A DNA stretch of 64,000 bases from Winogradskyella schleiferi. Its GTDB lineage: Bacteria; Bacteroidota; Bacteroidia; Flavobacteriales; Flavobacteriaceae. The notes below the pieces were generated by a model. That model did not search any database and had not been told where the DNA came from. It saw only the letters and a program-made list of their open reading frames with translations. A program made the position numbers and the translations under genes. Shown here piece after piece: positions 1 through 64,000 of this stretch (the first letter of the stretch is position 1; each line of letters opens with the position of its first letter). The stretch lies in the NCBI RefSeq assembly GCF_013394655.1, contig NZ_CP053351.1:248001-312000 (forward strand), written 5' to 3'.

Positions 1-1
1 T

Positions 2-322
2 CTGGATGTGAATTTACAAATCAACAAAGAGGCCAAAGCTAAATGTTTGTTAGTAAATATAGCTGATACACCAGACCAATGCGATTATTATTTAGGAGGC
101 ATCGTCACCAAAGGTCATGTGAAAATTGCTATTTCTACCAACGGAAAATCGCCAACAACAGCAAAACGTATCCGACAGTTTTTAGATGATGTTATACCAG
201 AAGATATCAATGAAATGGTTCTCAATCTCAACGAATTTAGAAAATCAATAAAAGGCAATTTTGAAGAAAAAGTCGAAAAAATGAATCAGGTGACGAGAGA
301 CTTGGTCAATAAAAAAAAGTAA
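2..322 (+). CDS. Siroheme synthase N-domain (precorrin-2 dehydrogenase/ferrochelatase), 5'-truncated by window
   Basis: This is the C-terminal part of a Met8/CysG-N type protein, which oxidises precorrin-2 with NAD+ and inserts iron to make siroheme for nitrite or sulfite reductases. The frame is open to the left edge; the GTG at 8 is an internal Val codon, so the true start lies outside the window. The visible part matches the family in LVNIADTPDQCDYY followed by a segment ending in AISTNGKSPTTAKRIR, which aligns with the CysG stretch leading into its conserved S-G/S-K-S/A-P motif. The uroporphyrinogen methyltransferase domain of CysG is absent, as is usual when the two activities are separate. 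It ends one base before moaD, so it is probably cotranscribed with the molybdopterin genes. That pairing suggests nitrate/nitrite assimilation, which is an inference. Confidence 0.82.
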   Translation: MDVNLQINKEAKAKCLLVNIADTPDQCDYYLGGIVTKGHVKIAISTNGKSPTTAKRIRQFLDDVIPEDINEMVLNLNEFRKSIKGNFEEKVEKMNQVTRDLVNKKK

Positions 323-323
323 A

Positions 324-560
324 ATGGCAGTTATAAAATATTATGGTGCAATTGCAGAAGCAGTAAAATGTAGTGAAGAACAAATGGCTGTGGCAGATTT
401 AAATATTTCAGATTGTATGGCGCTTTTAAAGGAAAAATACAATCTTCACGCACTGGAAGTTTCAATAGCATTAAATCAAAACTTAGTAGAAATGGACAGT
501 ACAATTAAATTAACGGATAGTGACGAAATAGCGTTGCTACCACCATTTGCAGGAGGCTGA
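324..560 (+). CDS. moaD: Molybdopterin synthase small subunit MoaD
   Basis: A 78-residue ubiquitin-fold protein, the usual MoaD size. It ends in LLPPFAGG; the terminal Gly-Gly is the residue pair that is adenylated by MoeB and converted to a thiocarboxylate, the sulfur donor for molybdopterin. It starts one base after the siroheme gene stop and is followed two bases later by moeB, so it lies inside an operon with its activating enzyme (moeB) and its large-subunit partner (moaE). The last Gly codons also form an AGGAGG just before the moeB TTG start. Confidence 0.93.
   Translation: MAVIKYYGAIAEAVKCSEEQMAVADLNISDCMALLKEKYNLHALEVSIALNQNLVEMDSTIKLTDSDEIALLPPFAGG
551..556 (+). promoter_or_regulatory. 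Shine-Dalgarno-like AGGAGG inside the moaD Gly-Gly codons, ahead of the moeB TTG
   Basis: AGGAGG at 551-556 is formed by the codons for Ala-Gly-Gly at the end of MoaD and lies six bases before the TTG at 563. Strong Shine-Dalgarno sites are uncommon in this phylum. Here it may compensate for the weak TTG start and couple moeB translation to moaD termination. Whether it acts this way is inference. Confidence 0.45.
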
Positions 561-562
561 TT

Positions 563-1615
563 TTGGAACGCTATAAACGACAAATACAATTACCACAAGT
601 TGGGGAAACTGGACAACAAAAACTAAAAAACGCAAAAATATTAGTTGTTGGCGCAGGAGGTTTGGGATGTGCAATTTTGCCGTATTTAACGGCTTCGGGA
701 ATTGAAACCATCGGAATAATAGATGGCGACACCATTGATGAAAGTAACTTGCATCGCCAGATTTTATATACCGAAAAAACAGTAAACCAGCAAAAAGTAA
801 CAGTCGCTAAAACACAGCTGGAAGCTTTGAATTCTAATGTAAAAATTCAAGTTTATAAATACTATTTATCTGGCGAAAATGCCATAGAAATTTTTAAAAT
901 CTATGATATTATTGTTGATGCAACAGATAGCATTCAAACCAGATATCTTATAAATGACGCTTGTATCATTGCGGACAAACCTTTTGTTTATGGTTCCATT
1001 TATCGATTTGAAGGACAAGTTTCGGTTTTCAATTATAAAAACGGACCAACCTATCGATGTTTATTTAAAAATAATAATACCAAAATAAATAACTGTGAAG
1101 ATGCTGGTGTTTTAGGCACTACTGTTGGTTTTATCGGCATGCTTCAAGCTAATGAAGTTATTAAAATGGTATTAGAAACAGGTGACATATTATCTGGAAA
1201 ATTACTTATTTATAACACTTTAAATAACACGCAGAATAGTATCAATTTCAATAAAACGGAAACTAAAATTATTGACGAAGCATTTTTTAATTCAGAATAT
1301 AAAACGCATAAGATAGAAGCTATATGTGTAAGTGAAGCGATTTCAAAAAAGACCATTTTCATAGATGTTCGAGAGTTGCATGAAACTCCAAAATTAACAT
1401 TGCCAAACAGCATCCAGATGCCATTATCGGTTTTAGAAACGGAATTAAAAAAATTAGATAAAAACAAAAGTTACGCCATTTTTTGCCAAAGCGGAAGACG
1501 AAGTTTAGAAGCTATCAAAATATTAAAACAGCATCGATTTAGCGATGTAAAGAACATTTCAGGAGGTGCAATTAAAATTCAAAATGATATAGAAAATGAA
1601 AAATGTATTTATTAA
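563..1615 (+). CDS. moeB: Molybdopterin-synthase adenylyltransferase MoeB with C-terminal rhodanese domain
   Basis: A 350-residue ThiF/MoeB/E1-like enzyme that adenylates the MoaD C-terminus. The N-terminal nucleotide-binding motif GAGGLG is at residues 30-35, followed by DGDTIDESNLHRQ with the E1-family Asp and Arg. The NCEDAG motif, with Cys at about 178, aligns with the conserved cysteine of E. coli MoeB. A C-terminal rhodanese domain (about 260-345) has an active-site loop CQSGRRS with Cys at about 308, so one polypeptide could both adenylate and sulfurate MoaD, as in eukaryotic MOCS3/Uba4. Oddity: the four zinc cysteines of E. coli MoeB are not conserved; only one of the first pair remains (YRC, about 166) and the second CxxC is missing. 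The start is TTG, since no ATG lies near, and the gene overlaps moaE by 20 bases. Confidence 0.9.
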   Translation: MERYKRQIQLPQVGETGQQKLKNAKILVVGAGGLGCAILPYLTASGIETIGIIDGDTIDESNLHRQILYTEKTVNQQKVTVAKTQLEALNSNVKIQVYKYYLSGENAIEIFKIYDIIVDATDSIQTRYLINDACIIADKPFVYGSIYRFEGQVSVFNYKNGPTYRCLFKNNNTKINNCEDAGVLGTTVGFIGMLQANEVIKMVLETGDILSGKLLIYNTLNNTQNSINFNKTETKIIDEAFFNSEYKTHKIEAICVSEAISKKTIFIDVRELHETPKLTLPNSIQMPLSVLETELKKLDKNKSYAIFCQSGRRSLEAIKILKQHRFSDVKNISGGAIKIQNDIENEKCIY

Positions 1616-2024
1616 AGGTCCAATAACACCAGAATTTATTGCAGATGCTATTGCCAAACACCAAACCAAGCACAACATTGGTGCGCACAATATTTTCTTG
1701 GGTCAAGTTAGGGCAGATGAAATTAAAAATAAAACCGTTGCTGGAATAGATTTTACGTGTTACGAAGACATGGCAAATCCAATATTGGAAGGTATCCGTG
1801 AAAAAGCATTTAAAACCTTCAATTTAACCTGCATGCATATTTACCATAGTTTGGGCGAAATAAAAGTAGGCGAGATTTGCTTTTTTGTGTTTGTTTCGGC
1901 AAAACACAGTAAGGAGGTTTATGATGCAACGGAATATCTTGTCAATATCGTAAAAAAGAAAGTGCCTTTATTTGGAAAGGAGATTTTTGACGACGATTCA
2001 CATCAATGGAAAGTGAACAAATAA
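1596..2024 (+). CDS. moaE: Molybdopterin synthase catalytic subunit MoaE
   Basis: A 142-residue large subunit of molybdopterin synthase, which transfers two sulfurs from MoaD thiocarboxylate to cyclic pyranopterin monophosphate. Family features are visible in order: GAHNIFLGQVR (about 29-39), CYEDMA, IYHSLGEIKVGE, and the C-terminal VKKKVPLFGKE, where the lysines at about 121 and 128 keep the seven-residue spacing of the E. coli catalytic Lys119/Lys126. Length is normal for the family. The start codon lies inside the 3' end of moeB, which suggests translational coupling. Confidence 0.94.
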   Translation: MKNVFIKGPITPEFIADAIAKHQTKHNIGAHNIFLGQVRADEIKNKTVAGIDFTCYEDMANPILEGIREKAFKTFNLTCMHIYHSLGEIKVGEICFFVFVSAKHSKEVYDATEYLVNIVKKKVPLFGKEIFDDDSHQWKVNK

Positions 2025-2036
2025 TAAATAGTAGTA

Positions 2037-2942
2037 ATGGTAGATATCACACATAAAATTAAAACGCTTCGGGTTGCCACAGCAGAAGCCATTGTAAAAG
2101 TGAGTAAGCAAGAAACAATCGATGCGCTCAACAACAATGCTGTGCCAAAAGGAAACGTTTTTGAAATGGCTAAAACCGCTGGATTGTTTGCGGTAAAAAC
2201 CACACATAATGTGATTCCTGATTGCCATCCTTTGCCGATTGAATTTACGGCAATCACTTATAAAATTGAAGGTTTAAGTGTGAAAATCAGCCTTACCATA
2301 AAGACCATTTATAAAACAGGTGTTGAGGTGGAGGCCATGCATGGAGCTTCTGTTGTAGCATTGACCATGTACGATATGTTAAAGCCTATTGATAAACAAA
2401 TTGAAATAGGAAACATAAAATTAGTAGAAAAAAGTGGAGGTAAAAGCAGTTTTAAAACGAAGCATCGATCACAATTAAAAGCGAGTGTTATTGTGTGTTC
2501 CGACTCAATTTCTGAAGGTAAAAAGGAAGATAGAGCAGGAAAAGCAATTATTGAGAAGTTGAAACAAAGCGCTATTAAAATCAGCAATTATGATATTATT
2601 CCTGATGAAATAGAAGCCATACGAAACAAAGCAATTTTATATTCCGAAACGTCCAATCTAGTCATATTTACGGGAGGAACTGGCTTATCTTATAGAGACG
2701 TTACACCTGAAGCATTAGAGCCTATTTTAGAACGAAGAATCCCTGGCGTGGAAGAAGCCATTAGAACTTATGGACAAGAACGCATGCCTTATGCCATGTT
2801 ATCTCGAAGCGTTGCCGGGACAATTGGCGATTGCCTAATTTTGGCATTACCAGGTTCTACCAATGGTGCAAAAGAATCCATGGACGCTGTTTTTCCGCAC
2901 TTAACACATGTGTTCAAAATACTAAAAGGCCAACAACATTAA
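2037..2942 (+). CDS. moaCB: Bifunctional MoaC-MoaB/Mog fusion: cPMP synthase plus molybdopterin adenylyltransferase
   Basis: A 301-residue fusion. Residues about 1-145 are MoaC, with GNVFEMAKTAG, CHPLPI, TGVEVEAMHGASVVALTMYD and KSGGKS. MoaC converts the cyclic 3',8-cH2GTP made by MoaA into cyclic pyranopterin monophosphate. Residues about 147-301 are MoaB/MogA-like, with VCSDSISEG, the TGGTGLSYRDVTPEA signature and LPGSTNGAKES, a domain that adenylates molybdopterin before molybdate insertion. The fusion is known in Bacteroidota and puts an early and a late pathway step in one chain. It starts 12 bases after moaE and ends two bases before moaA, so it is operonic. Confidence 0.92.
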   Translation: MVDITHKIKTLRVATAEAIVKVSKQETIDALNNNAVPKGNVFEMAKTAGLFAVKTTHNVIPDCHPLPIEFTAITYKIEGLSVKISLTIKTIYKTGVEVEAMHGASVVALTMYDMLKPIDKQIEIGNIKLVEKSGGKSSFKTKHRSQLKASVIVCSDSISEGKKEDRAGKAIIEKLKQSAIKISNYDIIPDEIEAIRNKAILYSETSNLVIFTGGTGLSYRDVTPEALEPILERRIPGVEEAIRTYGQERMPYAMLSRSVAGTIGDCLILALPGSTNGAKESMDAVFPHLTHVFKILKGQQH

Positions 2943-2944
2943 TA

Positions 2945-3952
2945 ATGCAAAAACAAGACAACATTTTAACCGATACTTTAGGTAGAAAACACAACTACCT
3001 AAGAATTTCGTTGACCGAAAAATGCAATTTGCGTTGTACCTATTGTATGCCGTCCGAAGGTGTACAATTAACACCAAGGCAACATTTAATGAATGCAGAT
3101 GAAGTCTTTGAAATTGCAAAAGTGTTTGTCGCAAATGGCGTCGATAAAATCAGGTTAACAGGTGGAGAACCACTCGTTAGAAAAGATTTTTCCGAAATTT
3201 TAAAGCGTTTATCCACTTTAAATACTATACTATCCATTACCACAAACGGCATTCTTGTGGATAGATTTATTGATGATTTTAAAACTTATGGACTCAACAA
3301 TATCAATGTGAGTTTAGACACTTTAAATGAAGAAAAATTCAATCACATAACCAGACGAGATCAATTTACAGAGGCCTATAATAACATCCATTTACTTATT
3401 GAAAATGGTTTTAAAGTCAAATTAAACGTTGTCCTGATTAAAGGATTTAACGATAATGAAATTACTGATTTTATTAAGCTCACCAAAGACTTACCGATTT
3501 CAATTCGCTTTATAGAGTTTATGCCATTTGATGGTAATAACTGGAATAAATCCAAATTGGTGACACAACATGAAATTCTGGAACAAACAACACATTATTT
3601 TGGGGCGAATCAACTCATAAAATTGCAGAATGAACAAAATTTCACGTCAAGGAGTTATAAAATTATTGGTTACAAAGGCCAATTCGGAATTATTAGTTCG
3701 GTGAGTAATCCGTTTTGTGATGGTTGTAATAGAATTCGTTTAACGGCCAATGGCAAGATAAAAAATTGCCTGTTTTCAAATAACGAAACCGATATACTGA
3801 CCGCTTTAAGAAATCAAGAATCCATTGAAGACTATATAGCCGAAGCAATTTATAAAAAATTACCAGTACGAGGAGGCATGGATAGTTTTGAATTGTTCAA
3901 TGACCCAAAACAACACTCTAAAAACAGGAGTATGATTACAATTGGGGGATAG
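2945..3952 (+). CDS. moaA: GTP 3',8-cyclase MoaA (radical SAM)
   Basis: A 335-residue radical SAM enzyme starting the molybdenum cofactor pathway from GTP. The N-terminal cluster motif is C27-N-L-R-C31-T-Y-C34, followed by the RLTGGEPLVR segment. The C-terminal [4Fe-4S] motif is FCDGC followed by NRIRLTANG and a third Cys. The chain ends in ITIGG, the C-terminal Gly-Gly tail that MoaA inserts into its active site. The ATG at 2945 is chosen over an in-frame upstream start at 2831 because it sits just after the moaCB stop and gives the family-typical N-terminus. Last gene of the operon; the next gene is convergent. Confidence 0.94.
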   Translation: MQKQDNILTDTLGRKHNYLRISLTEKCNLRCTYCMPSEGVQLTPRQHLMNADEVFEIAKVFVANGVDKIRLTGGEPLVRKDFSEILKRLSTLNTILSITTNGILVDRFIDDFKTYGLNNINVSLDTLNEEKFNHITRRDQFTEAYNNIHLLIENGFKVKLNVVLIKGFNDNEITDFIKLTKDLPISIRFIEFMPFDGNNWNKSKLVTQHEILEQTTHYFGANQLIKLQNEQNFTSRSYKIIGYKGQFGIISSVSNPFCDGCNRIRLTANGKIKNCLFSNNETDILTALRNQESIEDYIAEAIYKKLPVRGGMDSFELFNDPKQHSKNRSMITIGG

Positions 3953-4024
3953 GTTCAAGATAAAGATTTACAATTGAGAATGTGTAAAATTTTATCGAGA
4001 ATCAGAATATTTGAACTCACTTTG

Positions 4025-5149
4025 TTAATCCTGAAGCATCTCAACCGTAGCAACAGTTCTAAAACCAGCATGGTCAGATCCTGAATCTGGACTCATTCCC
4101 ATACGAGCTGAAATCCTAAAACTAGCGCAATACGAGGCATGGCATAAAAAAGAACCGCCTTTTATAACACGCTCTGCCTGATACGGATTCGATGGGCTAT
4201 AGGCTGTTTTTGCACCTTGCGGATTAATCAGTGGCTCTGACGTGTCAATGTCCTTATAATAATTCACATTAAAAAGATCACTGGTCAGTTCCCATACATT
4301 ACCCATCATATCATAAATTCCAATACTATTGGGTTCGTATGATTTTACTGGAGCAATCAATTCAAAACCATCGACACTTTCATTCTTAACAGGAAATGTG
4401 CCTTGCCATGTATTAGCTTTATCGATTAGAATTTCAGGATCATTTCCCCAAGTAAATATATTATCGGTTGCATTCCCTTGGGCTGCAGATTCCCATTCGG
4501 CTTCGGTCGGTAAACGTCGGTTTGCCCATTTGCAATAGGCTTCGGCATCTTCTAAAGCAATATGGACAACTGGAAAATTATCACGTCCTTCAATTGAGCT
4601 GTTTGGACCTTCAGGTTGTCTCCAATTGGCGCCGATTTTCCAGGTCCACCATTGGCTGTAATTATCCATATTCGCAACCGCATTCACATCCTTATTAAAT
4701 ATTAAACTTCCTGGTTGTAAGATGGAATCATGAGGTTTGGCGATACCCTCAGGTAGCTCTTTTTTCATTTCTTCCCAATCTATTGGTCGTTCGGCAACAG
4801 TGACATAATCTGTGGCATCAACAAAAGCTTTAAATTCTTTATTGGTAACTTCGGTGACATCGATAAAAAAGCCATCAACCTTAACTTGGTGTGCCGGTTT
4901 TTCGCGTATCATAGCAAATTGATCGCTTGGTTTAGCACCTTGTGTAAATGTTTTTCCCTCAACCCAAACCATGCCTTCAGGAGTGTTTATGTTTTCGGGC
5001 TTTACAATTAGAAGCTCATGATTTGTAGTCTTCGTAACTATTGGACTGCTTTTTTCAGTTGGCTTTTTATTGGTGTCATTTTTACAATTGAAGCAGGATA
5101 TTGATAAAACGATTAGGAGTAATCGGGATGCTTTATTTAGGGTATTCAT
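4025..5149 (-). CDS. Exported formylglycine-generating-enzyme-like lipoprotein
   Basis: A 374-residue SUMF1/FGE-fold protein. The N-terminus has a hydrophobic stretch ending LSIS-C, a plausible lipobox, with the mature protein outside the cytoplasm. The FGE-sulfatase domain fills the rest: VEGKTFTQGA, a segment containing DVTEVTNKEF, RRLPTEAEWESAA, GIYDMMGNVWE and KGGSFLCHASYCASFR. The last motif aligns with the human FGE catalytic segment, and both cysteines (about 336 and 341) are present, so this could be a true copper-dependent oxidase making formylglycine in sulfatases rather than one of the Cys-less structural relatives. No sulfatase lies in the window. It might instead be a surface-machinery relative of GldJ/GldK, but those belong to other loci. 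It has no operon partner here; moaA is convergent. Confidence 0.8.
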   Translation of the reverse strand: MNTLNKASRLLLIVLSISCFNCKNDTNKKPTEKSSPIVTKTTNHELLIVKPENINTPEGMVWVEGKTFTQGAKPSDQFAMIREKPAHQVKVDGFFIDVTEVTNKEFKAFVDATDYVTVAERPIDWEEMKKELPEGIAKPHDSILQPGSLIFNKDVNAVANMDNYSQWWTWKIGANWRQPEGPNSSIEGRDNFPVVHIALEDAEAYCKWANRRLPTEAEWESAAQGNATDNIFTWGNDPEILIDKANTWQGTFPVKNESVDGFELIAPVKSYEPNSIGIYDMMGNVWELTSDLFNVNYYKDIDTSEPLINPQGAKTAYSPSNPYQAERVIKGGSFLCHASYCASFRISARMGMSPDSGSDHAGFRTVATVEMLQD

Positions 5150-5289
5150 GTTGCGAATTTTGTTCGAGGTAAATATTATTTTCTGGGGCGCTCAGAAACT
5201 AAAGCCCTAACAAATATAGACATTGAATTTATAATCTTGTATTATTTTTATACCTCTTAACTTGTCTTTTTAAAACCTCAAAGTGTATT

Positions 5290-6243
5290 TTAAAACAAAG
5301 CAGAAGCAATAGCTTTCACATTATCACTTTTCCCCATAGAATAATAATGTAAAACAGGCACACCAGCGTTTTGAAGCTCTTTAGATTGTTCTATTGCCCA
5401 TTCAATACCAACCTGTCTTACGTCTTGATTTGTTTTACAATTTTCAACACTTTCAATTAAATCCTGTGGTAAATCTATTTTAAAAACTTGAGGTAACAAT
5501 TGTAAGTGTCGCTTCACAGCAATAGGTTTTATACCAGGAATAATAGGCACATTTATCCCTTCAGCTTTTGCGGCTTCAACAAATTCGAAAAACTTTTTAT
5601 TATCAAAAAACATTTGAGTGACGACATAATCCGCTCCTGCATCCACCTTTTCTTTTAAACGTTTTAAATCGGTTTTTAGGGAAGGTGCTTCTATATGTTT
5701 TTCGGGATAACCAGCAACACCAATACAAAAATCGGATTTATCATCGGCTTCAAGCACGTCGTGTAAATATTTCCCTTTGTTCAGGTTTTGAATCTGACTC
5801 ACCAAACCTTTTGCAAATTGGTGTCCACCATCACACGCTTCAAAATATTGTTGATGCTTCATGGCATCACCACGCAAAGCCATCACATTTTCAATCCCTA
5901 AATAATGGCAATCGACGAGCAGATATTCGGTTTCTTCCTTTGTAAATCCTCCACACAACACATGTGGAACCGTATCTATGTCATATTTATGCTTTATGGC
6001 TGCACAAATACCAACGGTTCCTGGTCGCATTCGTGTGATTTTTCGATCCAAAAGCCCATCTTTTTTAATATAAAGATATTCTTCTCTGGACGTTGTTACA
6101 TCAATAAACGGAGGATTGAATTCCATTAAAGGATCAATATTATTATATAATTGCTGAATGCTATTTCCCTTTTTTGGTGGAATTATTTCAAAGGAAAATA
6201 AGGTTTTTCCGTTAGCGTTTTTTATGTGTTCTGTTACTTTCAT
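5290..6243 (-). CDS. metF: Methylenetetrahydrofolate reductase MetF
   Basis: A 317-residue FAD enzyme reducing 5,10-methylene-THF to 5-methyl-THF, the methyl donor for MetH. It starts with KTLFSFEIIPPKKG, the conserved N-terminal strand, followed by DVTTSREE, the GGFTKEETEYLL region, NVMALRGD and a C-terminal YSMGK. Length is slightly above E. coli MetF (296). An upstream GTG at 6255 is in frame, but the ATG at 6243 gives the normal N-terminus. It is the last gene of the met operon. The 155 bases separating it from metH are mostly filled by two palindromic repeats. Confidence 0.94.
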   Translation of the reverse strand: MKVTEHIKNANGKTLFSFEIIPPKKGNSIQQLYNNIDPLMEFNPPFIDVTTSREEYLYIKKDGLLDRKITRMRPGTVGICAAIKHKYDIDTVPHVLCGGFTKEETEYLLVDCHYLGIENVMALRGDAMKHQQYFEACDGGHQFAKGLVSQIQNLNKGKYLHDVLEADDKSDFCIGVAGYPEKHIEAPSLKTDLKRLKEKVDAGADYVVTQMFFDNKKFFEFVEAAKAEGINVPIIPGIKPIAVKRHLQLLPQVFKIDLPQDLIESVENCKTNQDVRQVGIEWAIEQSKELQNAGVPVLHYYSMGKSDNVKAIASALF

Positions 6244-6278
6244 AATATTGCCCACGCAAGTGGATATCTCTTTAAAAC

Positions 6279-6298
6279 TCCCTTTAACTTCAAAGGGG
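6279..6298. repeat. Small palindrome in the metH-metF gap
   Basis: CCCTTT at 6280-6285 and AAAGGG at 6292-6297 form a hairpin with a six-base loop, 36 bases upstream of the metF ATG. The core resembles the short CCTTT/AAAGG palindromes scattered in flavobacterial intergenic DNA; that comparison is from memory. Confidence 0.45.
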
Positions 6299-6317
6299 AC
6301 ATTTTTTTATTTATTTT

Positions 6318-6397
6318 GGCGTTACCACTAGGGTCGCGCTTTCCGTTATATCTTTTTATCGTGCCTCTAAAAAGGATGCCACTACAATCGCTAACGC
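6318..6397. repeat. 80-bp REP-like palindromic element between metH and metF
   Basis: The element is bounded by GGCGTTA (6318-6324) and TAACGC (6392-6397), which are complementary. Inside, ATCTTTTTA and TAAAAAGGAT form a second, imperfect arm pair around a GC-richer tip, so the whole can fold as a long interrupted hairpin. It contains no coding sequence and ends two bases before the metH stop codon. I recall very similar elements as dispersed repeats in Flavobacteriaceae genomes. Transposition by a REP-associated transposase is a guess. Confidence 0.55.
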
Positions 6398-6398
6398 A

Positions 6399-9164
6399 CT
6401 AGTCTGCGATATTAGGACTCAACCATTTTGTCGCCTCTTCATCTGAAACACCTCTTCTTTTAGCATAATCCTCAACTTGATCTTCTTTAATTTTTCCCAA
6501 TCCAAAATATCTGGCTTCAGGATTGCCAAAATAATAACCACTTACACTTGCTGCTGGCCACATCGCTAAACTCTCAGTTAGCTTAACACCGATGTTTTCT
6601 TCAACATTTAAAATTTTCCATATGGTTTTCTTTTCTAAATGGTCCGGACATGCTGGATAACCTGGTGCTGGTCTGATGCCTTCATAACTTTCTTTAATTA
6701 GGTCGTCATTAGATAAGTTCTCATTTTTAGCGTAACTCCAGTGTTGTGTTCTTACCTCTTTGTGTAAATATTCAGCAAAGGCTTCGGCTAAACGATCTGC
6801 CAAAGCTTTAATCATAATGGAATTATAATCATCATGATCGGCTTCAAATTTTGCTGCGAGTTCTGCGGTTCCAAATCCTGTGGACACACAAAAACAGCCC
6901 ATATAATCTTGTTTTCCTGTTGCTTTTGGTGCAATGAAATCGGCTAAGGCTATGTTTGGTTTGCCTTGGGCTTTTTTGGATTGTTGACGAAGGGTTAATA
7001 ATTTGTACGTTTCTTCTTTTACAGATGCTGAATCAAGTTCAGCATGACTTTCGGATACTTCTAGTTCAATATCATCATCATTTGCAGTATTTGCAGGAAA
7101 CAATCCGAAAACACCTTTTGCTTTCAACAGTTTTTCATCAAAAATCCGTTTCAGTAATTCTTGTGCATCGTCAAATAATTCTGTGGCTTGTTTTCCAACC
7201 ACTTCATCGGTTAAAATCGCTGGATATTTCCCATGTAAATCCCAACTTCTAAAAAATGGCGACCAATCGATAAAATCTTCAAGTTTGGTAAGGTCAAAAT
7301 CTTCTAAAACCTGAATGCCTAAATGTTTTGGTTTCACTATTTCAGAAGTATTCCAATTAATTTTGAATTTGTTTTTTCGAGCTTCAGCAATCGTCAAATA
7401 TTCTTTTTTCTTGGTACGTTTTAAAAATTGTTCCCTAAACGCATCATACTCTTCTCGAATCTGTTCTTTATAAACTTTACTGTCTTTTTTCAACAAATCG
7501 CCAACAACGGTTACAGCTCTTGAGGCATCGTTAATATGAACTACGGTATTGCTATAATGTGGTGCAATCTTCACAGCTGAATGTGCTCTAGAGGTAGTGG
7601 CTCCACCAATTATCAATGGAATTTCTATGCTTTGCTTTTCAAGGGCTTTAGAGACATATACCATTTCATCTAACGATGGTGTAATTAGTCCGCTAAGCCC
7701 AATGATATCTACCTTTTCCCTAATAGCGGTCTCCACAATTTTTTCTGGTGGTACCATAACACCAAGGTCAATAATTTCGTAATTATTACAACCTAAAACC
7801 ACACTTACAATGTTCTTTCCAATATCGTGAACATCTCCTTTTACAGTGGCCATTAAAATTCTGCCTGCAAACTCTTGTTTTCCATCTTTTTCGGCTTCAA
7901 TAAAAGGTTGCAAATAGGCAACGGCTTTTTTCATCACACGAGCAGATTTCACCACTTGTGGCAAAAACATTTTTCCACTGCCGAATAAATCACCGACCAC
8001 ATTCATACCAATCATTAAATGCCCTTCAATGACTTCAATGGGTTTATTTGAAGCTAATCTAGCTTCTTCAACATCTTCAATGATAAAGGCATCGATACCT
8101 TTCACTAATGCATGCGTGATTCTAACCTGTAAAGGTTCGTTCCGCCATTCCTGCACTGCTGCATCTTTGCTTGTAGAGGTTGAACCTTTTGCCTTAAGTT
8201 CTTCTGCAAAATCCAATAAGCGTTCTGTGGCATCATCGTTTCTATCGAATAGCACATCTTCAACGAGTTCTAATAAATCTTTGTCTATTTCGTCGTAAAT
8301 TTCAAGCATCGTCGGATTTACAATACCCATGTTCATACCATTTTTTATGGCATGATATAAAAACGATGAGTGCATGGCTTCACGCACCACATTATTACCT
8401 CTAAAAGAAAACGACACATTACTCACACCACCTGAAACGTTGGCATAAGGCAAATTTTCACGAATCCATTTGGTAGCTTCAAAAAAGTCGATGGCATTTC
8501 TACGATGTTCATCCATGCCTGTGGCTACGGGAAAAATATTGGGATCGAAAATGATATCCTGTGGAGGGAAGTTGAGTTCGTTAACTAAAATATGATAGGA
8601 ACGTTTGCAGATTTCTATACGCCTGTCATAATTATCTGCTTGACCATCTTCATCAAAAGCCATAACAATAACGGCTGCACCATAGCGTTTAACCAATTTA
8701 GCTTGATGCTTAAATTCGGCTTCGCCCTCTTTTAAACTTATGGAATTAACCACACATTTTCCTTGTGCAACTTGCAGTCCGGCTTCAATGATTTCCCATT
8801 TTGAACTATCGATCATTAATGGGATTCGAGATATATCTGGTTCTGAGGCAATAAGATTTAGGAATGTGGTCATGGCATGGACGCCATCGAGCATACCTTC
8901 GTCCATATTGACATCTAAAATCTGTGCACCACCATCGACTTGGTCTCTTGCAACTTCTAAGGCTTCGTCGTACTTTTCCTCTTTTATCAAGCGTAAAAAT
9001 TTACGTGAACCAGTTACATTGGTACGTTCTCCAACATTGATAAAGTTACTTTCTGGTGTTACCACTAAAGGTTCAAGTCCGGAAAGTGTTAAATATTTCC
9101 CATCTCCAACCTCTTCCCCAAGGGAAGAGGCTTTTTTCGTTTCATGAGTTGAATTTCGTTTCAT
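6399..9164 (-). CDS. metH: Methionine synthase MetH, C-terminal piece (folate, B12 and AdoMet-activation domains)
   Basis: 921 residues carrying all MetH domains except the homocysteine domain. In order: pterin-binding barrel (about 30-310, with [16 protein letters not shown]), B12 cap and B12-binding domain (about 340-580, DVHDIG with the cobalt-ligating His at about 446, then SGLITPS and GGATTSR), and the AdoMet-dependent reactivation domain (about 600-910, [12 protein letters not shown] at about 831). The homocysteine-binding part is the separate gene just upstream; together they methylate homocysteine from 5-methyl-THF. Two oddities come from small repeats: residues about 10-20 ([14 protein letters not shown]) are encoded by a palindrome, and an eight-residue HAELDSAS at about 707-714 sits in a loop of the activation domain where E. 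coli MetH is shorter. The ATG at 9164 is the only good start. Confidence 0.93.
7024..7048. repeat. Palindromic [12 protein letters not shown] repeat inside metH
   Basis: ATGCTGAA (7025-7032) and TTCAGCAT (7038-7045) are perfect 8-base arms around TCAAG. Read on the metH strand the unit encodes HAELDSAS, with the frame intact. The same core (GTCATGCTGAACT) recurs at 51181. I recall this unit as a common intergenic repeat in flavobacteria; here it lies in an essential gene, in a loop between the DDIEL strand and the LRQQ helix of the AdoMet domain. Confidence 0.7.
9099..9131 (-). repeat. Palindromic repeat, copy 1, in the 5' end of the metH C-piece
   Basis: CCTCTTCCC (9110-9118) and GGGAAGAGG (9122-9130) form a perfect 9-bp stem with a three-base loop. 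On the minus strand it is followed by TTGGAGATGGG. It encodes residues about 12-22 of the protein. Same family as copies at 9181 and 56349 (hairpin plus a TTAGGGATG-like tail). Confidence 0.6.
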
Positions 9165-9180
9165 TTATAACATTTTTAGT

Positions 9181-9211
9181 CCCTTCCTATAGGGAAGGGA
9201 TTAGGGATGGG
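9181..9211 (+). repeat. Palindromic repeat, copy 2, over the metH N-piece stop codon
   Basis: CCCTTCC (9181-9187) and GGAAGGG (9193-9199) form the stem; the tail ATTAGGGATGGG follows. It lies inverted relative to copy 1, with only about 50 bases between the two hairpins, and it supplies the last residues (RIPSLIPSL) and the stop codon of the homocysteine methyltransferase piece. Confidence 0.6.
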
Positions 9212-10194
9212 ATTCTTGGTTTGTAATTTTTCGCCACATCAGCAATCGCTTTGATATGCGCTGGACTCGTGCCACAACAACCACCAATGATATTAATGAT
9301 ACCGTCCTTTAAATAGTCTTCAATATAGTGTTGCATTTGTTTTGGTGATTCATCGTATTCCCCAAATGCATTTGGTAGACCTGCATTTGGATGTGCTGAG
9401 GTATAAAATTCAGTTTCATTAGATAAACGCTGTAAATAAGGTTTCAATTGTTGAGCACCAAGAGCGCAATTAAAACCAACACTTAATAACGGAATATGCG
9501 AAATTGACGTTAAAAAAGCTTCAACCGTTTGTCCAGATAAGGTTCTTCCCGAAGCGTCGGTAATCGTTCCCGAAACCATAATCGGAATATCGATGTTTCG
9601 ATCTTCCTTAACTTCTTCAATGGCAAATAACGCAGCTTTTGCATTGAGTGTATCAAAAATGGTTTCCACTAAAAGAATATCTACACCACCATCAATTAAT
9701 GCTTCGACTTGTTGCTTGTAGGCCATTCGTAATTCGTTAAACGTTATTGCTCTATATTCTGGTCGATTGACGTCTGGCGATAAACTAGCGGTTTTATTGG
9801 TTGGGCCAATACTTCCTGCTACAAAGCGAGGTTTATTGGGATTAGCTTTTGTGAATTTATCGGCAACTTGTTTAGCGATCTTAGCCGATTCAAAATTCAA
9901 TTCATAAACCAAATCTTCCATGTCGTAATCTGCCATGGCGATTGTGGTTCCTGAAAATGTATTGGTTTCCACGATATCTGCTCCAGCTTCAAAATATTTA
10001 GCATGGATTTCTGCAATGGCTTTGGGCTGCGTTAAGGACAATAAATCGTTGTTTCCTTTTAAGGAGGAAGGATAATCTTTAAAACGTTCGCCTCTAAAAT
10101 CTTCTTCAGTGAAATTATATTGCTGAAGCATGGTTCCCATAGCGCCATCAAGGACTAAGATTCGTTTTTGTAATTCTTCTTTTATTTTGCTCAT
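9187..10194 (-). CDS. metH: Methionine synthase MetH, N-terminal piece (homocysteine S-methyltransferase domain)
   Basis: A 335-residue cobalamin-independent-fold barrel that binds and activates homocysteine through zinc. Motifs: LDGAMGTMLQ near the N-terminus, GADIVETNTFSGT, GSIGPTNK, VETIFDTLNAKAA, and the three zinc cysteines, FNCALG (Cys at about 243) and GGCCGT (Cys306, Cys307), which match E. coli MetH Cys247/310/311. It corresponds to the first third of E. coli MetH and ends 22 bases before the start of the remaining domains. The last nine residues (RIPSLIPSL) come from a palindromic repeat and are probably not part of the fold. It is cotranscribed between metZ and the MetH C-piece. 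Confidence 0.93.
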   Translation of the reverse strand: MSKIKEELQKRILVLDGAMGTMLQQYNFTEEDFRGERFKDYPSSLKGNNDLLSLTQPKAIAEIHAKYFEAGADIVETNTFSGTTIAMADYDMEDLVYELNFESAKIAKQVADKFTKANPNKPRFVAGSIGPTNKTASLSPDVNRPEYRAITFNELRMAYKQQVEALIDGGVDILLVETIFDTLNAKAALFAIEEVKEDRNIDIPIMVSGTITDASGRTLSGQTVEAFLTSISHIPLLSVGFNCALGAQQLKPYLQRLSNETEFYTSAHPNAGLPNAFGEYDESPKQMQHYIEDYLKDGIINIIGGCCGTSPAHIKAIADVAKNYKPRIPSLIPSL

Positions 10195-10313
10195 AGTTTT
10201 TTGTTTTTAAAACACCCCTAATGAGCTACGCTCGGTAATTTCTAAACAAAATATATTTTGTTTCTCATTAACCTCAAGAGGACAATCCAAACATTTAAAT
10301 GTTTAGTTTAATT

Positions 10314-11483
10314 TCATTTTTCTAAGGCTTGTTTTAAATCGTTAATAATATCTTCAGGATGTTCTAATCCAACAGAAACCCTGATCAATCCTCCAGTAAT
10401 TCCAGTTTCTAAACGCACATCTTCTGGTATTTTAGCGTGTGTCGTAGATGCTGGATGCGTCACTATACTTCTGGTATCGCCTAAATTTGCGGATAGTGAT
10501 AACAGCTTTATAGAATTTAAAAATTTTCGACCAGCTTCAATACCTCCTTTAACTTCAAAAGCCACAATGCTTCCGCCTAACTTCATTTGTTGTTTGGCTA
10601 AATCGTATTGTGGATGCGTTTTTAAAAATGGATATTTTACAAAATTCACGTTATCATGAGATTCTAAAAATTCGGCCACTTTTAATGCACTATCACAATG
10701 TCTATCGATTCTAACGGGTAAGGTTTCCAAACTTTTTGATAACACCCATGCATTAAACGGTGATAATGCAGGACCAGTATTTCTGGAAAACAAATAGATT
10801 TTCTGAATTAAATCGGCTGAGCCAACCGTTACACCTCCTAAAACCCGTCCTTGGCCGTCCATTAATTTCGTTGCAGAATGAATCACTAAGTCAGCCCCAA
10901 ATTTAATGGGCTGTTGTAAATAGGGTGTGGCAAAACAATTGTCAATTATAAATAAAAGATTGTGTTTTTTTGCGATGTCGCCCAATCGTTTTAAGTCTAA
11001 AATATCAACAGCTGGATTTGTTGGGCTCTCTGCATAAATGCATTTGGTGTTGGGCTGAATGAGACTTTCGAGGTTATCTAATTCATCAATTTTGAAATAG
11101 CTAGTAGAAATATGCCACTTCGGTAAAATATTATTGAACAAGGTTTGAGTTGAGCCAAAAATACTTCGACAAGATACGATATGGTCTTCGGAATCCAATA
11201 AAGCCGCAAATGTTGAAAACACTGCTGACATCCCAGAAGCAAAGGCATAGCCACGTTCGGCACCTTCCATTAAACATACTTTTTCTACAAATTCGGACGT
11301 ATTTGGATTGGAATACCGACTGTAAATGTTGCGTTCTTTTTCATCTGCAAAAGAAGCGCGCATATCCTCAGCATCTTCAAAAACATAACTCGACGTTAGA
11401 TATAACGGACTAGAATGTTCTAAAAATTCCGTACGTTCTATTTGCGTTCGTATGGCTTGTGTTTCAATGTGTTTTGAGCTCAT
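10314..11483 (-). CDS. metZ: O-succinylhomoserine sulfhydrylase / cystathionine gamma-synthase family enzyme
   Basis: A 389-residue PLP enzyme of the Cys/Met metabolism family. Visible marks: TSSYVFEDAEDM, YSRYSNPNTSEFVEK, GYAFASGMSAVF (phosphate-binding region), YAESPTNP, the IDNCFATPYLQQP Asp that binds the pyridine nitrogen, and SATKLMDGQG with the PLP-binding Lys. The family includes MetB, MetC, MetZ and MetY. Length and motifs, and its place at the head of an operon with metH, favour homocysteine formation by direct sulfhydrylation (MetZ), but MetB-like activity cannot be excluded from sequence alone. It is preceded by a SAM-I riboswitch on the same strand, about 98 bases before the start codon. 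Confidence 0.85.
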   Translation of the reverse strand: MSSKHIETQAIRTQIERTEFLEHSSPLYLTSSYVFEDAEDMRASFADEKERNIYSRYSNPNTSEFVEKVCLMEGAERGYAFASGMSAVFSTFAALLDSEDHIVSCRSIFGSTQTLFNNILPKWHISTSYFKIDELDNLESLIQPNTKCIYAESPTNPAVDILDLKRLGDIAKKHNLLFIIDNCFATPYLQQPIKFGADLVIHSATKLMDGQGRVLGGVTVGSADLIQKIYLFSRNTGPALSPFNAWVLSKSLETLPVRIDRHCDSALKVAEFLESHDNVNFVKYPFLKTHPQYDLAKQQMKLGGSIVAFEVKGGIEAGRKFLNSIKLLSLSANLGDTRSIVTHPASTTHAKIPEDVRLETGITGGLIRVSVGLEHPEDIINDLKQALEK

Positions 11484-11580
11484 TTCTATTTTTTAACAAA
11501 TCAAAATACCAAATCCTTGAGGATATAGTTTATAGTAAAATGCTAAAAAGAATTTGAATTACAGATCGTAATTACGTTGG

Positions 11581-11700
11581 GTTATCTATCTAATCACACG
11601 ATAAATGAATCGGTAATTACGTAGAATTTAGCACCTTCTTAATAAGTTTAAGGGTTGCTAAGGCTTCATTGGGTCTAATCCCTCTGCCTTTCTTGATAAC
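11581..11700 (-). ncRNA. SAM-I (S-box) riboswitch in the leader of the methionine operon
   Basis: On the minus strand the leader reads GTTATCAAGAAAGGCAGAGG, then GATTAGACCCAATGAAGCC, TTAGCAACC and finally AAGGTGCTAA. This is the S-box signature in the right order: P1, AGAGG(GA), the GACC/AATGAA core, the GCAACC junction and the GGTGCTAA strand. P1 closes between 11695-11700 (GTTATC) and 11581-11586 (GATAAC on the transcript). It lies 98 bases before metZ, so it should lower expression of metZ-metH-metH-metF when SAM is high. No clear terminator follows the aptamer. A self-complementary ACGTAATTAC occurs both inside the aptamer (about 11613-11623) and just after it (11567-11576) and could form an alternative pairing. 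Confidence 0.9.
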
Positions 11701-11808
11701 ATTTCAATACTTTATTTGAACTTTGTGAAGTACAATATTCCGAAAGAAATCAGTAATACGCAAATTTTATTCACTTTATTTTAACAGAGGCGTATAGTCT
11801 TTTAATCG

Positions 11809-11816
11809 TAACTTTG
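11809..11816 (+). promoter_or_regulatory. Bacteroidota -7 element upstream of the HupE-like gene
   Basis: TAACTTTG matches the TAnnTTTG consensus and lies 22 bases before the ATG at 11839. No TTG is found at the usual -33 distance. Confidence 0.4.
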
Positions 11817-11838
11817 AAGCATCCCAAATGAATTAATT

Positions 11839-12435
11839 ATGTTAGATAATTTCTGGTTTAATGTTCAATATGGCATGAACCATGTTTTAGATATCAACGG
11901 CTACGACCATGTGCTTTTCCTAATGGTTTTAGCTGTGCCTTATGTTTTTAAAGGATGGAAACGTGTGCTTTTACTCATTACCATGTTTACTTTAGGGCAT
12001 ACATTATCCTTAATTTTAGCCTCTTACGGTATTGTAACGGTCAATAGTAAACTGGTGGAGTTTCTTATTCCAATTACCATTTTAGTGGCAGCTATTTATA
12101 ATTTATTTACGGCGAGTAGAAAAACGCATAGTAATAAAGTAGGTCTGTTGTTTTTTGCAACCTTGTTTTTTGGGCTCGTTCATGGGTTGGGTTTTGCGAG
12201 GGAATTTAAAATGTTTGCCGGTCAGTCTCAAAATAAATTGGAACTATTGATTGAATTTGCTCTAGGTATTGAAATAGCCCAAGTTATCATTGTATTTATC
12301 GTTTTGTTTATTGGTTTTCTATGCCAAACGATTTTTAGAGTTTCCCGTCGCGATTGGGTTATGGTATGTTCATCTATTGTGATTGGTTTAGTTATTCCCA
12401 TGATTTTAGGAAGTGATTTGCTAAGTAATAGCTAA
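11839..12435 (+). CDS. HupE/UreJ-like membrane protein
   Basis: A 198-residue polytopic inner-membrane protein with about six hydrophobic segments. It matches the HupE/UreJ_2 group: an N-terminal GYDHVLFL, FTLGHTLSL after the second helix, HGLGFAREF in the middle and LGIEIAQ near the C-terminus; the His residues in helices could bind metal. Family members have been linked to nickel or cobalt movement for hydrogenase or urease, but no such enzyme is in the window and this branch is uncharacterised. It is transcribed divergently from the riboswitch-controlled metZ. The role is unknown; a link to cobalt for B12-dependent MetH would be pure speculation. Confidence 0.78.
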   Translation: MLDNFWFNVQYGMNHVLDINGYDHVLFLMVLAVPYVFKGWKRVLLLITMFTLGHTLSLILASYGIVTVNSKLVEFLIPITILVAAIYNLFTASRKTHSNKVGLLFFATLFFGLVHGLGFAREFKMFAGQSQNKLELLIEFALGIEIAQVIIVFIVLFIGFLCQTIFRVSRRDWVMVCSSIVIGLVIPMILGSDLLSNS

Positions 12436-12506
12436 AGTTTGGTAAAACTTTAACGGCTAGTAAATTGGTTATAAAATACGAAGCGTTTATATTCGTTACT
12501 ACTAAG

Positions 12507-12514
12507 TACATTTG
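12507..12514 (+). promoter_or_regulatory. -7 element upstream of the dCMP deaminase gene
   Basis: TACATTTG fits TAnnTTTG and lies 17 bases before the ATG at 12532. A clear -33 TTG is not seen. Confidence 0.4.
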
Positions 12515-12531
12515 TATTAGAATAAGAATTA

Positions 12532-12960
12532 ATGCCACACACAAAACAATTACGTTACGATAAAGCTTACCTACGCATTGCCAAAGAATGGGGAAAATTA
12601 TCCCATTGCAAACGCAAACAAGTTGGCGCACTTATTGTAAAGGATAGAATGATAATTTCTGATGGCTACAATGGTACACCAACAGGTTTTGAGAATTACT
12701 GTGAGGATGACGAAGGCTATACCAAATGGTACGTGTTACATGCTGAAGCTAATGCGATATTAAAAGTAGCATCCTCAACACAATCTTGTAGAGGTGCGAC
12801 GTTATATATTACGCTGTCACCATGTAAAGAATGTAGTAAATTAATTCATCAGGCAGGAATTGTAAGAGTAGTCTATCAGCAAGGTTATAAAGATGATTCT
12901 GGTTTACAATTTTTGGAAAGAGCAGGCATAGAATTAGAATTAATTGAAGATATAGATTGA
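12532..12960 (+). CDS. dCMP deaminase (ComEB-like cytidine deaminase fold)
   Basis: A 142-residue zinc deaminase converting dCMP to dUMP for dTMP synthesis. Zinc motif: HAEANAI with His70 and the proton-shuttling Glu72, then SPCKECSKLI with Cys98 and Cys101. The longer insert between the N-terminal strand and HAE (GYNGTPTGFENYCEDDEG) is the dCMP deaminase hallmark, which separates it from TadA (also in this window at 48485) and RibD. The gene is followed 25 bases later by the S41 protease and may be cotranscribed with it. Confidence 0.9.
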   Translation: MPHTKQLRYDKAYLRIAKEWGKLSHCKRKQVGALIVKDRMIISDGYNGTPTGFENYCEDDEGYTKWYVLHAEANAILKVASSTQSCRGATLYITLSPCKECSKLIHQAGIVRVVYQQGYKDDSGLQFLERAGIELELIEDID

Positions 12961-12985
12961 GATTCCCATTTTCATGGGAAATAAT

Positions 12986-14593
12986 ATGGCAACAAAAAAC
13001 AAATACATACCGCTAATTATAGGACTTGCGATTGCAGCAGGTGTTATTATTGGTGGACGATTAAATTTTACAGATACTTCAGACAACCTTTTTTCTACCA
13101 ACAGCAAAAAAGATAAACTCAACCGTTTAATAGATTATATCGATTACGAATACGTAGAAGATGTAAATACCGATAGTATTGTTGATGTTACGGTTAACGG
13201 AATTTTAAATAATCTCGATCCACATTCATCATACATTCCAAAGGAAGATTTAGAGCGAATTACTGAAAACATGAAAGGTAATTTTGTGGGTATTGGTGTG
13301 AATTTCTATCCTTATAAAGATAGTATTGCTGTTGTAAAACCGACAGAAGGAGGTCCAAGTGAACGTGCAGGAATTATGAGTGGTGACCGTATTCTCTATG
13401 CAGATGGAGATACACTTTATGGCCGCAAAATTGATAACGATTTATTAGGTAAAAAACTCAGAGGTAAAAAGAATAGTACCGTAAAACTGACCGTTTTTAG
13501 AAAAGGCGAAGACGAATTATTGGAGTTTGATGTAAAGCGAAAAGAGATTCCGATTAAAAGTGTTGATGCTGCATATATGTTAACCGACGATTTGGGATAC
13601 ATTAAAATGAACCGTTTTGCGGAATCTACTTTTATGGAATTTAAGGATGCTCTGGATGAACTGAAAGATTTAGGAGCGACAAAATTAGCTTTAGATTTAA
13701 GGGGTAATCCTGGAGGATTTTTAGGTATTGCAGAGCAAATTGCAGACGAATTTTTAGAAGATGATAAGCTCATTTTATTTACAAGAGATAAAAAGGGAAA
13801 GGAAGAACGGACTTATGCAACAAGGCGTGGTGATTTCGAAGAAGGCGAAATTTATATTCTGATTAATGAAAATTCGGCATCGGCTAGTGAAGTTATTGCA
13901 GGTGCACTTCAGGATAATGACAAAGGTATTATAGTCGGGAGACGTTCCTATGGCAAAGGATTGGTGCAGCGCGAAATGGCATTAGGCGATGGTAGCGCAG
14001 TCCGACTTACGGTTTCTAGATATTATACACCAACAGGTCGTTCCATTCAACGGCCTTATGTCAATGGTGATAGCGATAATTATTACAATGATTATTACAA
14101 ACGTTTAAGAACTGGGGAATTGGCAGATGAAGAAAGTATAGTGGTAGATGATTCCTTAAAATTTACAACACCAAAAGGAAAAGTAGTCTATGGAGGAGGT
14201 GGCATCATTCCAGATGTTTTTGTGCCGGTGGATCGCTTGTTTGATAATGAAACGATAAATTATTTAAGACGAAGAGGTCATTTTGGCTATTTTGTGTTTG
14301 AAGAATTAGATAAAAATAGAAGCATCTATGAGAATGTCACTAAATACGATTTCATTAATAATTTTGAAGTTAGTGAAGATATCGTTGTACGTTTTCAGGA
14401 CTATATAAATAAGCAAGAACGCACCAACATTACTTTCGTTGCCTATAATGATGAGATCAGGCTTCTGATAAAAGCAACCCTTGCACTTCAGTTATTTGAC
14501 GATAATGCCTTTGAAGAAATTATAAATAAGGAAGATATTATGGTACAGGAAGTGATTCTTTTAAGTACAGAATATCCTAGTTTTAAGGAGTAA
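12986..14593 (+). CDS. S41 family C-terminal processing peptidase (CtpA/Prc-like)
   Basis: 535 residues from the ATG at 12986. An N-terminal signal anchor (IPLIIGLAIAAGVIIG) places it in the inner membrane facing the periplasm. A PDZ domain (about residues 95-175, GIGVNF, GGPSERAGIMSGDRI) precedes the S41 core: LDLRGNPGGFL, then NSASASEV with the catalytic Ser and a Lys 25 residues later in GRRSYGKG, the same spacing as E. coli Prc Ser430/Lys455. The helical C-terminal region (about 430-535) is typical of Bacteroidota paralogs. An ATG four codons upstream (12974) sits in a small hairpin (TTCCCAT/ATGGGAA); the second ATG has the better A-rich leader, but either may be used. Substrates are unknown. 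Confidence 0.9.
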   Translation: MATKNKYIPLIIGLAIAAGVIIGGRLNFTDTSDNLFSTNSKKDKLNRLIDYIDYEYVEDVNTDSIVDVTVNGILNNLDPHSSYIPKEDLERITENMKGNFVGIGVNFYPYKDSIAVVKPTEGGPSERAGIMSGDRILYADGDTLYGRKIDNDLLGKKLRGKKNSTVKLTVFRKGEDELLEFDVKRKEIPIKSVDAAYMLTDDLGYIKMNRFAESTFMEFKDALDELKDLGATKLALDLRGNPGGFLGIAEQIADEFLEDDKLILFTRDKKGKEERTYATRRGDFEEGEIYILINENSASASEVIAGALQDNDKGIIVGRRSYGKGLVQREMALGDGSAVRLTVSRYYTPTGRSIQRPYVNGDSDNYYNDYYKRLRTGELADEESIVVDDSLKFTTPKGKVVYGGGGIIPDVFVPVDRLFDNETINYLRRRGHFGYFVFEELDKNRSIYENVTKYDFINNFEVSEDIVVRFQDYINKQERTNITFVAYNDEIRLLIKATLALQLFDDNAFEEIINKEDIMVQEVILLSTEYPSFKE

Positions 14594-14596
14594 GAT

Positions 14597-15202
14597 TTAT
14601 ATAATCTTATCGTGCACTTTAGTATGTTTCCCATCATTCCAAAGCGTTAAAATATCTGTTGCCACATGCGATCCGCTACCACAAGCCATTGAAAATTGAC
14701 TGCGCCAACCCGCTAATGTTCCAGCGACATAAAGATTTTCTTCAATAAGATGATCTTTGTTTTTCAACCAAATTCTATCTTTTTCAATTGTAGCCCTTGG
14801 GTGTGGCTCTATATAATTTTCCAAGCCTTTTATGGTCATTAAACTCGTATATCCGACAGCAATTACGACGATTTTAGAATGGTATCTATTTTTATTAGTG
14901 GTTACAATAAATCCTTCGCTAACTTTTGCAATAGCAGTTACCTTTTCTTTTTCAAATTGAAAAATATGAGGATAAAGATTAGCTAGTTGTGTTTTTCCAT
15001 CCTCCAAAATATCAGAACCCAAAGTGCCAGGTTGTAACCCTAAAACATTATTAAATAAAGCATTTTGAAGATGTGATGTTTTTTGATGGGCAATAATGCC
15101 AATGGTTTTACCTTCCGCAAAAGGCTTGTTTTTTGCAGAACCTAAAACCAAAGCACAAGATAAGCCAGCTGCACCAGCTCCAATAATTAATGTATTAAAC
15201 AT
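14597..15202 (-). CDS. Short FAD-dependent oxidoreductase (thioredoxin-reductase-like, lacking the NAD(P)H domain)
   Basis: A 201-residue flavoprotein. Residues 6-16 (IIGAGAAGLSC) are an ADP-binding GxGxxG, VVIAVGYTS (about 111-119) is the second flavin motif, and NLYVAGTLAGWRSQFSMACGSG near the C-terminus is the FAD-ribityl segment. Compared with thioredoxin reductase (about 310 residues) it lacks the NAD(P)H-binding insertion and has no CxxC, so it is not a thioredoxin reductase as such. Both ends of the FAD domain are intact, so this looks like a naturally short family rather than a broken gene. Convergent with the protease gene, with only three bases between the stops. Confidence 0.75.
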   Translation of the reverse strand: MFNTLIIGAGAAGLSCALVLGSAKNKPFAEGKTIGIIAHQKTSHLQNALFNNVLGLQPGTLGSDILEDGKTQLANLYPHIFQFEKEKVTAIAKVSEGFIVTTNKNRYHSKIVVIAVGYTSLMTIKGLENYIEPHPRATIEKDRIWLKNKDHLIEENLYVAGTLAGWRSQFSMACGSGSHVATDILTLWNDGKHTKVHDKII

Positions 15203-15347
15203 GTTTATTATTTTTATAACAAAATTAAGCTAATTGCCGGACATGAAATTACTTAGTAAAAAGTGCCTGTTTTTTATTCAATAGCCATAGCAGATTGTTC
15301 ATTTGGCTTATAAATCTTAAATTTAGCTAATTATTCTATAATTATTT

Positions 15348-18300
15348 ATGAAGCATATATGTATTTTAATAGTTACACTATCTAGTATTATTTCAATGTC
15401 TGCGCAAAATTCATGGGAGGATTATACTAAGATGGCTGATTCATTAGCATTACTCTCTCAATTTAGGCAGGTTTTAGATTGTAGAGACAAGGCTGTTGAA
15501 ATTGCAAGTGTTACAACAAAAGACACTATCCCATATTTAGAGTTATTAAGAAATATTTCTCAAAACGAATCCATAATTGAAGACAAAGATTTAAAGGAGG
15601 AGGCTTATAATAATTTGAAAAGTCAAATTGAGGAATTAAAGAAATTTAGTACAAATCCAGATCGGTTATACAGAATATATAATCGATTATATAAAGCTTC
15701 AAGTCAAACTAATAATATTGACGACAGTGATTACTTTATAACTCAATCTTTAGAAAATCACTACAAGAGTTCTGCAATTGATTCGTTGATGCTATTGGAA
15801 ACATTACAAAACGCGGGTGCAACATATAAGCAGATCGGTAAGTTAAATGAATCCGTAGCAATGTTTCAGAAAGCTGAAATTTATTGTCAAGATTTAAAAA
15901 TCGAAGATGCCAGTATGCTTGGATTTAATTATATGAGTTTGTCTGAACTTCATAGGTACAGATATCTCGATAATCCTAAAAAATTTATTGAATATTTAAA
16001 AAAAGCACAAGATGTTTATGAAAACGCTCATGCCGTAGATGATATGATACGTGTGTATCTGGGGCTTTCTGATTTTAAAAGTTCAGAAGGTAATTTTGAG
16101 CAGTCTATAAATTATTTAAAAAAAGCATTTCGAGCTTATAAAGAAGATGTTGAAGAATATAAAAAAGGAGGTTTAGATAAAAGCAATATTAATCTAGAGA
16201 TGAAACTTCATAACTATTTTATTGAGAAATACAGAATGGTGGGTAATGAAAAATCAATGCTATACCACCTTAATGAAATGTTAAAGCAAGCGACACCAAA
16301 AGTTTTAAATGATAACATCAAAGATTTAATTAGTCTAAGTCATCTTTATCTAGTTGAATACTATGAAAATGATAATATTGAACAAGCCCTTATTTACTTA
16401 AATCAAGGAAGTAAATTTTTCCCAACGGAGGATTTGTATTTCATTCGAGAAGAATACGATATGCATTATGTTAATATATTCATGAAAAAAAACGAATATG
16501 ATAAAGCGCTGACTATTTTAAAGACCTTGAGTGAAACAAAAGGATTACCACTGTTTATAGCAAAGACAACACTTGAAAAACGGATTGTCTTGAACATAAA
16601 ATCCGAAAAGTATGATGATGCTTTTTTAGGGATAAATACGTTCTTAATACGCTATTATGATACTAACGAAGCTACAGATATTAGAACATTGGCTTATAAA
16701 GATTTCAATCCAGGAACAGTTTTGAGTGATACACAGCGTTTTTTGAATATCGCTAAAGAACTTAAAGCAACACCAAATGACCAAGTAACCGAAAATTTAT
16801 ATTGGTTGGCATTAAAACAGTTTCAAGCCAATCTAAAACAAGAGATTTTAAGTGATAGAGTTAACTTACTTTACGCTGATGTTTGCTACTATTTCTATAC
16901 AAAAGCATCAAACAAGGCATTGAGTCCATCAAAATTAAATCAATTTATAACATTTACTGAAACGATTGAGTCTAAACATCTTTTAAATACCTTCATCAAT
17001 AATAGAATAGATTCTCATGCCATTGAAATAGATACCTTAATCAACCAAGAGCAAAGAATAAGAGCCAACATTACTTATCTAAAAAAGCAAAATATTGAAA
17101 AGCCAATAGATAGTATTAATCAACTCATTTTTGAAGATAATTTAAAACTAGAAAAGATTAATGAGCAGCTTAAGAAAAACTCAAATAGAATGGCTGGCTT
17201 GGTGAACACCGAAAATATTCTAGAACAGATTAAAGACAATTACATTATTAAGTATAAGCAGGTCAACAATAGTCTATTTAGAATTGAATTTAACACTACA
17301 AAAGACATTACTGTCAATGAAATTAAAGATTATGACATTTTAAAAGATAAAATAAAAGAAACCGTTGCGCTTTTAAAAAAACCAGATTCTTCACCTGAAA
17401 CTATAATTAAAAACACGGATATTTTATTTAACAAACTTTTGAGCGATACGATTATTCTCAATTTCTCTGATACGGTCTATTTAATTTTAGATGATGTTTT
17501 ACACTATTTACCCTTTGAATTGTTGACTCATAATAAGTACTATCTTGTTGAAAATACAACGATAAGTTATGCATCAGCTTTAAGCTTAATAAATAATAAC
17601 AGTATTGTACAAACATCAGATGGCAAAAAAAATATCGCTTTATTTGCTCCTTCGTATAAGTCATTTGCACCAACAAATGCGCAGTTAGCTGTGCGTGGCA
17701 CACCGTATTATTTAGAAGGAACATTAAATGAGGTTAAAGCTATTTCTAAACTTTTTGCAAATAGCGATTTGTATATCAATGATAAAGCATCAAAAGAATC
17801 TTTTAAAAATCTATCGAAAGACTATTCTATTTTGCATTTATCCATGCATTCCTTTATAAACGACCAAGAAGCTGAACTGAGTAGTTTAGTTTTTTCAGAT
17901 AATGACAAGGACTATGAGCTTTACATTTCAGAGTTATATGGTTTAAATTTAAATGCTGATATGGCGGTTTTAAGTGCTTGTAATACAGGTGTTGGAGAAT
18001 TTAAAACAGGAAAAGGCATAGTGTCTATGAACACTGCTTTTACAGCAGCTGGAGTGCCTTCTGTTTTGTCAAGTTTATGGAGTGCACCAGATGAGGCTAC
18101 AGAGAAAATAATGACCTCATTTTATAAGCATCTTAAAAAAGGAGAAACAAAAAGCGAAGCTTTAAAAAATGCAAAACTAGATTATTTAAAAATTACTGAT
18201 GATCCTAACCTAAAACATCCTTATTATTGGGCAGGTTTTGTACTAACTGGAGATACATCGGCTATAGTCTCTCCTACTAATTATTGGCTTTATGGGATTA

Positions 18301-18368
18301 TTGTAACTTTTGTATTAATTTTAATTGTTACTATAATTGCAAAAAGGCGATTAAAACTGAAGTCATAA
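15348..18368 (+). CDS. Membrane-anchored periplasmic TPR-CHAT protease
   Basis: A 1006-residue protein. N-terminal signal peptide (about 1-20, ending SMSAQ), TPR-like helical repeats (about 60-470), a helical or coiled linker (about 530-640), a caspase-like CHAT domain (about 690-965) and a C-terminal membrane helix (about 976-996) followed by a basic tail AKRRLKLKS. This predicts an inner-membrane anchor with TPR and protease domains in the periplasm. Catalytic dyad: His834 in LHLSMHSFIN and Cys878 in VLSACNTGVGEFKTGKG, the usual CHAT spacing; LSSLWSAPDEAT follows as in other family members. CHAT proteases are known to act on dedicated partners, such as Csx30 in type III-E CRISPR or gasdermins. 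Here the facing operon encodes an ECF sigma factor and a TPR membrane protein, possible partners (inference). No signs of truncation. Confidence 0.88.
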   Translation: MKHICILIVTLSSIISMSAQNSWEDYTKMADSLALLSQFRQVLDCRDKAVEIASVTTKDTIPYLELLRNISQNESIIEDKDLKEEAYNNLKSQIEELKKFSTNPDRLYRIYNRLYKASSQTNNIDDSDYFITQSLENHYKSSAIDSLMLLETLQNAGATYKQIGKLNESVAMFQKAEIYCQDLKIEDASMLGFNYMSLSELHRYRYLDNPKKFIEYLKKAQDVYENAHAVDDMIRVYLGLSDFKSSEGNFEQSINYLKKAFRAYKEDVEEYKKGGLDKSNINLEMKLHNYFIEKYRMVGNEKSMLYHLNEMLKQATPKVLNDNIKDLISLSHLYLVEYYENDNIEQALIYLNQGSKFFPTEDLYFIREEYDMHYVNIFMKKNEYDKALTILKTLSETKGLPLFIAKTTLEKRIVLNIKSEKYDDAFLGINTFLIRYYDTNEATDIRTLAYKDFNPGTVLSDTQRFLNIAKELKATPNDQVTENLYWLALKQFQANLKQEILSDRVNLLYADVCYYFYTKASNKALSPSKLNQFITFTETIESKHLLNTFINNRIDSHAIEIDTLINQEQRIRANITYLKKQNIEKPIDSINQLIFEDNLKLEKINEQLKKNSNRMAGLVNTENILEQIKDNYIIKYKQVNNSLFRIEFNTTKDITVNEIKDYDILKDKIKETVALLKKPDSSPETIIKNTDILFNKLLSDTIILNFSDTVYLILDDVLHYLPFELLTHNKYYLVENTTISYASALSLINNNSIVQTSDGKKNIALFAPSYKSFAPTNAQLAVRGTPYYLEGTLNEVKAISKLFANSDLYINDKASKESFKNLSKDYSILHLSMHSFINDQEAELSSLVFSDNDKDYELYISELYGLNLNADMAVLSACNTGVGEFKTGKGIVSMNTAFTAAGVPSVLSSLWSAPDEATEKIMTSFYKHLKKGETKSEALKNAKLDYLKITDDPNLKHPYYWAGFVLTGDTSAIVSPTNYWLYGIIVTFVLILIVTIIAKRRLKLKS

Positions 18369-18400
18369 TCGCCATAACTGAAATTTTATAAGTTTGAGTT

Positions 18401-20023
18401 TTACTGTTTTAAAAACTTTAAAGTACTGTGTTTTCCATCATTCAGTTTTATAGATACCAAATAAGTGCCAGCAGATAGGTCTTGTACGGAAATAGCTTGA
18501 AAATTAGAAGTAATGGTTTTAACTTTTCTGCCCTCAAGAGAGAAAATGGCTATTTCGTTAATTGTATTATTTAAATCTTTAATGGAGATACTATCTGAAC
18601 TTGGATTTGGGTATAATAAAAAGTTGGTTAGAGATGATTCATTTTCTTCTATAGACAACAAGTTAGCATTTGTAATCCATAAGTCAATACCTTGATTTGA
18701 ATTGCTCGCACCACTACCATCTCCGTTGGCCTGAAAAATGAGCTTGCCGTTTGTATTGAAAAATTGGTCTGGTTGTCCTCGTCCACTTGAAGGGTTTATT
18801 GTTGTATTAAGAAGTGTCCCAGTTTCTGTGCCATTAGATGACCACAACTCTCCACTTAAAGCGGCTTCTATATTAGGATCATCATCATAAAAAGTAGCTT
18901 CAAAAAACAATAAATTTCCACCATTGCCTAATGAAGGTTCGCCGACCAAGCTGTCTTCTGGTCCTGGATTTATATCTCTAGTTAACAGCGTGCCTCCGGG
19001 TGTGCCATTTGTTCTCCAAAGCTCATAGCCGTTTGCGTCTGTATTTGCAGCAAAAAACAAGTAATTATTTGTTTTTTGAAATACATCAGCATAGTTTAGT
19101 CCACTGGTTAAAATTGTGCTTCCAGCAACTGTTCCATCGGTTTTCCAAAGGTCTACAAAATTGAATGAGGTGTCGTAAGCTGTAAAATAAAGTTCGTTAT
19201 TGTACTCATAAAATGGGTATTCAGAATTACTATCCATTCTAAGATTTAAAAATATTACAGTTCCTGCTTCGGTACCATCAGTTTCCCAGATATCATTTTC
19301 TAAACTAAAATAGGCTTTGCCATTAAAACTGGTTAGTCCATTTATAAAAGAATCCCCTGAAGTATTAATATCTTTTACTAACAGTGTACCAGCGCTTGTA
19401 CCATCTGTAACCCAAAGTTCTATGCCGTTGATGCCATCATTAGCTGTAAATACCACTTTGTCGTCACCAACTTTTGTGAAATAATTGGGTTGGCTAGATG
19501 AAGCGCCTGGTCTTATATCTTTTAGAAGTATTGGGCTGTTGGGTGTACCATCACTAATATATAACTCATAACCATTAGTTATCGTTCCATGTCTAAATAC
19601 AAAGTTGGTGTCTAAAATGGCAACGCTTCTGGTATCAAAACCAACGACTGGAGATTCTGCGTTTTCTTGAAGAAACGGAGTTTTGATAGCTCCATTTGTT
19701 TTATAAACTAGGGTTTCTCCTAGTTGAAAGGCATGGTAGTATAATTCATTATTGAAAACAAATATTGGACTAGCACTAGTAATATCATTAGAGTTTATAA
19801 AATCAGATGTGCCAATTTCAGTTCCATTTGTTTTCCAAATAGTGCTTTCGGTAAAGTTTTTAGTAGCACTGAAATATCTGTAACCATTAAATTCAATACC
19901 TGTGTCTATAGTTAAATTGGTTGCGCTTGTAGTATTAATTGTTAAAAAATAATCTGCAGTTTGTGCTTTTGTATTTTGCATACTTAGCACAGAGAAAGTA
20001 ATAATGATGTATAAATATTTCAT
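18401..20023 (-). CDS. ELWxxDGT-repeat protein with T9SS type A sorting domain
   Basis: A 540-residue secreted protein. Signal peptide at residues about 1-20 (ending NTKA-QT). The body is made of beta-propeller-like repeats with the signature E-L-W/Y-x-x-D/N-G-T (for example ELYISDGT, ELWVTDGT, DLWKTDGT, ELWRTNGT), at least seven copies, commonly found in cell-surface proteins of this phylum. The C-terminal 75 residues (LLYPNPSSDSI, then SLEGRKV and LSAGTYLVSI) are a T9SS type A sorting signal, so the protein crosses the outer membrane and is attached or released. Last gene of the sigma operon, ending 32 bases from the CHAT gene stop. Function beyond surface location is unknown. Confidence 0.88.
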   Translation of the reverse strand: MKYLYIIITFSVLSMQNTKAQTADYFLTINTTSATNLTIDTGIEFNGYRYFSATKNFTESTIWKTNGTEIGTSDFINSNDITSASPIFVFNNELYYHAFQLGETLVYKTNGAIKTPFLQENAESPVVGFDTRSVAILDTNFVFRHGTITNGYELYISDGTPNSPILLKDIRPGASSSQPNYFTKVGDDKVVFTANDGINGIELWVTDGTSAGTLLVKDINTSGDSFINGLTSFNGKAYFSLENDIWETDGTEAGTVIFLNLRMDSNSEYPFYEYNNELYFTAYDTSFNFVDLWKTDGTVAGSTILTSGLNYADVFQKTNNYLFFAANTDANGYELWRTNGTPGGTLLTRDINPGPEDSLVGEPSLGNGGNLLFFEATFYDDDPNIEAALSGELWSSNGTETGTLLNTTINPSSGRGQPDQFFNTNGKLIFQANGDGSGASNSNQGIDLWITNANLLSIEENESSLTNFLLYPNPSSDSISIKDLNNTINEIAIFSLEGRKVKTITSNFQAISVQDLSAGTYLVSIKLNDGKHSTLKFLKQ

Positions 20024-20043
20024 ATTTAATTAATTTTATTTGT

Positions 20044-20703
20044 TTAATGTAGGACCACCTCAAAAACACCTAATGGATCTGTTAAGTTAGGATTGCTATA
20101 CAAATTACCTGTGTACTTAGCAGTTGTGTCAATGGTTAAAGTGCCTGAAAATGATGCTTGTACCCCGTTTTCCGGATTGGTGAGGTTTGCAATTATGGTT
20201 GTATTATTTTTAGTCCATGTGCCATATGCCGTTGGTGGACTGCCAGAGTCTTCTAATTTAACTATTATTGTACCGTCTGAGAAAAATTCCATTTCTAAGT
20301 ACTCACTATTGCCATTAATAATAAAACCCGTGAAAACACCTTGAAGTGGATTACTCAAAGTGATATTCTTTACGGTTTGACCTGCACTATTTGTTATTAT
20401 AACCTGTAGATTGTGAATGCCAATCGGTAGCGTTTTGTCCCAGCTCAATATACCGTTGATGCTATCAATATTTAATCCTGCTAGTGGTGCTGATAGAGAA
20501 AATGTACCTTGGTCTCCATTCCAATCTATAGTAGGTGCGGTTGAGTTACCTGTTTGAAAAAATGTAGCATCAAAGTTAGTCGCAGTATAATTTACCGTAG
20601 GTATATCAACCGTTGAGGATTCATCATCTTTACTGCACGATGCGAAAATTAAAAAAGCTATAAATAAGCGTATTAATTTTGATTTAAATAAAATTGTTTT
20701 CAT
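20044..20703 (-). CDS. Putative lipoprotein with Ig-like fold, unknown function
   Basis: 219 residues. The N-terminus is a lipoprotein signal (LFIAFLIFASC-SKDDE), with the acidic residues after Cys that favour surface export in Bacteroidota. Residues about 35-120 look like a putative-Ig/cadherin-like module (SINGILSWDKTLPIGIHNLQ, then NSAGQTVKNI), and the C-terminal part is a beta-rich domain with a YGTWTKNNTTI segment recalling lipocalin-like turns. I do not recognise a named family. It sits 20 bases upstream of the T9SS protein gene and 37 bases downstream of another lipoprotein gene. Confidence 0.72.
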   Translation of the reverse strand: MKTILFKSKLIRLFIAFLIFASCSKDDESSTVDIPTVNYTATNFDATFFQTGNSTAPTIDWNGDQGTFSLSAPLAGLNIDSINGILSWDKTLPIGIHNLQVIITNSAGQTVKNITLSNPLQGVFTGFIINGNSEYLEMEFFSDGTIIVKLEDSGSPPTAYGTWTKNNTTIIANLTNPENGVQASFSGTLTIDTTAKYTGNLYSNPNLTDPLGVFEVVLH

Positions 20704-20740
20704 TGTTGGTTGTATTGATTAATAAAAAAAAGAGTTGGCT

Positions 20741-21673
20741 TCAATCTGTAGTATATTCCCAAAGGATCTCAGCTGAATAAGAAAAAAAACCGCCAGATAT
20801 ATTGACTTCTGAAGAGCTAGGGTAATCATCTATTAAATTGTAAGAATAATTTTCACTCAACGCTTCGTTAAACGGCGAAGAAACAATGGTGCTTAAAATA
20901 TTGTTTTGAGGTACGTAATTGATTTTAAAACCTTCGTAGTGTCCAAAGGCAGTATTAGACAAAAACGATGGTGCTAGTTCTTTTAGAGTAATCATGGAAA
21001 TAGAATTATTTAAATCCAGATTGTTATAAATTGGTACTAAGGGATTTCTTGAAGAATCATAGGTGATTTCTACTTCTTCAATTAATTCTAAAGGTGTGTT
21101 ACTTTGTTCAGAAACAAAAATTTCATAATTGGTTAACTGTTCATCATTGTTGTATTCTAATACATATTTGTCTATTCTATAATTATTAGTTTCAGTTTCT
21201 AATATTTCAGTGATTTGATTATTATCATTATATGATAAGTCTCTAGTAATATGTAATTCTTCTGTGCTACCTATTGAGTTAGGTGCAACAATCTCTTGCC
21301 TTATTAATAGATTTTGACTATTGTAATGAAGTGTGCAAATACCATAATCTAAATTGGTTATCGTTTTTAAACGATTCTCGGTATCAAAAGTGTAGGTGTT
21401 ATTTGCAAACTTGAAAAGTTTGTCACCTTGATAAATAACAGAGAGTACATTACCATAAGGATCTAATATGGCTTGAGGCTTTCCATTGTTTAAATAATAT
21501 ATTTCACTTGTTTCTGAGGTGTTTATAAATCCACTGGTGATACTAGTGAATTTTTTAAGTTTAACTTTGGATTCAGATTCTTCTAATTTACCGTCATCAT
21601 CGCTACTACAATTAAAAGCTACTAGAATAATTAAAAGGTATAAAATAGTTTTCTTTAAAATAAATTGTTCCAT
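20741..21673 (-). CDS. Putative lipoprotein of unknown function
   Basis: 310 residues with a lipoprotein signal (LLIILVAFNC-SSDDD). The mature part resembles the YD/RHS-like strand repeats seen in many Bacteroidota lipoproteins: YLNNGKPQAIL, a following D-P-Y-G-N, then ENRLKTITNLDYG, HYNSQNLLIRQE and NNDEQLTNYEIF, which read as successive beta-hairpins with aromatic residues. No enzyme motif is seen. Third gene of the sigma operon, 51 bases after the TPR membrane protein. Confidence 0.7.
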   Translation of the reverse strand: MEQFILKKTILYLLIILVAFNCSSDDDGKLEESESKVKLKKFTSITSGFINTSETSEIYYLNNGKPQAILDPYGNVLSVIYQGDKLFKFANNTYTFDTENRLKTITNLDYGICTLHYNSQNLLIRQEIVAPNSIGSTEELHITRDLSYNDNNQITEILETETNNYRIDKYVLEYNNDEQLTNYEIFVSEQSNTPLELIEEVEITYDSSRNPLVPIYNNLDLNNSISMITLKELAPSFLSNTAFGHYEGFKINYVPQNNILSTIVSSPFNEALSENYSYNLIDDYPSSSEVNISGGFFSYSAEILWEYTTD

Positions 21674-21724
21674 AATAGAATTTGTTTTCCTATTAATGTC
21701 AACTTTATAAAAAGGTAAACCTGT

Positions 21725-22441
21725 TTATTTTATTTTTTTAAGAATGGCATCTGCAGCCTTGTATTTATAGGACTTTTTGGCTGTAATAGTCTGTAGTATA
21801 ACTTTAGCGTCTATGATATTGTCGCTTTTTAAATACGCTAAAGCCAAATACCAATTGCGATGAGTTGCTAATTTATCCTCGAAGCCTTTATGTTGTTCAA
21901 ATAAATTAATAGCTATTTGTGTATTACCTAATTGTAGTTCGCAGATGGCCTCATAAAATAGATAATAAGATGTGTTCGTTGTATTAAATAAGGTATGAAA
22001 CTTCTCTGATGCTACTTTATAATTATGTGCATCGTAATAAGCAAAAGCTTCTGTTTTGGTATTAGTGTGTTCATCACCACGAGAGGCTGGTGCTATAACA
22101 TTAGTATAAGGTTGAAAATATTCAGCAAATAATTGCTCATTTGAAACAGTCTCTGTTGGTTGAAGTAGACTAAAGATGCCCAGGGCTATAATTAATGAGG
22201 CTGCAATGACTATTGTATAATAATTAAAACGTTTTTTGGGAGCTTCTAGTTGTTGAAGCTTTCGTTTTAGATCATCTTTTTTTATTGAAATAATAGCTGT
22301 TTTTGTTTGTTTTTCAAATTCAACCTGTGCTCTGAATTCAGCATCTGTTGACATTAATTTATCAAACAAGGTTTTTTGATTGGCATTGAGTTTACCACCA
22401 AAATAAAGTGCTATTAATTCTTCGTTTTTCATATTATGCAT
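21725..22441 (-). CDS. Single-pass TPR membrane protein, putative anti-sigma factor
   Basis: 238 residues: a charged cytoplasmic N-terminus (1-72, DEELIALYF-like LNANQ segment), one membrane helix (about 74-93, TIVIAASLIIALGIFSLL), then a periplasmic TPR-like part (about 120-238, AFAYYDAHNYKVASEKFHTL and similar). The topology and its position immediately after an ECF sigma gene, overlapping it by eight bases (ATGCATAA), are those of an anti-sigma factor. It lacks a zinc-binding HxxxCxxC and is not FecR-like. An ATG three codons later (22432) is also possible. The periplasmic TPRs could bind another periplasmic protein; the CHAT protease across the locus is one candidate (inference). Confidence 0.75.
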   Translation of the reverse strand: MHNMKNEELIALYFGGKLNANQKTLFDKLMSTDAEFRAQVEFEKQTKTAIISIKKDDLKRKLQQLEAPKKRFNYYTIVIAASLIIALGIFSLLQPTETVSNEQLFAEYFQPYTNVIAPASRGDEHTNTKTEAFAYYDAHNYKVASEKFHTLFNTTNTSYYLFYEAICELQLGNTQIAINLFEQHKGFEDKLATHRNWYLALAYLKSDNIIDAKVILQTITAKKSYKYKAADAILKKIK

Positions 22442-22973
22442 TTACGAGTTGTTTTAGTTTTTTTAAACATCTCGATTTTAGGCTTTTTACAACATCTGTT
22501 TTATCATAGTTCTCAATCTCTTTAATGTCTGTTAAGGTATTTCCTTTAAAATAAAAAAGTTCTAAAATGCGCTGGCATTGTTTGCCTAGTTTTTTAAAAT
22601 TTGCTTTTACGAGCTGTTCTCGCTCAGATAATACTTCATTTTCTAAAGTTAAATCCTCAAGAGTAATCTCTTCATTAATGGGTGCATCAATAATATTTAA
22701 TTTAGAATGTGCTCTGAGGTGCTCATAAATTTTAAACTTGCCAATACTAAATAAGTAAGTTTTTATACTACTTGTAAATGCTGTTATTTTTCCATTCAAT
22801 AAATTTTCATAAAGACTTAAAAAACTGTCTTGGTAAATATCTACGATTTCATTGTCCTTTAATGAGAACTTTCTACCAAAAGCTATAAAATCATCTTTAT
22901 AGTTTTTATAAAGAAGTTCAAAGGCATTATCCTTATCCTTTAAAAGATCTTCTAGTGTAGGTTCTTTATTCAT
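22434..22973 (-). CDS. ECF-type RNA polymerase sigma factor
   Basis: 179 residues with sigma region 2 (YKDDFIAFGRKF, EIVDIYQDSFLSLYENLL) and region 4 (LGKQCQRILELFYFKGNTL, then DVVKSLKSRCLKKLKQL, a helix-turn-helix). No region 1 or 3. It heads a five-gene minus-strand unit: sigma, TM-TPR protein, two lipoproteins, T9SS protein. Such operons usually control envelope functions and themselves. The subgroup cannot be named from sequence by eye. Confidence 0.88.
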   Translation of the reverse strand: MNKEPTLEDLLKDKDNAFELLYKNYKDDFIAFGRKFSLKDNEIVDIYQDSFLSLYENLLNGKITAFTSSIKTYLFSIGKFKIYEHLRAHSKLNIIDAPINEEITLEDLTLENEVLSEREQLVKANFKKLGKQCQRILELFYFKGNTLTDIKEIENYDKTDVVKSLKSRCLKKLKQLVNA

Positions 22974-23001
22974 TAATGCATTAGAGACTAAAAAGTAAAC
23001 T

Positions 23002-23009
23002 CAAAGTTA
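23002..23009 (-). promoter_or_regulatory. -7 element upstream of the sigma factor gene
   Basis: On the minus strand TAACTTTG (TAnnTTTG) lies 28 bases before the sigma gene ATG. It matches the housekeeping consensus, so basal expression may be independent of the ECF sigma. No -33 TTG at proper distance was found. Confidence 0.4.
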
Positions 23010-23120
23010 GAAAAAACAATTGTAATGAAAATATTTTTAAATAATTGTGCTTTATGATGTTTACCTTTTTAATTACATGTCATAAATGGAAGAACTATTA
23101 ATTTAAAACCTATTTTAAAA

Positions 23121-23591
23121 ATGAAAGTATTACAAACAATTTTATTTATGGCATTTGCGTTCTTAGCAACATCATGCGGTGGAGATGACGATTCTCCTTC
23201 GGAACCTTCTAATAATAATTTGTTTTCTGTGAAAATCAATGGAACAGATTATAATCCGCAGTTTGTTAACGGATTAATTACAGTAATAGGCTCTACTATT
23301 ACAATAAGTGGTAGCGAGTCTAATGGTGATAATGTGGTTATTAATTTTCCTATCAGTGCAGAAGCGGGAGATACGTTTACCATTGCAGACACACAGTTTG
23401 TGGCTAGCTACGACGCTAGTAATGGTGATAGTGCTCTGTCGAGTAGTGGCAGCATTACAATTACAGCTCATAATACAGAGACTCAAAAAGTATCTGGTAC
23501 TTTTAACTTTGTTGGAGATCCAATACTTACAGGAGGTACGACTTATACTTTTACTGATGGGACTTTTGAAGTGACTTACAGTTTAAATTAA
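23121..23591 (+). CDS. Small putative lipoprotein
   Basis: 156 residues with a lipoprotein signal (FMAFAFLATSC-GGDDD). The mature domain is Thr/Ser/Gly-rich and all-beta: NLFSVKINGTDYNP, ITISGSESNGDN, FTIADTQF, VSGTFNFVGD and a C-terminal FTDGTFEVTYSL. The pattern resembles the DUF6252-like lipoproteins of flavobacteria that start with an F-x-x-x-I-N-G-x-x-Y/W motif (assignment tentative; the 49184 gene shares it). It is divergent from the sigma factor gene, 147 bases away, so it might be a target, but there is no direct evidence. Confidence 0.72.
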   Translation: MKVLQTILFMAFAFLATSCGGDDDSPSEPSNNNLFSVKINGTDYNPQFVNGLITVIGSTITISGSESNGDNVVINFPISAEAGDTFTIADTQFVASYDASNGDSALSSSGSITITAHNTETQKVSGTFNFVGDPILTGGTTYTFTDGTFEVTYSLN

Positions 23592-23613
23592 GTAAAGCTG
23601 TTTTAAGCGTAAT

Positions 23614-23663
23614 GAGCCTAATTACCACTATTTTGAGTTAGTTGGTATTAGGCTCTATTTTTT
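23614..23663 (+). terminator. Rho-independent terminator after the small lipoprotein gene
   Basis: GAGCCTAATTACCA (23614-23627) pairs with TGGTATTAGGCTC (23643-23655), followed by a T-rich run. It overlaps the 3' end of the convergent small membrane protein gene by about 16 bases. Confidence 0.75.
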
Positions 23664-23854
23664 TTAGAAAGTTTTTCAATCTTCTTAGAAATCCTAAGAA
23701 TTTGTAAAAGTATAAGTGCACAAAGCGCAGCTACAATTGTAATGATTGCGGTTTGACTTTCGCCTTCAAGTAGGGCTTCAAAATTTAATTTAGTCGCATT
23801 AAAAATGATGAGTGCAATAGCGATTATGGATAAAATAAGCGTGAAGATCTTCAT
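23648..23854 (-). CDS. Small two-helix membrane protein
   Basis: 68 residues with two hydrophobic helices (about 2-19 and 37-55) separated by a short loop containing NFEALLEGESQTA, and a basic C-terminal tail (RISKKIEKLSKKNRA). It lies 12 bases downstream of marC and is probably cotranscribed. Unknown function. The coding potential is supported by the good membrane-protein pattern and operon position. Confidence 0.65.
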   Translation of the reverse strand: MKIFTLILSIIAIALIIFNATKLNFEALLEGESQTAIITIVAALCALILLQILRISKKIEKLSKKNRA

Positions 23855-23866
23855 ATTTCAAATTTT

Positions 23867-24448
23867 TTATGCCAATAATTCTTTAATATTATGAGCAAAT
23901 AGTTTTACGGCTATGGCTAACAAAATTACGCCAAAAACTTTTCTTATTATTTTTATTCCGTTTGCGCCAATAACATGTTCAATTTTTGCTGAGGTTTTTA
24001 ACACAATATAAATGACAATCACATTACAAATAACAGCAACAATAATATTTTCAATGGCGAATTCGGCACGTAAAGATAATAAAGTGGTTAAACTTCCTGG
24101 TCCTGCCATAAGTGGAAATGCCAACGGAAAAACCGAAGCCGTCAAAGCATCGTGTTCATCGTCCTTATAAAGCGTAACACCCAAAACCATTTCCAAGGCA
24201 ATAAAAAAGATAACAAAAGCACCAGCTACCGCAAATGAGTTGACATCAATGCCAATGAGATTTAATAAACTTTTTCCAACAAAAAGAAAGATAATCATAA
24301 TTATACCAGCTATAATAGACGCTTTTTCACTTTGTATATGCCCGACTTTTTTACGTAAATCCATAATTATCGGAATATTCCCGATAATATCAATGACGGC
24401 AAAGAGCACCATAAAGGCTGTAAATATTTCTTTAAAATTTAATTCCAT
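23867..24448 (-). CDS. MarC family integral membrane protein
   Basis: 193 residues, about six membrane helices. Family motifs: an N-terminal F-x-x-x-D-I-I-G-N-I-P-I stretch, a central PLAFPLMAGPGSLTTL (the MarC signature) and a C-terminal GVILLAIAVKLFAHNIKELL. The family (MarC/SNARE-like UPF0056) has no firmly established function; the old link to multiple antibiotic resistance was withdrawn for E. coli MarC. Confidence 0.87.
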   Translation of the reverse strand: MELNFKEIFTAFMVLFAVIDIIGNIPIIMDLRKKVGHIQSEKASIIAGIIMIIFLFVGKSLLNLIGIDVNSFAVAGAFVIFFIALEMVLGVTLYKDDEHDALTASVFPLAFPLMAGPGSLTTLLSLRAEFAIENIIVAVICNVIVIYIVLKTSAKIEHVIGANGIKIIRKVFGVILLAIAVKLFAHNIKELLA

Positions 24449-24692
24449 TTTTTAGTGTTTTTAAATTTAGGGTAATCTTTAAAAAATGATTATAAGTATT
24501 TAGTTATCATTTAGTTATAGGTTAAAAAATCAATAACCTCCTGAAATTTTTTGCAAAGGTGCGATATTATTAATGATTTACAATATTAAATTACTGATAA
24601 CTTTAATAGTTTAGTTTATTGACAATTTTTTGTTGTTAGCCTAAGCCATTAAGTACTTAAAAACTTTAACTGCACTTATAACTTTTTAGTTT

Positions 24693-24700
24693 TATTTTTG
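24693..24700 (+). promoter_or_regulatory. -7 element giving a near-leaderless transcript for the DUF3109-like gene
   Basis: TATTTTTG (TAnnTTTG) ends five bases before the ATG at 24705, so the transcript would start at or within a few bases of the start codon. Confidence 0.4.
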
Positions 24701-24704
24701 CATT

Positions 24705-25274
24705 ATGTTTCAACTCGGAAAAACCATAGTCTCAGAAGACATTATAGAAAAAGATTTTGTTTGTAACCTATCGGCTTGTAAAGGTGCTTGTTGCATTGAT
24801 GGCGATGCTGGTGCACCTTTGGATAAAGATGAGGTGCAAATTCTAGAGGATATATATCCTAAAGTAAAGCCATTTCTTCGTAAAGAAGGTATAGCGGCTA
24901 TTGAAGCTCAAGGTACATCGATAACAACAGATTTTGGGGATTTAGAAACACCCTTAATCAACGGAGCAGATTGTGCGTATGTCATTTTTGATGAGAAAAA
25001 AACTGCACTTTGCGGCATAGAAGAAGCCTATAACCAAGGAGAGATATCTTGGAAAAAACCAGTATCTTGTCACTTATATCCGATAAGAGTGAAAGAATAC
25101 ACTGAGTTTTCTGGTGTAAACTACGACAAATGGGAGATCTGTGATGATGCCTGTGCTTTGGGCAAAGAATTACAAGTACCAATTTATAAGTTTGTAAAGG
25201 AAGCACTGATTAGAAAATTTGGTGAAGATTGGTATGCTGAGTTGGAAAAAGTAGCAGAGAACCATAGTATTTGA
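24705..25274 (+). CDS. DUF3109 family cysteine-rich protein
   Basis: 189 residues matching the DUF3109 proteins of Bacteroidota. Cysteines occur in fixed groups: CNLSACKGACCIDGDAG (about 20-36), ADCAYV, ALCGI, the VSCHLYPIR motif and ICDDACALG. The CxxxxCxxxCC plus C-H-L-Y-P pattern recalls YkgJ-type putative metal or Fe-S binding proteins. No signal peptide, so cytosolic. Function unknown. Confidence 0.82.
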   Translation: MFQLGKTIVSEDIIEKDFVCNLSACKGACCIDGDAGAPLDKDEVQILEDIYPKVKPFLRKEGIAAIEAQGTSITTDFGDLETPLINGADCAYVIFDEKKTALCGIEEAYNQGEISWKKPVSCHLYPIRVKEYTEFSGVNYDKWEICDDACALGKELQVPIYKFVKEALIRKFGEDWYAELEKVAENHSI

Positions 25275-25433
25275 ATTTTGATACCGCGTGCAAAAGTCTA
25301 GTAAATAGCTATGATCTATAGCGAAATATACAATTTTTAACAACACGAAACCATTCTCTATGATATGTAATGAGTTGATAATTAGGTTATAATTTTGTAT
25401 ATTGAAGGATTAATAATCTATAATTCTTCTCTC

Positions 25434-26150
25434 ATGAAAACTTTAAACGTTTTAAAAAGCATAGCAGTAATAGTTTGTTGCTTAGTGCTTCATACAACAA
25501 TGGCACAAAACGAAAAAGAAACTAAGGATAAGCTTCCAGCAACTTACGATTTCGATTACCTCTACAAACTCAAAATGACACATAAGAAAGGCAATATGAC
25601 CTTTGACTACTACCTCAATAAAGACTCAAAATATTTTGGGTTTGATACTTCGGAAATGGCTAAGGGAAATAATGGCACCAAAGTATTTATGGTCATGGAT
25701 TCAGAATTAGGCCTGACAGCGATGTTCATGGATATGATGGGTAAAAAGGTAGTTCAGAAAACATCATTTAACACTTCAAAATATGGAACTGACACTGATA
25801 ATATGCCTGACCATACATTCACTCAAATTGACTCAAAAACCATCAATGGATATGAATGCGAAGGTTATGTGAGTGAAAATGACGATCAAAAAATCACGTT
25901 CTATATTACCGATGATGTAGATGTAAGTTTCAATCAAATGTTTGGTAGCAATACAAAAAATCTTCCTAAAGGTTTTGATACGGGTTGGTTAGAAAAATAT
26001 GCAGAGAATGGTTTAATGATGGAAATGATATATGAAGATAAAAAGAAATCTAAAAATAATATGACCATGCTATGTACCGATTTAGAAAAGACAGATTTTT
26101 CTATAGATACCAGCAAATACGGTTCAATGATGGGGGCTTTTGGTGGCTAA
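25434..26150 (+). CDS. Secreted protein, DUF4412-like
   Basis: 238 residues from the ATG at 25434, with a signal peptide (about 1-24, LKSIAVIVCCLVLHTTMAQ). A TTG 13 codons upstream is in frame but would spoil the signal sequence. The mature part has YKLKMTHKKGNMTFDYYL and TINGYECEGYV, the latter a recurring motif of secreted DUF4412-type proteins, and is rich in Met, Lys and Asp (GLMMEMIYEDKKKSKNNMTM). Unknown role. Its 3' end overlaps the convergent histidine kinase gene by 27 bases. Confidence 0.75.
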   Translation: MKTLNVLKSIAVIVCCLVLHTTMAQNEKETKDKLPATYDFDYLYKLKMTHKKGNMTFDYYLNKDSKYFGFDTSEMAKGNNGTKVFMVMDSELGLTAMFMDMMGKKVVQKTSFNTSKYGTDTDNMPDHTFTQIDSKTINGYECEGYVSENDDQKITFYITDDVDVSFNQMFGSNTKNLPKGFDTGWLEKYAENGLMMEMIYEDKKKSKNNMTMLCTDLEKTDFSIDTSKYGSMMGAFGG

Positions 26151-28106
26151 ACTATGCATCTTAGGTTTTAGTTTAGTGGTAGGGATCTGCAAGGTTATTT
26201 TGGTGCCGCATGGTCTGCCGTTCTCGTACAAATCTTCAATATCCAAGGAATAAGAATTCTCAAATGCCTCTGAAAAATTTGCCAAGCGAGCTTTGGTAAT
26301 GTCTATACCAACTGAATTACGTTTTAATTTCTTTTGATCGTTTATTTTTCGGGAAGCTAATCTGCCTATACCATTATCTGTAATTTCAACAGTTATAAAG
26401 TGTGGTGAATTTTTGCTGACTTTTAGGTCTATTTTTTTGTTTTCAGCTTTTGAAGATAAACCATGCCAAAGTGAGTTCTCTAAAAACGGTTGAAGCACCA
26501 TGGATGGAATTTTGGTGACTTCGGTATTTATGGCTGGATCTACAGTGACATTGAAATCAATTTCGTTGGAAAAACGAATGTTTTCGATATTCATGTAAAG
26601 CTTCATGGTTTCAAGTTCGTCACTAAGCGACGTTTCTTTTTCTTGGGAGGCCATTAAAATCTTACGTATTAATTTCGAAAACTTATTCAGGTAATAAACG
26701 GCATTGGTCTTGTCGTTGTTAATAATGTAGAGTTTTATGGAGTTTAACGAGTTAAATATAAAATGGGGATTCATCTGGCTTCGCAGCATATCTTGTTCCA
26801 AGGTCAAAATGTGCTTATCACGTCTCAATGCTTTTGTTCTATTAAGTATAAAAAGGGCTATACCCAAAGCCACTAGGAGTAAAGAGGTATAAAGTAAAAT
26901 TTTCTTATTTCGCTCTAATCGTAATCGTACGGTTTCGTTTTCTAGAGCCAGTGCCTTTATTTGATTGTTCTTATTTTCGTTTTCATATTCAATGGCAATA
27001 TCGTTTACATATTGTAGATTTTGCTCGGTTAGAATGGTGTTTTCAATCTCTACAGCTTCTTTGTAATACTCTAAGGCGGCTTTGAATTTTTTATTTTTCT
27101 GGTTAACTTCAGACAACAATTTATTAGATTCAGTTACAGAGGATTTTAAATTATAAGAATTGGCTATGTTGAGCGCTTTTTTTAAATTTTTTTCAGCTGA
27201 AGAGAGCTGGTTCATTTCAAGCTCTAATTGTCCCAGATTGATATAAGACGAGGCAATATAGAACTGATCGTCTATGTTCAATGCTTTTTCGAGTGCTTCT
27301 TTTATAATAGGTTCAGCTTCCTTATATCGTTCTTGCTTGAGATAAATTCCACCGATACTGTTATAGCAAATTACACGACCAATTTCGGAGTTGATTGCAT
27401 TGTTATATTCCAAGGATTTTTCATAATTGGACAACGCAACATTTAAATTACCTTTGGCTTCTTCCGCATAACCAATATTATGATAATTAATAGCTAACCC
27501 TAGTTTGTTATCAGCCTCTTTTTCAATTTTAAGCGATTTATTAAATTGAATGATGGCTAAATCATATTGTTTTAAGGCCAAATAAATATTACCAATACTA
27601 TTTTGAGAAACGGCAATGCTATGCTTTATAGTTTTTGAGGGATTAATAATCGAATAGGCAGATTTCAGTGCTTCTGTATGATAATCTAATGCAGGTTTAA
27701 CGACGTCCATACGTCTGTAAGCAACACCAAGCATATTAAGGCTAATAATTTTTAATTCATCATTTTGGGCTTTTTCGGCGTACTCTTTTGCTTTTTGATG
27801 AAGTTTTATAGACTGGTTATAGTTAGAAATATTTCTATTTGTAACACCCATTGCATTTAGAGCAAAACAAGCACCTTCATAATAATTGCGGTCTTTTGAG
27901 AGCTCGAGTAAGCGTTTCATCTTTAAACTATCACGTTCAAAAGGTTTGATTACAGAGTCGATTATAGTGTATTGCTTCGGTTGGTTTACTTCAATATAGT
28001 TTAGGGTGTTTTCAAAATTAGATGTTTGTGCATAGTTGGTAGAAGCATAAAAAAAAAGGATGATGCAAGTGCATAGTAGTTTATGTGATAATAAATGGCT
28101 CATCAA
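26124..28106 (-). CDS. TPR-containing LytS-type sensor histidine kinase
   Basis: 660 residues: signal peptide (about 1-26), periplasmic TPR array (about 60-370, repeats such as GLAINYHNIGYAEEAKGN and ASSYINLGQLELEMNQ), a coiled segment, one membrane helix (about 401-421, ILLYTSLLLVALGIALFIL), and a cytoplasmic HisKA_7TM/His_kinase domain with QMNPHFIFNSLNSIKLYI (phospho-acceptor His448) and an ATPase part with LQPFLENSLWHGL and ITDNGIGR. It pairs with the LytTR regulator whose stop codon it directly follows. The TPRs probably sense a periplasmic protein or peptide (inference). Confidence 0.9.
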   Translation of the reverse strand: MMSHLLSHKLLCTCIILFFYASTNYAQTSNFENTLNYIEVNQPKQYTIIDSVIKPFERDSLKMKRLLELSKDRNYYEGACFALNAMGVTNRNISNYNQSIKLHQKAKEYAEKAQNDELKIISLNMLGVAYRRMDVVKPALDYHTEALKSAYSIINPSKTIKHSIAVSQNSIGNIYLALKQYDLAIIQFNKSLKIEKEADNKLGLAINYHNIGYAEEAKGNLNVALSNYEKSLEYNNAINSEIGRVICYNSIGGIYLKQERYKEAEPIIKEALEKALNIDDQFYIASSYINLGQLELEMNQLSSAEKNLKKALNIANSYNLKSSVTESNKLLSEVNQKNKKFKAALEYYKEAVEIENTILTEQNLQYVNDIAIEYENENKNNQIKALALENETVRLRLERNKKILLYTSLLLVALGIALFILNRTKALRRDKHILTLEQDMLRSQMNPHFIFNSLNSIKLYIINNDKTNAVYYLNKFSKLIRKILMASQEKETSLSDELETMKLYMNIENIRFSNEIDFNVTVDPAINTEVTKIPSMVLQPFLENSLWHGLSSKAENKKIDLKVSKNSPHFITVEITDNGIGRLASRKINDQKKLKRNSVGIDITKARLANFSEAFENSYSLDIEDLYENGRPCGTKITLQIPTTKLKPKMHSLATKSPHH

Positions 28107-28841
28107 CTATAATTTTTCTAAAAAATCTGATTTACGTTGCCTTGCGACTGGGATTTTTTGATCGCTATCCATAATAACATATCCTTCGTTTTTTATGAAG
28201 GCTTTTATTTTATTAAGATTTATGATATACGAATTATGAATTCTAAAAAAGTAATGCTCGGGTAAAATGGCATCAACTTCTTTCAATTTTTTGGTCACAA
28301 CAATTTTTTTATGATTTTGTAAAAAGAGTGTGCTGTAATTCCCATCAGATTCAATATAGACAATATCGTCTACATCAAGGAAAAGTAGCTTTCCATCAGT
28401 ATTAATGGTAATCTTCTTTTTGTCGAATTGCGAATTAAAGTTGGTAAGCATGCGTTCCAGTTTCTGTGAGTTAACCGTACGTTCACTGAATTTCTTAATT
28501 TTAGCTATACTATCCTTTAAATCGTCTGAATCTATAGGCTTTAAGAGATAATCTATGGCTTCGTGTTTTAGGGCTTTAATGGCATACTCATCATAAGCAG
28601 TCGTAATTACAACTGCAAAATCAGTGTTATTTAATTGCTCTAAAAATTGAAAACCGCCAATGGTTGGCATTTGAACATCCAAGAACAGGCAATCTGGTGT
28701 ATTGGAATTTAGAAATTTTAAAGCATCATCTGGGTTGGAAAATGAAGCCATTACTTCTATTTCTTGACTAAAATTGCTAAGCTCCCAAATGAGACTTTGG
28801 ATGGCTTTTGGCTCATCGTCAACAATTACTGCTTTTAACAT
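28107..28841 (-). CDS. LytTR-family response regulator
   Basis: 244 residues. Receiver domain (1-125): VDDEP, phosphorylation Asp at about 55 (FLDVQMP), TTAYDEYAIKALKHEAIDYL with the conserved Thr and LKP. LytTR DNA-binding domain (about 140-244): DDIVYIESDGNYSTLF, a segment with FFRIHNSYIINLNKIK, and IPVARQRK. Transcribed before its kinase with no gap. Two 11-base direct repeats with 21-base period 119 bases upstream are candidate self-binding sites. Confidence 0.92.
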   Translation of the reverse strand: MLKAVIVDDEPKAIQSLIWELSNFSQEIEVMASFSNPDDALKFLNSNTPDCLFLDVQMPTIGGFQFLEQLNNTDFAVVITTAYDEYAIKALKHEAIDYLLKPIDSDDLKDSIAKIKKFSERTVNSQKLERMLTNFNSQFDKKKITINTDGKLLFLDVDDIVYIESDGNYSTLFLQNHKKIVVTKKLKEVDAILPEHYFFRIHNSYIINLNKIKAFIKNEGYVIMDSDQKIPVARQRKSDFLEKL

Positions 28842-28959
28842 GCTTATTAATTAAGGAATATAAATATATGTATATAATAAATATTTTGGGCTCAAATATG
28901 TGTACAATGCATGGTTTTGTGTATAGAAGGCAAAAAAAATAATTTGTAAAACAAAATTT

Positions 28960-28991
28960 CCAATTATACACTTTTTATAACCAATTATACA
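28960..28991 (-). promoter_or_regulatory. Tandem 11-bp direct repeat, candidate LytTR operator
   Basis: CCAATTATACA occurs at 28960-28970 and again at 28981-28991, start to start 21 bases, two helical turns. LytTR regulators bind direct repeats with this spacing. It lies 119 bases upstream of the LytTR regulator start, so autoregulation is plausible. A chance repeat in AT-rich DNA cannot be excluded. Confidence 0.45.
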
Positions 28992-29201
28992 ATACCATAT
29001 TGGAATCAAGTATTTTATATGGATATTTGAGTATAGAAATAAACCAAAAAAACAATGCAAATTGGGGGTTTGCTTTTTGGTCAATTGCTATTAATCAGCA
29101 AAGTTTAGGATTTTATAAAATTCTAACTTTTCATTTCAGTGTTAATTTGTAATAAGTAATTTTTTAGGCTACTTATTATTAATTTTAGTTAGTTATTAGG
29201 G

Positions 29202-29233
29202 AAAAAAGAGCGTTTTGTAAACGCTCTTTTTTG
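29202..29233. terminator. Orphan bidirectional terminator hairpin
   Basis: AGAGCGTTT (29208-29216) and AAACGCTCT (29220-29228) form a 9-bp stem with a three-base loop, flanked by A- and T-runs that work in both directions. No gene ends nearby on either strand; the nearest gene 5' ends are 28841 and 29667. Confidence 0.65.
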
Positions 29234-29425
29234 TTTTACAAGAAAGCCAACGCTACATTTAAAATCTTCAATAAAAACGCTTGCTGACCTTTGTTTTAAC
29301 AAGACAAAGCCTACATAAAATATTTTCAAAAATAGATCTTAAGTAACTGTAAATGAGGTGTTTAAACTCATTTTCGTAAAACTAACCGTTTCATGGGTGT
29401 TACAAGGATTTGTTAAAAACTTGTT

Positions 29426-29446
29426 GACAATGTTTATAACATTGTC
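29426..29446. promoter_or_regulatory. Perfect inverted repeat upstream of nrdB, candidate operator
   Basis: GACAATGT and ACATTGTC flank TTATA. An 8-bp dyad with a five-base spacer is typical of a dimeric repressor site. It is about 220 bases from the nrdB ATG. It does not match the NrdR box consensus as I know it. Confidence 0.35.
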
Positions 29447-29666
29447 TTTCTTTTTACTCTATGTTTTTCAATCTTTGTTGGAGGCAAAATAAAATTGAAT
29501 TTTTTGTTTTTTGATTCAAAAAAATATTCGAGATCAATTTTAATAATTTCGACTTTTTATTCCTGTTTAGGAAAAAAAATATAACACGATTTACGCATTT
29601 ATTAATAAAACCTTAGGATGGTTTAGCATCGTTCTAATGACTTTTTAGTCTTAAAATTAAAAACCT

Positions 29667-30941
29667 ATGGAGATTACGCAGATTATTAAAAGAGATTATG
29701 AAACCAGTCCCTTTATTTTAAATAAAATTTCTAACGCCATTGAAAAAGCAATGCTTTCTGTAGGAAATGGAACTAAGGAAGATGCCAATACAATCTCCGT
29801 AAACGTTTTACAGACCTTATTGGAAAGAAAAGGAAAGGATCATAAATATCTGCCTACTGTAGAAGAAGTGCAGGATCTTGTAGAGGAAAAATTAATGGAA
29901 AGTTCTTTCCATGGTGTCGCAAAAGCCTACATCTTATATAGAGACGAACAAGCAAGAAGCAGAAAAACAAACATTTTTGAAAAGCGAATTAACCTAAAAC
30001 CTTACGAGTATCCTCAACTTAATGAATATGTGGATGCCATTAGACATTCGTACTGGATCCATTCTGAATTTAATTTTACAAGTGATATTCAGGATTTTAA
30101 AACAAGATTGACCGTTGTAGAGCAGAATGCCATTAAAAATACCATGCTTGCGATTTCGCAAATTGAAGTGGCCGTAAAATCATTTTGGGGAGATATTTAC
30201 CATAAAATGCCTAAACCAGAAATAGGGTCTGTTGGCGCAACATTCGCAGAAAGTGAAGTGCGTCATCATGATGCTTACTCGCATTTGTTGGAAATTCTAG
30301 GTCTTAATAATGAATTTAAGCACTTAAAGAAAAAGCCGGTAATAATGAGACGTGTTCATTATTTGGAAACTGCTTTAAAAAACGCTAAAAGTGAGGATAA
30401 CAAAGAGTACGCAGAATCTATTTTATTGTTTTCGCTTTTTATTGAGCATGTGTCTTTATTCTCCCAGTTTTTAATCATCATGGCATTCAACAAGCACAAG
30501 AATATGCTGAAAGGTGTTTCTAATGTGGTTGAAGCAACCTCGAAAGAAGAACAAATCCATGGCGATTTTGGAATTGATGTTATTAGAATTATAAAGGAAG
30601 AAAACCCAACCTGGTTCGATGAGGAGCACAGCTTGTTGGTTAAGGAATTATGTGAGGAAGCTTTTAAATCGGAAAGTAAGCTTATCGATTGGATTTTTGA
30701 AGCTGGAGAATTGGATTTCTTACCTAAGGATGTGATCAATGAATTTATAAAAAACAGATTCAATAATTCATTGGAAAGCATCGGTATCGATAAAGTATTT
30801 GAGGTCAACGATACCTTATTAGAACAGACCGAATGGTTTGATGACGAAATCATAGGAACAAAACATGGAGATTTCTTTGTGAAACGTTCCATTAATTATA
30901 GCAAAAGAACAAAAAGTATAACCAGCGACGACTTATTTTAA
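29667..30941 (+). CDS. nrdB: Class I ribonucleotide reductase beta subunit with N-terminal ATP-cone (NrdBi type)
   Basis: 424 residues, longer than standard NrdB because residues 1-105 form an ATP-cone (IIKRDYETSPFILNKISNAI, then VEEVQDLVEEKL and HGVAKAYILYRDEQARSR). The ferritin-like core follows, with a complete metal site inferred by alignment: Glu167, Glu197, His200 (SEVRHH), Glu260 (FIEH), Glu295 and His298 (KEEQIHG). Tyr204 aligns with E. coli Tyr122. ATP-cones normally sit on NrdA; their place on NrdB is the known NrdBi subclass studied from Leeuwenhoekiella blandensis, where dATP drives NrdB oligomerisation, and it coincides with the manganese-using class Id group. The partner NrdA here lacks a cone, as expected. 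Three bases separate the genes. Confidence 0.93.
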   Translation: MEITQIIKRDYETSPFILNKISNAIEKAMLSVGNGTKEDANTISVNVLQTLLERKGKDHKYLPTVEEVQDLVEEKLMESSFHGVAKAYILYRDEQARSRKTNIFEKRINLKPYEYPQLNEYVDAIRHSYWIHSEFNFTSDIQDFKTRLTVVEQNAIKNTMLAISQIEVAVKSFWGDIYHKMPKPEIGSVGATFAESEVRHHDAYSHLLEILGLNNEFKHLKKKPVIMRRVHYLETALKNAKSEDNKEYAESILLFSLFIEHVSLFSQFLIIMAFNKHKNMLKGVSNVVEATSKEEQIHGDFGIDVIRIIKEENPTWFDEEHSLLVKELCEEAFKSESKLIDWIFEAGELDFLPKDVINEFIKNRFNNSLESIGIDKVFEVNDTLLEQTEWFDDEIIGTKHGDFFVKRSINYSKRTKSITSDDLF

Positions 30942-30944
30942 ATT

Positions 30945-32741
30945 ATGAACGACTACATTAATCCCAACCTTGAACAAAAACAAAATTTAGAAACCTCAAA
31001 AACATCCCAACACGATGAATTAATTAAAGCCAGAAAAGAAGCTATAAAAGAAGCCCAGTCAGAACCAGAAATTAAGTGGTTAACGGAGCATAGTCGTCAA
31101 TTTTTAGCCTCTGGATATCTTACAGATGATACTACGCCTGAAGAACGCATCAGGGAAATTGCCAATAATGCCGAAAAAATATTGGGAATAGATGGTTTTG
31201 CTGATAAGTTTTATGGCTATATGGCAGAAGGCTATTTTTCATTAGCTTCGCCTGTTTGGTCTAACTTTGGAAAAAAACGTGGTTTACCTATTAGTTGTTT
31301 TGGGTCTCACATTTCTGATGATATGGGAGATATCCTATATACACAATCAGAAGTTGGAATGATGTCTAAATTAGGTGGCGGAACTTCTGGGTACTTTGGT
31401 AAACTTCGTCATAGAGGAGCACCAGTAAAGAACAATGGAGAATCTTCCGGAGCTGTACATATTATGCAATTGTTCGAAAAGATGGTTGATGTGGTAAGTC
31501 AAGGTTCGGTACGTCGTGGTCGTTTCTCTCCATATTTACCAATTGAGCACAATGATATTCATGAGTTTTTAGAAATAGGGACAGAAGGGAATCCAATTCA
31601 AGAGTTAACACATGGTGTTACCGTTGGTAATGAATGGATGCAAGAAATGATTGATGGTGATGCTGATAAAAGAGCCATTTGGGCAAAAGTTTTACAACGT
31701 AGAGGTGAAATAGGCTATCCATATATTTTCTTTAGGGATAATGCCAACAATAACGCACCAGAAGTATATAGAGAAAACAAACATGAAATTTACGCCAGTA
31801 ATTTATGTTCTGAAATTATGTTGCCTACCAACGAAAAATGGTCGTTTGTATGTGTGTTGTCATCCATCAACTTATTGCATTACGATAAGTGGAAAGATAC
31901 CGACGCTGTTGAAACTATGGTGTATTTCCTTGATGCGGTTTTGGAAGAATTTATCACGAAACTTGAAGTTTATAGAGATTCTGCAGATCGTGATGATAGA
32001 CAAACCTTCATGTTTATGGAGAAAGCCTATAACTTCGCTAAAGAAAATAGAGCTTTAGGTTTAGGCGCCTTAGGATGGCACTCTTTATTGCAATCTAAAA
32101 TGGTAAGTTTTGATAGTAAGGAAGCATTTGATCTGAATAGTGAAATATTTAAAACCATAAAGGATAAATCGGTTAAGGCTTCAGAGGAATTAGCAAAATT
32201 ATTCGGAGAGCCAGAAGTATTAAAAGGTTACGGAAGACGTAATACTACCTTAAATGCTGTGGCACCAACAACGTCGTCAGCTTTTATTTTAGGACAAGTA
32301 TCACAAGGTATTGAGCCAATTTGGTCCAACAGTTATGTGAAAGATATTGCAAAAATAAAAACAACGATTAAGAATCCGTTTTTAACAGCCCTTTTAGAAG
32401 ACAAAGGAATGAACACAAGTGATGTTTGGAAAAGCATTAGAGATTATGATGGTTCAGTTCAACACTTAGAAGGTCTTACAGATCATGAAAAGGATGTGTT
32501 TAAAACCTATTCTGAAATCGATCAAATGACCATTATTTATCAAGCGGCGAATAGACAAAACCATATTGATCAAGCGCAGTCATTAAATATCATGGTGCAT
32601 CCAGATATGCCAGTTAAAGACATCAATAAAATTTATGTTACAGCGTGGCAATTAGGTGTAAAATCGTTGTACTACCAGCACAGTATGAACGCTGCACAGA
32701 AGTTTAAGCAGAAGAAGGAATGTGCGAGTTGTGAGGGTTAA
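30945..32741 (+). CDS. nrdA: Class I ribonucleotide reductase alpha subunit, without ATP-cone
   Basis: 598 residues, short for NrdA because the N-terminal ATP-cone is absent. Active-site residues: Cys118 (LPISCFGSH) and Cys303 (FVCVLSS) as the reducible pair, and N286-L-C288-S-E290 with the thiyl radical Cys. The Tyr pair for radical transfer is in KSLYYQHS and the chain ends in CASCEG, the flexible CxxC that passes electrons from thioredoxin. It makes dNDPs for DNA synthesis. Overall regulation must come from the cone on NrdB. Followed by a strong terminator. Confidence 0.94.
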   Translation: MNDYINPNLEQKQNLETSKTSQHDELIKARKEAIKEAQSEPEIKWLTEHSRQFLASGYLTDDTTPEERIREIANNAEKILGIDGFADKFYGYMAEGYFSLASPVWSNFGKKRGLPISCFGSHISDDMGDILYTQSEVGMMSKLGGGTSGYFGKLRHRGAPVKNNGESSGAVHIMQLFEKMVDVVSQGSVRRGRFSPYLPIEHNDIHEFLEIGTEGNPIQELTHGVTVGNEWMQEMIDGDADKRAIWAKVLQRRGEIGYPYIFFRDNANNNAPEVYRENKHEIYASNLCSEIMLPTNEKWSFVCVLSSINLLHYDKWKDTDAVETMVYFLDAVLEEFITKLEVYRDSADRDDRQTFMFMEKAYNFAKENRALGLGALGWHSLLQSKMVSFDSKEAFDLNSEIFKTIKDKSVKASEELAKLFGEPEVLKGYGRRNTTLNAVAPTTSSAFILGQVSQGIEPIWSNSYVKDIAKIKTTIKNPFLTALLEDKGMNTSDVWKSIRDYDGSVQHLEGLTDHEKDVFKTYSEIDQMTIIYQAANRQNHIDQAQSLNIMVHPDMPVKDINKIYVTAWQLGVKSLYYQHSMNAAQKFKQKKECASCEG

Positions 32742-32803
32742 AATCCTATGCGCACAGGAAACTTATAAATTTTGATTTTAGTATATTCGAACTAAGATTT
32801 TAA

Positions 32804-32846
32804 AAAAAAAGCATCTATTTCACCTAAGAAATGGATGCTTTTTTAT
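32804..32846 (+). terminator. Rho-independent terminator after nrdA
   Basis: AAGCATCTATTTC pairs with GAAATGGATGCTT around ACCTAA, with a long A-run before and T-run after. Confidence 0.8.
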
Positions 32847-32933
32847 TTGTTAGATTTTGGCATGATCAATACTTGATCGATTGTGCAATACCTTTTTTTA
32901 AATAGGACTAATTTAAATTTTCAGGACCAAGCA

Positions 32934-32979
32934 TAAAAAAAAGCACCCAATGCCGAATTCTACGGGAGGATGCTTTTTT
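32934..32979 (-). terminator. Terminator of the OmpA-like gene
   Basis: AAAAAAAGCA (to 32944) and TGCTTTTTTT (from 32971) close a hairpin whose inner part includes GCCGAATTC and a CTCCCGTAG side (minus strand). On the minus strand it follows the OmpA-like gene stop by 37 bases and ends in a T-run. Confidence 0.6.
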
Positions 32980-33016
32980 TGTTAAGTTTAGATAGATTTG
33001 TGATTTACATAAAGTC

Positions 33017-33871
33017 TTATTCTGGTGCTTCCATCATTGCAAAGAACTTATCAATATTTGGCATTAAAATAATACGTGTTCTTCTGTTCTTAGCACGATT
33101 CTCCCAAGAGTCATTCTCTACTAAAGGCTGGTAGCTACTACGTCCAGAAGCTATTAATTGCTCTGGTGCAACGTTAAATTGATTTTGTAATTTTTTCACT
33201 ACTGAAGTCGCACGTAATACGCTCAATTCCCAGTTGTCAGAAATCTTTTCAGTATTAATACTTCTAGAATCTGTATGGCCTTCTACCATAACGTCCAAGC
33301 TCGGCTCTGAATTAATAACGTCAGCCAATTTTTTTAATATTTTATCAGCTTTGTTTCCAACTCTATAGCTTGCTGTGCTAAATAGCATATCGTCATCAAT
33401 AGAAATCATAACAACCGTTTCGTTAATGTCTACAACGATATCTTCATCTTCATTAAGATCACTCGTGTTTATAGCTTTGTTCAAATTGTACTGAACAGCT
33501 AAATTCATAGAATCTTTCAACGTTTTTGCGTTTGCTAATTTTTCAGGATCAACGTTTTGTAAAGTCGCACGCATGTTTTCCTTACTAGCCCCAGAGGCTA
33601 CAGTGCCGTCTTCTGAAACTTGAAATTTGGCCTTGTTTTCTATAGTTAGGCCTTCGACGTCTTGGTTTAAAGATTGAATTTTAGAATTGTATTCATTGAC
33701 GCGCGCTTCTATAACGGCGAATTTATTTTCTAACTCTTCTTTTTCTACTCTTGTTTTCGTAAGCTCACTTACAGTTTCACCATGTTGTTGCTCTAAAGCC
33801 ACGTATTTTTTCTTAGACACACAAGAACTTATTAGAACTGCTGTTACTAATAGGATTGAAATTTTCTTCAT
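33017..33871 (-). CDS. OmpA-family peptidoglycan-binding lipoprotein
   Basis: 284 residues. Lipoprotein signal (LLVTAVLISSC-VSKKK), a coiled coil (about 25-80, with heptad pattern ETVSELTKTRVEKEELENKF), then an OmpA C-terminal domain (about 155-275) with the key segments LFSTASYRVGNKADKILKKL, VEGHTDSRS and NRRTRIIL. The Asp and Arg of the last two bind diaminopimelate. It ties the outer membrane to the cell wall. Monocistronic with its own terminator. Confidence 0.92.
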   Translation of the reverse strand: MKKISILLVTAVLISSCVSKKKYVALEQQHGETVSELTKTRVEKEELENKFAVIEARVNEYNSKIQSLNQDVEGLTIENKAKFQVSEDGTVASGASKENMRATLQNVDPEKLANAKTLKDSMNLAVQYNLNKAINTSDLNEDEDIVVDINETVVMISIDDDMLFSTASYRVGNKADKILKKLADVINSEPSLDVMVEGHTDSRSINTEKISDNWELSVLRATSVVKKLQNQFNVAPEQLIASGRSSYQPLVENDSWENRAKNRRTRIILMPNIDKFFAMMEAPE

Positions 33872-34037
33872 TTTTTAGTTTTTAAAGATTAAGATTTAAA
33901 GTGATATATACGGTAAAAGTATAGAGTTGGACGTTTGAAAAGTATTTTATTTAATCATTTGTTTAACTCAAATAAGAATGCACAAGCGATTATTTTCATA
34001 TTTTTAAGTAACAATTCAACAATGTTTGAGATTTAAT

Positions 34038-35162
34038 ATGAATTCTAAATTAACAGAAGTCGGGCTTGTTTTCTTTAAGCTGGGATGTTTCGCATTCGGT
34101 GGGACTGCGGCTCATATTGCCATGATGGAAGATGAAATTATTGAAAAAAGAAAATGGATGTCTAGAGACTATTTTCTGGATTTAATAGGTACCACAAATT
34201 TAATACCTGGACCAAATTCTACTGAAATGACCATGCATTGCGGATATTAATGTGCAGGTAAGTCTGGTTTATTCGTGGCAGGAATAGCCTTTATTTTTCC
34301 TGCGACCCTAATTACGGCATTATTAGCTTATCTGTATACAGAGTATGGCGAATTACCACAAGTGGAACCTTTTATATATGGCATAAAACCAGCAGTTTTA
34401 GCTATTATAGCATCTGCAATATTAAAACTTGGTAAAAAGGCCGTAAAAAGTACTGAGTTAATAATAATTGGTGTTTTGGTTTTAACTGTAAGTCTTTTAG
34501 GTGTCAATGAGGTCTTAGTATTGTTAAGTGCGGGTGTTTTGGGAGTTCCTTATTTTTATTTCAAATCTAAACTAGGAAATAATCTAAATTCAATAGCACC
34601 TTTTCTTTTATTAATCGGTGTAAATACAACTATTGCTGAGCTATCGACGTTAAAACTTTTTTTAATTTTCCTAAAAGTTGGAGCAATACTTTATGGTAGT
34701 GGTTATGTCCTGTTTGCATATTTGGATGCCGAATTGGTGACTCGTGGTTTATTGACCAGAGCAGAATTAATTGATGCTATTGCGATTGGGCAATTTACAC
34801 CAGGACCAGTCTTGTCAACATCCACTTTTATAGGATATCAACTTTCTGGTTTCATGGGTGCTTTGATGGCAATAGTTGGGATTTTTTTACCATCCTTTTT
34901 ATTTGTTTTAATATTGAATCCGTTTATTCCTAAAATGCGAAACTCTAAACTATTGCGCTACTTTTTAGATTCTGTCAATGTAGCTGCAGTGGCAGTAATG
35001 CTCGCTGTGCTCATAGTTATGGCTAAGGAAACATTAATAGAATGGCAAAGTATAAGTATTGCAATTATGGCCGCATATTTAACTTTTAAAACTAAAATCA
35101 GCACGATTTGGACTATAGTAATTGGTGCAATTTTCGGGTTTTTATTATTGACTATTATTTAG
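34038..35162 (+). pseudogene. chrA: Chromate transporter (ChrA family) interrupted by one in-frame stop codon
   Basis: Reading the frame through gives 374 residues, the normal ChrA size, with both homologous halves: FFKLGCFAFGGTAAHIAMME, then TTNLIPGPNSTEMTMHCGY in the first, and FLKVGAILYGSGYVLFAYL, then AIAIGQFTPGPVLSTSTF in the second. The codon after GY, codon 71, is TAA (34248-34250); the frame resumes as CAGKSGLFVAGIAFIFPAT, where intact relatives have GY-x-RAGWRGLLVAG-like sequence. All downstream sequence looks intact, so this is a recent nonsense mutation, a sequencing error or, less likely, a read-through site. No internal start for a functional half is obvious, though GTG at 34275 exists. 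TTG at 34026 is in frame, but ATG at 34038 is preferred. Confidence 0.85.
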
Positions 35163-35174
35163 ACTTTTTAGGAA

Positions 35175-35212
35175 TAAAAAAAGCTTCAATTCTTTAAGAA
35201 TCAAAGCTTTTT
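35175..35212. terminator. Bidirectional terminator between chrA and the phosphate transporter
   Basis: AAAAAGCTTCAATTCTT pairs, with two mismatches, with AAGAATCAAAGCTTTTT; A- and T-runs flank both sides. Serves the two convergent genes. Confidence 0.7.
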
Positions 35213-35236
35213 CAATATAATATATTCAATCCGAAT

Positions 35237-37513
35237 TTACTTTGCCTCCTCAGTATTAATAGTTGCAGGTTCTACCGAACTATCGTGGGAGCTGTAATAC
35301 TCTTCCAATAAATTCATAGTTGCTGTTAATAAATCTTTGGTCTCTAAAAGTAAACTAAAATAAAGGGTCGTATTTTTTGGGCTAGATTCTTCAGTTCGTG
35401 TTCTAGCGACTTGCTTCACAATTTTATCGGTCACTAAATCCAAAACAGCCTTTTTACGGGTTATGATAGATCCAATTTGTTCAAAAGAATGCGAGTCGAA
35501 AGCGGTTTTTGTATCATTAAAAAGTTTTTCTAAGGCATCGTCAACTTCTTTCAATTCTTTAATTTGACTGAATTTAAGTTTTTTATGATTGTTATTAATA
35601 TGCTTGTGACTTACCTTGGAAATATATTCCAATGATTGCGTCATATCTTGCAAATACCCTAAAATATTGATATAAAAACTACTTGCTCTAACACTTGTTT
35701 CATCTAAATTTTTGATAAAGTAGAATATATTGTCTCGCAAACTATCCACTTCTTTAGAAAGTTTAGCGATTTGTTTACTATTCTTTTTCAGTAAGGCCAA
35801 ATCTTGTTTTGCCAATCCGTTAACCGCATTGGTATAAATTTTATTTCCACGTTTCACAACGTTTGAAATATTGTCTGCACTTTCAAGAATAACACCTTGT
35901 ACAGATCTACTTCCAGTTTCTTTAAGACTATCTTCTTCTGCAACTTTATTAGAAGAATCTTTGTGAGATTTGTAATTTCTATAAAGAAGAAAAGCTGTAA
36001 TAAGCAATAAAATTGGTATCATTACAGAAGGATTCCAATTGATTAAAAACACAACAATACCAGATGCTATAAATGCTCCAAGCGCAGTGCCAAACCATCC
36101 GCCAATAACATTCAATACACCGGCAACTCTATAGACAGCACTTTCTCTTCCCCAAGCTCTATCTGCTAAGGACGTACCCATAGCCACCATGAATGTCACA
36201 TAAGTGGTTGATAACGGTAATTTCATAGAAGTAGCAATGGCAATTAAAACACCAGCTACCATTAAGTTAACAGAAGCTCTAATCATATCAAATGCAGGTG
36301 CATCAATACTTTGATCTTTTGTTAATACAACGTTTGGTTTTTCAAAACTCTTATTGATTTTTTCTTGAGTTGAATTTGGAATTATAACGCCAAAATAATT
36401 TGATAATTGCGTTGTTCCTTTTACTATAGAACGCGAAAGACGATTAGGTTCAAACTTCTCGTGAGTTTCCCCTTGACGCGAAAGACTAATTTCAGTTTCA
36501 GCAACTGTCTTTGCTTTTTTAGATAGCCATAGTGTTAATACCATGATGGCTCCTGATATAAATAATAATAATGGTTCTGCAGGTACTTTTTCCTCTAAAA
36601 CAGACATAGACATTGTAATATCCATACCTCCTGCAGTCCATGCTTCATATGAATGGTATGCAGCCATAGGGACTCCAATAAAGTTAACCAAATCGTTTCC
36701 TGAGAAAGCCAAAGCTAATCCAAATGTACCTGCTCCAATTACAAAGAGCAAGACCGTTTTTTTAGTCAACTTTTCAAATATGTAAGAGAAGATAATCCAA
36801 AATATAAGACTTCCAATGATAATATAGGTTTCGTTTCCTTCGACTGAAGCTGCCATTTCTTTATAATATGGCGTTCCTTTCAACCCTTTTAAAAAAATAA
36901 AATAGGTGATTGCTGTTAAAGCAAGGCCGCCAAAAATGACTCCAAAATTCTTAATTTTTTTCTCATAATTAAACGTGAAAATAAGTCTTGACACCCATTG
37001 TACAAGAGCACCTATCGTAAATGCAATTAAAACTGAAAGTAGAATACCACTTATGATTGTGAATGCTGTATCCGTAGCTATGTAATTACCAAGATCGGCA
37101 ATGGTTTCTGTTTCTGAATGACTGATTTTTATAATAGACATTACAACTGCGGCACCTAAAAGGTTAAATACAATAGAAACTGTAGTCGATGTTGGCAATC
37201 CTAAAGTATTAAAGAAGTCAAGTAACAGAATATCGGTGATCATTACGGCCATAAAAATGAGCATAATTTCACCAAACTCAAATTGAGCTGGAACAAAAAT
37301 ACCTTTTCTGGCGACTTCCATCATTCCGCTCGAGAACACAGCGCCAATGAAAATACCTAAGCTTGCTACGATCATTATGGTTCGTAATGAAATAGCTTTA
37401 GAACCAATGGCAGAATTTAGGAAGTTAATAGCATCATTACTTACACCAACCACAATATCAGCAACCGCTAAAACAGTGATGGCAATTAACATTAATAAGT
37501 AAATATTATCCAT
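35237..37513 (-). CDS. PiT-family inorganic phosphate transporter fused to a PhoU-like domain
   Basis: 758 residues. The N-terminal part (about 1-515) is a PiT permease with the duplicated signature: GVSNDAINFLNSAIGSKAIS and LGLPTSTTVSIVFNLLGAA in the first half, and LPLSTTYVTFMVAMGTSLAD plus GTALGAFIASG in the second, with about 12 membrane helices. The C-terminal part (about 555-740) is helical and PhoU-like (KKNSKQIAKLSKEVDSLRDN, the TQSLEYISKVSHKH segment), normally a separate protein that gates phosphate transport. The fusion suggests built-in control. The phosphate porin gene is 73 bases upstream on the same strand, so the pair is probably an operon. Confidence 0.92.
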   Translation of the reverse strand: MDNIYLLMLIAITVLAVADIVVGVSNDAINFLNSAIGSKAISLRTIMIVASLGIFIGAVFSSGMMEVARKGIFVPAQFEFGEIMLIFMAVMITDILLLDFFNTLGLPTSTTVSIVFNLLGAAVVMSIIKISHSETETIADLGNYIATDTAFTIISGILLSVLIAFTIGALVQWVSRLIFTFNYEKKIKNFGVIFGGLALTAITYFIFLKGLKGTPYYKEMAASVEGNETYIIIGSLIFWIIFSYIFEKLTKKTVLLFVIGAGTFGLALAFSGNDLVNFIGVPMAAYHSYEAWTAGGMDITMSMSVLEEKVPAEPLLLFISGAIMVLTLWLSKKAKTVAETEISLSRQGETHEKFEPNRLSRSIVKGTTQLSNYFGVIIPNSTQEKINKSFEKPNVVLTKDQSIDAPAFDMIRASVNLMVAGVLIAIATSMKLPLSTTYVTFMVAMGTSLADRAWGRESAVYRVAGVLNVIGGWFGTALGAFIASGIVVFLINWNPSVMIPILLLITAFLLYRNYKSHKDSSNKVAEEDSLKETGSRSVQGVILESADNISNVVKRGNKIYTNAVNGLAKQDLALLKKNSKQIAKLSKEVDSLRDNIFYFIKNLDETSVRASSFYINILGYLQDMTQSLEYISKVSHKHINNNHKKLKFSQIKELKEVDDALEKLFNDTKTAFDSHSFEQIGSIITRKKAVLDLVTDKIVKQVARTRTEESSPKNTTLYFSLLLETKDLLTATMNLLEEYYSSHDSSVEPATINTEEAK

Positions 37514-37586
37514 AATTTTTAATTCAAATAAGTTTGCAAATATCTTTATACGATTCGATTATAACGTTATCTAATTGTTAATTTAG

Positions 37587-38819
37587 TTAGAAGTGAATGT
37601 CAAATCCTAATCTAAATCTAATACTATCCTCGTTTCCATCCAATGTGGTATAACTAAGATCAGTCTGAACTTTTAGTTTATGTCCAACGATGTATTTTGA
37701 AGCTCCTAACGTGTATTGATTTGTTGGCAACGCACCTGTTATATTTTCAAATTCCAATGTTGTAAAACGTGCTGCAATTTCGTAATTACTTTTAAATAAA
37801 TAACCAGCTTGTAAGTTTAATGCATTTCCTGTTAAAACAATATAGTCTGGTCCTGGTTCGCCATCAATATCTATGGTAGTTCCATCTAATTCAGTAGCGA
37901 TTTCATCATCGGCTGTACGTTTTGCATATTCTCCCATAAAAGAGAATCCACGATATTTAAACATGGCATCTGCGAAAATAGTTGTTTGATCTGTTTCGTA
38001 TAATTTTAAAGGATCGTCTGAAATGATCATATAATCTCCCGCAAAACCGCGTTCTCTCACAGCATCTTGATTGTAATTGTAAGTAAAACCGACCATCAAT
38101 TTTGGTGTGGCTTCTCGTTTTAAATCTGATTGACTATAATCGCCTTTTGATTGGAATTCACCAAATGGTAAAAACTCCAAACGCGCTGTATATTGTAAAC
38201 CACCTTCATTCCCTTCGGTAACGTTACGACCTTCGCCTTGCGACACGGAAAATTTTTCACGCATTAAAAGTTTAGTTCCTAAATTGGTTTTATGGTGTAA
38301 TTGAATACCTAAATCACGGTCAATATTAAAACGACTGTTTAATAATGAGCGATCTATTAATTGAAGGTTAGCCGATGATACAACACGTTCTACGTTACCT
38401 GGTAATTTGGTCTGACCTGCCCAAAGTTCCCAGTTACCTGAAAAATTCCACATTAATACGGCATCTAGAATATAACGTGGTGTATTTCGGTTAAAATCGT
38501 TAGCGCCAGCAAGATCTCTATTGGATAGGCCAAGTTCTATCTTATACTTTAATTTTGGATTATAAGCAAAACCGTCGAATTTTAAACGTGCTCTACGAAC
38601 AATGAAGTTATGTTCTGGGCTTCCGTATTGATTTCCATCGTGATCCCAATTCGAAACTGAGCGTACTTGAAAACGTGGTGCAAACTTTATACTAAAGGAA
38701 CTGTCTTTAGCGACAAAGTTAATAAGTCCTTTTCCAAATGACGTAACGCTAATTTCTTGAGCGTTTGTAGAAAAAATTGCACATAAGAAAATTACAAGTG
38801 TACAAATCTTAGTATTCAT
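37587..38819 (-). CDS. OprP/OprO-type phosphate-selective porin
   Basis: 410 residues from the ATG at 38819, which begins a clear signal peptide (ICTLVIFLCAIFSTNAQ). An in-frame GTG ten codons upstream is rejected. The rest is a 16-strand-type outer membrane barrel of the porin O/P family: FAPRFQVRSVSNWD, VRRARLKFDGFAYNPKLKYK, ELWAGQTKLPGNVERV, LMREKFSVSQGEGRN, and a C-terminal FRLGFDIHF ending in Phe as barrels do. Its place beside PiT supports phosphate as substrate. Confidence 0.88.
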   Translation of the reverse strand: MNTKICTLVIFLCAIFSTNAQEISVTSFGKGLINFVAKDSSFSIKFAPRFQVRSVSNWDHDGNQYGSPEHNFIVRRARLKFDGFAYNPKLKYKIELGLSNRDLAGANDFNRNTPRYILDAVLMWNFSGNWELWAGQTKLPGNVERVVSSANLQLIDRSLLNSRFNIDRDLGIQLHHKTNLGTKLLMREKFSVSQGEGRNVTEGNEGGLQYTARLEFLPFGEFQSKGDYSQSDLKREATPKLMVGFTYNYNQDAVRERGFAGDYMIISDDPLKLYETDQTTIFADAMFKYRGFSFMGEYAKRTADDEIATELDGTTIDIDGEPGPDYIVLTGNALNLQAGYLFKSNYEIAARFTTLEFENITGALPTNQYTLGASKYIVGHKLKVQTDLSYTTLDGNEDSIRFRLGFDIHF

Positions 38820-38904
38820 GTATGATGTATTAGTTTTTGTCGAGTGCAAATAACTAACTTTTATGTTAAGTGAATGTTTCCTAAGTATTAACTTTTAAAG
38901 GAAT

Positions 38905-38937
38905 TTAAAAAAAAGGCTGCTTTTTTTAAAGCAGCCT
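38905..38937 (-). terminator. Orphan terminator in the porin leader region
   Basis: On the minus strand AGGCTGCTTT (38937-38928) pairs with AAAGCAGCCT (38923-38914) and is followed by eight or more T. No gene ends upstream of it on that strand, so it may end a short leader or sRNA, or act as an attenuator before the porin gene. Confidence 0.6.
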
Positions 38938-39157
38938 CATTAGAAATCATAAGTATTCAGTCGACAAAAACCAATAAAATTTATGAAATACTAATTGTCT
39001 CGTTAAAAGACCTTACAAATATGAAAACTAAAAGTAATCTGAATGTAATGCTAACATTATCTAATTATTAAGTTTGAAAGATGGTGGCTTAAAAATAGAT
39101 AAGTAGCTGTAAAACACTAGAATAAAGCTTCAATGTTAACTAAATGTTATGTAAACG

Positions 39158-39188
39158 TTGCTAAAATGTAAAATAAAAGTTATATTTG
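39158..39188 (+). promoter_or_regulatory. Bacteroidota-type promoter (TTG-N20-TATATTTG)
   Basis: TTG at 39158-39160 and TATATTTG at 39181-39188 are 20 bases apart, a full match to the -33/-7 consensus of this phylum. The ATG of the MORN-like gene is 33 bases downstream. Confidence 0.6.
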
Positions 39189-39220
39189 AATAACGATTTC
39201 TATATAAAACCCAAATAGAT

Positions 39221-39580
39221 ATGAAAAAGATAGCCATAATATTAGTCATGCTGTGTGTAGGATTTACATATGCACAAGATAACATACAACCAAAATTAGA
39301 AAAGAAAGGTGACGTCACAATGGCGACCTATTTTCATGATAATGGAGAAGTAGCCCAAACTGGTACATTTAATGCTGAAGGTAAATTACAAGGCGAATGG
39401 ACAAGTTTCGATGCAGAAGGAAACAAAGTTGCCTTAGGAACTTACGACGCTGGTAAAAAAGTTGGTAAGTGGTTCTTTTGGGAAGATAATTCTTTGAAAG
39501 AAGTAGATTATGTAGATTCTAAAATCGTTACCGTAAACAAGTGGGATAACAAAACTACAGTTGCCATAAGCAATAGATAA
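39221..39580 (+). CDS. Small secreted MORN-repeat-like protein
   Basis: 119 residues with a signal peptide (IAIILVMLCVGFTYAQ). The mature part has three MORN-type turns: YFHDNGEVAQTGTFNAEGKL-like, then QGEWTSFDAEGNKVALGTYD and VGKWFFWEDNSLKEVDYVD. Such repeats resemble the YwqK-type proteins of Bacteroidota; here the small size and signal peptide suggest a periplasmic or surface protein of unknown role. It has its own promoter and terminator. Confidence 0.82.
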   Translation: MKKIAIILVMLCVGFTYAQDNIQPKLEKKGDVTMATYFHDNGEVAQTGTFNAEGKLQGEWTSFDAEGNKVALGTYDAGKKVGKWFFWEDNSLKEVDYVDSKIVTVNKWDNKTTVAISNR

Positions 39581-39602
39581 TAAAAGAATTTTTATAAAAT
39601 TA

Positions 39603-39633
39603 AAAGGCTTTCTGATGATTCAGAAAGCCTTTT
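39603..39633. terminator. Bidirectional terminator between the MORN-like and TonB receptor genes
   Basis: AGGCTTTCTGA and TCAGAAAGCCT form an 11-bp perfect stem around TGAT, with A- and T-runs on both sides. Confidence 0.8.
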
Positions 39634-39654
39634 ATTATTATAACAAATTTTCTC

Positions 39655-42486
39655 TTAAAATTTAAAAGAATAACCCAAAGATATTTCCGTTCCTGGATCT
39701 CGTAATGAGAATGTTTGATTGTCTGTATTATAGGATTCATATTCACTCAACCTTTCGCTTCCCAAAATATTAGTGACTTTTAAATCTATGGATGAGCGTT
39801 TGTTCTCGCCGAAGGACTTGTTAAGTGTAAAGTTTAAACTATTGAACGGTTGTGTATATACGTCTGGTACTTTTCCAATACCAACAACCTCTAAAGTTTT
39901 CCCTTGGATATTATAGAACAATCCGGTTTGAAACCCTAAATCAGAATTGTTGTAATCTAATCCAAAGTTGATCAGATAAGGTGCTTGGCCTTGTAAGTTT
40001 CTTTTATTGTCTATGGTTTCTCCATCTCGCGCATTGTCCTGTCTACTTCTGAATTCATCTTCTGACATATTCAATTCAGATTTAATTAAAGAGAAGTTAG
40101 CATTAAATTTTAAATTGTCTAAACCTTCAGAAATAAACCCTAAACGTTGTCTTAATTCAAATTCTACACCATATACATTTGCATTACCTAAATTTCCAAC
40201 CGTTAATTGTGTGGTTGCTTCTTCGAAGAATGTCTGTTCAATCGGATCTGTAAAGTCTTTATAAAAACCACTAATAGCAAACATTTGTCCGTTGTCTCCA
40301 TAGCGCTCATATCTTAAATCATAGTTATTGACATAAGTAGGAACAAGATTAATGTTACCAATGAATAAACGGTTAGTTATAGGATCAAAAATTTGAGAGA
40401 CAGAAGCTTCTTTAAACGAAGGTCTTGCAGTTGTGCGTGAATACGATGCTCTAAGATTTGAGTTGTCATTAAGTGAATAAATAACATTTGCTGAAGGAAA
40501 GAAATCATATTCGTCTAAGATTAAATCCCTATCAAAGAAAATCGTGTTGTTGTCTCTTGTTCCAGTATAGTAAGAATTAAAAGACTCAGTTCTTAATCCT
40601 AAAACAGATTTAAGATTCTCGCTTAAATTAAATTCTGCTGAAAAATACGTTGCTGCAATATGCTGTTCACCTTCATAAGCATCAATAGGATTGAATGTAT
40701 CGATAGAGATTAAGTGTGTGCCGACGTTGCTCGTAGGATTCCAAATATTGTCAGAGTCTAATAAATTATCAACATCACCATTCGCAATAAAAGACTGATC
40801 GCCTCTAATATTAAAAGTGTAATCATCAGTATTGAAGTCTCTAAATTTATAGGTATAAGCACCACCAAATTTAAGTTTTGCTGGTTTTCCAAAAAGCATA
40901 ACCGTTTTATCTAAATCCACTTTTCCAGACCATGTTTCTTCTAATAAGTTTCTCCAAAGTTGAATAGGAAATGTCGCTGCGGAAGGTGATAAAAAAGAAT
41001 CGCCATTGTCAGCTTGCTGCAAAGGCGTAATTCGGTGGCCTTTATCCATAACCTTGGAAAACGTTGGTGACAGTTTCCATTCTAAATTAAAGGCATTTTC
41101 GTCACTACTTAAACGGTGTTGACCTGAAACTAATACATTGGTAATGGAGCGTTCTGTATAAGTGATCGCGTTTTTTGTTAATGGTTCTAAAGCACCACCA
41201 GTACCATCTTGGGAAATGATTTGATCATAAAAGCCTGCTGTTGACTCACCATTCTGAATGTGAAGTAAATTCACTTTGAATTTTGAAGCATCGGTTTTAT
41301 AGGTTAAGCCCAACATACCATTTAAAATTATATTATTTAGACCTTCAGAACCTTTTGAATCTAAAGCCGCTAACAAGTTGTTATCAGATTGATCCTGAGG
41401 GTTCTTTATGTAACCACCATCAATACGATTTTTATAAAATGTAGTTTCATTTTTGTAGGAAAACGAAGCTTGGTATCCCAATTTATCGTCTCCAACATCA
41501 TATTGGTTTCCTAGAGTAAAACCAAAATCAAAGTTCATTCCACTTCGTTCTTGCTTCGCTGCTAGTTCCTTTGAAAATCTATCTGTTAATGTAGTTAACA
41601 ATAGTCTATCTTCAGAAGTGCCAGGTATACGTTGGTATCTATTAATTGGTAAGTTACGAGTACCATCATCAAAACCAAAAAAATCAGTATCACTTCCTGT
41701 GGACGTTAAATACTGGTCGTTAAAGTGCATATCAGGATTATAGCCTGCTCCGAAAGATAGAGTATACTCTGGTCTAGTAGGAAAATCCTTGGTAACAATA
41801 TTTACAATTCCACCAGTAAAATCGGCAGGATATTCAGCAGAGGCAGATTTCAAAACAATAACATTGTCTAAAATGTTAGTTGGAAATAAATCCATTTGTA
41901 TAGTGTTTCGGTCTGGATCTAAACCCGGAATATCGATGCCATTTAAAATCGATTTGGTATAGCGATCGCCTAATCCACGAACATAAACATATTTACCACC
42001 TTGTATGGAAACTCCAGGAACACTTTTTACAGCGCTGGCCACATTACTTGCTCCAGTACTTTTAATAGCTTCTGCAGATAGACCATCCAAAACCACTACT
42101 GATTTTTTCTGTAAGTTTAAAACTGAATTTTCAGTATTGCGCTTCGAGGAAGTTGTTATAACAACAGTATCTAACGAATTTGTTTCTAACACAACATCTA
42201 AAGTTACGACATCATTGGATGTAATGACAACATCAGTGATTTCCTTTGTACTATAACCAACGAAAGAGAAGATTAATGTATAAGTGCCTTCTTCAAGCTC
42301 TAATTCATATTTTCCATCAAAATCAGAACTAACGCCTATGGTCGTTCCTTTTACTACGATGTTAGAAAAAGCCATTGGTTCATTAAACTCCCCATCGATA
42401 ACAGTTCCTGCAACCTTTCCTTGTGCAAAGGAAAAATAGGTTATTAGAATGAAGACAAAAGTTAGAACGCTTTGTAATTTTTTCAT
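39655..42486 (-). CDS. TonB-dependent outer-membrane receptor with carboxypeptidase-like N-domain
   Basis: 943 residues from the ATG at 42486 (signal peptide MKKLQSVLTFVFILITYFSF...Q; an in-frame ATG seven codons upstream is less likely). A CarboxypepD_reg-like domain follows (about 24-105, GTVIDGEFNEPMAFSNIVVK), then a plug (about 125-235, GASNVASAVKSVPGVSIQGG, YVRGLGDRYTKSILNGIDIP) and a 22-strand barrel ending GTEISLGYSFKF. Active transport driven by TonB. It is downstream of and probably cotranscribed with the beta-helix lipoprotein gene, 64 bases apart. The substrate is not shown; the neighbouring phosphate genes suggest a phosphate compound, an inference only. Confidence 0.9.
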   Translation of the reverse strand: MKKLQSVLTFVFILITYFSFAQGKVAGTVIDGEFNEPMAFSNIVVKGTTIGVSSDFDGKYELELEEGTYTLIFSFVGYSTKEITDVVITSNDVVTLDVVLETNSLDTVVITTSSKRNTENSVLNLQKKSVVVLDGLSAEAIKSTGASNVASAVKSVPGVSIQGGKYVYVRGLGDRYTKSILNGIDIPGLDPDRNTIQMDLFPTNILDNVIVLKSASAEYPADFTGGIVNIVTKDFPTRPEYTLSFGAGYNPDMHFNDQYLTSTGSDTDFFGFDDGTRNLPINRYQRIPGTSEDRLLLTTLTDRFSKELAAKQERSGMNFDFGFTLGNQYDVGDDKLGYQASFSYKNETTFYKNRIDGGYIKNPQDQSDNNLLAALDSKGSEGLNNIILNGMLGLTYKTDASKFKVNLLHIQNGESTAGFYDQIISQDGTGGALEPLTKNAITYTERSITNVLVSGQHRLSSDENAFNLEWKLSPTFSKVMDKGHRITPLQQADNGDSFLSPSAATFPIQLWRNLLEETWSGKVDLDKTVMLFGKPAKLKFGGAYTYKFRDFNTDDYTFNIRGDQSFIANGDVDNLLDSDNIWNPTSNVGTHLISIDTFNPIDAYEGEQHIAATYFSAEFNLSENLKSVLGLRTESFNSYYTGTRDNNTIFFDRDLILDEYDFFPSANVIYSLNDNSNLRASYSRTTARPSFKEASVSQIFDPITNRLFIGNINLVPTYVNNYDLRYERYGDNGQMFAISGFYKDFTDPIEQTFFEEATTQLTVGNLGNANVYGVEFELRQRLGFISEGLDNLKFNANFSLIKSELNMSEDEFRSRQDNARDGETIDNKRNLQGQAPYLINFGLDYNNSDLGFQTGLFYNIQGKTLEVVGIGKVPDVYTQPFNSLNFTLNKSFGENKRSSIDLKVTNILGSERLSEYESYNTDNQTFSLRDPGTEISLGYSFKF

Positions 42487-42550
42487 ATTTAAATTTGAAT
42501 AACCCATCGCTTAAGACCTAAACGATGGGTTTGTATATTAAAAAGTATTT

Positions 42551-43825
42551 TTAGAAACCTAACCCAGCAGCTGTATTAGCATATGTCCAGCTTAAGTTTG
42601 AAGTTGTAGCTCCAACAGTTTGTGAGCCTTGTGTTACAGCAGTAGCAGTAGATCCAAAATCAGTTACGGTTACAGTTTCTGCTTTATTTGCAAAAATATC
42701 TGTCACGTTTGTAACACCAGTTGGTAAAACAATTTGCCATGTTCCAAAAGTTAACAATCCGTTATTGTAGTTAGTCGCAACGCCATCATTATCTAATTCT
42801 ACATCCGCAGAATCTTTAAAGCCATAGGCATAAATATTAGAAGTGTTACCTTGGGCATTACTTCTATAATCAGCGTATTCACCATTAGCCGTAACGGTAT
42901 TACCAATTATTGTAGCATTTATTAGTGTAAAAGCGCCAGAGCCAGTTCCTTCAGGACCATCGATTTCGAAAGCATGGTCAGAAACATCTCCCAAAATAAC
43001 TACTGCATTATCAATTGTACCAGAGTAAGCTTGGTCAATATCCAAAGCATCATCACCCTGTCCCCAAACTAAAAGATTTGTTGCATTTACAGTACCTCCA
43101 AAGAATTCAACACCGTCATCAACATTAGCAACCACTTCAATATTGTCAATTAAAGTTCCATTACCAACGCCTCCAAGGGTTAAACCATTGATTTCGTTTC
43201 CTTCTCCAATTAATGCACCACCATGACGAATAGAGATGTATCTTAAAACGCCAGAGCTATCCTCAGGTTCAGTACCGCCATATTGACCAAATGTATCATC
43301 AGCAGGAATGCCTTCTATTTGCGCTGTTTCAATATCACCAGAAAAAGAACATGGTGCATTACCTAAAACAATTAATCCGCCCCAAAGACCTCTATCATCT
43401 TCGTCTAAATTGGTACCTGCGTTTTGGCCGCAAGTAATATCATCACTCGTAGAAGTAAAGATTATTGGTTGTTCTGCTGTGCCTTGTGCATTTAGTGTTC
43501 CTCCTTTTGCAATAATGAGTGCAGAGGCTAAAGAACCTGTACCGGCAGAGCCTTTAATTATGGTACCAGGATTGATGGTTAAAGTAACCCCATCTGGTAC
43601 TACTACTTTTTGGTTTAATTGGTATATATTGTCTGGTGTCCATATGGTTCCTTCAGAAATAAATCCTGTTACAGCTACAATTGGGCAATCCTCTTCACCA
43701 CCACCAGAATTGTTGTTATAAATATTGGTAATTTCTTCGATAATAATAGGTGTATCATCATCCTTAAAACAGCTGGTGAAAACAAGTGTAGAAGCTACTA
43801 TTGCGATTAAAATAAATTTTTTCAT
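42551..43825 (-). CDS. Right-handed beta-helix-like surface lipoprotein, partner of the TonB receptor
   Basis: 424 residues. Lipoprotein signal (VASTLVFTSC-FKDDD). After a Asn/Gly linker the chain shows repeating beta-helix turns with Gly/Asp/Asn ladders: VVVPDGVTLTINPGTIIKGS, ALIIAKGGTLNAQGTAEQPI, TLGGVGNGTLIDNIEVVANV, VEFFGGTVNATNLLVWGQGD, NAVVILGDVSDHAFEIDG. Proteins like this, sometimes mislabelled as multidrug transporters, recur next to TonB receptors in flavobacteria. Role unknown; it may bind a ligand at the surface and pass it to the receptor downstream. Confidence 0.8.
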   Translation of the reverse strand: MKKFILIAIVASTLVFTSCFKDDDTPIIIEEITNIYNNNSGGGEEDCPIVAVTGFISEGTIWTPDNIYQLNQKVVVPDGVTLTINPGTIIKGSAGTGSLASALIIAKGGTLNAQGTAEQPIIFTSTSDDITCGQNAGTNLDEDDRGLWGGLIVLGNAPCSFSGDIETAQIEGIPADDTFGQYGGTEPEDSSGVLRYISIRHGGALIGEGNEINGLTLGGVGNGTLIDNIEVVANVDDGVEFFGGTVNATNLLVWGQGDDALDIDQAYSGTIDNAVVILGDVSDHAFEIDGPEGTGSGAFTLINATIIGNTVTANGEYADYRSNAQGNTSNIYAYGFKDSADVELDNDGVATNYNNGLLTFGTWQIVLPTGVTNVTDIFANKAETVTVTDFGSTATAVTQGSQTVGATTSNLSWTYANTAAGLGF

Positions 43826-44075
43826 GAGTTGAGTTTTAATATACAGTTTGATTTTTTTTTGTATTACGCTGCAAAGAAACTGTGATAACTTTTTAAACAG
43901 GTTATATGAAAATTAAGTGTTTGTGATGAAAAGGTTAGTTTAGTGTTAGCTCAGTATTAACCAATTTATATTGACGAAACATTAAGGTAACATTGAGATT
44001 TGGAACATCTAACTAAGCCTTTTATAACTGATTCTCTTTCAATTTATATATCTTGCATCTTCTAAGAATTTAACT

Positions 44076-45416
44076 ATGAACTGGGAACAATTACTCTCAC
44101 TAAAACGCTTTGGCGACACCAATAAAAGACTGAGAAAGGAACAAGACGAAACACGTTTGGGCTTTGAAGTCGATTACGATCGAATCATATTCTCTTCTGA
44201 GTTTAGAGGCCTTCAAGATAAAACCCAAGTAGTGCCTTTGTCTAAAACCGATTTTGTACACACGCGCCTAACCCACAGTTTGGAAGTGAGTGTCGTTGGT
44301 CGTTCTTTAGGAAGAAAAGTAGGACAGTTATTGCTGAAAAAACATCCGCATTTAGAAAATGTCCACGGTTATAGAATGAATGATTTCGGAGCGATTGTCG
44401 CTGCTGCTGCATTGGCCCATGATATAGGGAATCCGCCTTTTGGCCATTCTGGAGAAAAAGCCATCGGAGCTTATTTTAAAGAGGGCAAAGGTGCCGAATT
44501 CAAGAAGCACTTAACCAAAAAGGAATATCAAGATTTATGCGATTTTGAAGGCAATGCTAATGGTTTTAAAATTTTGACAGAAAGTAGAGCAGGCAGAGAA
44601 GGCGGCTTAAGGTTGAGTTATGCGACATTGGGAGCGTTTACTAAATATCCGAAAGAATCCTTACCGACAAGACCAACCAACCATATTGTAGATAAAAAAT
44701 ATGGCTTTTTTCAAAGTGAAAAACAAATGTTTGAAGAGGTCGCGACAGAATTGGGCTTAATAAAAAGACATGAGGATGATCTCAGTTACCAAAGACACCC
44801 ATTAGCCTTTTTAGTGGAAGCGGCAGATGATATTTGTTATACCATTATAGATTTTGAAGACGGCATTAATTTAGGATTGATACAAGAAGAATATGCTTTG
44901 GAATATTTAATCAACTTAGTGCGAGGTAAAATTATTACCAAAAATTACAATGCGTTAAACACAACTGAAGATCGTATTAGCTATCTACGTGCACTTGCTA
45001 TTGGAACGTTAATTGATGAAGCTGCGTCGTTATTTATGACACATGAAGACGCCATTTTAGAAGGCAAATTTGAAACGGCTTTGTTAGAGGTTAGTCAGTA
45101 TAAAGCGCAAATAACAGATATTATCAATCTGAGTATAAAAAATGTTTACCGTTCTAAAGAAGTCATTAATAAGGAAATTGCTGGTTATGAAATTTTGAAT
45201 CAACTATTAAGGGCGTTCGGTAAAATGGCCTACCATTATTTTGAAGATACCATGTCTAGTTACGATAAATTATTGCTCAATAGTCTTCCGGAAACCGTAA
45301 AACTTTGCAATGATTCGTTATATCAAAACCTATTAGCTGTATGTCTCTATATTTCCAAATTATCAGATACCAATGCTATGTTATTGCATAAGAAATTACA
45401 AGGTCAGATTTTATAA
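44076..45416 (+). CDS. dgt: Deoxyguanosinetriphosphate triphosphohydrolase-like protein (HD domain)
   Basis: 446 residues. N-terminal FEVDYDRIIFSSEFRGLQDK and THSLEVSVVGR, then AAALAHDIGNPPFGHSGEKA, which holds the HD metal ligands, and FLVEAADDICYTIIDFED with the second Asp. Length and motifs match the Dgt type 1-like branch that removes triphosphate from dGTP and helps balance dNTP pools. Monocistronic. Followed by a tiny membrane protein gene. Confidence 0.9.
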   Translation: MNWEQLLSLKRFGDTNKRLRKEQDETRLGFEVDYDRIIFSSEFRGLQDKTQVVPLSKTDFVHTRLTHSLEVSVVGRSLGRKVGQLLLKKHPHLENVHGYRMNDFGAIVAAAALAHDIGNPPFGHSGEKAIGAYFKEGKGAEFKKHLTKKEYQDLCDFEGNANGFKILTESRAGREGGLRLSYATLGAFTKYPKESLPTRPTNHIVDKKYGFFQSEKQMFEEVATELGLIKRHEDDLSYQRHPLAFLVEAADDICYTIIDFEDGINLGLIQEEYALEYLINLVRGKIITKNYNALNTTEDRISYLRALAIGTLIDEAASLFMTHEDAILEGKFETALLEVSQYKAQITDIINLSIKNVYRSKEVINKEIAGYEILNQLLRAFGKMAYHYFEDTMSSYDKLLLNSLPETVKLCNDSLYQNLLAVCLYISKLSDTNAMLLHKKLQGQIL

Positions 45417-45503
45417 ACGATGCATTTCATCGAATAAATTTGTTTTTTAGCGATAATTGTGTTTTATTTATCTTATAATCAGCCCTCAGTAAAATACCTA
45501 CTT

Positions 45504-45674
45504 ATGAAAAACAATATACTTGGAGGTCTAGTCATTTTCTTGGTCGTAGTGACTTGCCTATTGATGTTAGATGATATTACAAACACAAACGAAGAGCAAT
45601 CGGCTTACGAGAATGTTCAGGTTGAAAACGTTGAAAATCAGACGGATTTAGCTATTGTTGAGAACGAAGAATAA
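45504..45674 (+). CDS. Small single-pass membrane protein
   Basis: 56 residues from the ATG at 45504 (an upstream ATG at 45459 would add 15 unlikely residues). One membrane helix (about 6-23, GGLVIFLVVVTCLLMLDD) and an acidic C-terminal tail (ENVQVENVENQTDLAIVENEE region). The 3' end overlaps dxs by 27 bases on the opposite strand. Unknown; reality supported mainly by the helix plus charge pattern. Confidence 0.5.
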   Translation: MKNNILGGLVIFLVVVTCLLMLDDITNTNEEQSAYENVQVENVENQTDLAIVENEE

Positions 45675-47432
45675 ATCATCAATTCGCTTTTTTATGGATA
45701 ATGTATCCAATTGTTGCAGATGCTGTAATTGGTTAACTGATCCATGCTCAATAAATTTATCTTCAATACCTAAAGTTATTATGGATTGCGCATAGTTATG
45801 GGCATTTGCAAACGCTAAGATTGATGATGCGAAGCCACCGATTATAGTACCATCTTCAATAGTTATAATGGCTTTGTAAGAGGAAAATACCTCATGCAAT
45901 AATGCTTCATCTAAGGGTTTTACGAATTGCATATCGTAGCACCCTACAGCATCTTTTTGATCCAAAGAATCAATCGCATCGCTAACGTTTTTCAATAGTG
46001 TACCTATAGAAAGGATCGCGATTTCAGTACCTTTTTTAATGCAATGCCCTTTTCCTATATCAATGGTTTCATAAGGCATTTTCCAATCCAATAAATGACC
46101 TCGCCCTCTTGGGTAACGGATCGCAATTGGAAAATCAATGCCTAATTGAACCGTGTACATTATATTCCGAAGTGCAATGGCATTACTCGGCGCAAAAATC
46201 ACTAAATTGGGAACGCAATTAAGATACGCCAAATCAAAAACGCCATGATGAGTAGCGCCATCTTCGCCAACCAATCCTGCTCTGTCTAAACAAAAAATTA
46301 CCGGTAAATTCTGTAAAGCCACATCGTGGATCACTTGATCATAAGCACGCTGTAAAAATGTAGAATAGATATTGCAAAACGGAATCATACCTTGGGTTGC
46401 CATGCCTGCAGCCAATGTAACAGCATGTTGCTCAGCAATGCCAACATCGAAAGCACGCTCTGGCATCACTTCCATCATATATTTTAAGGAACTTCCAGTT
46501 GGCATTGCCGGCGTGATTCCTATGATTCTTTCATTTTTTAAAGCCAATTCCACTATGGTTTCACCAAATACATCTTGAAATTTTGGTGGCTGGTTGGTGC
46601 CAGATTTTATTGGTATTTCGCCAGTATTTGCATCAAATTTACCAGGTGCATGATATTTTACTTGGTCTAATTCTGCTTGTTTCAAACCCTTACCTTTTGT
46701 GGTAATAATGTGCAAAAACTTTGGACCTTTTACGGTTTTTAGGCGTTTTAATTCTGACAATAATAACGGTAAATCATGACCATCAATTGGGCCAGAATAA
46801 TTAAAATTCAGAGCTTCAAAAATATTATCTTGTTTTTCAGTCCCTTTTTTTACGTTGGTCAAATATTGTTTTAACGCTCCAACGCTTGGGTCAATACCAA
46901 TGGCATTGTCATTCAGGATCACCAATAAATTAGCCTCCGTAACGCCTGCATGATTTAAACCTTCAAAAGCCATTCCGCTAGCAATGGAAGCATCACCAAT
47001 CACAGCAATATGGTGTTTGTCCTGGCCTTTAAGTTGTGATGCGATTGCCATTCCTAAAGCTGCAGAAATTGAGGTGGATGAATGGCCGACTCCAAAGGCA
47101 TCATACTCACTTTCACTTCGTTTTGGAAATCCACTAATACCATGGAGCTGTCGATTGGTTTCAAATATGTCCTTACGACCAGTAAGTATTTTATGACCAT
47201 AGGCTTGGTGGCCAACATCCCAAATTAATTCATCTTTAGGCGTATTGAAAACATAGTGCAAAGCAATAGTCAACTCTACAACACCAAGACTTGCGCCTAA
47301 ATGTCCTTCTTTTGTGGCAACTATATTAATGATAAAATGACGTAATTCTTGGGCAAGTTGAGGTAAGTCTTCTGGTTTTAGTTGACGTAGATCTTTTGGA
47401 AGGTTGATATGTTTTAGAAGTGTTTCTTTCAC
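45648..47432 (-). CDS. dxs: 1-deoxy-D-xylulose-5-phosphate synthase
   Basis: 594 residues, slightly shorter than E. coli Dxs (620). Condenses pyruvate and glyceraldehyde-3-phosphate with TPP, the first step of the MEP isoprenoid pathway. Motifs: GHLGASLGVVELTIALHYVF, WDVGHQAYGHKILTGR, VIGDASIASGMAFEGLNHAG (TPP-Mg binding, closing with LNDN), DVGIAEQHAVTLAAGMA in the pyrimidine domain (catalytic Glu), and DRAGLVGEDGATHHG. The TonB-like gene lies 22 bases upstream on the same strand. Confidence 0.95.
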   Translation of the reverse strand: MKETLLKHINLPKDLRQLKPEDLPQLAQELRHFIINIVATKEGHLGASLGVVELTIALHYVFNTPKDELIWDVGHQAYGHKILTGRKDIFETNRQLHGISGFPKRSESEYDAFGVGHSSTSISAALGMAIASQLKGQDKHHIAVIGDASIASGMAFEGLNHAGVTEANLLVILNDNAIGIDPSVGALKQYLTNVKKGTEKQDNIFEALNFNYSGPIDGHDLPLLLSELKRLKTVKGPKFLHIITTKGKGLKQAELDQVKYHAPGKFDANTGEIPIKSGTNQPPKFQDVFGETIVELALKNERIIGITPAMPTGSSLKYMMEVMPERAFDVGIAEQHAVTLAAGMATQGMIPFCNIYSTFLQRAYDQVIHDVALQNLPVIFCLDRAGLVGEDGATHHGVFDLAYLNCVPNLVIFAPSNAIALRNIMYTVQLGIDFPIAIRYPRGRGHLLDWKMPYETIDIGKGHCIKKGTEIAILSIGTLLKNVSDAIDSLDQKDAVGCYDMQFVKPLDEALLHEVFSSYKAIITIEDGTIIGGFASSILAFANAHNYAQSIITLGIEDKFIEHGSVNQLQHLQQLDTLSIKKRIDDLFFVLNNS

Positions 47433-47454
47433 TTTGTAAAAATACAGGATTTTA

Positions 47455-48405
47455 TTAGTCTTCGATTAAAAATGTAATTGGTAAAGTATAAATAGCAGCT
47501 ACATTTTTCATGCCTTGTTTTGCAGGTTTAAATTGTGGCAATAGATTAATCACTCTAATTGCTTCATTTTCTAATTCTATATTGGAGGATTTTCTTATTT
47601 TAATATCTTTTACATAGCCATTTTCATCGATTTTAAACTGAGTAAAAAAACGTTGTTTACCTTTTAAGCCAAGTTTTTTTGCAACTTCAATATTAAAATT
47701 ATCCGTAACGATTTTTGAAATGTGACTAGATAAATATTCTTTTTTTTCTGATCTAGATAATGAATCTGGTGTATTTATGAATTCTGCAACTTCTTGGATT
47801 ACATGTCCAAAAACTATTTCTTCCGTAGGCTTATTTCTATGCTCATCCACTAAGGTCGAATCTAAGGGTTTAATATTTGAAGCGTTAACTTCAATAATAT
47901 CACCTGTTATATGAGAAACTGGAATTTCATGAATCTTAATGGATTTTTGTGGATTTGGAATGGTCATGGTTTTAGTAGAATCAATCATAATTTTTGACGC
48001 TGTAATTTTTGGAAGCTGATTGGACTTGACTTTATGAGTAGAAGTAACTTCAACAGCATCAATTTTCTTAGTATTACCATTTTGGTCAGAACAATTTAAT
48101 AGTGAAGTTCCCATAACTATCAGCAATACTAAAAGAAATAACTTATGAAAACTTGTTTCTTGCTGAATGATGTGTTGAGGTATTTCAATTCGAATTTGTT
48201 CTAATTGTGAGACCTTAAATCGACCACATATTTTTTTTCGATTATTAGCAACTAAATAGGCCTCAATGGTTTGTTGTGGCATTTGTGTAAAATCAATGAC
48301 TGACTTTGAGCACGATTGACAAAAGCGACCTTTTTCATTCGGAGTCATTTTGATCCAGTCTTCATGGCATGGATTTGGAATTGAGATGGAGAAATAGGAT
48401 TTCAT
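47455..48405 (-). CDS. TonB C-terminal-domain membrane protein with a Cys-rich N-terminus
   Basis: 316 residues. The N-terminus (about 10-40) has CHEDWIKMTPNEKGRFCQSC followed by SKSVIDFTQM, with CxxC, a pattern repeatedly seen at the N-terminus of flavobacterial TonB-like proteins. A membrane helix follows (about 90-106, FLLVLLIVMGTSLLN), then a periplasmic linker, and a TonB C-terminal-like domain (about 225-316, TQFKIDENGYVKDIKIRKSS, LLPQFKPAKQGMKNVAAIYT). It may energise outer-membrane receptors, but classical TonB has no cytoplasmic Cys domain. Probably cotranscribed with dxs, without clear functional link. Confidence 0.82.
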   Translation of the reverse strand: MKSYFSISIPNPCHEDWIKMTPNEKGRFCQSCSKSVIDFTQMPQQTIEAYLVANNRKKICGRFKVSQLEQIRIEIPQHIIQQETSFHKLFLLVLLIVMGTSLLNCSDQNGNTKKIDAVEVTSTHKVKSNQLPKITASKIMIDSTKTMTIPNPQKSIKIHEIPVSHITGDIIEVNASNIKPLDSTLVDEHRNKPTEEIVFGHVIQEVAEFINTPDSLSRSEKKEYLSSHISKIVTDNFNIEVAKKLGLKGKQRFFTQFKIDENGYVKDIKIRKSSNIELENEAIRVINLLPQFKPAKQGMKNVAAIYTLPITFLIED

Positions 48406-48438
48406 GATTAATAGCTTTGTTTTTAGACCTCAAATTTC

Positions 48439-48465
48439 TTGCCGCAATGTTTTGTAATAATTTTG
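48439..48465 (+). promoter_or_regulatory. Candidate promoter of tadA
   Basis: TTG at 48439-48441 and TAATTTTG at 48458-48465, 16 bases apart, 19 bases before the ATG. Spacing is one base below the usual 17-23. Confidence 0.45.
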
Positions 48466-48484
48466 AAATCGTATTTTTACAACC

Positions 48485-48934
48485 ATGATAAACCCGTTTG
48501 ACGATACTTATTTTATGAAAAAAGCACTCCAGGAAGCAGAAGTAGCTTTTGAAAAAGGTGAAATTCCTGTTGGAGCAGTAATTGTTGTAGAAAATAGAAT
48601 TATTGCCAGAACACACAACCTTACGGAATTACTTAACGATGTCACTGCACATGCAGAAATGCAAGCCATCACCTCTGCAGCCAATTTTTTGGGAGGGAAA
48701 TATTTGAATAAATGCACCTTATACGTCACTTTAGAGCCTTGTCAAATGTGTGCTGGAGCTTTGTATTGGAGTCAGATTTCGAAGATAGTTTATGGCGCTT
48801 CAGATACGCAAAGAGGATTTAAAACCATGGGCACTAAATTGCATCCTAAAACCGAAGTTGTAAATGGAGTTTTAGCAGCGGAAGCTTCGGCACTACTTAA
48901 ACGCTTCTTTATTGAAAAGCGTAATTTGAATTGA
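48485..48934 (+). CDS. tadA: tRNA(adenine-34) deaminase TadA
   Basis: 149 residues. Converts A34 to inosine in tRNA-Arg(ACG). Zinc motif HAEMQAI with His56 and catalytic Glu58, and LEPCQMCAGA with Cys86 and Cys89. GEIPVGAVIV upstream and KIVYGASDTQRG downstream are typical TadA segments that distinguish it from the dCMP deaminase at 12532. Divergent from the TonB-like gene, with an 80-base gap. Confidence 0.93.
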   Translation: MINPFDDTYFMKKALQEAEVAFEKGEIPVGAVIVVENRIIARTHNLTELLNDVTAHAEMQAITSAANFLGGKYLNKCTLYVTLEPCQMCAGALYWSQISKIVYGASDTQRGFKTMGTKLHPKTEVVNGVLAAEASALLKRFFIEKRNLN

Positions 48935-49148
48935 GATCATCTCAAATTTCTTAGAGGGACTGGTTTTTATTTTTTTTTAAGCCAAATTTTGCTGCAAGAA
49001 GATGAAAAGACAACATAATATTTACTTTATGTAGAAAAGCAAAAGGGGATATGAGTTATTATAGGGTTTTATTGCGTTTAAACGAAAAGAAAAAACCGAG
49101 ACTGTGACAATATGAAAAAAAATTATACTTTTGGCATTCTTGTTTCGT

Positions 49149-49156
49149 TATATTTG
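49149..49156 (+). promoter_or_regulatory. -7 element of the TSP3 lipoprotein gene
   Basis: TATATTTG, 28 bases before the ATG at 49184. A second TAnnTTTG (TACTTTTG) lies at 49126-49133. Confidence 0.35.
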
Positions 49157-49183
49157 GAGCAAAGATAAAAGACCCTTTTGCAA

Positions 49184-50413
49184 ATGAAAAAACTAATCCT
49201 CTTATCTCTTGTTTTTCTTACGGTATTCAGTTGTGGCGATGAAGTGCAATTTAATTCTCCTGCGTTTCAAGGCACGCTTAACAATCAGCCATGGAGAGCT
49301 CAAGCATTTTCTGCAAGTATAGACGACTCTGGTTTTTTAACTATAACGGGAATAAATAATGCTCAAACCTTAGAGCTGTTTTTACCTTCCGCAACCGTTG
49401 GTGTCTATAATTTAGGTGATGTAGAATCTATGGAAGCAAGATTTACAGGAGCTGATGGTACGGTCTACTCTACAAATAATCCTAATGGATCATTATATCC
49501 TGACTATGGAGAAATAAGACTTAACGAAATTATAGATAATACATTTACTGGGACCTTTCGTTTTAATGCTTACAGTGCATCTGGTAATGTTATTAATTTT
49601 ACAGGAACAACTAATGAAGGTACAGAACTGAATCCTATTTATGGAGGCATATTTTATAAAGTGCCTTTGTTTTCTGGTGCTATTCCAGCAAACCCTATAG
49701 TATGTGACGATGTGGAAATACTTGCTGAAGAAGCGTTAGTGGTTTACCAAGCTACATTTTCTACAAGTTTAGAGTTTATAAATAGAGCAGCTTATGAAGC
49801 TGCTTGTAGTAATTACATAGCCGCATTGAATACACAGCGCAATTATTGCGGAGATGTTGAAGGCGTTATACAAACCTCGATAGATGATTTAAATGCTTGT
49901 GCGTTTCCTTGTGAGTATGCCACAGAAAATGCGGTTGAAGCGGAATCGCAATTAACTAATGCAACCATTGGGAATTACAATGAAAAATGTGCGCAATATT
50001 TACTTTATTTACAAGAACAAATTCAGATTTGCGGTGATGAAGATGGAAGTATTCAAATGGAAATCAATACCTTAGACTGCGCGGATGATGATGATGACGG
50101 CGTGCCTAATGTTTTTGAAGATTTCAATGGTGATGGCGATAAAACTAACGACGATACGGATAGTGATGGTATTGCCAATTATTTGGATAATGATGATGAT
50201 GGCGATGGTATATTAACACAATTTGAAGCTGTCGATGAAGATGGTAACCCAGTAGACACGGATGGCGATTTGGATGTTGACTATTTAGATAATGACGATG
50301 ATGGTGATGGTATTTTGACAATAAACGAAAATGCCGATCCAAATGGAGACGGGAATCCGGATGATGCTGTTGATACGGATGGCGATGGCGTTCCAGATTA
50401 TTTACAGGCATAA
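49184..50413 (+). CDS. Lipoprotein with thrombospondin type 3 calcium repeats
   Basis: 409 residues from the ATG at 49184; a TTG two codons upstream is rejected. Lipoprotein signal ([14 protein letters not shown]). Residues about 25-170 form an all-beta domain with [12 protein letters not shown], similar to the F-x-x-x-x-N-G/N-x-x-W entry of DUF6252-type lipoproteins. A middle helical part (about 175-290) has two similar Cys-containing units ([20 protein letters not shown] and [20 protein letters not shown]). The C-terminal 110 residues are TSP3-type Asp-rich repeats ([33 protein letters not shown]), expected to bind calcium and stiffen the tail. It ends abruptly in DYLQA with no sorting domain, so it is anchored by lipid. 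A terminator follows at once. Confidence 0.83.
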
Positions 50414-50434
50414 AAAATTTCAAATTTTATAGAT

Positions 50435-50469
50435 AAAGCGCTACTTATATTCTGAGTAGCGCTTTTTTT
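50435..50469 (+). terminator. Terminator after the TSP3 lipoprotein gene
   Basis: AAAGCGCTACT and AGTAGCGCTTT form an 11-bp stem followed by a T-run. Confidence 0.8.
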
Positions 50470-50604
50470 GTTAAATACTGGTAAGACTTTGTTAAAGATG
50501 TTAATTTGTTCGATTTTTCCTACTATGAACGGTATATTGAGGTCAGTTGTGAAACAGTAGGCAACTTAAAAGAAATTATTGAAATCTTAAATGAACGAGA
50601 CAAA

Positions 50605-51054
50605 ATGAAGTATACAGAAGAAATTTCAAATAAATTAAATGAGCTATTAATCAAAAATTACGATGCTGAAAAAGGGTATCTAAATGCTATTGATAATGTC
50701 GAAAGTAAAAATCTTAAAATGTTTTTTAAAAGAAGAGCTTCTGAACGAAGCGAATTTGCTAAAGAACTAAGAACTGAAATCTTACAATATGGAGAAATCC
50801 CAGAAGATTCAGGAAGCTTTAAAGGCACAATGCATAGAAATTGGATGAGTTTAAAATCAACTTTTAGTTCTAATAATGAAGAGGCGATTTTAGAGGAAGC
50901 CATAAGAGGTGAAGAGGAAAGTTTAGAAGTCTATAATGATTTAATTAAAGAGCGGAACTTACCACCAAGTATAGATAGCCTATTGATAAAGCATAAAAAT
51001 GCTATACAAGCGGCAATCAATACTGAGAAAGTACACGAAGAATTAGTATCGTAA
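50605..51054 (+). CDS. PA2169-type four-helix protein (DUF2383)
   Basis: 149 residues from the ATG at 50605. An in-frame TTG at 50506 would add 33 residues, but the family begins at KYTEEISNKLNELLIKNYDA. The chain is all-helical and ferritin-like: EKGYLNAIDNVESKNLKMFF, RASERSEFAKELRTEI, an IPEDSGSFKGTMHRNWMSLK loop and EEESLEVYNDLIKE. Proteins of this type are often stress-associated and of unknown function in bacteria. It has its own terminator downstream. Confidence 0.82.
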   Translation: MKYTEEISNKLNELLIKNYDAEKGYLNAIDNVESKNLKMFFKRRASERSEFAKELRTEILQYGEIPEDSGSFKGTMHRNWMSLKSTFSSNNEEAILEEAIRGEEESLEVYNDLIKERNLPPSIDSLLIKHKNAIQAAINTEKVHEELVS

Positions 51055-51076
51055 TTATTATACTAGAGTAATTAAG

Positions 51077-51107
51077 AAAAGTCAGTCTATTTAGGCTGGC
51101 TTTTTTT
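51077..51107 (+). terminator. Terminator after the DUF2383 gene
   Basis: AAAGTCAGTC and GGCTGGCTTT pair with G-T wobbles around TATTTA; a run of T follows. Confidence 0.65.
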
Positions 51108-51179
51108 ATGTTCAAAACTCTTCACAACTTCATTTCTAAAAAGTACAAATTCTACGTAATTTTATAAGCTATTTTACTT

Positions 51180-51260
51180 TGTCATGCTGAACTCGTTTAT
51201 TCATTGATATTTACTTCAAATTAAGGTATTCATGAATTTTCGATGTCAGCATCTCGTTTA
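51180..51260. repeat. Degenerate copy of the GTCATGCTGAAC palindromic repeat
   Basis: TGTCATGCTGAACTCGTTT at 51180-51198 and GATGTCAGCATCTCGTTTA at 51242-51260 carry the two arms (CATGCTGA / TCAGCAT) of the unit seen intact in metH at 7024, now separated and partly altered. Lies in the gap before dnaE. Confidence 0.45.
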
Positions 51261-51313
51261 ATGTTTGGATGGCAATTTTGAACTTTAAACCCTAAATTTT
51301 TGAACTCTAGAGC

Positions 51314-54300
51314 ATGTACTTAATATTCGATACCGAAACCACAGGATTACCAAAACGATGGGATGCACCAATTACAGATACCGATAATTGGCCAAGATGT
51401 ATCCAAATTGCATGGCAGTTGCATGATGCAATGGGAAATTGCATCGAGCATCAAGATTATTTGGTGCAACCAAAAGGTTTCAATATTCCCTATGATGCTG
51501 AAAAAATCCACGGGATTTCAACCGAATTAGCCCAAGAACAAGGCGTACCATTGTCCGAAGTTTTAGAGAAATTCAATCTCGCCTTGTCCAGAACAAAATT
51601 TGTTGTCGGACAAAATGTAACCTTCGATCTGAATATTATGGGAGCCGAGTTTGTGCGTGAAAACGTCGCAAACCCACTTCAAGAATTACCTGTTTTAGAT
51701 ACCTGTACGGAACATACCGCAGAATTATGCCAATTGCCTGGTGGACGTTATGGAAAGTTTAAGCTTCCAACGCTTACCGAATTACATCAATACTTATTCA
51801 ATAAACCATTTGCCGAAGCGCACAATGCCACAGCCGATGTTGAAGCCACTACACGTTGCTTTTTAGAATTAATACGACGAAAGCAATACACCAAGGAACA
51901 GCTCGATGTTCAGCCTGATTATTTTGAAAAGTTTACACAAGAAAATCCTGCTGAAATCCAACTTATCGGCTTAAAACATATTAATCTTAAGAGGGAAAGT
52001 GCTAAAATCAATGCCAGACTTCAAAAAGAACAATCCGAAGCGGTCACGACAACTATTGATAAGGAAGCGGCATCGCAAATAAAAGAGGTTGATTTTGTGC
52101 ATCTGCATAACCATTCCCAATTTTCAATATTACAATCCACAATTAGTATTAAGGATTTAGTAGCTGCTGCAGCCAAAGAAAATATGCCAGCCGTGGCGTT
52201 GACGGATCATGGTAATATGATGGGCGCTTTTCATTTTGTAAGTGCGGTTTCTAATCATAATAAAGGCGTCAAAGCACAACACAAGCAAGCCAAAGAAGCA
52301 GGCTTGGAAAAAAAAGGGAGACTAATAAAGCCAATTATTGGTTGTGAATTCTTTGTCTGCGAAAATCACGAAGACAAAACCCGAAAAGATAATGGGTATC
52401 AAATTGTGCTCATGGCTAAGAATAAAAAAGGCTATCACAATTTGGCAAAACTGTCCTCTGCCGCTTTTACTGATGGATTTTACTACGTTCCTAGAATCGA
52501 CAAAAAACTTATTGAACAATACAAAGAAGATTTAATTTGTTTAACGGGAAACCTTTATGGTGAAGTGCCAAGTAAGGTGTTGAATGTTGGTGAAAATCAA
52601 GCTGAAGAAGCCTTGCTATGGTGGAAAGACACCTTTCAAGACGACTTATATGTTGAGTTGATGCGTCACGATCAGGAAGATGAAAATCGTGTGAATCCTG
52701 TGTTAATTCAGTTAGCTAAAAAGCACGATGTTAAATTAGTAGCAACCAACAATACTTATTATGTAGAGCAAGAAAACGCTAATGCTCACGATATTTTATT
52801 GTGTGTAAAAGATGGCGAAAAACAAGCGACACCAATTGGTCGTGGTCGTGGTTATCGTTATGGATTACCAAACCAAGAGTATTATTTTAAGTCTTCGGAA
52901 GAAATGAAGGCGTTGTTTAGGGATGTGCCTGAAGCGATTGTGAATATCCAAGAGGTCGTAGATAAGATTGAACCTTACGAGTTGGCTCGTGATGTATTGT
53001 TGCCGGCATTCGACATTCCAGATGAATTTAAACATGATGACGATTTAAAGGATGAAGGCAAACGAGGTGAAAATGCCTATTTAAGACATTTAACCTACGA
53101 AGGTGCAAAAAAACGCTATGGAGAGATCACACCAGAAATTGCAGAACGTCTCGATTTTGAGTTAAGTGTTATTGAAAATACCGGTTATCCTGGTTACTTC
53201 CTAATTGTAGAGGATTTTATTCGCGAAGCTAGAAAGATGGATGTGTCCGTTGGTCCTGGTCGTGGTTCGGCAGCCGGTTCTGTGGTGGCTTATTGTCTGT
53301 GGATTACCAATATCGATCCTATTAAGTACGATTTACTTTTTGAGCGTTTCCTAAATCCAGATCGTGTCAGTATGCCAGATATCGATATCGACTTTGATGA
53401 TGAAGGTCGTGGTCGCGTTATGGATTATGTGATTGAAAAATATGGTTCCAATCAAGTGGCACAAATTATTACATACGGTACCATGGCGGCCAAATCGTCG
53501 ATTAGGGATACAGCCAGAGTTTTGGATTTACCCTTAAATGAAGCCGACCATATCGCCAAATTAATTCCGCTGATGTCTAAACTCGGAAAGATTTTTGGTT
53601 TGGATGAAAAGGAACTCGCCAAGAAATTTAGGGCTGAAGATTTGGAGAAAATCAATGAATTGCTCAATATTTCTGATGGTGAAGATTTACAGGCCGAGAC
53701 CATCAACCAAGCCAGAATTTTGGAAGGTTCGGTTCGTAATACGGGAATTCATGCCTGTGGTGTAATTATTACGCCAGGTGATATTACCAATTATGTACCT
53801 GTGTCTTTGGCTAAGGATTCCGATCTATATGTGACCCAATTTGATAACTCTGTCGTTGAAAGTGCTGGCTTGTTGAAAATGGATTTCTTGGGATTAAAAA
53901 CCTTGACGCTGATTAAGGATACCGTTAAAATTGTAAAGGCGAAACACGATATAGATTTAGATCCTGATAGTTTTCCACTTGATGATGAAAAAACATACGA
54001 ACTTTTCCAACGCGGCGAAACCGTTGGTGTATTTCAGTATGAATCGCCTGGCATGCAAAAGCACATGAAGAATTTGAAACCAACGGTTTTTGATGATTTA
54101 ATTGCCATGAATGCACTTTATCGTCCAGGTCCAATGGAATATATTCCGAGTTTTATTGCGCGGAAACATGGAGATGAGGAGATAGATTACGATTTGCCAG
54201 AAATGGAAGAATATCTCAAGGAAACCTACGGTATTACGGTGTATCAAGAGCAAGTGATGTTGCTGTCCCAAAAATTAGCTGATTTTACCAAAGGTGAAGC

Positions 54301-55699
54301 CGATGTTTTGAGAAAAGCGATGGGTAAAAAGCAGATTGCGGTTTTGGATAAGATGAAACCAAAATTTATTGAGCAGGCAAGTGCCAAAGGATTAGATGCC
54401 AAAAAACTTGAGAAAATCTGGAAGGATTGGGAAGCCTTTGCAAGTTATGCCTTTAACAAGTCGCACTCCACTTGTTATGCTTGGATTGCTTACCAAACCG
54501 CCTATTTAAAAGCCCATTATCCAGCAGAATATATGGCTGCGGTTTTATCCAATAACATGAATGATATTAAATCCGTCACCTTCTTTATGGAAGAATGTAA
54601 GCGGATGCGATTACCGGTTTTGGGACCAAGTGTCAATGAGAGTTATTATAAGTTCTCCGTAAATAAGGATAATGCCGTTCGTTTTGGAATGGGAGCGATC
54701 AAAGGCGTGGGGCATGGCGCTGTAAAAACTATAGTAGAGAATAGAAAAGAAGATGGGAATTACAAATCTATTTTCGATTTGGCCAAACGTATCGATTTGC
54801 GAGCTGCCAATAAAAAAGCTTTTGAAGGTTTAGCAAATGCAGGTGGCTTTGATTGTTTTGCAGATACGCATCGAGCGCAATATTTTGCACACGATGGCGA
54901 TGGCATTACCTTTTTGGAAAAAGCTGTAAAATATGGCGCCAAACATCAAGAAAATGAAAATTCGGCGCAGGTGAGTTTGTTTGGTGAGGCGAGTGATGTG
55001 CAAATTGCCGAACCTGTGGTGCCGCCTTGTGAAGATTGGGGAACGATGGAAAAACTATCGCGTGAAAGGGAAGTGGTTGGGATTTATATTTCTGGTCATC
55101 CTTTAGATGATTTTTCTATTGAAATGAAGACTTTTTGCAATGGTGTGGTCGCTCATTTTAATAATTTGGAAGCCATCGTCAATAAAGAAGTCACATTTGG
55201 TGGTGTGGTAACAGACGTGCAACATCGTGTGAGTAAGCAAGGTAAAGGTTGGGCAATTTTTACGATTGAAGATTATACAGATAGCCATGAGTTCAGGATT
55301 TTTGGAGAAGATTATTTAAAGTTCAGACACTTTTTTGTGATTAACTCTTTTGTGTATGTACGCGCCTTTGTCCGCGAAGGTTGGGTCAATAGGGATACGG
55401 GTAAAAAAGGCGATCCAAGAATTCAGTTTAACAGTTTCCAGTTGTTGCATGATGTTATGGATACCTACGCCAAGAAATTATCCATACAACTTAACATTAG
55501 GGATTTAGAACAAGATACAATTTCCGTGCTTTACGATTTAATAAAGTTCCATGAAGGCAGTCAAACCTTAAATTTTGTGGTCTATGATAATGCTGAAAAA
55601 ATAAAAGTACAGATGCCAAGTCGAAAGAATAAGGTTAAGATTTCGCAGGAACTATTGGATGGTTTGAAGGAACATGATGTGATGTATAAGTTGAATTAA
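51314..55699 (+). CDS. dnaE: DNA polymerase III alpha subunit with N-terminal DEDDh exonuclease domain
   Basis: 1461 residues, about 300 more than E. coli DnaE. Residues 1-190 are a DnaQ-like 3'-5' exonuclease: FDTETTGLP (Asp6, Glu8), NVTFDLNIMG, and HNATADVEAT (His170, Asp175). The PHP domain (about 262-400) keeps metal-type residues (HLHNHSQFSIL, LTDHGNMMGAF). The polymerase core has GPGRGSAAGSVVAY and MPDIDIDFDDEGRGRV with catalytic Asp at 689, 691 and 693; RPGPMEYIPSFIARKHG, AFNKSHSTCYAWIAYQTAYL and an OB-fold region (about 1280-1370) follow. The exonuclease precedes PHP, unlike PolC where it is inserted. So one chain has two possible proofreading nucleases. It is the replicative polymerase. 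Downstream trxA has its own promoter. Confidence 0.94.
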   Translation: MYLIFDTETTGLPKRWDAPITDTDNWPRCIQIAWQLHDAMGNCIEHQDYLVQPKGFNIPYDAEKIHGISTELAQEQGVPLSEVLEKFNLALSRTKFVVGQNVTFDLNIMGAEFVRENVANPLQELPVLDTCTEHTAELCQLPGGRYGKFKLPTLTELHQYLFNKPFAEAHNATADVEATTRCFLELIRRKQYTKEQLDVQPDYFEKFTQENPAEIQLIGLKHINLKRESAKINARLQKEQSEAVTTTIDKEAASQIKEVDFVHLHNHSQFSILQSTISIKDLVAAAAKENMPAVALTDHGNMMGAFHFVSAVSNHNKGVKAQHKQAKEAGLEKKGRLIKPIIGCEFFVCENHEDKTRKDNGYQIVLMAKNKKGYHNLAKLSSAAFTDGFYYVPRIDKKLIEQYKEDLICLTGNLYGEVPSKVLNVGENQAEEALLWWKDTFQDDLYVELMRHDQEDENRVNPVLIQLAKKHDVKLVATNNTYYVEQENANAHDILLCVKDGEKQATPIGRGRGYRYGLPNQEYYFKSSEEMKALFRDVPEAIVNIQEVVDKIEPYELARDVLLPAFDIPDEFKHDDDLKDEGKRGENAYLRHLTYEGAKKRYGEITPEIAERLDFELSVIENTGYPGYFLIVEDFIREARKMDVSVGPGRGSAAGSVVAYCLWITNIDPIKYDLLFERFLNPDRVSMPDIDIDFDDEGRGRVMDYVIEKYGSNQVAQIITYGTMAAKSSIRDTARVLDLPLNEADHIAKLIPLMSKLGKIFGLDEKELAKKFRAEDLEKINELLNISDGEDLQAETINQARILEGSVRNTGIHACGVIITPGDITNYVPVSLAKDSDLYVTQFDNSVVESAGLLKMDFLGLKTLTLIKDTVKIVKAKHDIDLDPDSFPLDDEKTYELFQRGETVGVFQYESPGMQKHMKNLKPTVFDDLIAMNALYRPGPMEYIPSFIARKHGDEEIDYDLPEMEEYLKETYGITVYQEQVMLLSQKLADFTKGEADVLRKAMGKKQIAVLDKMKPKFIEQASAKGLDAKKLEKIWKDWEAFASYAFNKSHSTCYAWIAYQTAYLKAHYPAEYMAAVLSNNMNDIKSVTFFMEECKRMRLPVLGPSVNESYYKFSVNKDNAVRFGMGAIKGVGHGAVKTIVENRKEDGNYKSIFDLAKRIDLRAANKKAFEGLANAGGFDCFADTHRAQYFAHDGDGITFLEKAVKYGAKHQENENSAQVSLFGEASDVQIAEPVVPPCEDWGTMEKLSREREVVGIYISGHPLDDFSIEMKTFCNGVVAHFNNLEAIVNKEVTFGGVVTDVQHRVSKQGKGWAIFTIEDYTDSHEFRIFGEDYLKFRHFFVINSFVYVRAFVREGWVNRDTGKKGDPRIQFNSFQLLHDVMDTYAKKLSIQLNIRDLEQDTISVLYDLIKFHEGSQTLNFVVYDNAEKIKVQMPSRKNKVKISQELLDGLKEHDVMYKLN

Positions 55700-55791
55700 T
55701 TTTGTCTTATTAGTGTTAATCTATCTAAGTCGTCTATTTAGCCATAATCAAAACAAATACTGCCAATGTAAGGTTTGCCAAATATTTTGAC

Positions 55792-55799
55792 TAATTTTG
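55792..55799 (+). promoter_or_regulatory. -7 element upstream of trxA
   Basis: TAATTTTG (TAnnTTTG), 61 bases before the trxA ATG. A TTTG at 55774-55777 lies 14 bases upstream, shorter than the usual spacing. Confidence 0.4.
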
Positions 55800-55860
55800 T
55801 AATTCCATGATAACTATGGTGGAAGAAAAGCGAAGTACAATACAATAAACAATAAATATT

Positions 55861-56178
55861 ATGGCATTAGAAATAACAGATGCAAATTTTGAAGAAACGG
55901 TATTAAAGAGTGAGAAGCCGGTAATGGTTGATTTTTGGGCTGCTTGGTGTGGACCATGTCGTATGGTTGGACCAATCATTGATGAAATCAGCACAGAATA
56001 CGATGGTAAAGCTGTAGTTGGTAAAGTTGATGTTGATGCGAACCAAGAATTTGCTGCGAAATATGGTGTTAGAAACATACCTACGGTTTTGATTTTTCAG
56101 AACGGAGAAGTTGTGGGTCGCCAAGTTGGCGTTGCACCTAAAAACGCCTATTCGGAAGCGATTGACGCACTTTTATAG
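55861..56178 (+). CDS. trxA: Thioredoxin
   Basis: 105 residues, a standard thioredoxin. DFWAAWCGPCR gives the redox pair Cys30 and Cys33; the cis-Pro is in RNIPTVLIF, and QNGEVVGRQVGVAPK closes the fold. No signal peptide, so cytosolic. A probable electron donor for NrdA and others. Terminator follows. Confidence 0.96.
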   Translation: MALEITDANFEETVLKSEKPVMVDFWAAWCGPCRMVGPIIDEISTEYDGKAVVGKVDVDANQEFAAKYGVRNIPTVLIFQNGEVVGRQVGVAPKNAYSEAIDALL

Positions 56179-56199
56179 TCCATACTCTAAAAGAAATGA

Positions 56200-56232
56200 T
56201 AAAAGGTTTGCCAGTTTGGTGAACCTTTTTTA
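56200..56232 (+). terminator. Terminator after trxA
   Basis: AAAAGGTTTGCC pairs, with an internal mismatch, with GGTGAACCTTTT, then a T-run. Confidence 0.7.
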
Positions 56233-56348
56233 GTTTGGGACGGAAAGCATGAAGCACGTAGCTCGAAGCTGGAAGTTTGAAGGCGAAAGCTGGAAGAATT
56301 GAGGCTGGATAGATTTTTTATAAGGAATAATAACGCAAGTAGCTAGTT

Positions 56349-56378
56349 TCTTCCCTTTGGGAAGGTTAGTAAGGGATG
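56349..56378 (+). repeat. Palindromic repeat, copy 3, supplying the start region of the DUF58 gene
   Basis: CTTCCC and GGGAAG flank TTT, followed by GTTAGTAAGGGATG; the last three bases are the DUF58 start codon. Same layout as the copies at 9099 and 9181 (hairpin plus TTAGGGATG-like tail). Confidence 0.55.
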
Positions 56379-57305
56379 AACATACAACAAGAACTCAATA
56401 AAGCAGGAGGTTTTAAAAACCTGGAATTATTAGCGAAACAAGTCGTGGAGGGCTTTATTTCTGGGATGCATAAAAGTCCGTTTCATGGATTTTCGGCGGA
56501 GTTTGCTGAGCATAAAATTTATAATCAAGGTGAGAGTACCAAACATATAGATTGGAAATTGTATGCCAAAACCGACCGTTTATACACCAAGCGTTATGAT
56601 GAGGAAACCAATTTGCGTTGCCATATTATATTAGACAATAGTAGTTCTATGCACTATCCGGAAACGGCTGGTACAACCATTGATAATCTTAATAAAATTG
56701 CATTTTCGGCATTGGCAAGTGCGTCGTTGATGCACATTCTTAAAAAGCAACGCGATGCTGTTGGTTTGAGTATTTATAGCGATGACTATGATTTTTATGC
56801 GCCAGAGAAGGGTAGTGAACGTCATCATCAGATGTTATTGCATAAGTTGAGCGAAGCTGTGGTTTCCAAACCAGAAACTAAAACCACGGAAACCTACCGC
56901 TATTTGCATCAAATTGCGGAAAAGATTCATCGCAGGTCCTTGATTTTTGTATTTACGGATATGTTTCAAACTTCGGAAGACGATGAGAAATTATTTGAAG
57001 CGTTGCGGCATTTAAAGCACAACAAGCATGAAGTGGTTTTATTTCATGTGTTTGATAAAGCAAAAGAAGAGGCCTTTGATTTTGACAACAGGCCGAAGCG
57101 ATTTATTGATGTGGAGACTGGAGATCACATCAATTTATACGCAGACAACATCAAAGAAAACTACGAAAAGGCTGTCAAGGATTACTTTACGGACTTAAAG
57201 ATTAAATGTGGGCAATACCGCATTAAATATGTTGAAGCCGACATCAAGGCTGGTTTTAATAGCATATTGACGACATACATGATAGAGCGCCAGAAATTTG
57301 TATAG
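56376..57305 (+). CDS. DUF58 domain protein (vWA-like)
   Basis: 309 residues. The DUF58 signature is NQGESTKHIDWKLYAKTDRL followed by YTKRYDEETN. It is followed by a von Willebrand A-like domain with DNSSSM (MIDAS-type DxSxS) and FVFTDMFQT. Such proteins usually sit beside MoxR ATPases and vWA/BatA genes in envelope stress or complex assembly clusters. Here no MoxR gene is adjacent, so it stands alone. Its start codon and leader lie in a palindromic repeat, so the leader is of recent origin. Confidence 0.85.
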   Translation: MNIQQELNKAGGFKNLELLAKQVVEGFISGMHKSPFHGFSAEFAEHKIYNQGESTKHIDWKLYAKTDRLYTKRYDEETNLRCHIILDNSSSMHYPETAGTTIDNLNKIAFSALASASLMHILKKQRDAVGLSIYSDDYDFYAPEKGSERHHQMLLHKLSEAVVSKPETKTTETYRYLHQIAEKIHRRSLIFVFTDMFQTSEDDEKLFEALRHLKHNKHEVVLFHVFDKAKEEAFDFDNRPKRFIDVETGDHINLYADNIKENYEKAVKDYFTDLKIKCGQYRIKYVEADIKAGFNSILTTYMIERQKFV

Positions 57306-57381
57306 AATAAAATTTATTTTTTCAGTTTTTTGTTTGTCAAATTAAAAATGCAATGTATATTTGCCCTCGCAATTAAGCAAC

Positions 57382-57455
57382 GGTCTGGTAGTTCAGTTGG
57401 TTAGAATGTCGCCCTGTCACGGCGAAGGTCGCGGGTTCGAGTCCCGTCCAGACCG
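57382..57455 (+). tRNA. tRNA-Asp (GTC)
   Basis: 74 nucleotides. Acceptor GGTCTGG pairs with CCAGACC (57448-57454), discriminator G. D-loop GTTCAGTTGGTTAGAAT, anticodon stem TCGCC/GGCGA with loop CTGTCAC and anticodon GTC at 57416-57418, T-arm GCGGG-TTCGAGT-CCCGT. CCA is not encoded. A terminator-type hairpin begins 16 bases downstream. Confidence 0.96.
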
Positions 57456-57471
57456 CTAAAATTGCAAAACT

Positions 57472-57735
57472 AAAGCTTCAAGAGATTGAGGCTTTTTTTA
57501 AGCAAAATTCCCAATGTCTCGGGACTAAAAATGTTGTGTTGTTCTAGGAGAAATCCTAGAGTAGTTGTAAGATTCCCAATCAAATTGGGAGCTTACCAAT
57601 GAAAGGCTTTCCTTTTTTCTTTTTAAGAAGATTGGGATGCTTTTTTGTTTTTAGCCTATATAGTCTGCATTTTTCAGCAAATATACCCTGTATTAGGTAT
57701 GGTATTACGGTTTATTGTGCATTAGATTGCATAGC
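57472..57735 (+). repeat. Repeat R, copy 1: tRNA-Asp terminator plus leader segment
   Basis: Starts with the hairpin AAAGCTTCAAGAGATTGAGG then CTTTTTTT (terminator of tRNA-Asp), continues with TTCCCAATGTCTCGGGAC, a CTAGGAGAAATCCTAG hairpin, ATTCCCAATCAAATTGGGAG, a poly-T/poly-A stretch with AAGAAGATTGGGATGC and ends with ATACCCTGTATTAGGTATGG and ATTAGATTGCATA. It forms the leader of the first T9SS gene. Parts recur at 59674 and 62966. Confidence 0.75.
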
Positions 57736-57757
57736 AACTAAAAAACATCAACCAATT

Positions 57758-59443
57758 ATGAAAAAATTACGTGTTATTATTTTACTGATCTTGTTTTCAA
57801 CAGTTCTAAATGCTCAAGAGACTGTTTTAGAGTGGTCTAATTCTATTGGCGGAACAGGTGCCGACTTTAGTGCTTCAATAACAATTGATAATTTGGGGAA
57901 TACATATGTTACTGGTAATTTTTCTGGAACAGTTGACTTTGATCCATCTTTCTCAGTTTTTAATTTAACGTCTAACGGTGCTGATGATATTTATATTCAA
58001 AAATTAGATCCTAACGGCAATTTCGTTTGGGCTAAATCATTAGGGGGAACGAGTTTTGATAGAGGAAATGCGATTACTACTGATAGTTTTGGCAATGTAT
58101 ATGTGGCAGGATATTTTCAATTAACAGCCGATTTTGACCCAGGAGCTTCTTCTTTTAATTTATCTTCTAATGGGTTGCAAGATGCTTTTCTTTTAAAACT
58201 TGATAGCTCGGGCGATTTTATCTTAGCTAGAGCATTTGGTTCTGCTGGTAGCAATTGGTTTTGGGGGTTAAATATAGACTTAAATGGTGATATTATTCTT
58301 TCAGGTCTTTTTGCTGATCTAGTAGATTTTGATCCAAGTGCTTCAACTTTTTTTATGGATTCTGGATCATCTGCAGAACAAGATGTAGTTATTCTAAAAT
58401 TAGATTCAAATGCAGATTTTTTATGGGCAAAACAAATTGATGGTTTAGAATCTGACGAAAATTGGTCTAATACAACTGATGATTTAGGAAACATTTATAT
58501 TACAGGTAACTTTAAGGGCACCACAAATTTTGACCCTAATAATTCTGATTTTTCATTAACATCTAATGGAGATTTTGATGCGTTTGTTCTTAAGTTGAAT
58601 ACAAGTGGGAATTTTCTTTGGGCTAAATCTATAGGAGGTAATTTACTTGATAAAGGATATTCTATAAAATCAAAAGGGTCTAATGTTTATCTAAGTGGAA
58701 GATTTGAAAGTACCGTAGATTTTGATCCTAATGCATCAATATTTAATATGACTTCTAATGGTGGATATGATAGTTTCGTGCTTAAATTAAATAGTGAGGG
58801 AGATTTTATATGGGCTAAGTCTACTGGAGGAAGTTCTCAAGACCTGGGTAGGGGTTTATCCATAGATTCAGCGGGTTCTATATATGTTACAGGAAGCTTT
58901 GGAGGTACTGTAGATTTTGATCCAAATAATTCAGTGAATAATTTAACTTCTAACGGTAACGAAGATATTTTTATTCAAAAATTAGATTCAGATGGTAACT
59001 TAATGTATGCGCAATCCTTTGGAGGAGCATTATTTGACCAAGGTTATTCTATTGCATTTGATAATCTTGATAATTTGCATTTAACTGGTATATACCAAGA
59101 TGTTGTAGATTTTGACCCCAGCTCTTCTGTCTTTAATATGACTTCAAATGGAGATTCCGATGTTTTTGTTCTAAAGTTAAGCCAACTAGGATTAGGATTA
59201 GTTGAGAATAACTTTCTTAAAACTATAGAAATTTACCCTAATCCTGTTAAAGATATGCTTACTATAAATTCAAAACAACCTATAGATCATGTTATAATTT
59301 ATAGTCTTTTAGGGCAAAAAGTAGTATCATATAAAGACTTAGCCAATAATAAAATAGATATTTCTAATTTTTCAAAAGGATTATACATTTTAACTGCTGA
59401 AATAAATGGAGCGATACAATCGATAAAATTTGTAAAAGAGTAA
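57758..59443 (+). CDS. T9SS-exported protein with seven SBBP-like/FDP repeats
   Basis: 561 residues from the ATG at 57758, which begins a signal peptide (LRVIILLILFSTVLNAQ). An upstream in-frame ATG at 57599 belongs to the duplicated leader and is rejected. The body has seven repeats of about 60 residues, each with D-x-x-G-N-x-Y-x-x-G-x-F then V-D-F-D-P and ending L-x-SNG-x-x-D-x-F-x-x-KL (SBBP/beta-propeller-like, possibly calcium-binding). The C-terminal 75 residues (IEIYPNPVKDMLTINSKQ, then SLLGQKVVSYKD, SKGLYILTAEI) are a T9SS type A sorting domain nearly identical at DNA level to that of the gene at 60039. The rest of the two proteins is unrelated. Confidence 0.87.
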   Translation: MKKLRVIILLILFSTVLNAQETVLEWSNSIGGTGADFSASITIDNLGNTYVTGNFSGTVDFDPSFSVFNLTSNGADDIYIQKLDPNGNFVWAKSLGGTSFDRGNAITTDSFGNVYVAGYFQLTADFDPGASSFNLSSNGLQDAFLLKLDSSGDFILARAFGSAGSNWFWGLNIDLNGDIILSGLFADLVDFDPSASTFFMDSGSSAEQDVVILKLDSNADFLWAKQIDGLESDENWSNTTDDLGNIYITGNFKGTTNFDPNNSDFSLTSNGDFDAFVLKLNTSGNFLWAKSIGGNLLDKGYSIKSKGSNVYLSGRFESTVDFDPNASIFNMTSNGGYDSFVLKLNSEGDFIWAKSTGGSSQDLGRGLSIDSAGSIYVTGSFGGTVDFDPNNSVNNLTSNGNEDIFIQKLDSDGNLMYAQSFGGALFDQGYSIAFDNLDNLHLTGIYQDVVDFDPSSSVFNMTSNGDSDVFVLKLSQLGLGLVENNFLKTIEIYPNPVKDMLTINSKQPIDHVIIYSLLGQKVVSYKDLANNKIDISNFSKGLYILTAEINGAIQSIKFVKE

Positions 59444-59474
59444 TCAACTATTCCAGATTGTTTTACCCATTAAC
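59259..59474 (+). repeat. Shared T9SS sorting-domain/3'-flank block, copy 1
   Basis: Matches 62551-62766 with only one difference seen by eye (TTAGGGC versus TTGGGGC), covering 185 coding bases and 31 bases past the stop. Similarity continues at a lower level for the rest of the 230-base 3' flank, which has exactly the same length in both copies, up to repeat R. Confidence 0.85.
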
Positions 59475-60038
59475 GTCGTCTATATAAAACTAACAGAGGA
59501 TATTGTTTATTTAAAACGAGGTTAACGATTGTCTTAGCGAGATTGAAATATCTTCTTTAAAAGTTTTTTTGAAATTAATACAGCTGATACTATTTTGGCG
59601 TTTCAGAATATAAAAGAACATCATGCTAAATGATTTAAACATTTTTAATTCTAACTGTTAAACATTTGGAAATAAAGCTTCAAGAGATTGAGGCTTTGCT
59701 TTTTTTCTTTTTAAGAAGATTGGGATGCTTTTTTGTTTTTAGCCTATATTGTCTGCATTTTCAGCAAATATACCCTGTATTAGGTATGGTGTTATGTTTT
59801 GTTGTATATTAGATTGCATATCAAATATAAACACTTAATCTAGGCTATTATTTAACATACTAAATGTGTTTATGTTAAAGGTGCTTAAGAACTAAGCCTT
59901 AATGTGTATTCATAAGGTTTTCACGTTGATAAGGTATGTATCTTTTTTTTACCTCTTGTAAGTCATTATTGAATAACATAAATTAGGAGTCTTTAAGATC
60001 TCCTATTTTAATAACCAATCAATTAAAGTTTTTAAATT
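59444..60038. other. 595-bp intergenic region between the two T9SS genes
   Basis: No gene. The first 230 bases are the shared 3' flank, then repeat R copy 2 (59674-59823), then about 215 bases of unique AT-rich leader of the next gene containing a small TAGGAG/CTCCTA hairpin at about 59983-60005. Confidence 0.65.
59674..59823 (+). repeat. Repeat R, copy 2, with an internal deletion
   Basis: Begins with the same AAAGCTTCAAGAGATTGAGG hairpin but jumps from AGGCTTT directly to the TTCTTTTTAAGAAGATTGGG part. Relative to copy 1 about 115 bases between two AGGCTTT motifs (57489 and 57604) are missing, as expected from a deletion between short direct repeats. The 3' half (GCCTATATTGTCTGCATTTT, then AGCAAATATACCCTG, TATTAGGTATGG) matches copy 1. 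Confidence 0.75.
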
Positions 60039-62735
60039 ATGAAAAATTACTACTGTCTTATTTTTGTAACATTATGCTGTGTTTTTAGTTTAAATGCTCA
60101 ATTAGAAGGGTCTTGGCGAATTTCTCCAGAGGTAGGAGCCTTAAAATTTGGACCAGAACCAGGTTCTGATCTTTGGTACATTAATGATCCTCAAACACTC
60201 ATAGATAGAGCTTGTTTTTTTGACGATACATATGTTTTCAATATGGATGGTTCATTTCATAATCTTTTAGGATCTGAAACTTGGATAGAAGAATTTCAAG
60301 GTGCTTCAACGCTAGGGCAATGTGATGTCCCGGTTTTTCCTCATGATGGAACAGCCAATGCAACTTACGTTTATGATGATATTGCAGGGACCATTACACT
60401 TAATGGACAAGGGTCGTTTTTGGGACTAGCAGTTGCAAATAATGAAGGAAATTTAACTGATCTCCTTAACGTACCACAATCGATAACTTATGACGTGGTT
60501 TTATCAGACAATAATAGCGTAATGACCCTTTCTATAGAGTCAGGCACTGGTTCGTTTTGGACCTTCAAACTTATTAGCGTTGATCTAGTGAATATTATAG
60601 ACACCAATTTCGAAAATTATTTAGAAACGCATAATGCTAATGGTGATGCAGTCGCGTTAGGAGATGCCTCGAGCATGGGTGATGGTGTTCTCAATAATTT
60701 AACCTTAAAAAGCAGAGTAGAGAACGTTACTGAGCTTAATGTCAATGATAGTAACATAGCTAGTCTACAGGGTATAGAGGCGTTTACTAATTTAGAAATA
60801 TTATTCTGCCAAAGAAATCTACTAACGAGTCTCGATGTTTCTCAGAACCTAGCGTTAGAAGAACTGGAGTGCGAAACGAATCAATTATCTACCTTAAACG
60901 TAAGTCAAAATACGGCCTTAAGGGTTTTGGGATGTTCAGACACCAATTTATCAACCATAGATGTCAGTAATAATTTATTGTTGGAAGCGATATGGTTTAC
61001 CAATAACAATATCGAAAGTTTAAATTTAGATAGCAATACAGCACTGCGAACGTATGGACTCTCCAACAACCCGTTGGTTTATATGTCCATCAAAAATGGA
61101 AATAATGCAAATATGCTATATATTGAAGCTCAGAATTTACCGAGTTTAACCTGTATTGAGGTTGATGATGAAAATGCAGCTTATTTAAGTGAAAGTAACT
61201 GGAATGTAGATCCGAGTATCACATTTAGTAATGATTGTGGTACTTTTTTTATATCAGACACCAATTTCGAAAATTATTTAGAAACGCATAATGCTAATGG
61301 TGATGCAGTCGCGTTAGGAGATGCCTCGAGCATGGGTGATGGTGTTCTCAATAATTTAACCTTAAAAAGCAGAGTAGAGAACGTTACTGAGCTTAATGTA
61401 AATGATAGTAACATAGCTAGTTTACAGGGTATAGAGGCGTTTACTGATTTAGAAATATTATTCTGCCAAAGAAATCTACTAACGAGTCTCGATGTTTCTC
61501 AGAACCTAGCGTTAGAAGAACTGGAGTGCGAAACGAATCAATTATCTACCTTAAACGTAAGTCAAAATACGGCCTTAAGGGTTTTGGGATGTTCAGACAC
61601 CAATTTATCAACCATAGATGTCAGTAATAATTTATTGTTGGAAGCGATATGGTTTACCAATAACAATATCGAAAGTTTAAATTTAGATAGCAATACAGCA
61701 CTGCGAACGTATGGACTCTCCAACAACCCGTTGGTTTATATGTCCATCAAAAATGGAAATAATGCAAATATGCTATATATTGAAGCTCAGAATTTACCAA
61801 ATTTAACCTGTATTGAGGTTGATGATGAAAATGCAGCTTATTTAAGTGAAAGTAACTGGAATGTAGATCCGAGTATCTCCTTTGGGGAAGACTGTGGAGA
61901 TCTTTGGACAATTTATACATCTGATGTTAATTTAGATACGGCGTTGTCTGGTTATGGTAATGCGATTGATACTAACGGAGATGGAGAAATCACTCTTAAC
62001 GAGGCAGCAGCTTATACCGGTGTTTTAGACTTGAGTAACTCAGGTATTACTGATATTCAAGGACTACAAGGTTTTACAGCGGTTACGGAAATTAATCTTT
62101 CAGGTAATGATATTACAGACTTAAGTCCATTGTTTGGAAGTAGTACCGTAATTTTAATTAATAGACAAACCCAATTGAGAACTGTAGCGAATTCTAGTTT
62201 TTCAGCGCTCTCCGTTTTAGATGTAAGTGATAATAATCTTGAAAGTATTGACCTAAGTGAATTAACAACTTTAGTAGAATTTTACTGCTCTAATAATGCA
62301 TTAAATAGTCTCAACGTAAAAAATGGTAATAATGAAATCTTGACAAGTTTTGATGCGTCAAATAACTCAGAATTGAGTTGTATAGAAGTGGATAATGCCA
62401 TCGCGGCGAGTTCGGGATTAAATTCATATAGCTCGTGGATTAAAGACACACTAGCAATTTATTCTGAAGATTGTTTCAGCACATTAAGCATAGACGATAA
62501 TGATGGTATACCGTACATTTCAATTTTTCCAAACCCGGTTAAAGATGTACTTACTATAAATTCAAAACAACCTATAGATCATGTTATAATTTATAGTCTT
62601 TTGGGGCAAAAAGTAGTATCATATAAAGACTTAGCCAATAATAAAATAGATATTTCTAATTTTTCAAAAGGATTATACATTTTAACTGCTGAAATAAATG
62701 GAGCGATACAATCGATAAAATTTGTAAAAGAGTAA
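60039..62735 (+). CDS. T9SS-exported leucine-rich-repeat protein with a recent internal duplication
   Basis: 898 residues. Signal peptide (about 1-20, LIFVTLCCVFSLNAQ), an N-terminal beta domain (about 21-180, LEGSWRISPEVGALKFGPEP), then two almost identical 207-residue LRR units at about 188-394 and 407-613. Each starts DTNFENYLETHNANGD, carries 21-residue LRRs such as LTSLDVSQNLALEELECETN and LSTIDVSNNLLLEAIWFTNN, and ends with an I-E-V-D-D-E-N-A capping segment. A third, diverged LRR unit (about 635-815) has an EF-hand-like DTNGDGEITLNE at 644. The C-terminal T9SS type A domain (about 825-898) is shared with the gene at 57758. A surface protein, perhaps an adhesin; function unknown. Confidence 0.87.
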   Translation: MKNYYCLIFVTLCCVFSLNAQLEGSWRISPEVGALKFGPEPGSDLWYINDPQTLIDRACFFDDTYVFNMDGSFHNLLGSETWIEEFQGASTLGQCDVPVFPHDGTANATYVYDDIAGTITLNGQGSFLGLAVANNEGNLTDLLNVPQSITYDVVLSDNNSVMTLSIESGTGSFWTFKLISVDLVNIIDTNFENYLETHNANGDAVALGDASSMGDGVLNNLTLKSRVENVTELNVNDSNIASLQGIEAFTNLEILFCQRNLLTSLDVSQNLALEELECETNQLSTLNVSQNTALRVLGCSDTNLSTIDVSNNLLLEAIWFTNNNIESLNLDSNTALRTYGLSNNPLVYMSIKNGNNANMLYIEAQNLPSLTCIEVDDENAAYLSESNWNVDPSITFSNDCGTFFISDTNFENYLETHNANGDAVALGDASSMGDGVLNNLTLKSRVENVTELNVNDSNIASLQGIEAFTDLEILFCQRNLLTSLDVSQNLALEELECETNQLSTLNVSQNTALRVLGCSDTNLSTIDVSNNLLLEAIWFTNNNIESLNLDSNTALRTYGLSNNPLVYMSIKNGNNANMLYIEAQNLPNLTCIEVDDENAAYLSESNWNVDPSISFGEDCGDLWTIYTSDVNLDTALSGYGNAIDTNGDGEITLNEAAAYTGVLDLSNSGITDIQGLQGFTAVTEINLSGNDITDLSPLFGSSTVILINRQTQLRTVANSSFSALSVLDVSDNNLESIDLSELTTLVEFYCSNNALNSLNVKNGNNEILTSFDASNNSELSCIEVDNAIAASSGLNSYSSWIKDTLAIYSEDCFSTLSIDDNDGIPYISIFPNPVKDVLTINSKQPIDHVIIYSLLGQKVVSYKDLANNKIDISNFSKGLYILTAEINGAIQSIKFVKE
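60600..61220 (+). repeat. 621-bp tandem duplication in the LRR gene, unit 1
   Basis: Repeated at 61257-61877 with five base differences by eye (about 99% identity); period 657 bases = 219 codons, so the frame is kept. Two of the changes alter residues at one position each (Asn to Asp, Ser to Asn). Confidence 0.9.
61257..61877 (+). repeat. 621-bp tandem duplication in the LRR gene, unit 2
   Basis: Second copy of the 60600-61220 unit. The 36 bases between the units are unique and encode a short linker containing NDCGTFFIS. Confidence 0.9.
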
Positions 62736-62766
62736 TCAACTATTCCAGATTGTTTTACCCATTAAC
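62551..62766 (+). repeat. Shared T9SS sorting-domain/3'-flank block, copy 2
   Basis: Counterpart of 59259-59474, offset 3292 bases. The 3' flank to repeat R is again 230 bases (62736-62965) with roughly four fifths identity outside the block. Confidence 0.85.
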
Positions 62767-62965
62767 ATCTATCTAGAACCAGCAGAAGATGTTGTTTTGT
62801 TTAAAAGGAGGTTCACGATTGTCTTAGCGAGATTGAAATATCTTCTTTAAAAGTTTTTTTGAAATTAATACAACTGATACTATTAGAGCGTTTAAGAATA
62901 TAAAAGAACATCATGTTAATTGATTTAAATTTATTCGTGATTCTACTGTTAAATCATTTGGAAAT

Positions 62966-63158
62966 AAAGCTTCAAGAGATTGAGGCTTTTTTTAAGCAAG
63001 GTTCCCAATGTCTTGGGACTAAAAATGTTGTGTTTTTCTAGGAGAAATCTTAGAGTAGTTGTAAGATTCCCAATCAAATTGTGAGCTTACCAATGAAAGG
63101 TTTTCCTTTTTTCTGTTCCGATAGCTATCGGAAGAAGATGGGATGCTTTTTTGTTTTA
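62966..63158 (+). repeat. Repeat R, copy 3, with a palindrome inserted
   Basis: Carries the full 5' half of copy 1 (AAAGCTTCAAGAGATTGAGG hairpin, TCCCAATGTCTTGGGAC, AATCTTAGAGTAGTTGTAAG, CCAATCAAATTGTGAGC), but in place of CTTTTTAAGAAGATTGGG it has an 18-base perfect palindrome followed by AGAAGATGGGATGC, and it stops after TTTTTTGTTTTAGG. The first hairpin serves as terminator of the LRR gene. Confidence 0.75.
63116..63133. repeat. 18-bp perfect palindrome TTCCGATAGCTATCGGAA
   Basis: Lies inside repeat R copy 3 and is absent from copies 1 and 2. I recall this palindrome as a frequent dispersed repeat in flavobacterial genomes. Confidence 0.65.
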
Positions 63159-63305
63159 GGACGGTTTTGGGATATTTATCCATGACGTCCATTATTTAAC
63201 TTATAGCTTATTACAAATTACACTTCTCCATTTTAATTAAGAATTTTATAAATACAACGATAGGTCTAAAGTCTAAGTTGTCAACAAGTTATGAACACAA
63301 AATAT

Positions 63306-63338
63306 GCGTTTAGTCGAACAATAAAAGCGTTTAGTCGA
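63306..63338 (+). promoter_or_regulatory. Tandem 12-bp direct repeat, candidate LytTR-type operator
   Basis: GCGTTTAGTCGA at 63306-63317 and again at 63327-63338, 21 bases start to start with a nine-base spacer. The pair ends 30 bases before TATATTTG at 63369, an activator-type position. The promoter has no -33 TTG, consistent with activator dependence. Confidence 0.55.
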
Positions 63339-63368
63339 TGAAATATTAGGAAATCATAAAATTACGCT

Positions 63369-63376
63369 TATATTTG
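63369..63376 (+). promoter_or_regulatory. -7 element of the small exported peptide gene
   Basis: TATATTTG, exact TAnnTTTG match, downstream of the GCGTTTAGTCGA pair. A start near 63382 would give a leader of about 210 bases. Confidence 0.5.
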
Positions 63377-63591
63377 TACTCCTTCATAAGTCCTCAAATC
63401 GCTTATAAAGGAAAATTTTAATCCATTTTACTATTAGACATTCACTTGTCTAGAAAACGTCCCTCGTTTTTATTTTAGTATAATTTTAGGTTTCCCCTAA
63501 AATAGTTAATAATCCATTCCCTTCCCTCAACGTAGCGCATTGCGCTGCAGATTTTTGATGTTAACTTATTTTTAACCCTAATTTAATACTT

Positions 63592-63762
63592 ATGAAAACC
63601 CTAAAAATTACTTTTGCTCTTGCAGCTATTATGTTATTAACTGTATCTGGTGTACAATCTGAATCAAATTCAGTTTCTGAAAACAATGAAATTAAACAAC
63701 CAACTAAGATTGAATTGTTGGCTCATAATAAAGCAAAAGTAAAAAAACCTACTAATATGTAA
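63592..63762 (+). CDS. Small exported peptide (56 residues)
   Basis: The chain begins MKTLKITFALAAIMLLTVSG, a clear signal peptide, with likely cleavage near VQS-ES, leaving about 33 residues. The mature part starts acidic and polar (ESNSVSENNE) and ends basic (HNKAKVKKPTNM). It is flanked by a candidate LytTR-type operator, a -7 element and a strong terminator, so it looks like a real, separately regulated gene. No family is recognised. It could be a signalling or surface-active peptide; this is speculation. Confidence 0.65.
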   Translation: MKTLKITFALAAIMLLTVSGVQSESNSVSENNEIKQPTKIELLAHNKAKVKKPTNM

Positions 63763-63791
63763 TTACAGAATTATAACTTAAAATTAAACTT

Positions 63792-63821
63792 AGTCCTTAT
63801 CATTTTGGTAAGGACTTTTTT
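63792..63821 (+). terminator. Terminator after the small peptide gene
   Basis: AGTCCTTATC pairs with GGTAAGGACT (one G-T pair) around ATTTT, followed by a run of T. Confidence 0.8.
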
Positions 63822-63893
63822 CGTTATTGTAAGTTCAAAGGGAAAAGAAGATATTTTGTTTTAACTTTGATTTATATATTAAAACTCACAATA

Positions 63894-64000
63894 TTGAAAT
63901 CAAATGTTTTCTCGACTTTCCTATTAATGATTTTTGTGAGTCTTTGTTGCGCTCAAACAACTTCTCATAATACATTATCTGACAGTGTTCAAAAGCTGAT
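63894..64000 (+). CDS. Exported protein, 3'-truncated by window end
   Basis: A frame from TTG at 63894 stays open to the edge and begins with a signal peptide: KSNVFSTFLLMIFVSLCC-AQ, then TTSHNTLSDSVQKL. The Cys-Ala-Gln end could be signal peptidase I or a lipobox. ATG at 63904 is out of frame and stops after seven codons; an in-frame ATG at 63927 would cut the signal short. Product unknown. Confidence 0.5.
   Translation, partial: MKSNVFSTFLLMIFVSLCCAQTTSHNTLSDSVQKL

Follow-up and report, generated by a model that had tools for sequence, protein, structure and literature searches.

Two T9SS gene modules between copies of a predicted structured element at the tRNA-Asp locus of Winogradskyella schleiferi

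In Winogradskyella schleiferi, two adjacent genes with different passengers and shared T9SS sorting domains lie behind a tRNA-Asp gene, punctuated by three copies of an element named here R. The preferred reading, with a probability of about 0.6, is that these two modules accreted at an integration hotspot at tRNA-Asp, followed by a tail exchange between the genes and by a duplication within the LRR gene. An earlier note on this DNA had proposed a device for surface variation; the more interesting result is the wider pattern of inserted genes punctuated by an RNA-like element that follows tRNA-Asp. The window, meaning the whole stretch of 64,000 nucleotides that was analysed, covers bases 248001-312000 of a single-contig genome of 4.56 Mb.

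The locus and its two modules

The features of the locus are the following, in window coordinates.

57382..57456, + strand: tRNA-Asp (GTC), putative landing site (ARAGORN; Rfam RF00005)
57472..57651, + strand: R1, the tRNA trailer hairpin (from 57472) plus a core at 57526-57651 (covariance-model E 8.3e-36)
57652..57757, + strand: leader 1, with the palindrome-like motif TACCCTGTATTAGGTA at 57684-57699 (sequence comparison)
57758..59443, + strand: SBBP beta-propeller-repeat protein with a T9SS type A sorting domain, 561 aa (ORF; domain profiles; ortholog P0001)
59255..59473, + strand: sorting-domain block, copy 1, the near-identity (putative conversion) tract (alignment)
59444..59673, + strand: 230-bp 3' flank, copy 1 (alignment)
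59674..59742, + strand: R2, a truncated R with the trailer hairpin and 3' half (covariance-model E 2.0e-4; no stable fold)
59743..59831, + strand: leader 2, shared part, with the motif at 59771-59786 (alignment)
60039..62735, + strand: LRR protein with a T9SS type A sorting domain, 898 aa (ORF; domain profiles; ortholog P0124)
60599..61897, + strand: internal tandem duplication of the LRR region (copies 60599-61240 and 61256-61897; 630/642 identical)
62547..62765, + strand: sorting-domain block, copy 2, probable donor (alignment, orthologs)
62736..62965, + strand: 230-bp 3' flank, copy 2 (alignment)
62966..63158, + strand: R3, a full R with a 13-nt palindromic insertion, presumed native copy (alignment; adjoins conserved downstream region)

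The start motif of R is found exactly where the earlier note had placed its three copies, at 57472, 59674 and 62966, and the first copy directly follows the tRNA, which ends at 57456. R1 and R3 are full copies with 94% identity over 156 bp, while R2, described as a further copy, proved to be truncated, keeping ~28 bp at the start and ~50 bp at the end of R and lacking the middle ~110 bp. Three hairpins are predicted in the R1 core (57526-57651), with the terminator at its 3' end. Within the genome, R or parts of it occur at three sites only, all at the tRNA-Asp locus. The 3' flanks are indeed of equal length, 230 bp, and 87.6% identical, and the reported leader repeats are present as stretches of 66 bp with 95% and 74 bp with 88% identity, common to both leaders. 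Both modules are thus alike at the left end (R parts and ~90 bp of leader) and at the right end (tail and 230-bp flank), with 88-96% identity. Chance is ruled out for these repeats, because their genome-search E-values range from 1e-49 to 1e-193.

As had been noticed, the passengers of the adjacent genes are unrelated, SBBP beta-propeller repeats in one and LRR in the other, and both proteins end in Por_Secre_tail/TIGR04183. These sorting domains score above the curated cut-offs (PF18962, 45.7 and 43.9 bits with a cut-off of 27; TIGR04183, 45.5 and 43.6 with a cut-off of 23), and by these profiles both genes are T9SS type A cargo, predicted surface proteins. No second copy of either passenger is found in the genome and no close ortholog in the 67 other congeners, where the best SBBP relatives have 35% identity. 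At E <= 1e-20, the SBBP protein has matches in 20/68 genus genomes (own included) and the LRR protein in 54/68, the best outside its own gene being all partial; the best congener LRR relatives are 43-45% identical in the repeat region, or at most 54% where the match covers just the N-terminal ~160 residues. In the family sample, LRR matches at E <= 1e-60 occur in 7/397 genomes (own included), the others being partial, at 40-61%. The passengers, lying between the tRNA and conserved downstream genes and lacking a close ortholog in congeners, are accessory and probably acquired. At its N-terminus, the LRR protein has a separate domain of ~160 residues, which is also present elsewhere in the same genome and across the genus, often in tandem, in ~700-aa proteins (e.g. 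G000:C1:612141-613097).

The near-identical block reported to run past the stop codon is confirmed, with 216/219 positions identical between 59255-59473 and 62547-62765, including one exact run of 162 bp and ~30 bp beyond the stop. Identity is 41/61 before the block and 175/196 beyond it, and the difference between the tract and the sequence beyond gives a Fisher p of 3e-5, with tract borders set after viewing the alignment. A genome search for further copies, as the earlier note had advised, finds exactly two copies of the tail-plus-flank block. Matches occur in 19/68 genomes of the genus, those outside the own genome being short only (E 3e-8 or worse), and the block has no real relative in the 67 other congeners. 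The alignment supports the shared sorting domain as a probable recombination tract, formed by gene conversion or crossover between neighbours. Of the recombination once proposed among the repeats, that on the sorting-domain block is supported by its sharp near-identity tract; ongoing swapping is not supported, since no alternative arrangement of the two passengers is found in any genome searched.

Regarding the direction of copying, the metagenome ortholog of the LRR protein, P0124, is 96.5% identical over 679 aligned residues and 73/75 in the tail, compared to 87.7% overall and 58/75 in the tail for P0001, the SBBP ortholog, which is variable elsewhere too (27/35 in two other bins). These tail values point to the LRR gene as the original home of the tail, and the comparison suggests that it was copied from there to the SBBP gene, in which the shared tail begins after its own residues LKTIEIYPNPV. 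The tandem duplication of the LRR gene, with a spacing of 657 bp (219 aa), is absent in P0124.

Concerning the leaders, the TACCCTGTATTAGGTA motif present in both has only two exact sites in the genome, and ~31 bp around it also occur upstream of genes in four congeners (G005, G014, G056, G057), which by eye look like a TPR histidine-kinase operon. The leader motif TACCCNNNATTAGGTA was considered as the mark of a regulon and rejected, its 11 own-genome sites (<=1 mismatch) compared to 5 for the reversed pattern being too weak.

Structure and distribution of R

Folding and covariation support R as a conserved element of ~125 nt with three predicted RNA hairpins, the last of them an intrinsic terminator. 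Four full R copies have fold z-scores of -2.6 to -5.2 relative to shuffles, whereas R2 (-0.44) folds no better than shuffles. In 16 copies of the same length class, picked by eye after an intermediate set of 20, compensatory changes are seen in 13/42 pairs, and 96.8% of the cells are paired, compared to 43-60% in slid controls. When all 60 R copies are given to RNAalifold, it returns the terminator hairpin alone (17 pairs, 3 with double changes); hairpins 1 and 2 thus rest on the 16-copy subset. A scan with Rfam 15 was made for a known RNA, and tRNA alone reaches its gathering score, no family doing so for R; likewise, no description of R was recognised in a partial collection of the literature.

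By covariance model, R lies 6-86 bp 3' of tRNA-Asp at 70/80 named loci, 15 of these loci having also served to build the model. The ten loci without it are L063, L070, L081, L096, L104, L117, L126, L136, L138 and L139, of which L117 is cut by a contig end. R also adjoins tRNA-Asp in 24 of the 30 best family-wide matches fetched (window included). In the family sample, a match at E <= 1e-3 is present in 238/397 genomes and 161/237 genera, and 47 of the 238 have at least two matches, a count made by eye in which some may be weak reverse-strand matches. The order sample has matches in 24/296 genomes, all but two from the same family, Flavobacteriaceae, and none in many genomes of one large genus. 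When R and leader are searched together in the genus, 67/68 genomes match (own included), 56 of them once and 11 at least twice. In G068 and G071, the only match spans 24 bp, in G071 within the leader, and for G005, G014, G019, G056 and G057 the second match is short or confined to the leader.

R belongs to tRNA-Asp and is not T9SS-specific. A repeat of passenger cassettes, as which it was also considered, is ruled out by its presence behind tRNA-Asp in species without such cargo, and the same linkage speaks against R as part of the T9SS-specific device that the earlier note had in mind. A home-made tail profile run over 105 tRNA-Asp loci, drawn from overlapping G and named sets and including the window genome, matches 11 ORFs, two of them the genes of the window. 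One lies directly downstream of tRNA-Asp in L132, with a Pfam tail match below the cut-off, those of L067 and L068 are upstream of the tRNA, and six others are 5.6-7.0 kb downstream. Sorting-domain ORFs directly 3' of tRNA-Asp are thus seen, across the 105 loci, in this genome and, at best, in L132. As such ORFs are few, T9SS cargo is one kind among many at tRNA-Asp.

Islands and cargo at tRNA-Asp

The recurrent order in congeners is DUF58 gene, tRNA-Asp, R, downstream region, histidine kinase and response regulator, with R following the tRNA with or without cargo. When the DUF58 protein is searched, the nearest named records are from Winogradskyella species, with 93-95% identity. A doubled GCGTTTAGTCGA motif was also observed at 63297-63338 and 63592-63762, upstream of a small ORF of 56 aa, and similar sequence is present 3' of R in many congeners.

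Two congeners carry evident islands at this site. In G043, a perfect 182-bp repeat made of 12 bp of tRNA, the trailer and R flanks an ~18.7-kb island, which starts at a 23-bp tRNA remnant with a tyrosine recombinase as its first gene, the full tRNA-Asp being further upstream. G011, which is closest to the present strain among 24 congeners compared (95% in the DUF58 gene), has an ~54-kb island between tRNA-Asp and R, with a 23-bp tRNA repeat and again a tyrosine recombinase first. The G011 island does not re-supply R beside the tRNA, so this re-supply is not obligatory. A direct repeat with the tRNA 3' end at the far border is seen in G043, G081 and G011, and the recombinases beside tRNA or R in sister loci combine Arm-DNA-bind_5, Phage_int_SAM_5 and Phage_integrase.

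Comparing the tRNA-Asp locus across related species, as the earlier note had recommended, reveals R copies bounding different cargo. The survey comprised 20 stretches from 19 genomes, picked for having several R matches, and gives no estimate of frequency. tRNA-Asp is present in 18 of them, 17 of the 18 have two or more R copies in the same orientation as the tRNA, and ORFs lie between the copies in 16. Extra R copies border integrase islands, Cas9 systems, transporters and some T9SS proteins inserted at tRNA-Asp. The 76 mechanical ORFs of >=80 aa between R copies in the 20 stretches match 79 Pfam families; the 25 most frequent include AraC-type helix-turn-helix (4), TPR (up to 6), CarboxypepD_reg (4), Cas1, Cas2 and Cas9-type nuclease domains (2 each), integrases (2), Por_Secre_tail (2) and CHU_C (2), and PADLOC assigns Cas9, Cas1 and Cas2 in two members each. 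T9SS tails occur in four of the 76 ORFs, one of these passengers being bounded by a weak R match in L288 (E 0.11).

Among 29 extra R copies, which include the weak matches of L293 (8843, flipped coordinates, E 0.007) and L294 (9282, E 0.005), eight belong to a repeat whose start lies well within the tRNA gene: seven start at -18 to -24 bp, two being diverged, and one takes in the whole tRNA. The other 21 have no clear tRNA start; for three of these the start, at -2 to -9 bp, leaves too little tRNA sequence for a judgement, and the remainder start somewhere between the tRNA and hairpin 3, with several close to a conserved CCAATG, or have no clear relation to R. Several half-R copies begin near hairpin 3, and those of L066, L072 and L121 sit 15-35 bp behind stop codons. 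L127 and L286 have a plain tandem duplication of R or of tRNA and R. In view of the tRNA-start repeats and of the G043 and G011 islands, the site is a tRNA island hotspot, with R copies as by-products or parts of attachment units.

Some single observations were made in the same stretches. Cas9, Cas1 and Cas2 lie between R copies at tRNA-Asp in L293 and L294 (genomes G192 and G389), the Cas9 proteins at this shared site being 1438 and 1129 aa long. L278 and L288 (genomes G300 and G164) have R arrays in a stretch without tRNA-Asp, one at a contig end and with an integrase nearby, possibly R arrays away from the usual site. Finally, a 105-aa ORF starting M(A/P)RIIA(V/I)GNV(K/R)SDGTI lies behind R in at least two species (L066, 11380-11697; L088, 11424-11741), the copy tested having no Pfam match.

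In the window, R3 is continuous with the downstream region conserved in congeners. The R of G011 has exactly the same 13-nt insertion as R3 and also agrees with it in the first bases that follow R. This insertion is exclusive to these two in an alignment of 60 R copies; it is a weak marker alone, because L106 has a similar palindrome in that loop, where L083, L088 and L128 have other insertions. On both grounds, R3 is best taken as the native copy, R1 and R2 having presumably come with insertions, which places both modules between the tRNA and the native R. The R3 repeat starts 5 bp after the tRNA and the best-matching stretch of R2 inside R, no recognisable tRNA 3' fragment being found at the window's own modules. 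No tyrosine recombinase is present between 57456 and 62966, where the two + strand ORFs of >=80 aa are the T9SS genes. With no integrase or clear tRNA fragment left in either module, their arrival by way of the hotspot is inferred.

Competing explanations and known systems

The preferred reading, accretion at the hotspot, can be set out as follows. In many Flavobacteriaceae, tRNA-Asp is followed by the conserved R, with its predicted structure ending in an intrinsic terminator. DNA inserting there may bring the tRNA 3' end with R, or R alone, and would leave extra R copies punctuating the inserted genes, a pattern seen in other species. Two T9SS genes whose outer ends are alike and whose passengers differ lie, in this strain, between tRNA-Asp and the presumed native R3, the integrase being absent. 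Later, gene conversion or crossover probably transferred the sorting-domain block of the LRR gene to the SBBP gene, and the LRR gene would have grown by the internal tandem duplication absent in the closest ortholog found. Against this reading stand the lack of a recognisable integrase or tRNA 3' fragment at the window modules and the 21/29 extra copies elsewhere that also have no clear tRNA start; half-R copies could also be what erosion has left of R, retained for termination, or terminators that were copied another way. A rather unlikely alternative is the in-place tandem duplication of an R-gene-tail-flank unit, with passenger replacement through the shared ends and no integrative element. 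The 88-96% identity of the module ends fits it, as do L127 and L286, where R or tRNA plus R is plainly duplicated. However, with no second copy or close ortholog of the passengers in the own genome or congeners, the replacing passenger must still be imported, and it is left unexplained why R copies in other species bound unrelated cargo at this site.

The earlier note favoured frequent recombination between R copies and sorting-domain blocks, swapping T9SS passengers in a dedicated surface-variation device. The sharp conversion tract in the tail, the same ends with different passengers and the LRR expansion relative to P0124 all agree with it, but R is linked to the tRNA and not to T9SS, only 4/76 R-bounded ORFs elsewhere have T9SS tails, tail ORFs directly 3' of tRNA-Asp hardly recur in the 105 loci, and the genome has two blocks only, with no silent donor copies; this device is thus not supported and is very unlikely. 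The least probable reading takes the extra R copies as terminators (the third hairpin) kept or copied behind imported genes, unrelated to gene entry, as the half-R copies starting near hairpin 3 and closely behind stop codons could suggest. Upstream tRNA sequence in 8/29 extra copies is not needed by a terminator, though, and R-type sequence is confined to the tRNA-Asp locus in the own genome and to a single match in 56/68 congeners.

Beyond accretion in this strain, a wider reading is put forward tentatively, in which tRNA-Asp and R form a composite landing pad across much of Flavobacteriaceae, the functional RNA R being re-supplied by inserting elements, with RNA-punctuated cargo arrays and T9SS sorting-domain exchange within them. 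If true, it would be an integron-like layout on a tRNA-linked RNA, with defence systems, transporters and T9SS surface proteins as cargo. The analysis as a whole turns a one-genome curiosity into a testable pattern across many genera, a structured element behind tRNA-Asp that is absent from Rfam 15. R copies at the hotspot point to inserted genes even where the integrase is gone, and the documented sorting-domain exchange between unrelated T9SS cargo bears on surface-protein diversification in Bacteroidota.

In integron gene-cassette arrays, a structured attC repeat lies between cassettes. R likewise separates successive single genes or small operons, which is a resemblance only, as R is tied to tRNA-Asp and carries a terminator, and its cargo blocks reach ~18 kb. 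Small RNAs derived from tRNA 3' trailers, such as the 3'ETS of leuZ, are structured RNAs just 3' of a tRNA. The predicted R element has the same position; unlike the leuZ 3'ETS, R has its own conserved multi-hairpin structure and is known from sequence alone. Rfp18, a newly described sRNA of Flavobacterium psychrophilum, is reported to be strongly structured, with at least three stem-loops (PMC9723704); it is flavobacterial and multi-stem-loop like R, a likeness in general description. Closest to the present site are the tRNA islands of the ICEEaIII group of Elizabethkingia and Chryseobacterium, integrative elements reported at several tRNA genes including tRNA-Asp-GTC (PMC8694125). Like them, the present site is tRNA-Asp, with direct repeats of 18-24 bp of the tRNA 3' end in several species, and, as in tyrosine-recombinase tRNA islands, which accrete in tandem, recombinases lie beside tRNA or R and variable cargo between the conserved tRNA and downstream genes. 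Unlike those islands, the window modules have no recognisable integrase or tRNA fragment, and the duplicated unit often runs past the tRNA through a structured element of ~125 nt that punctuates the cargo.
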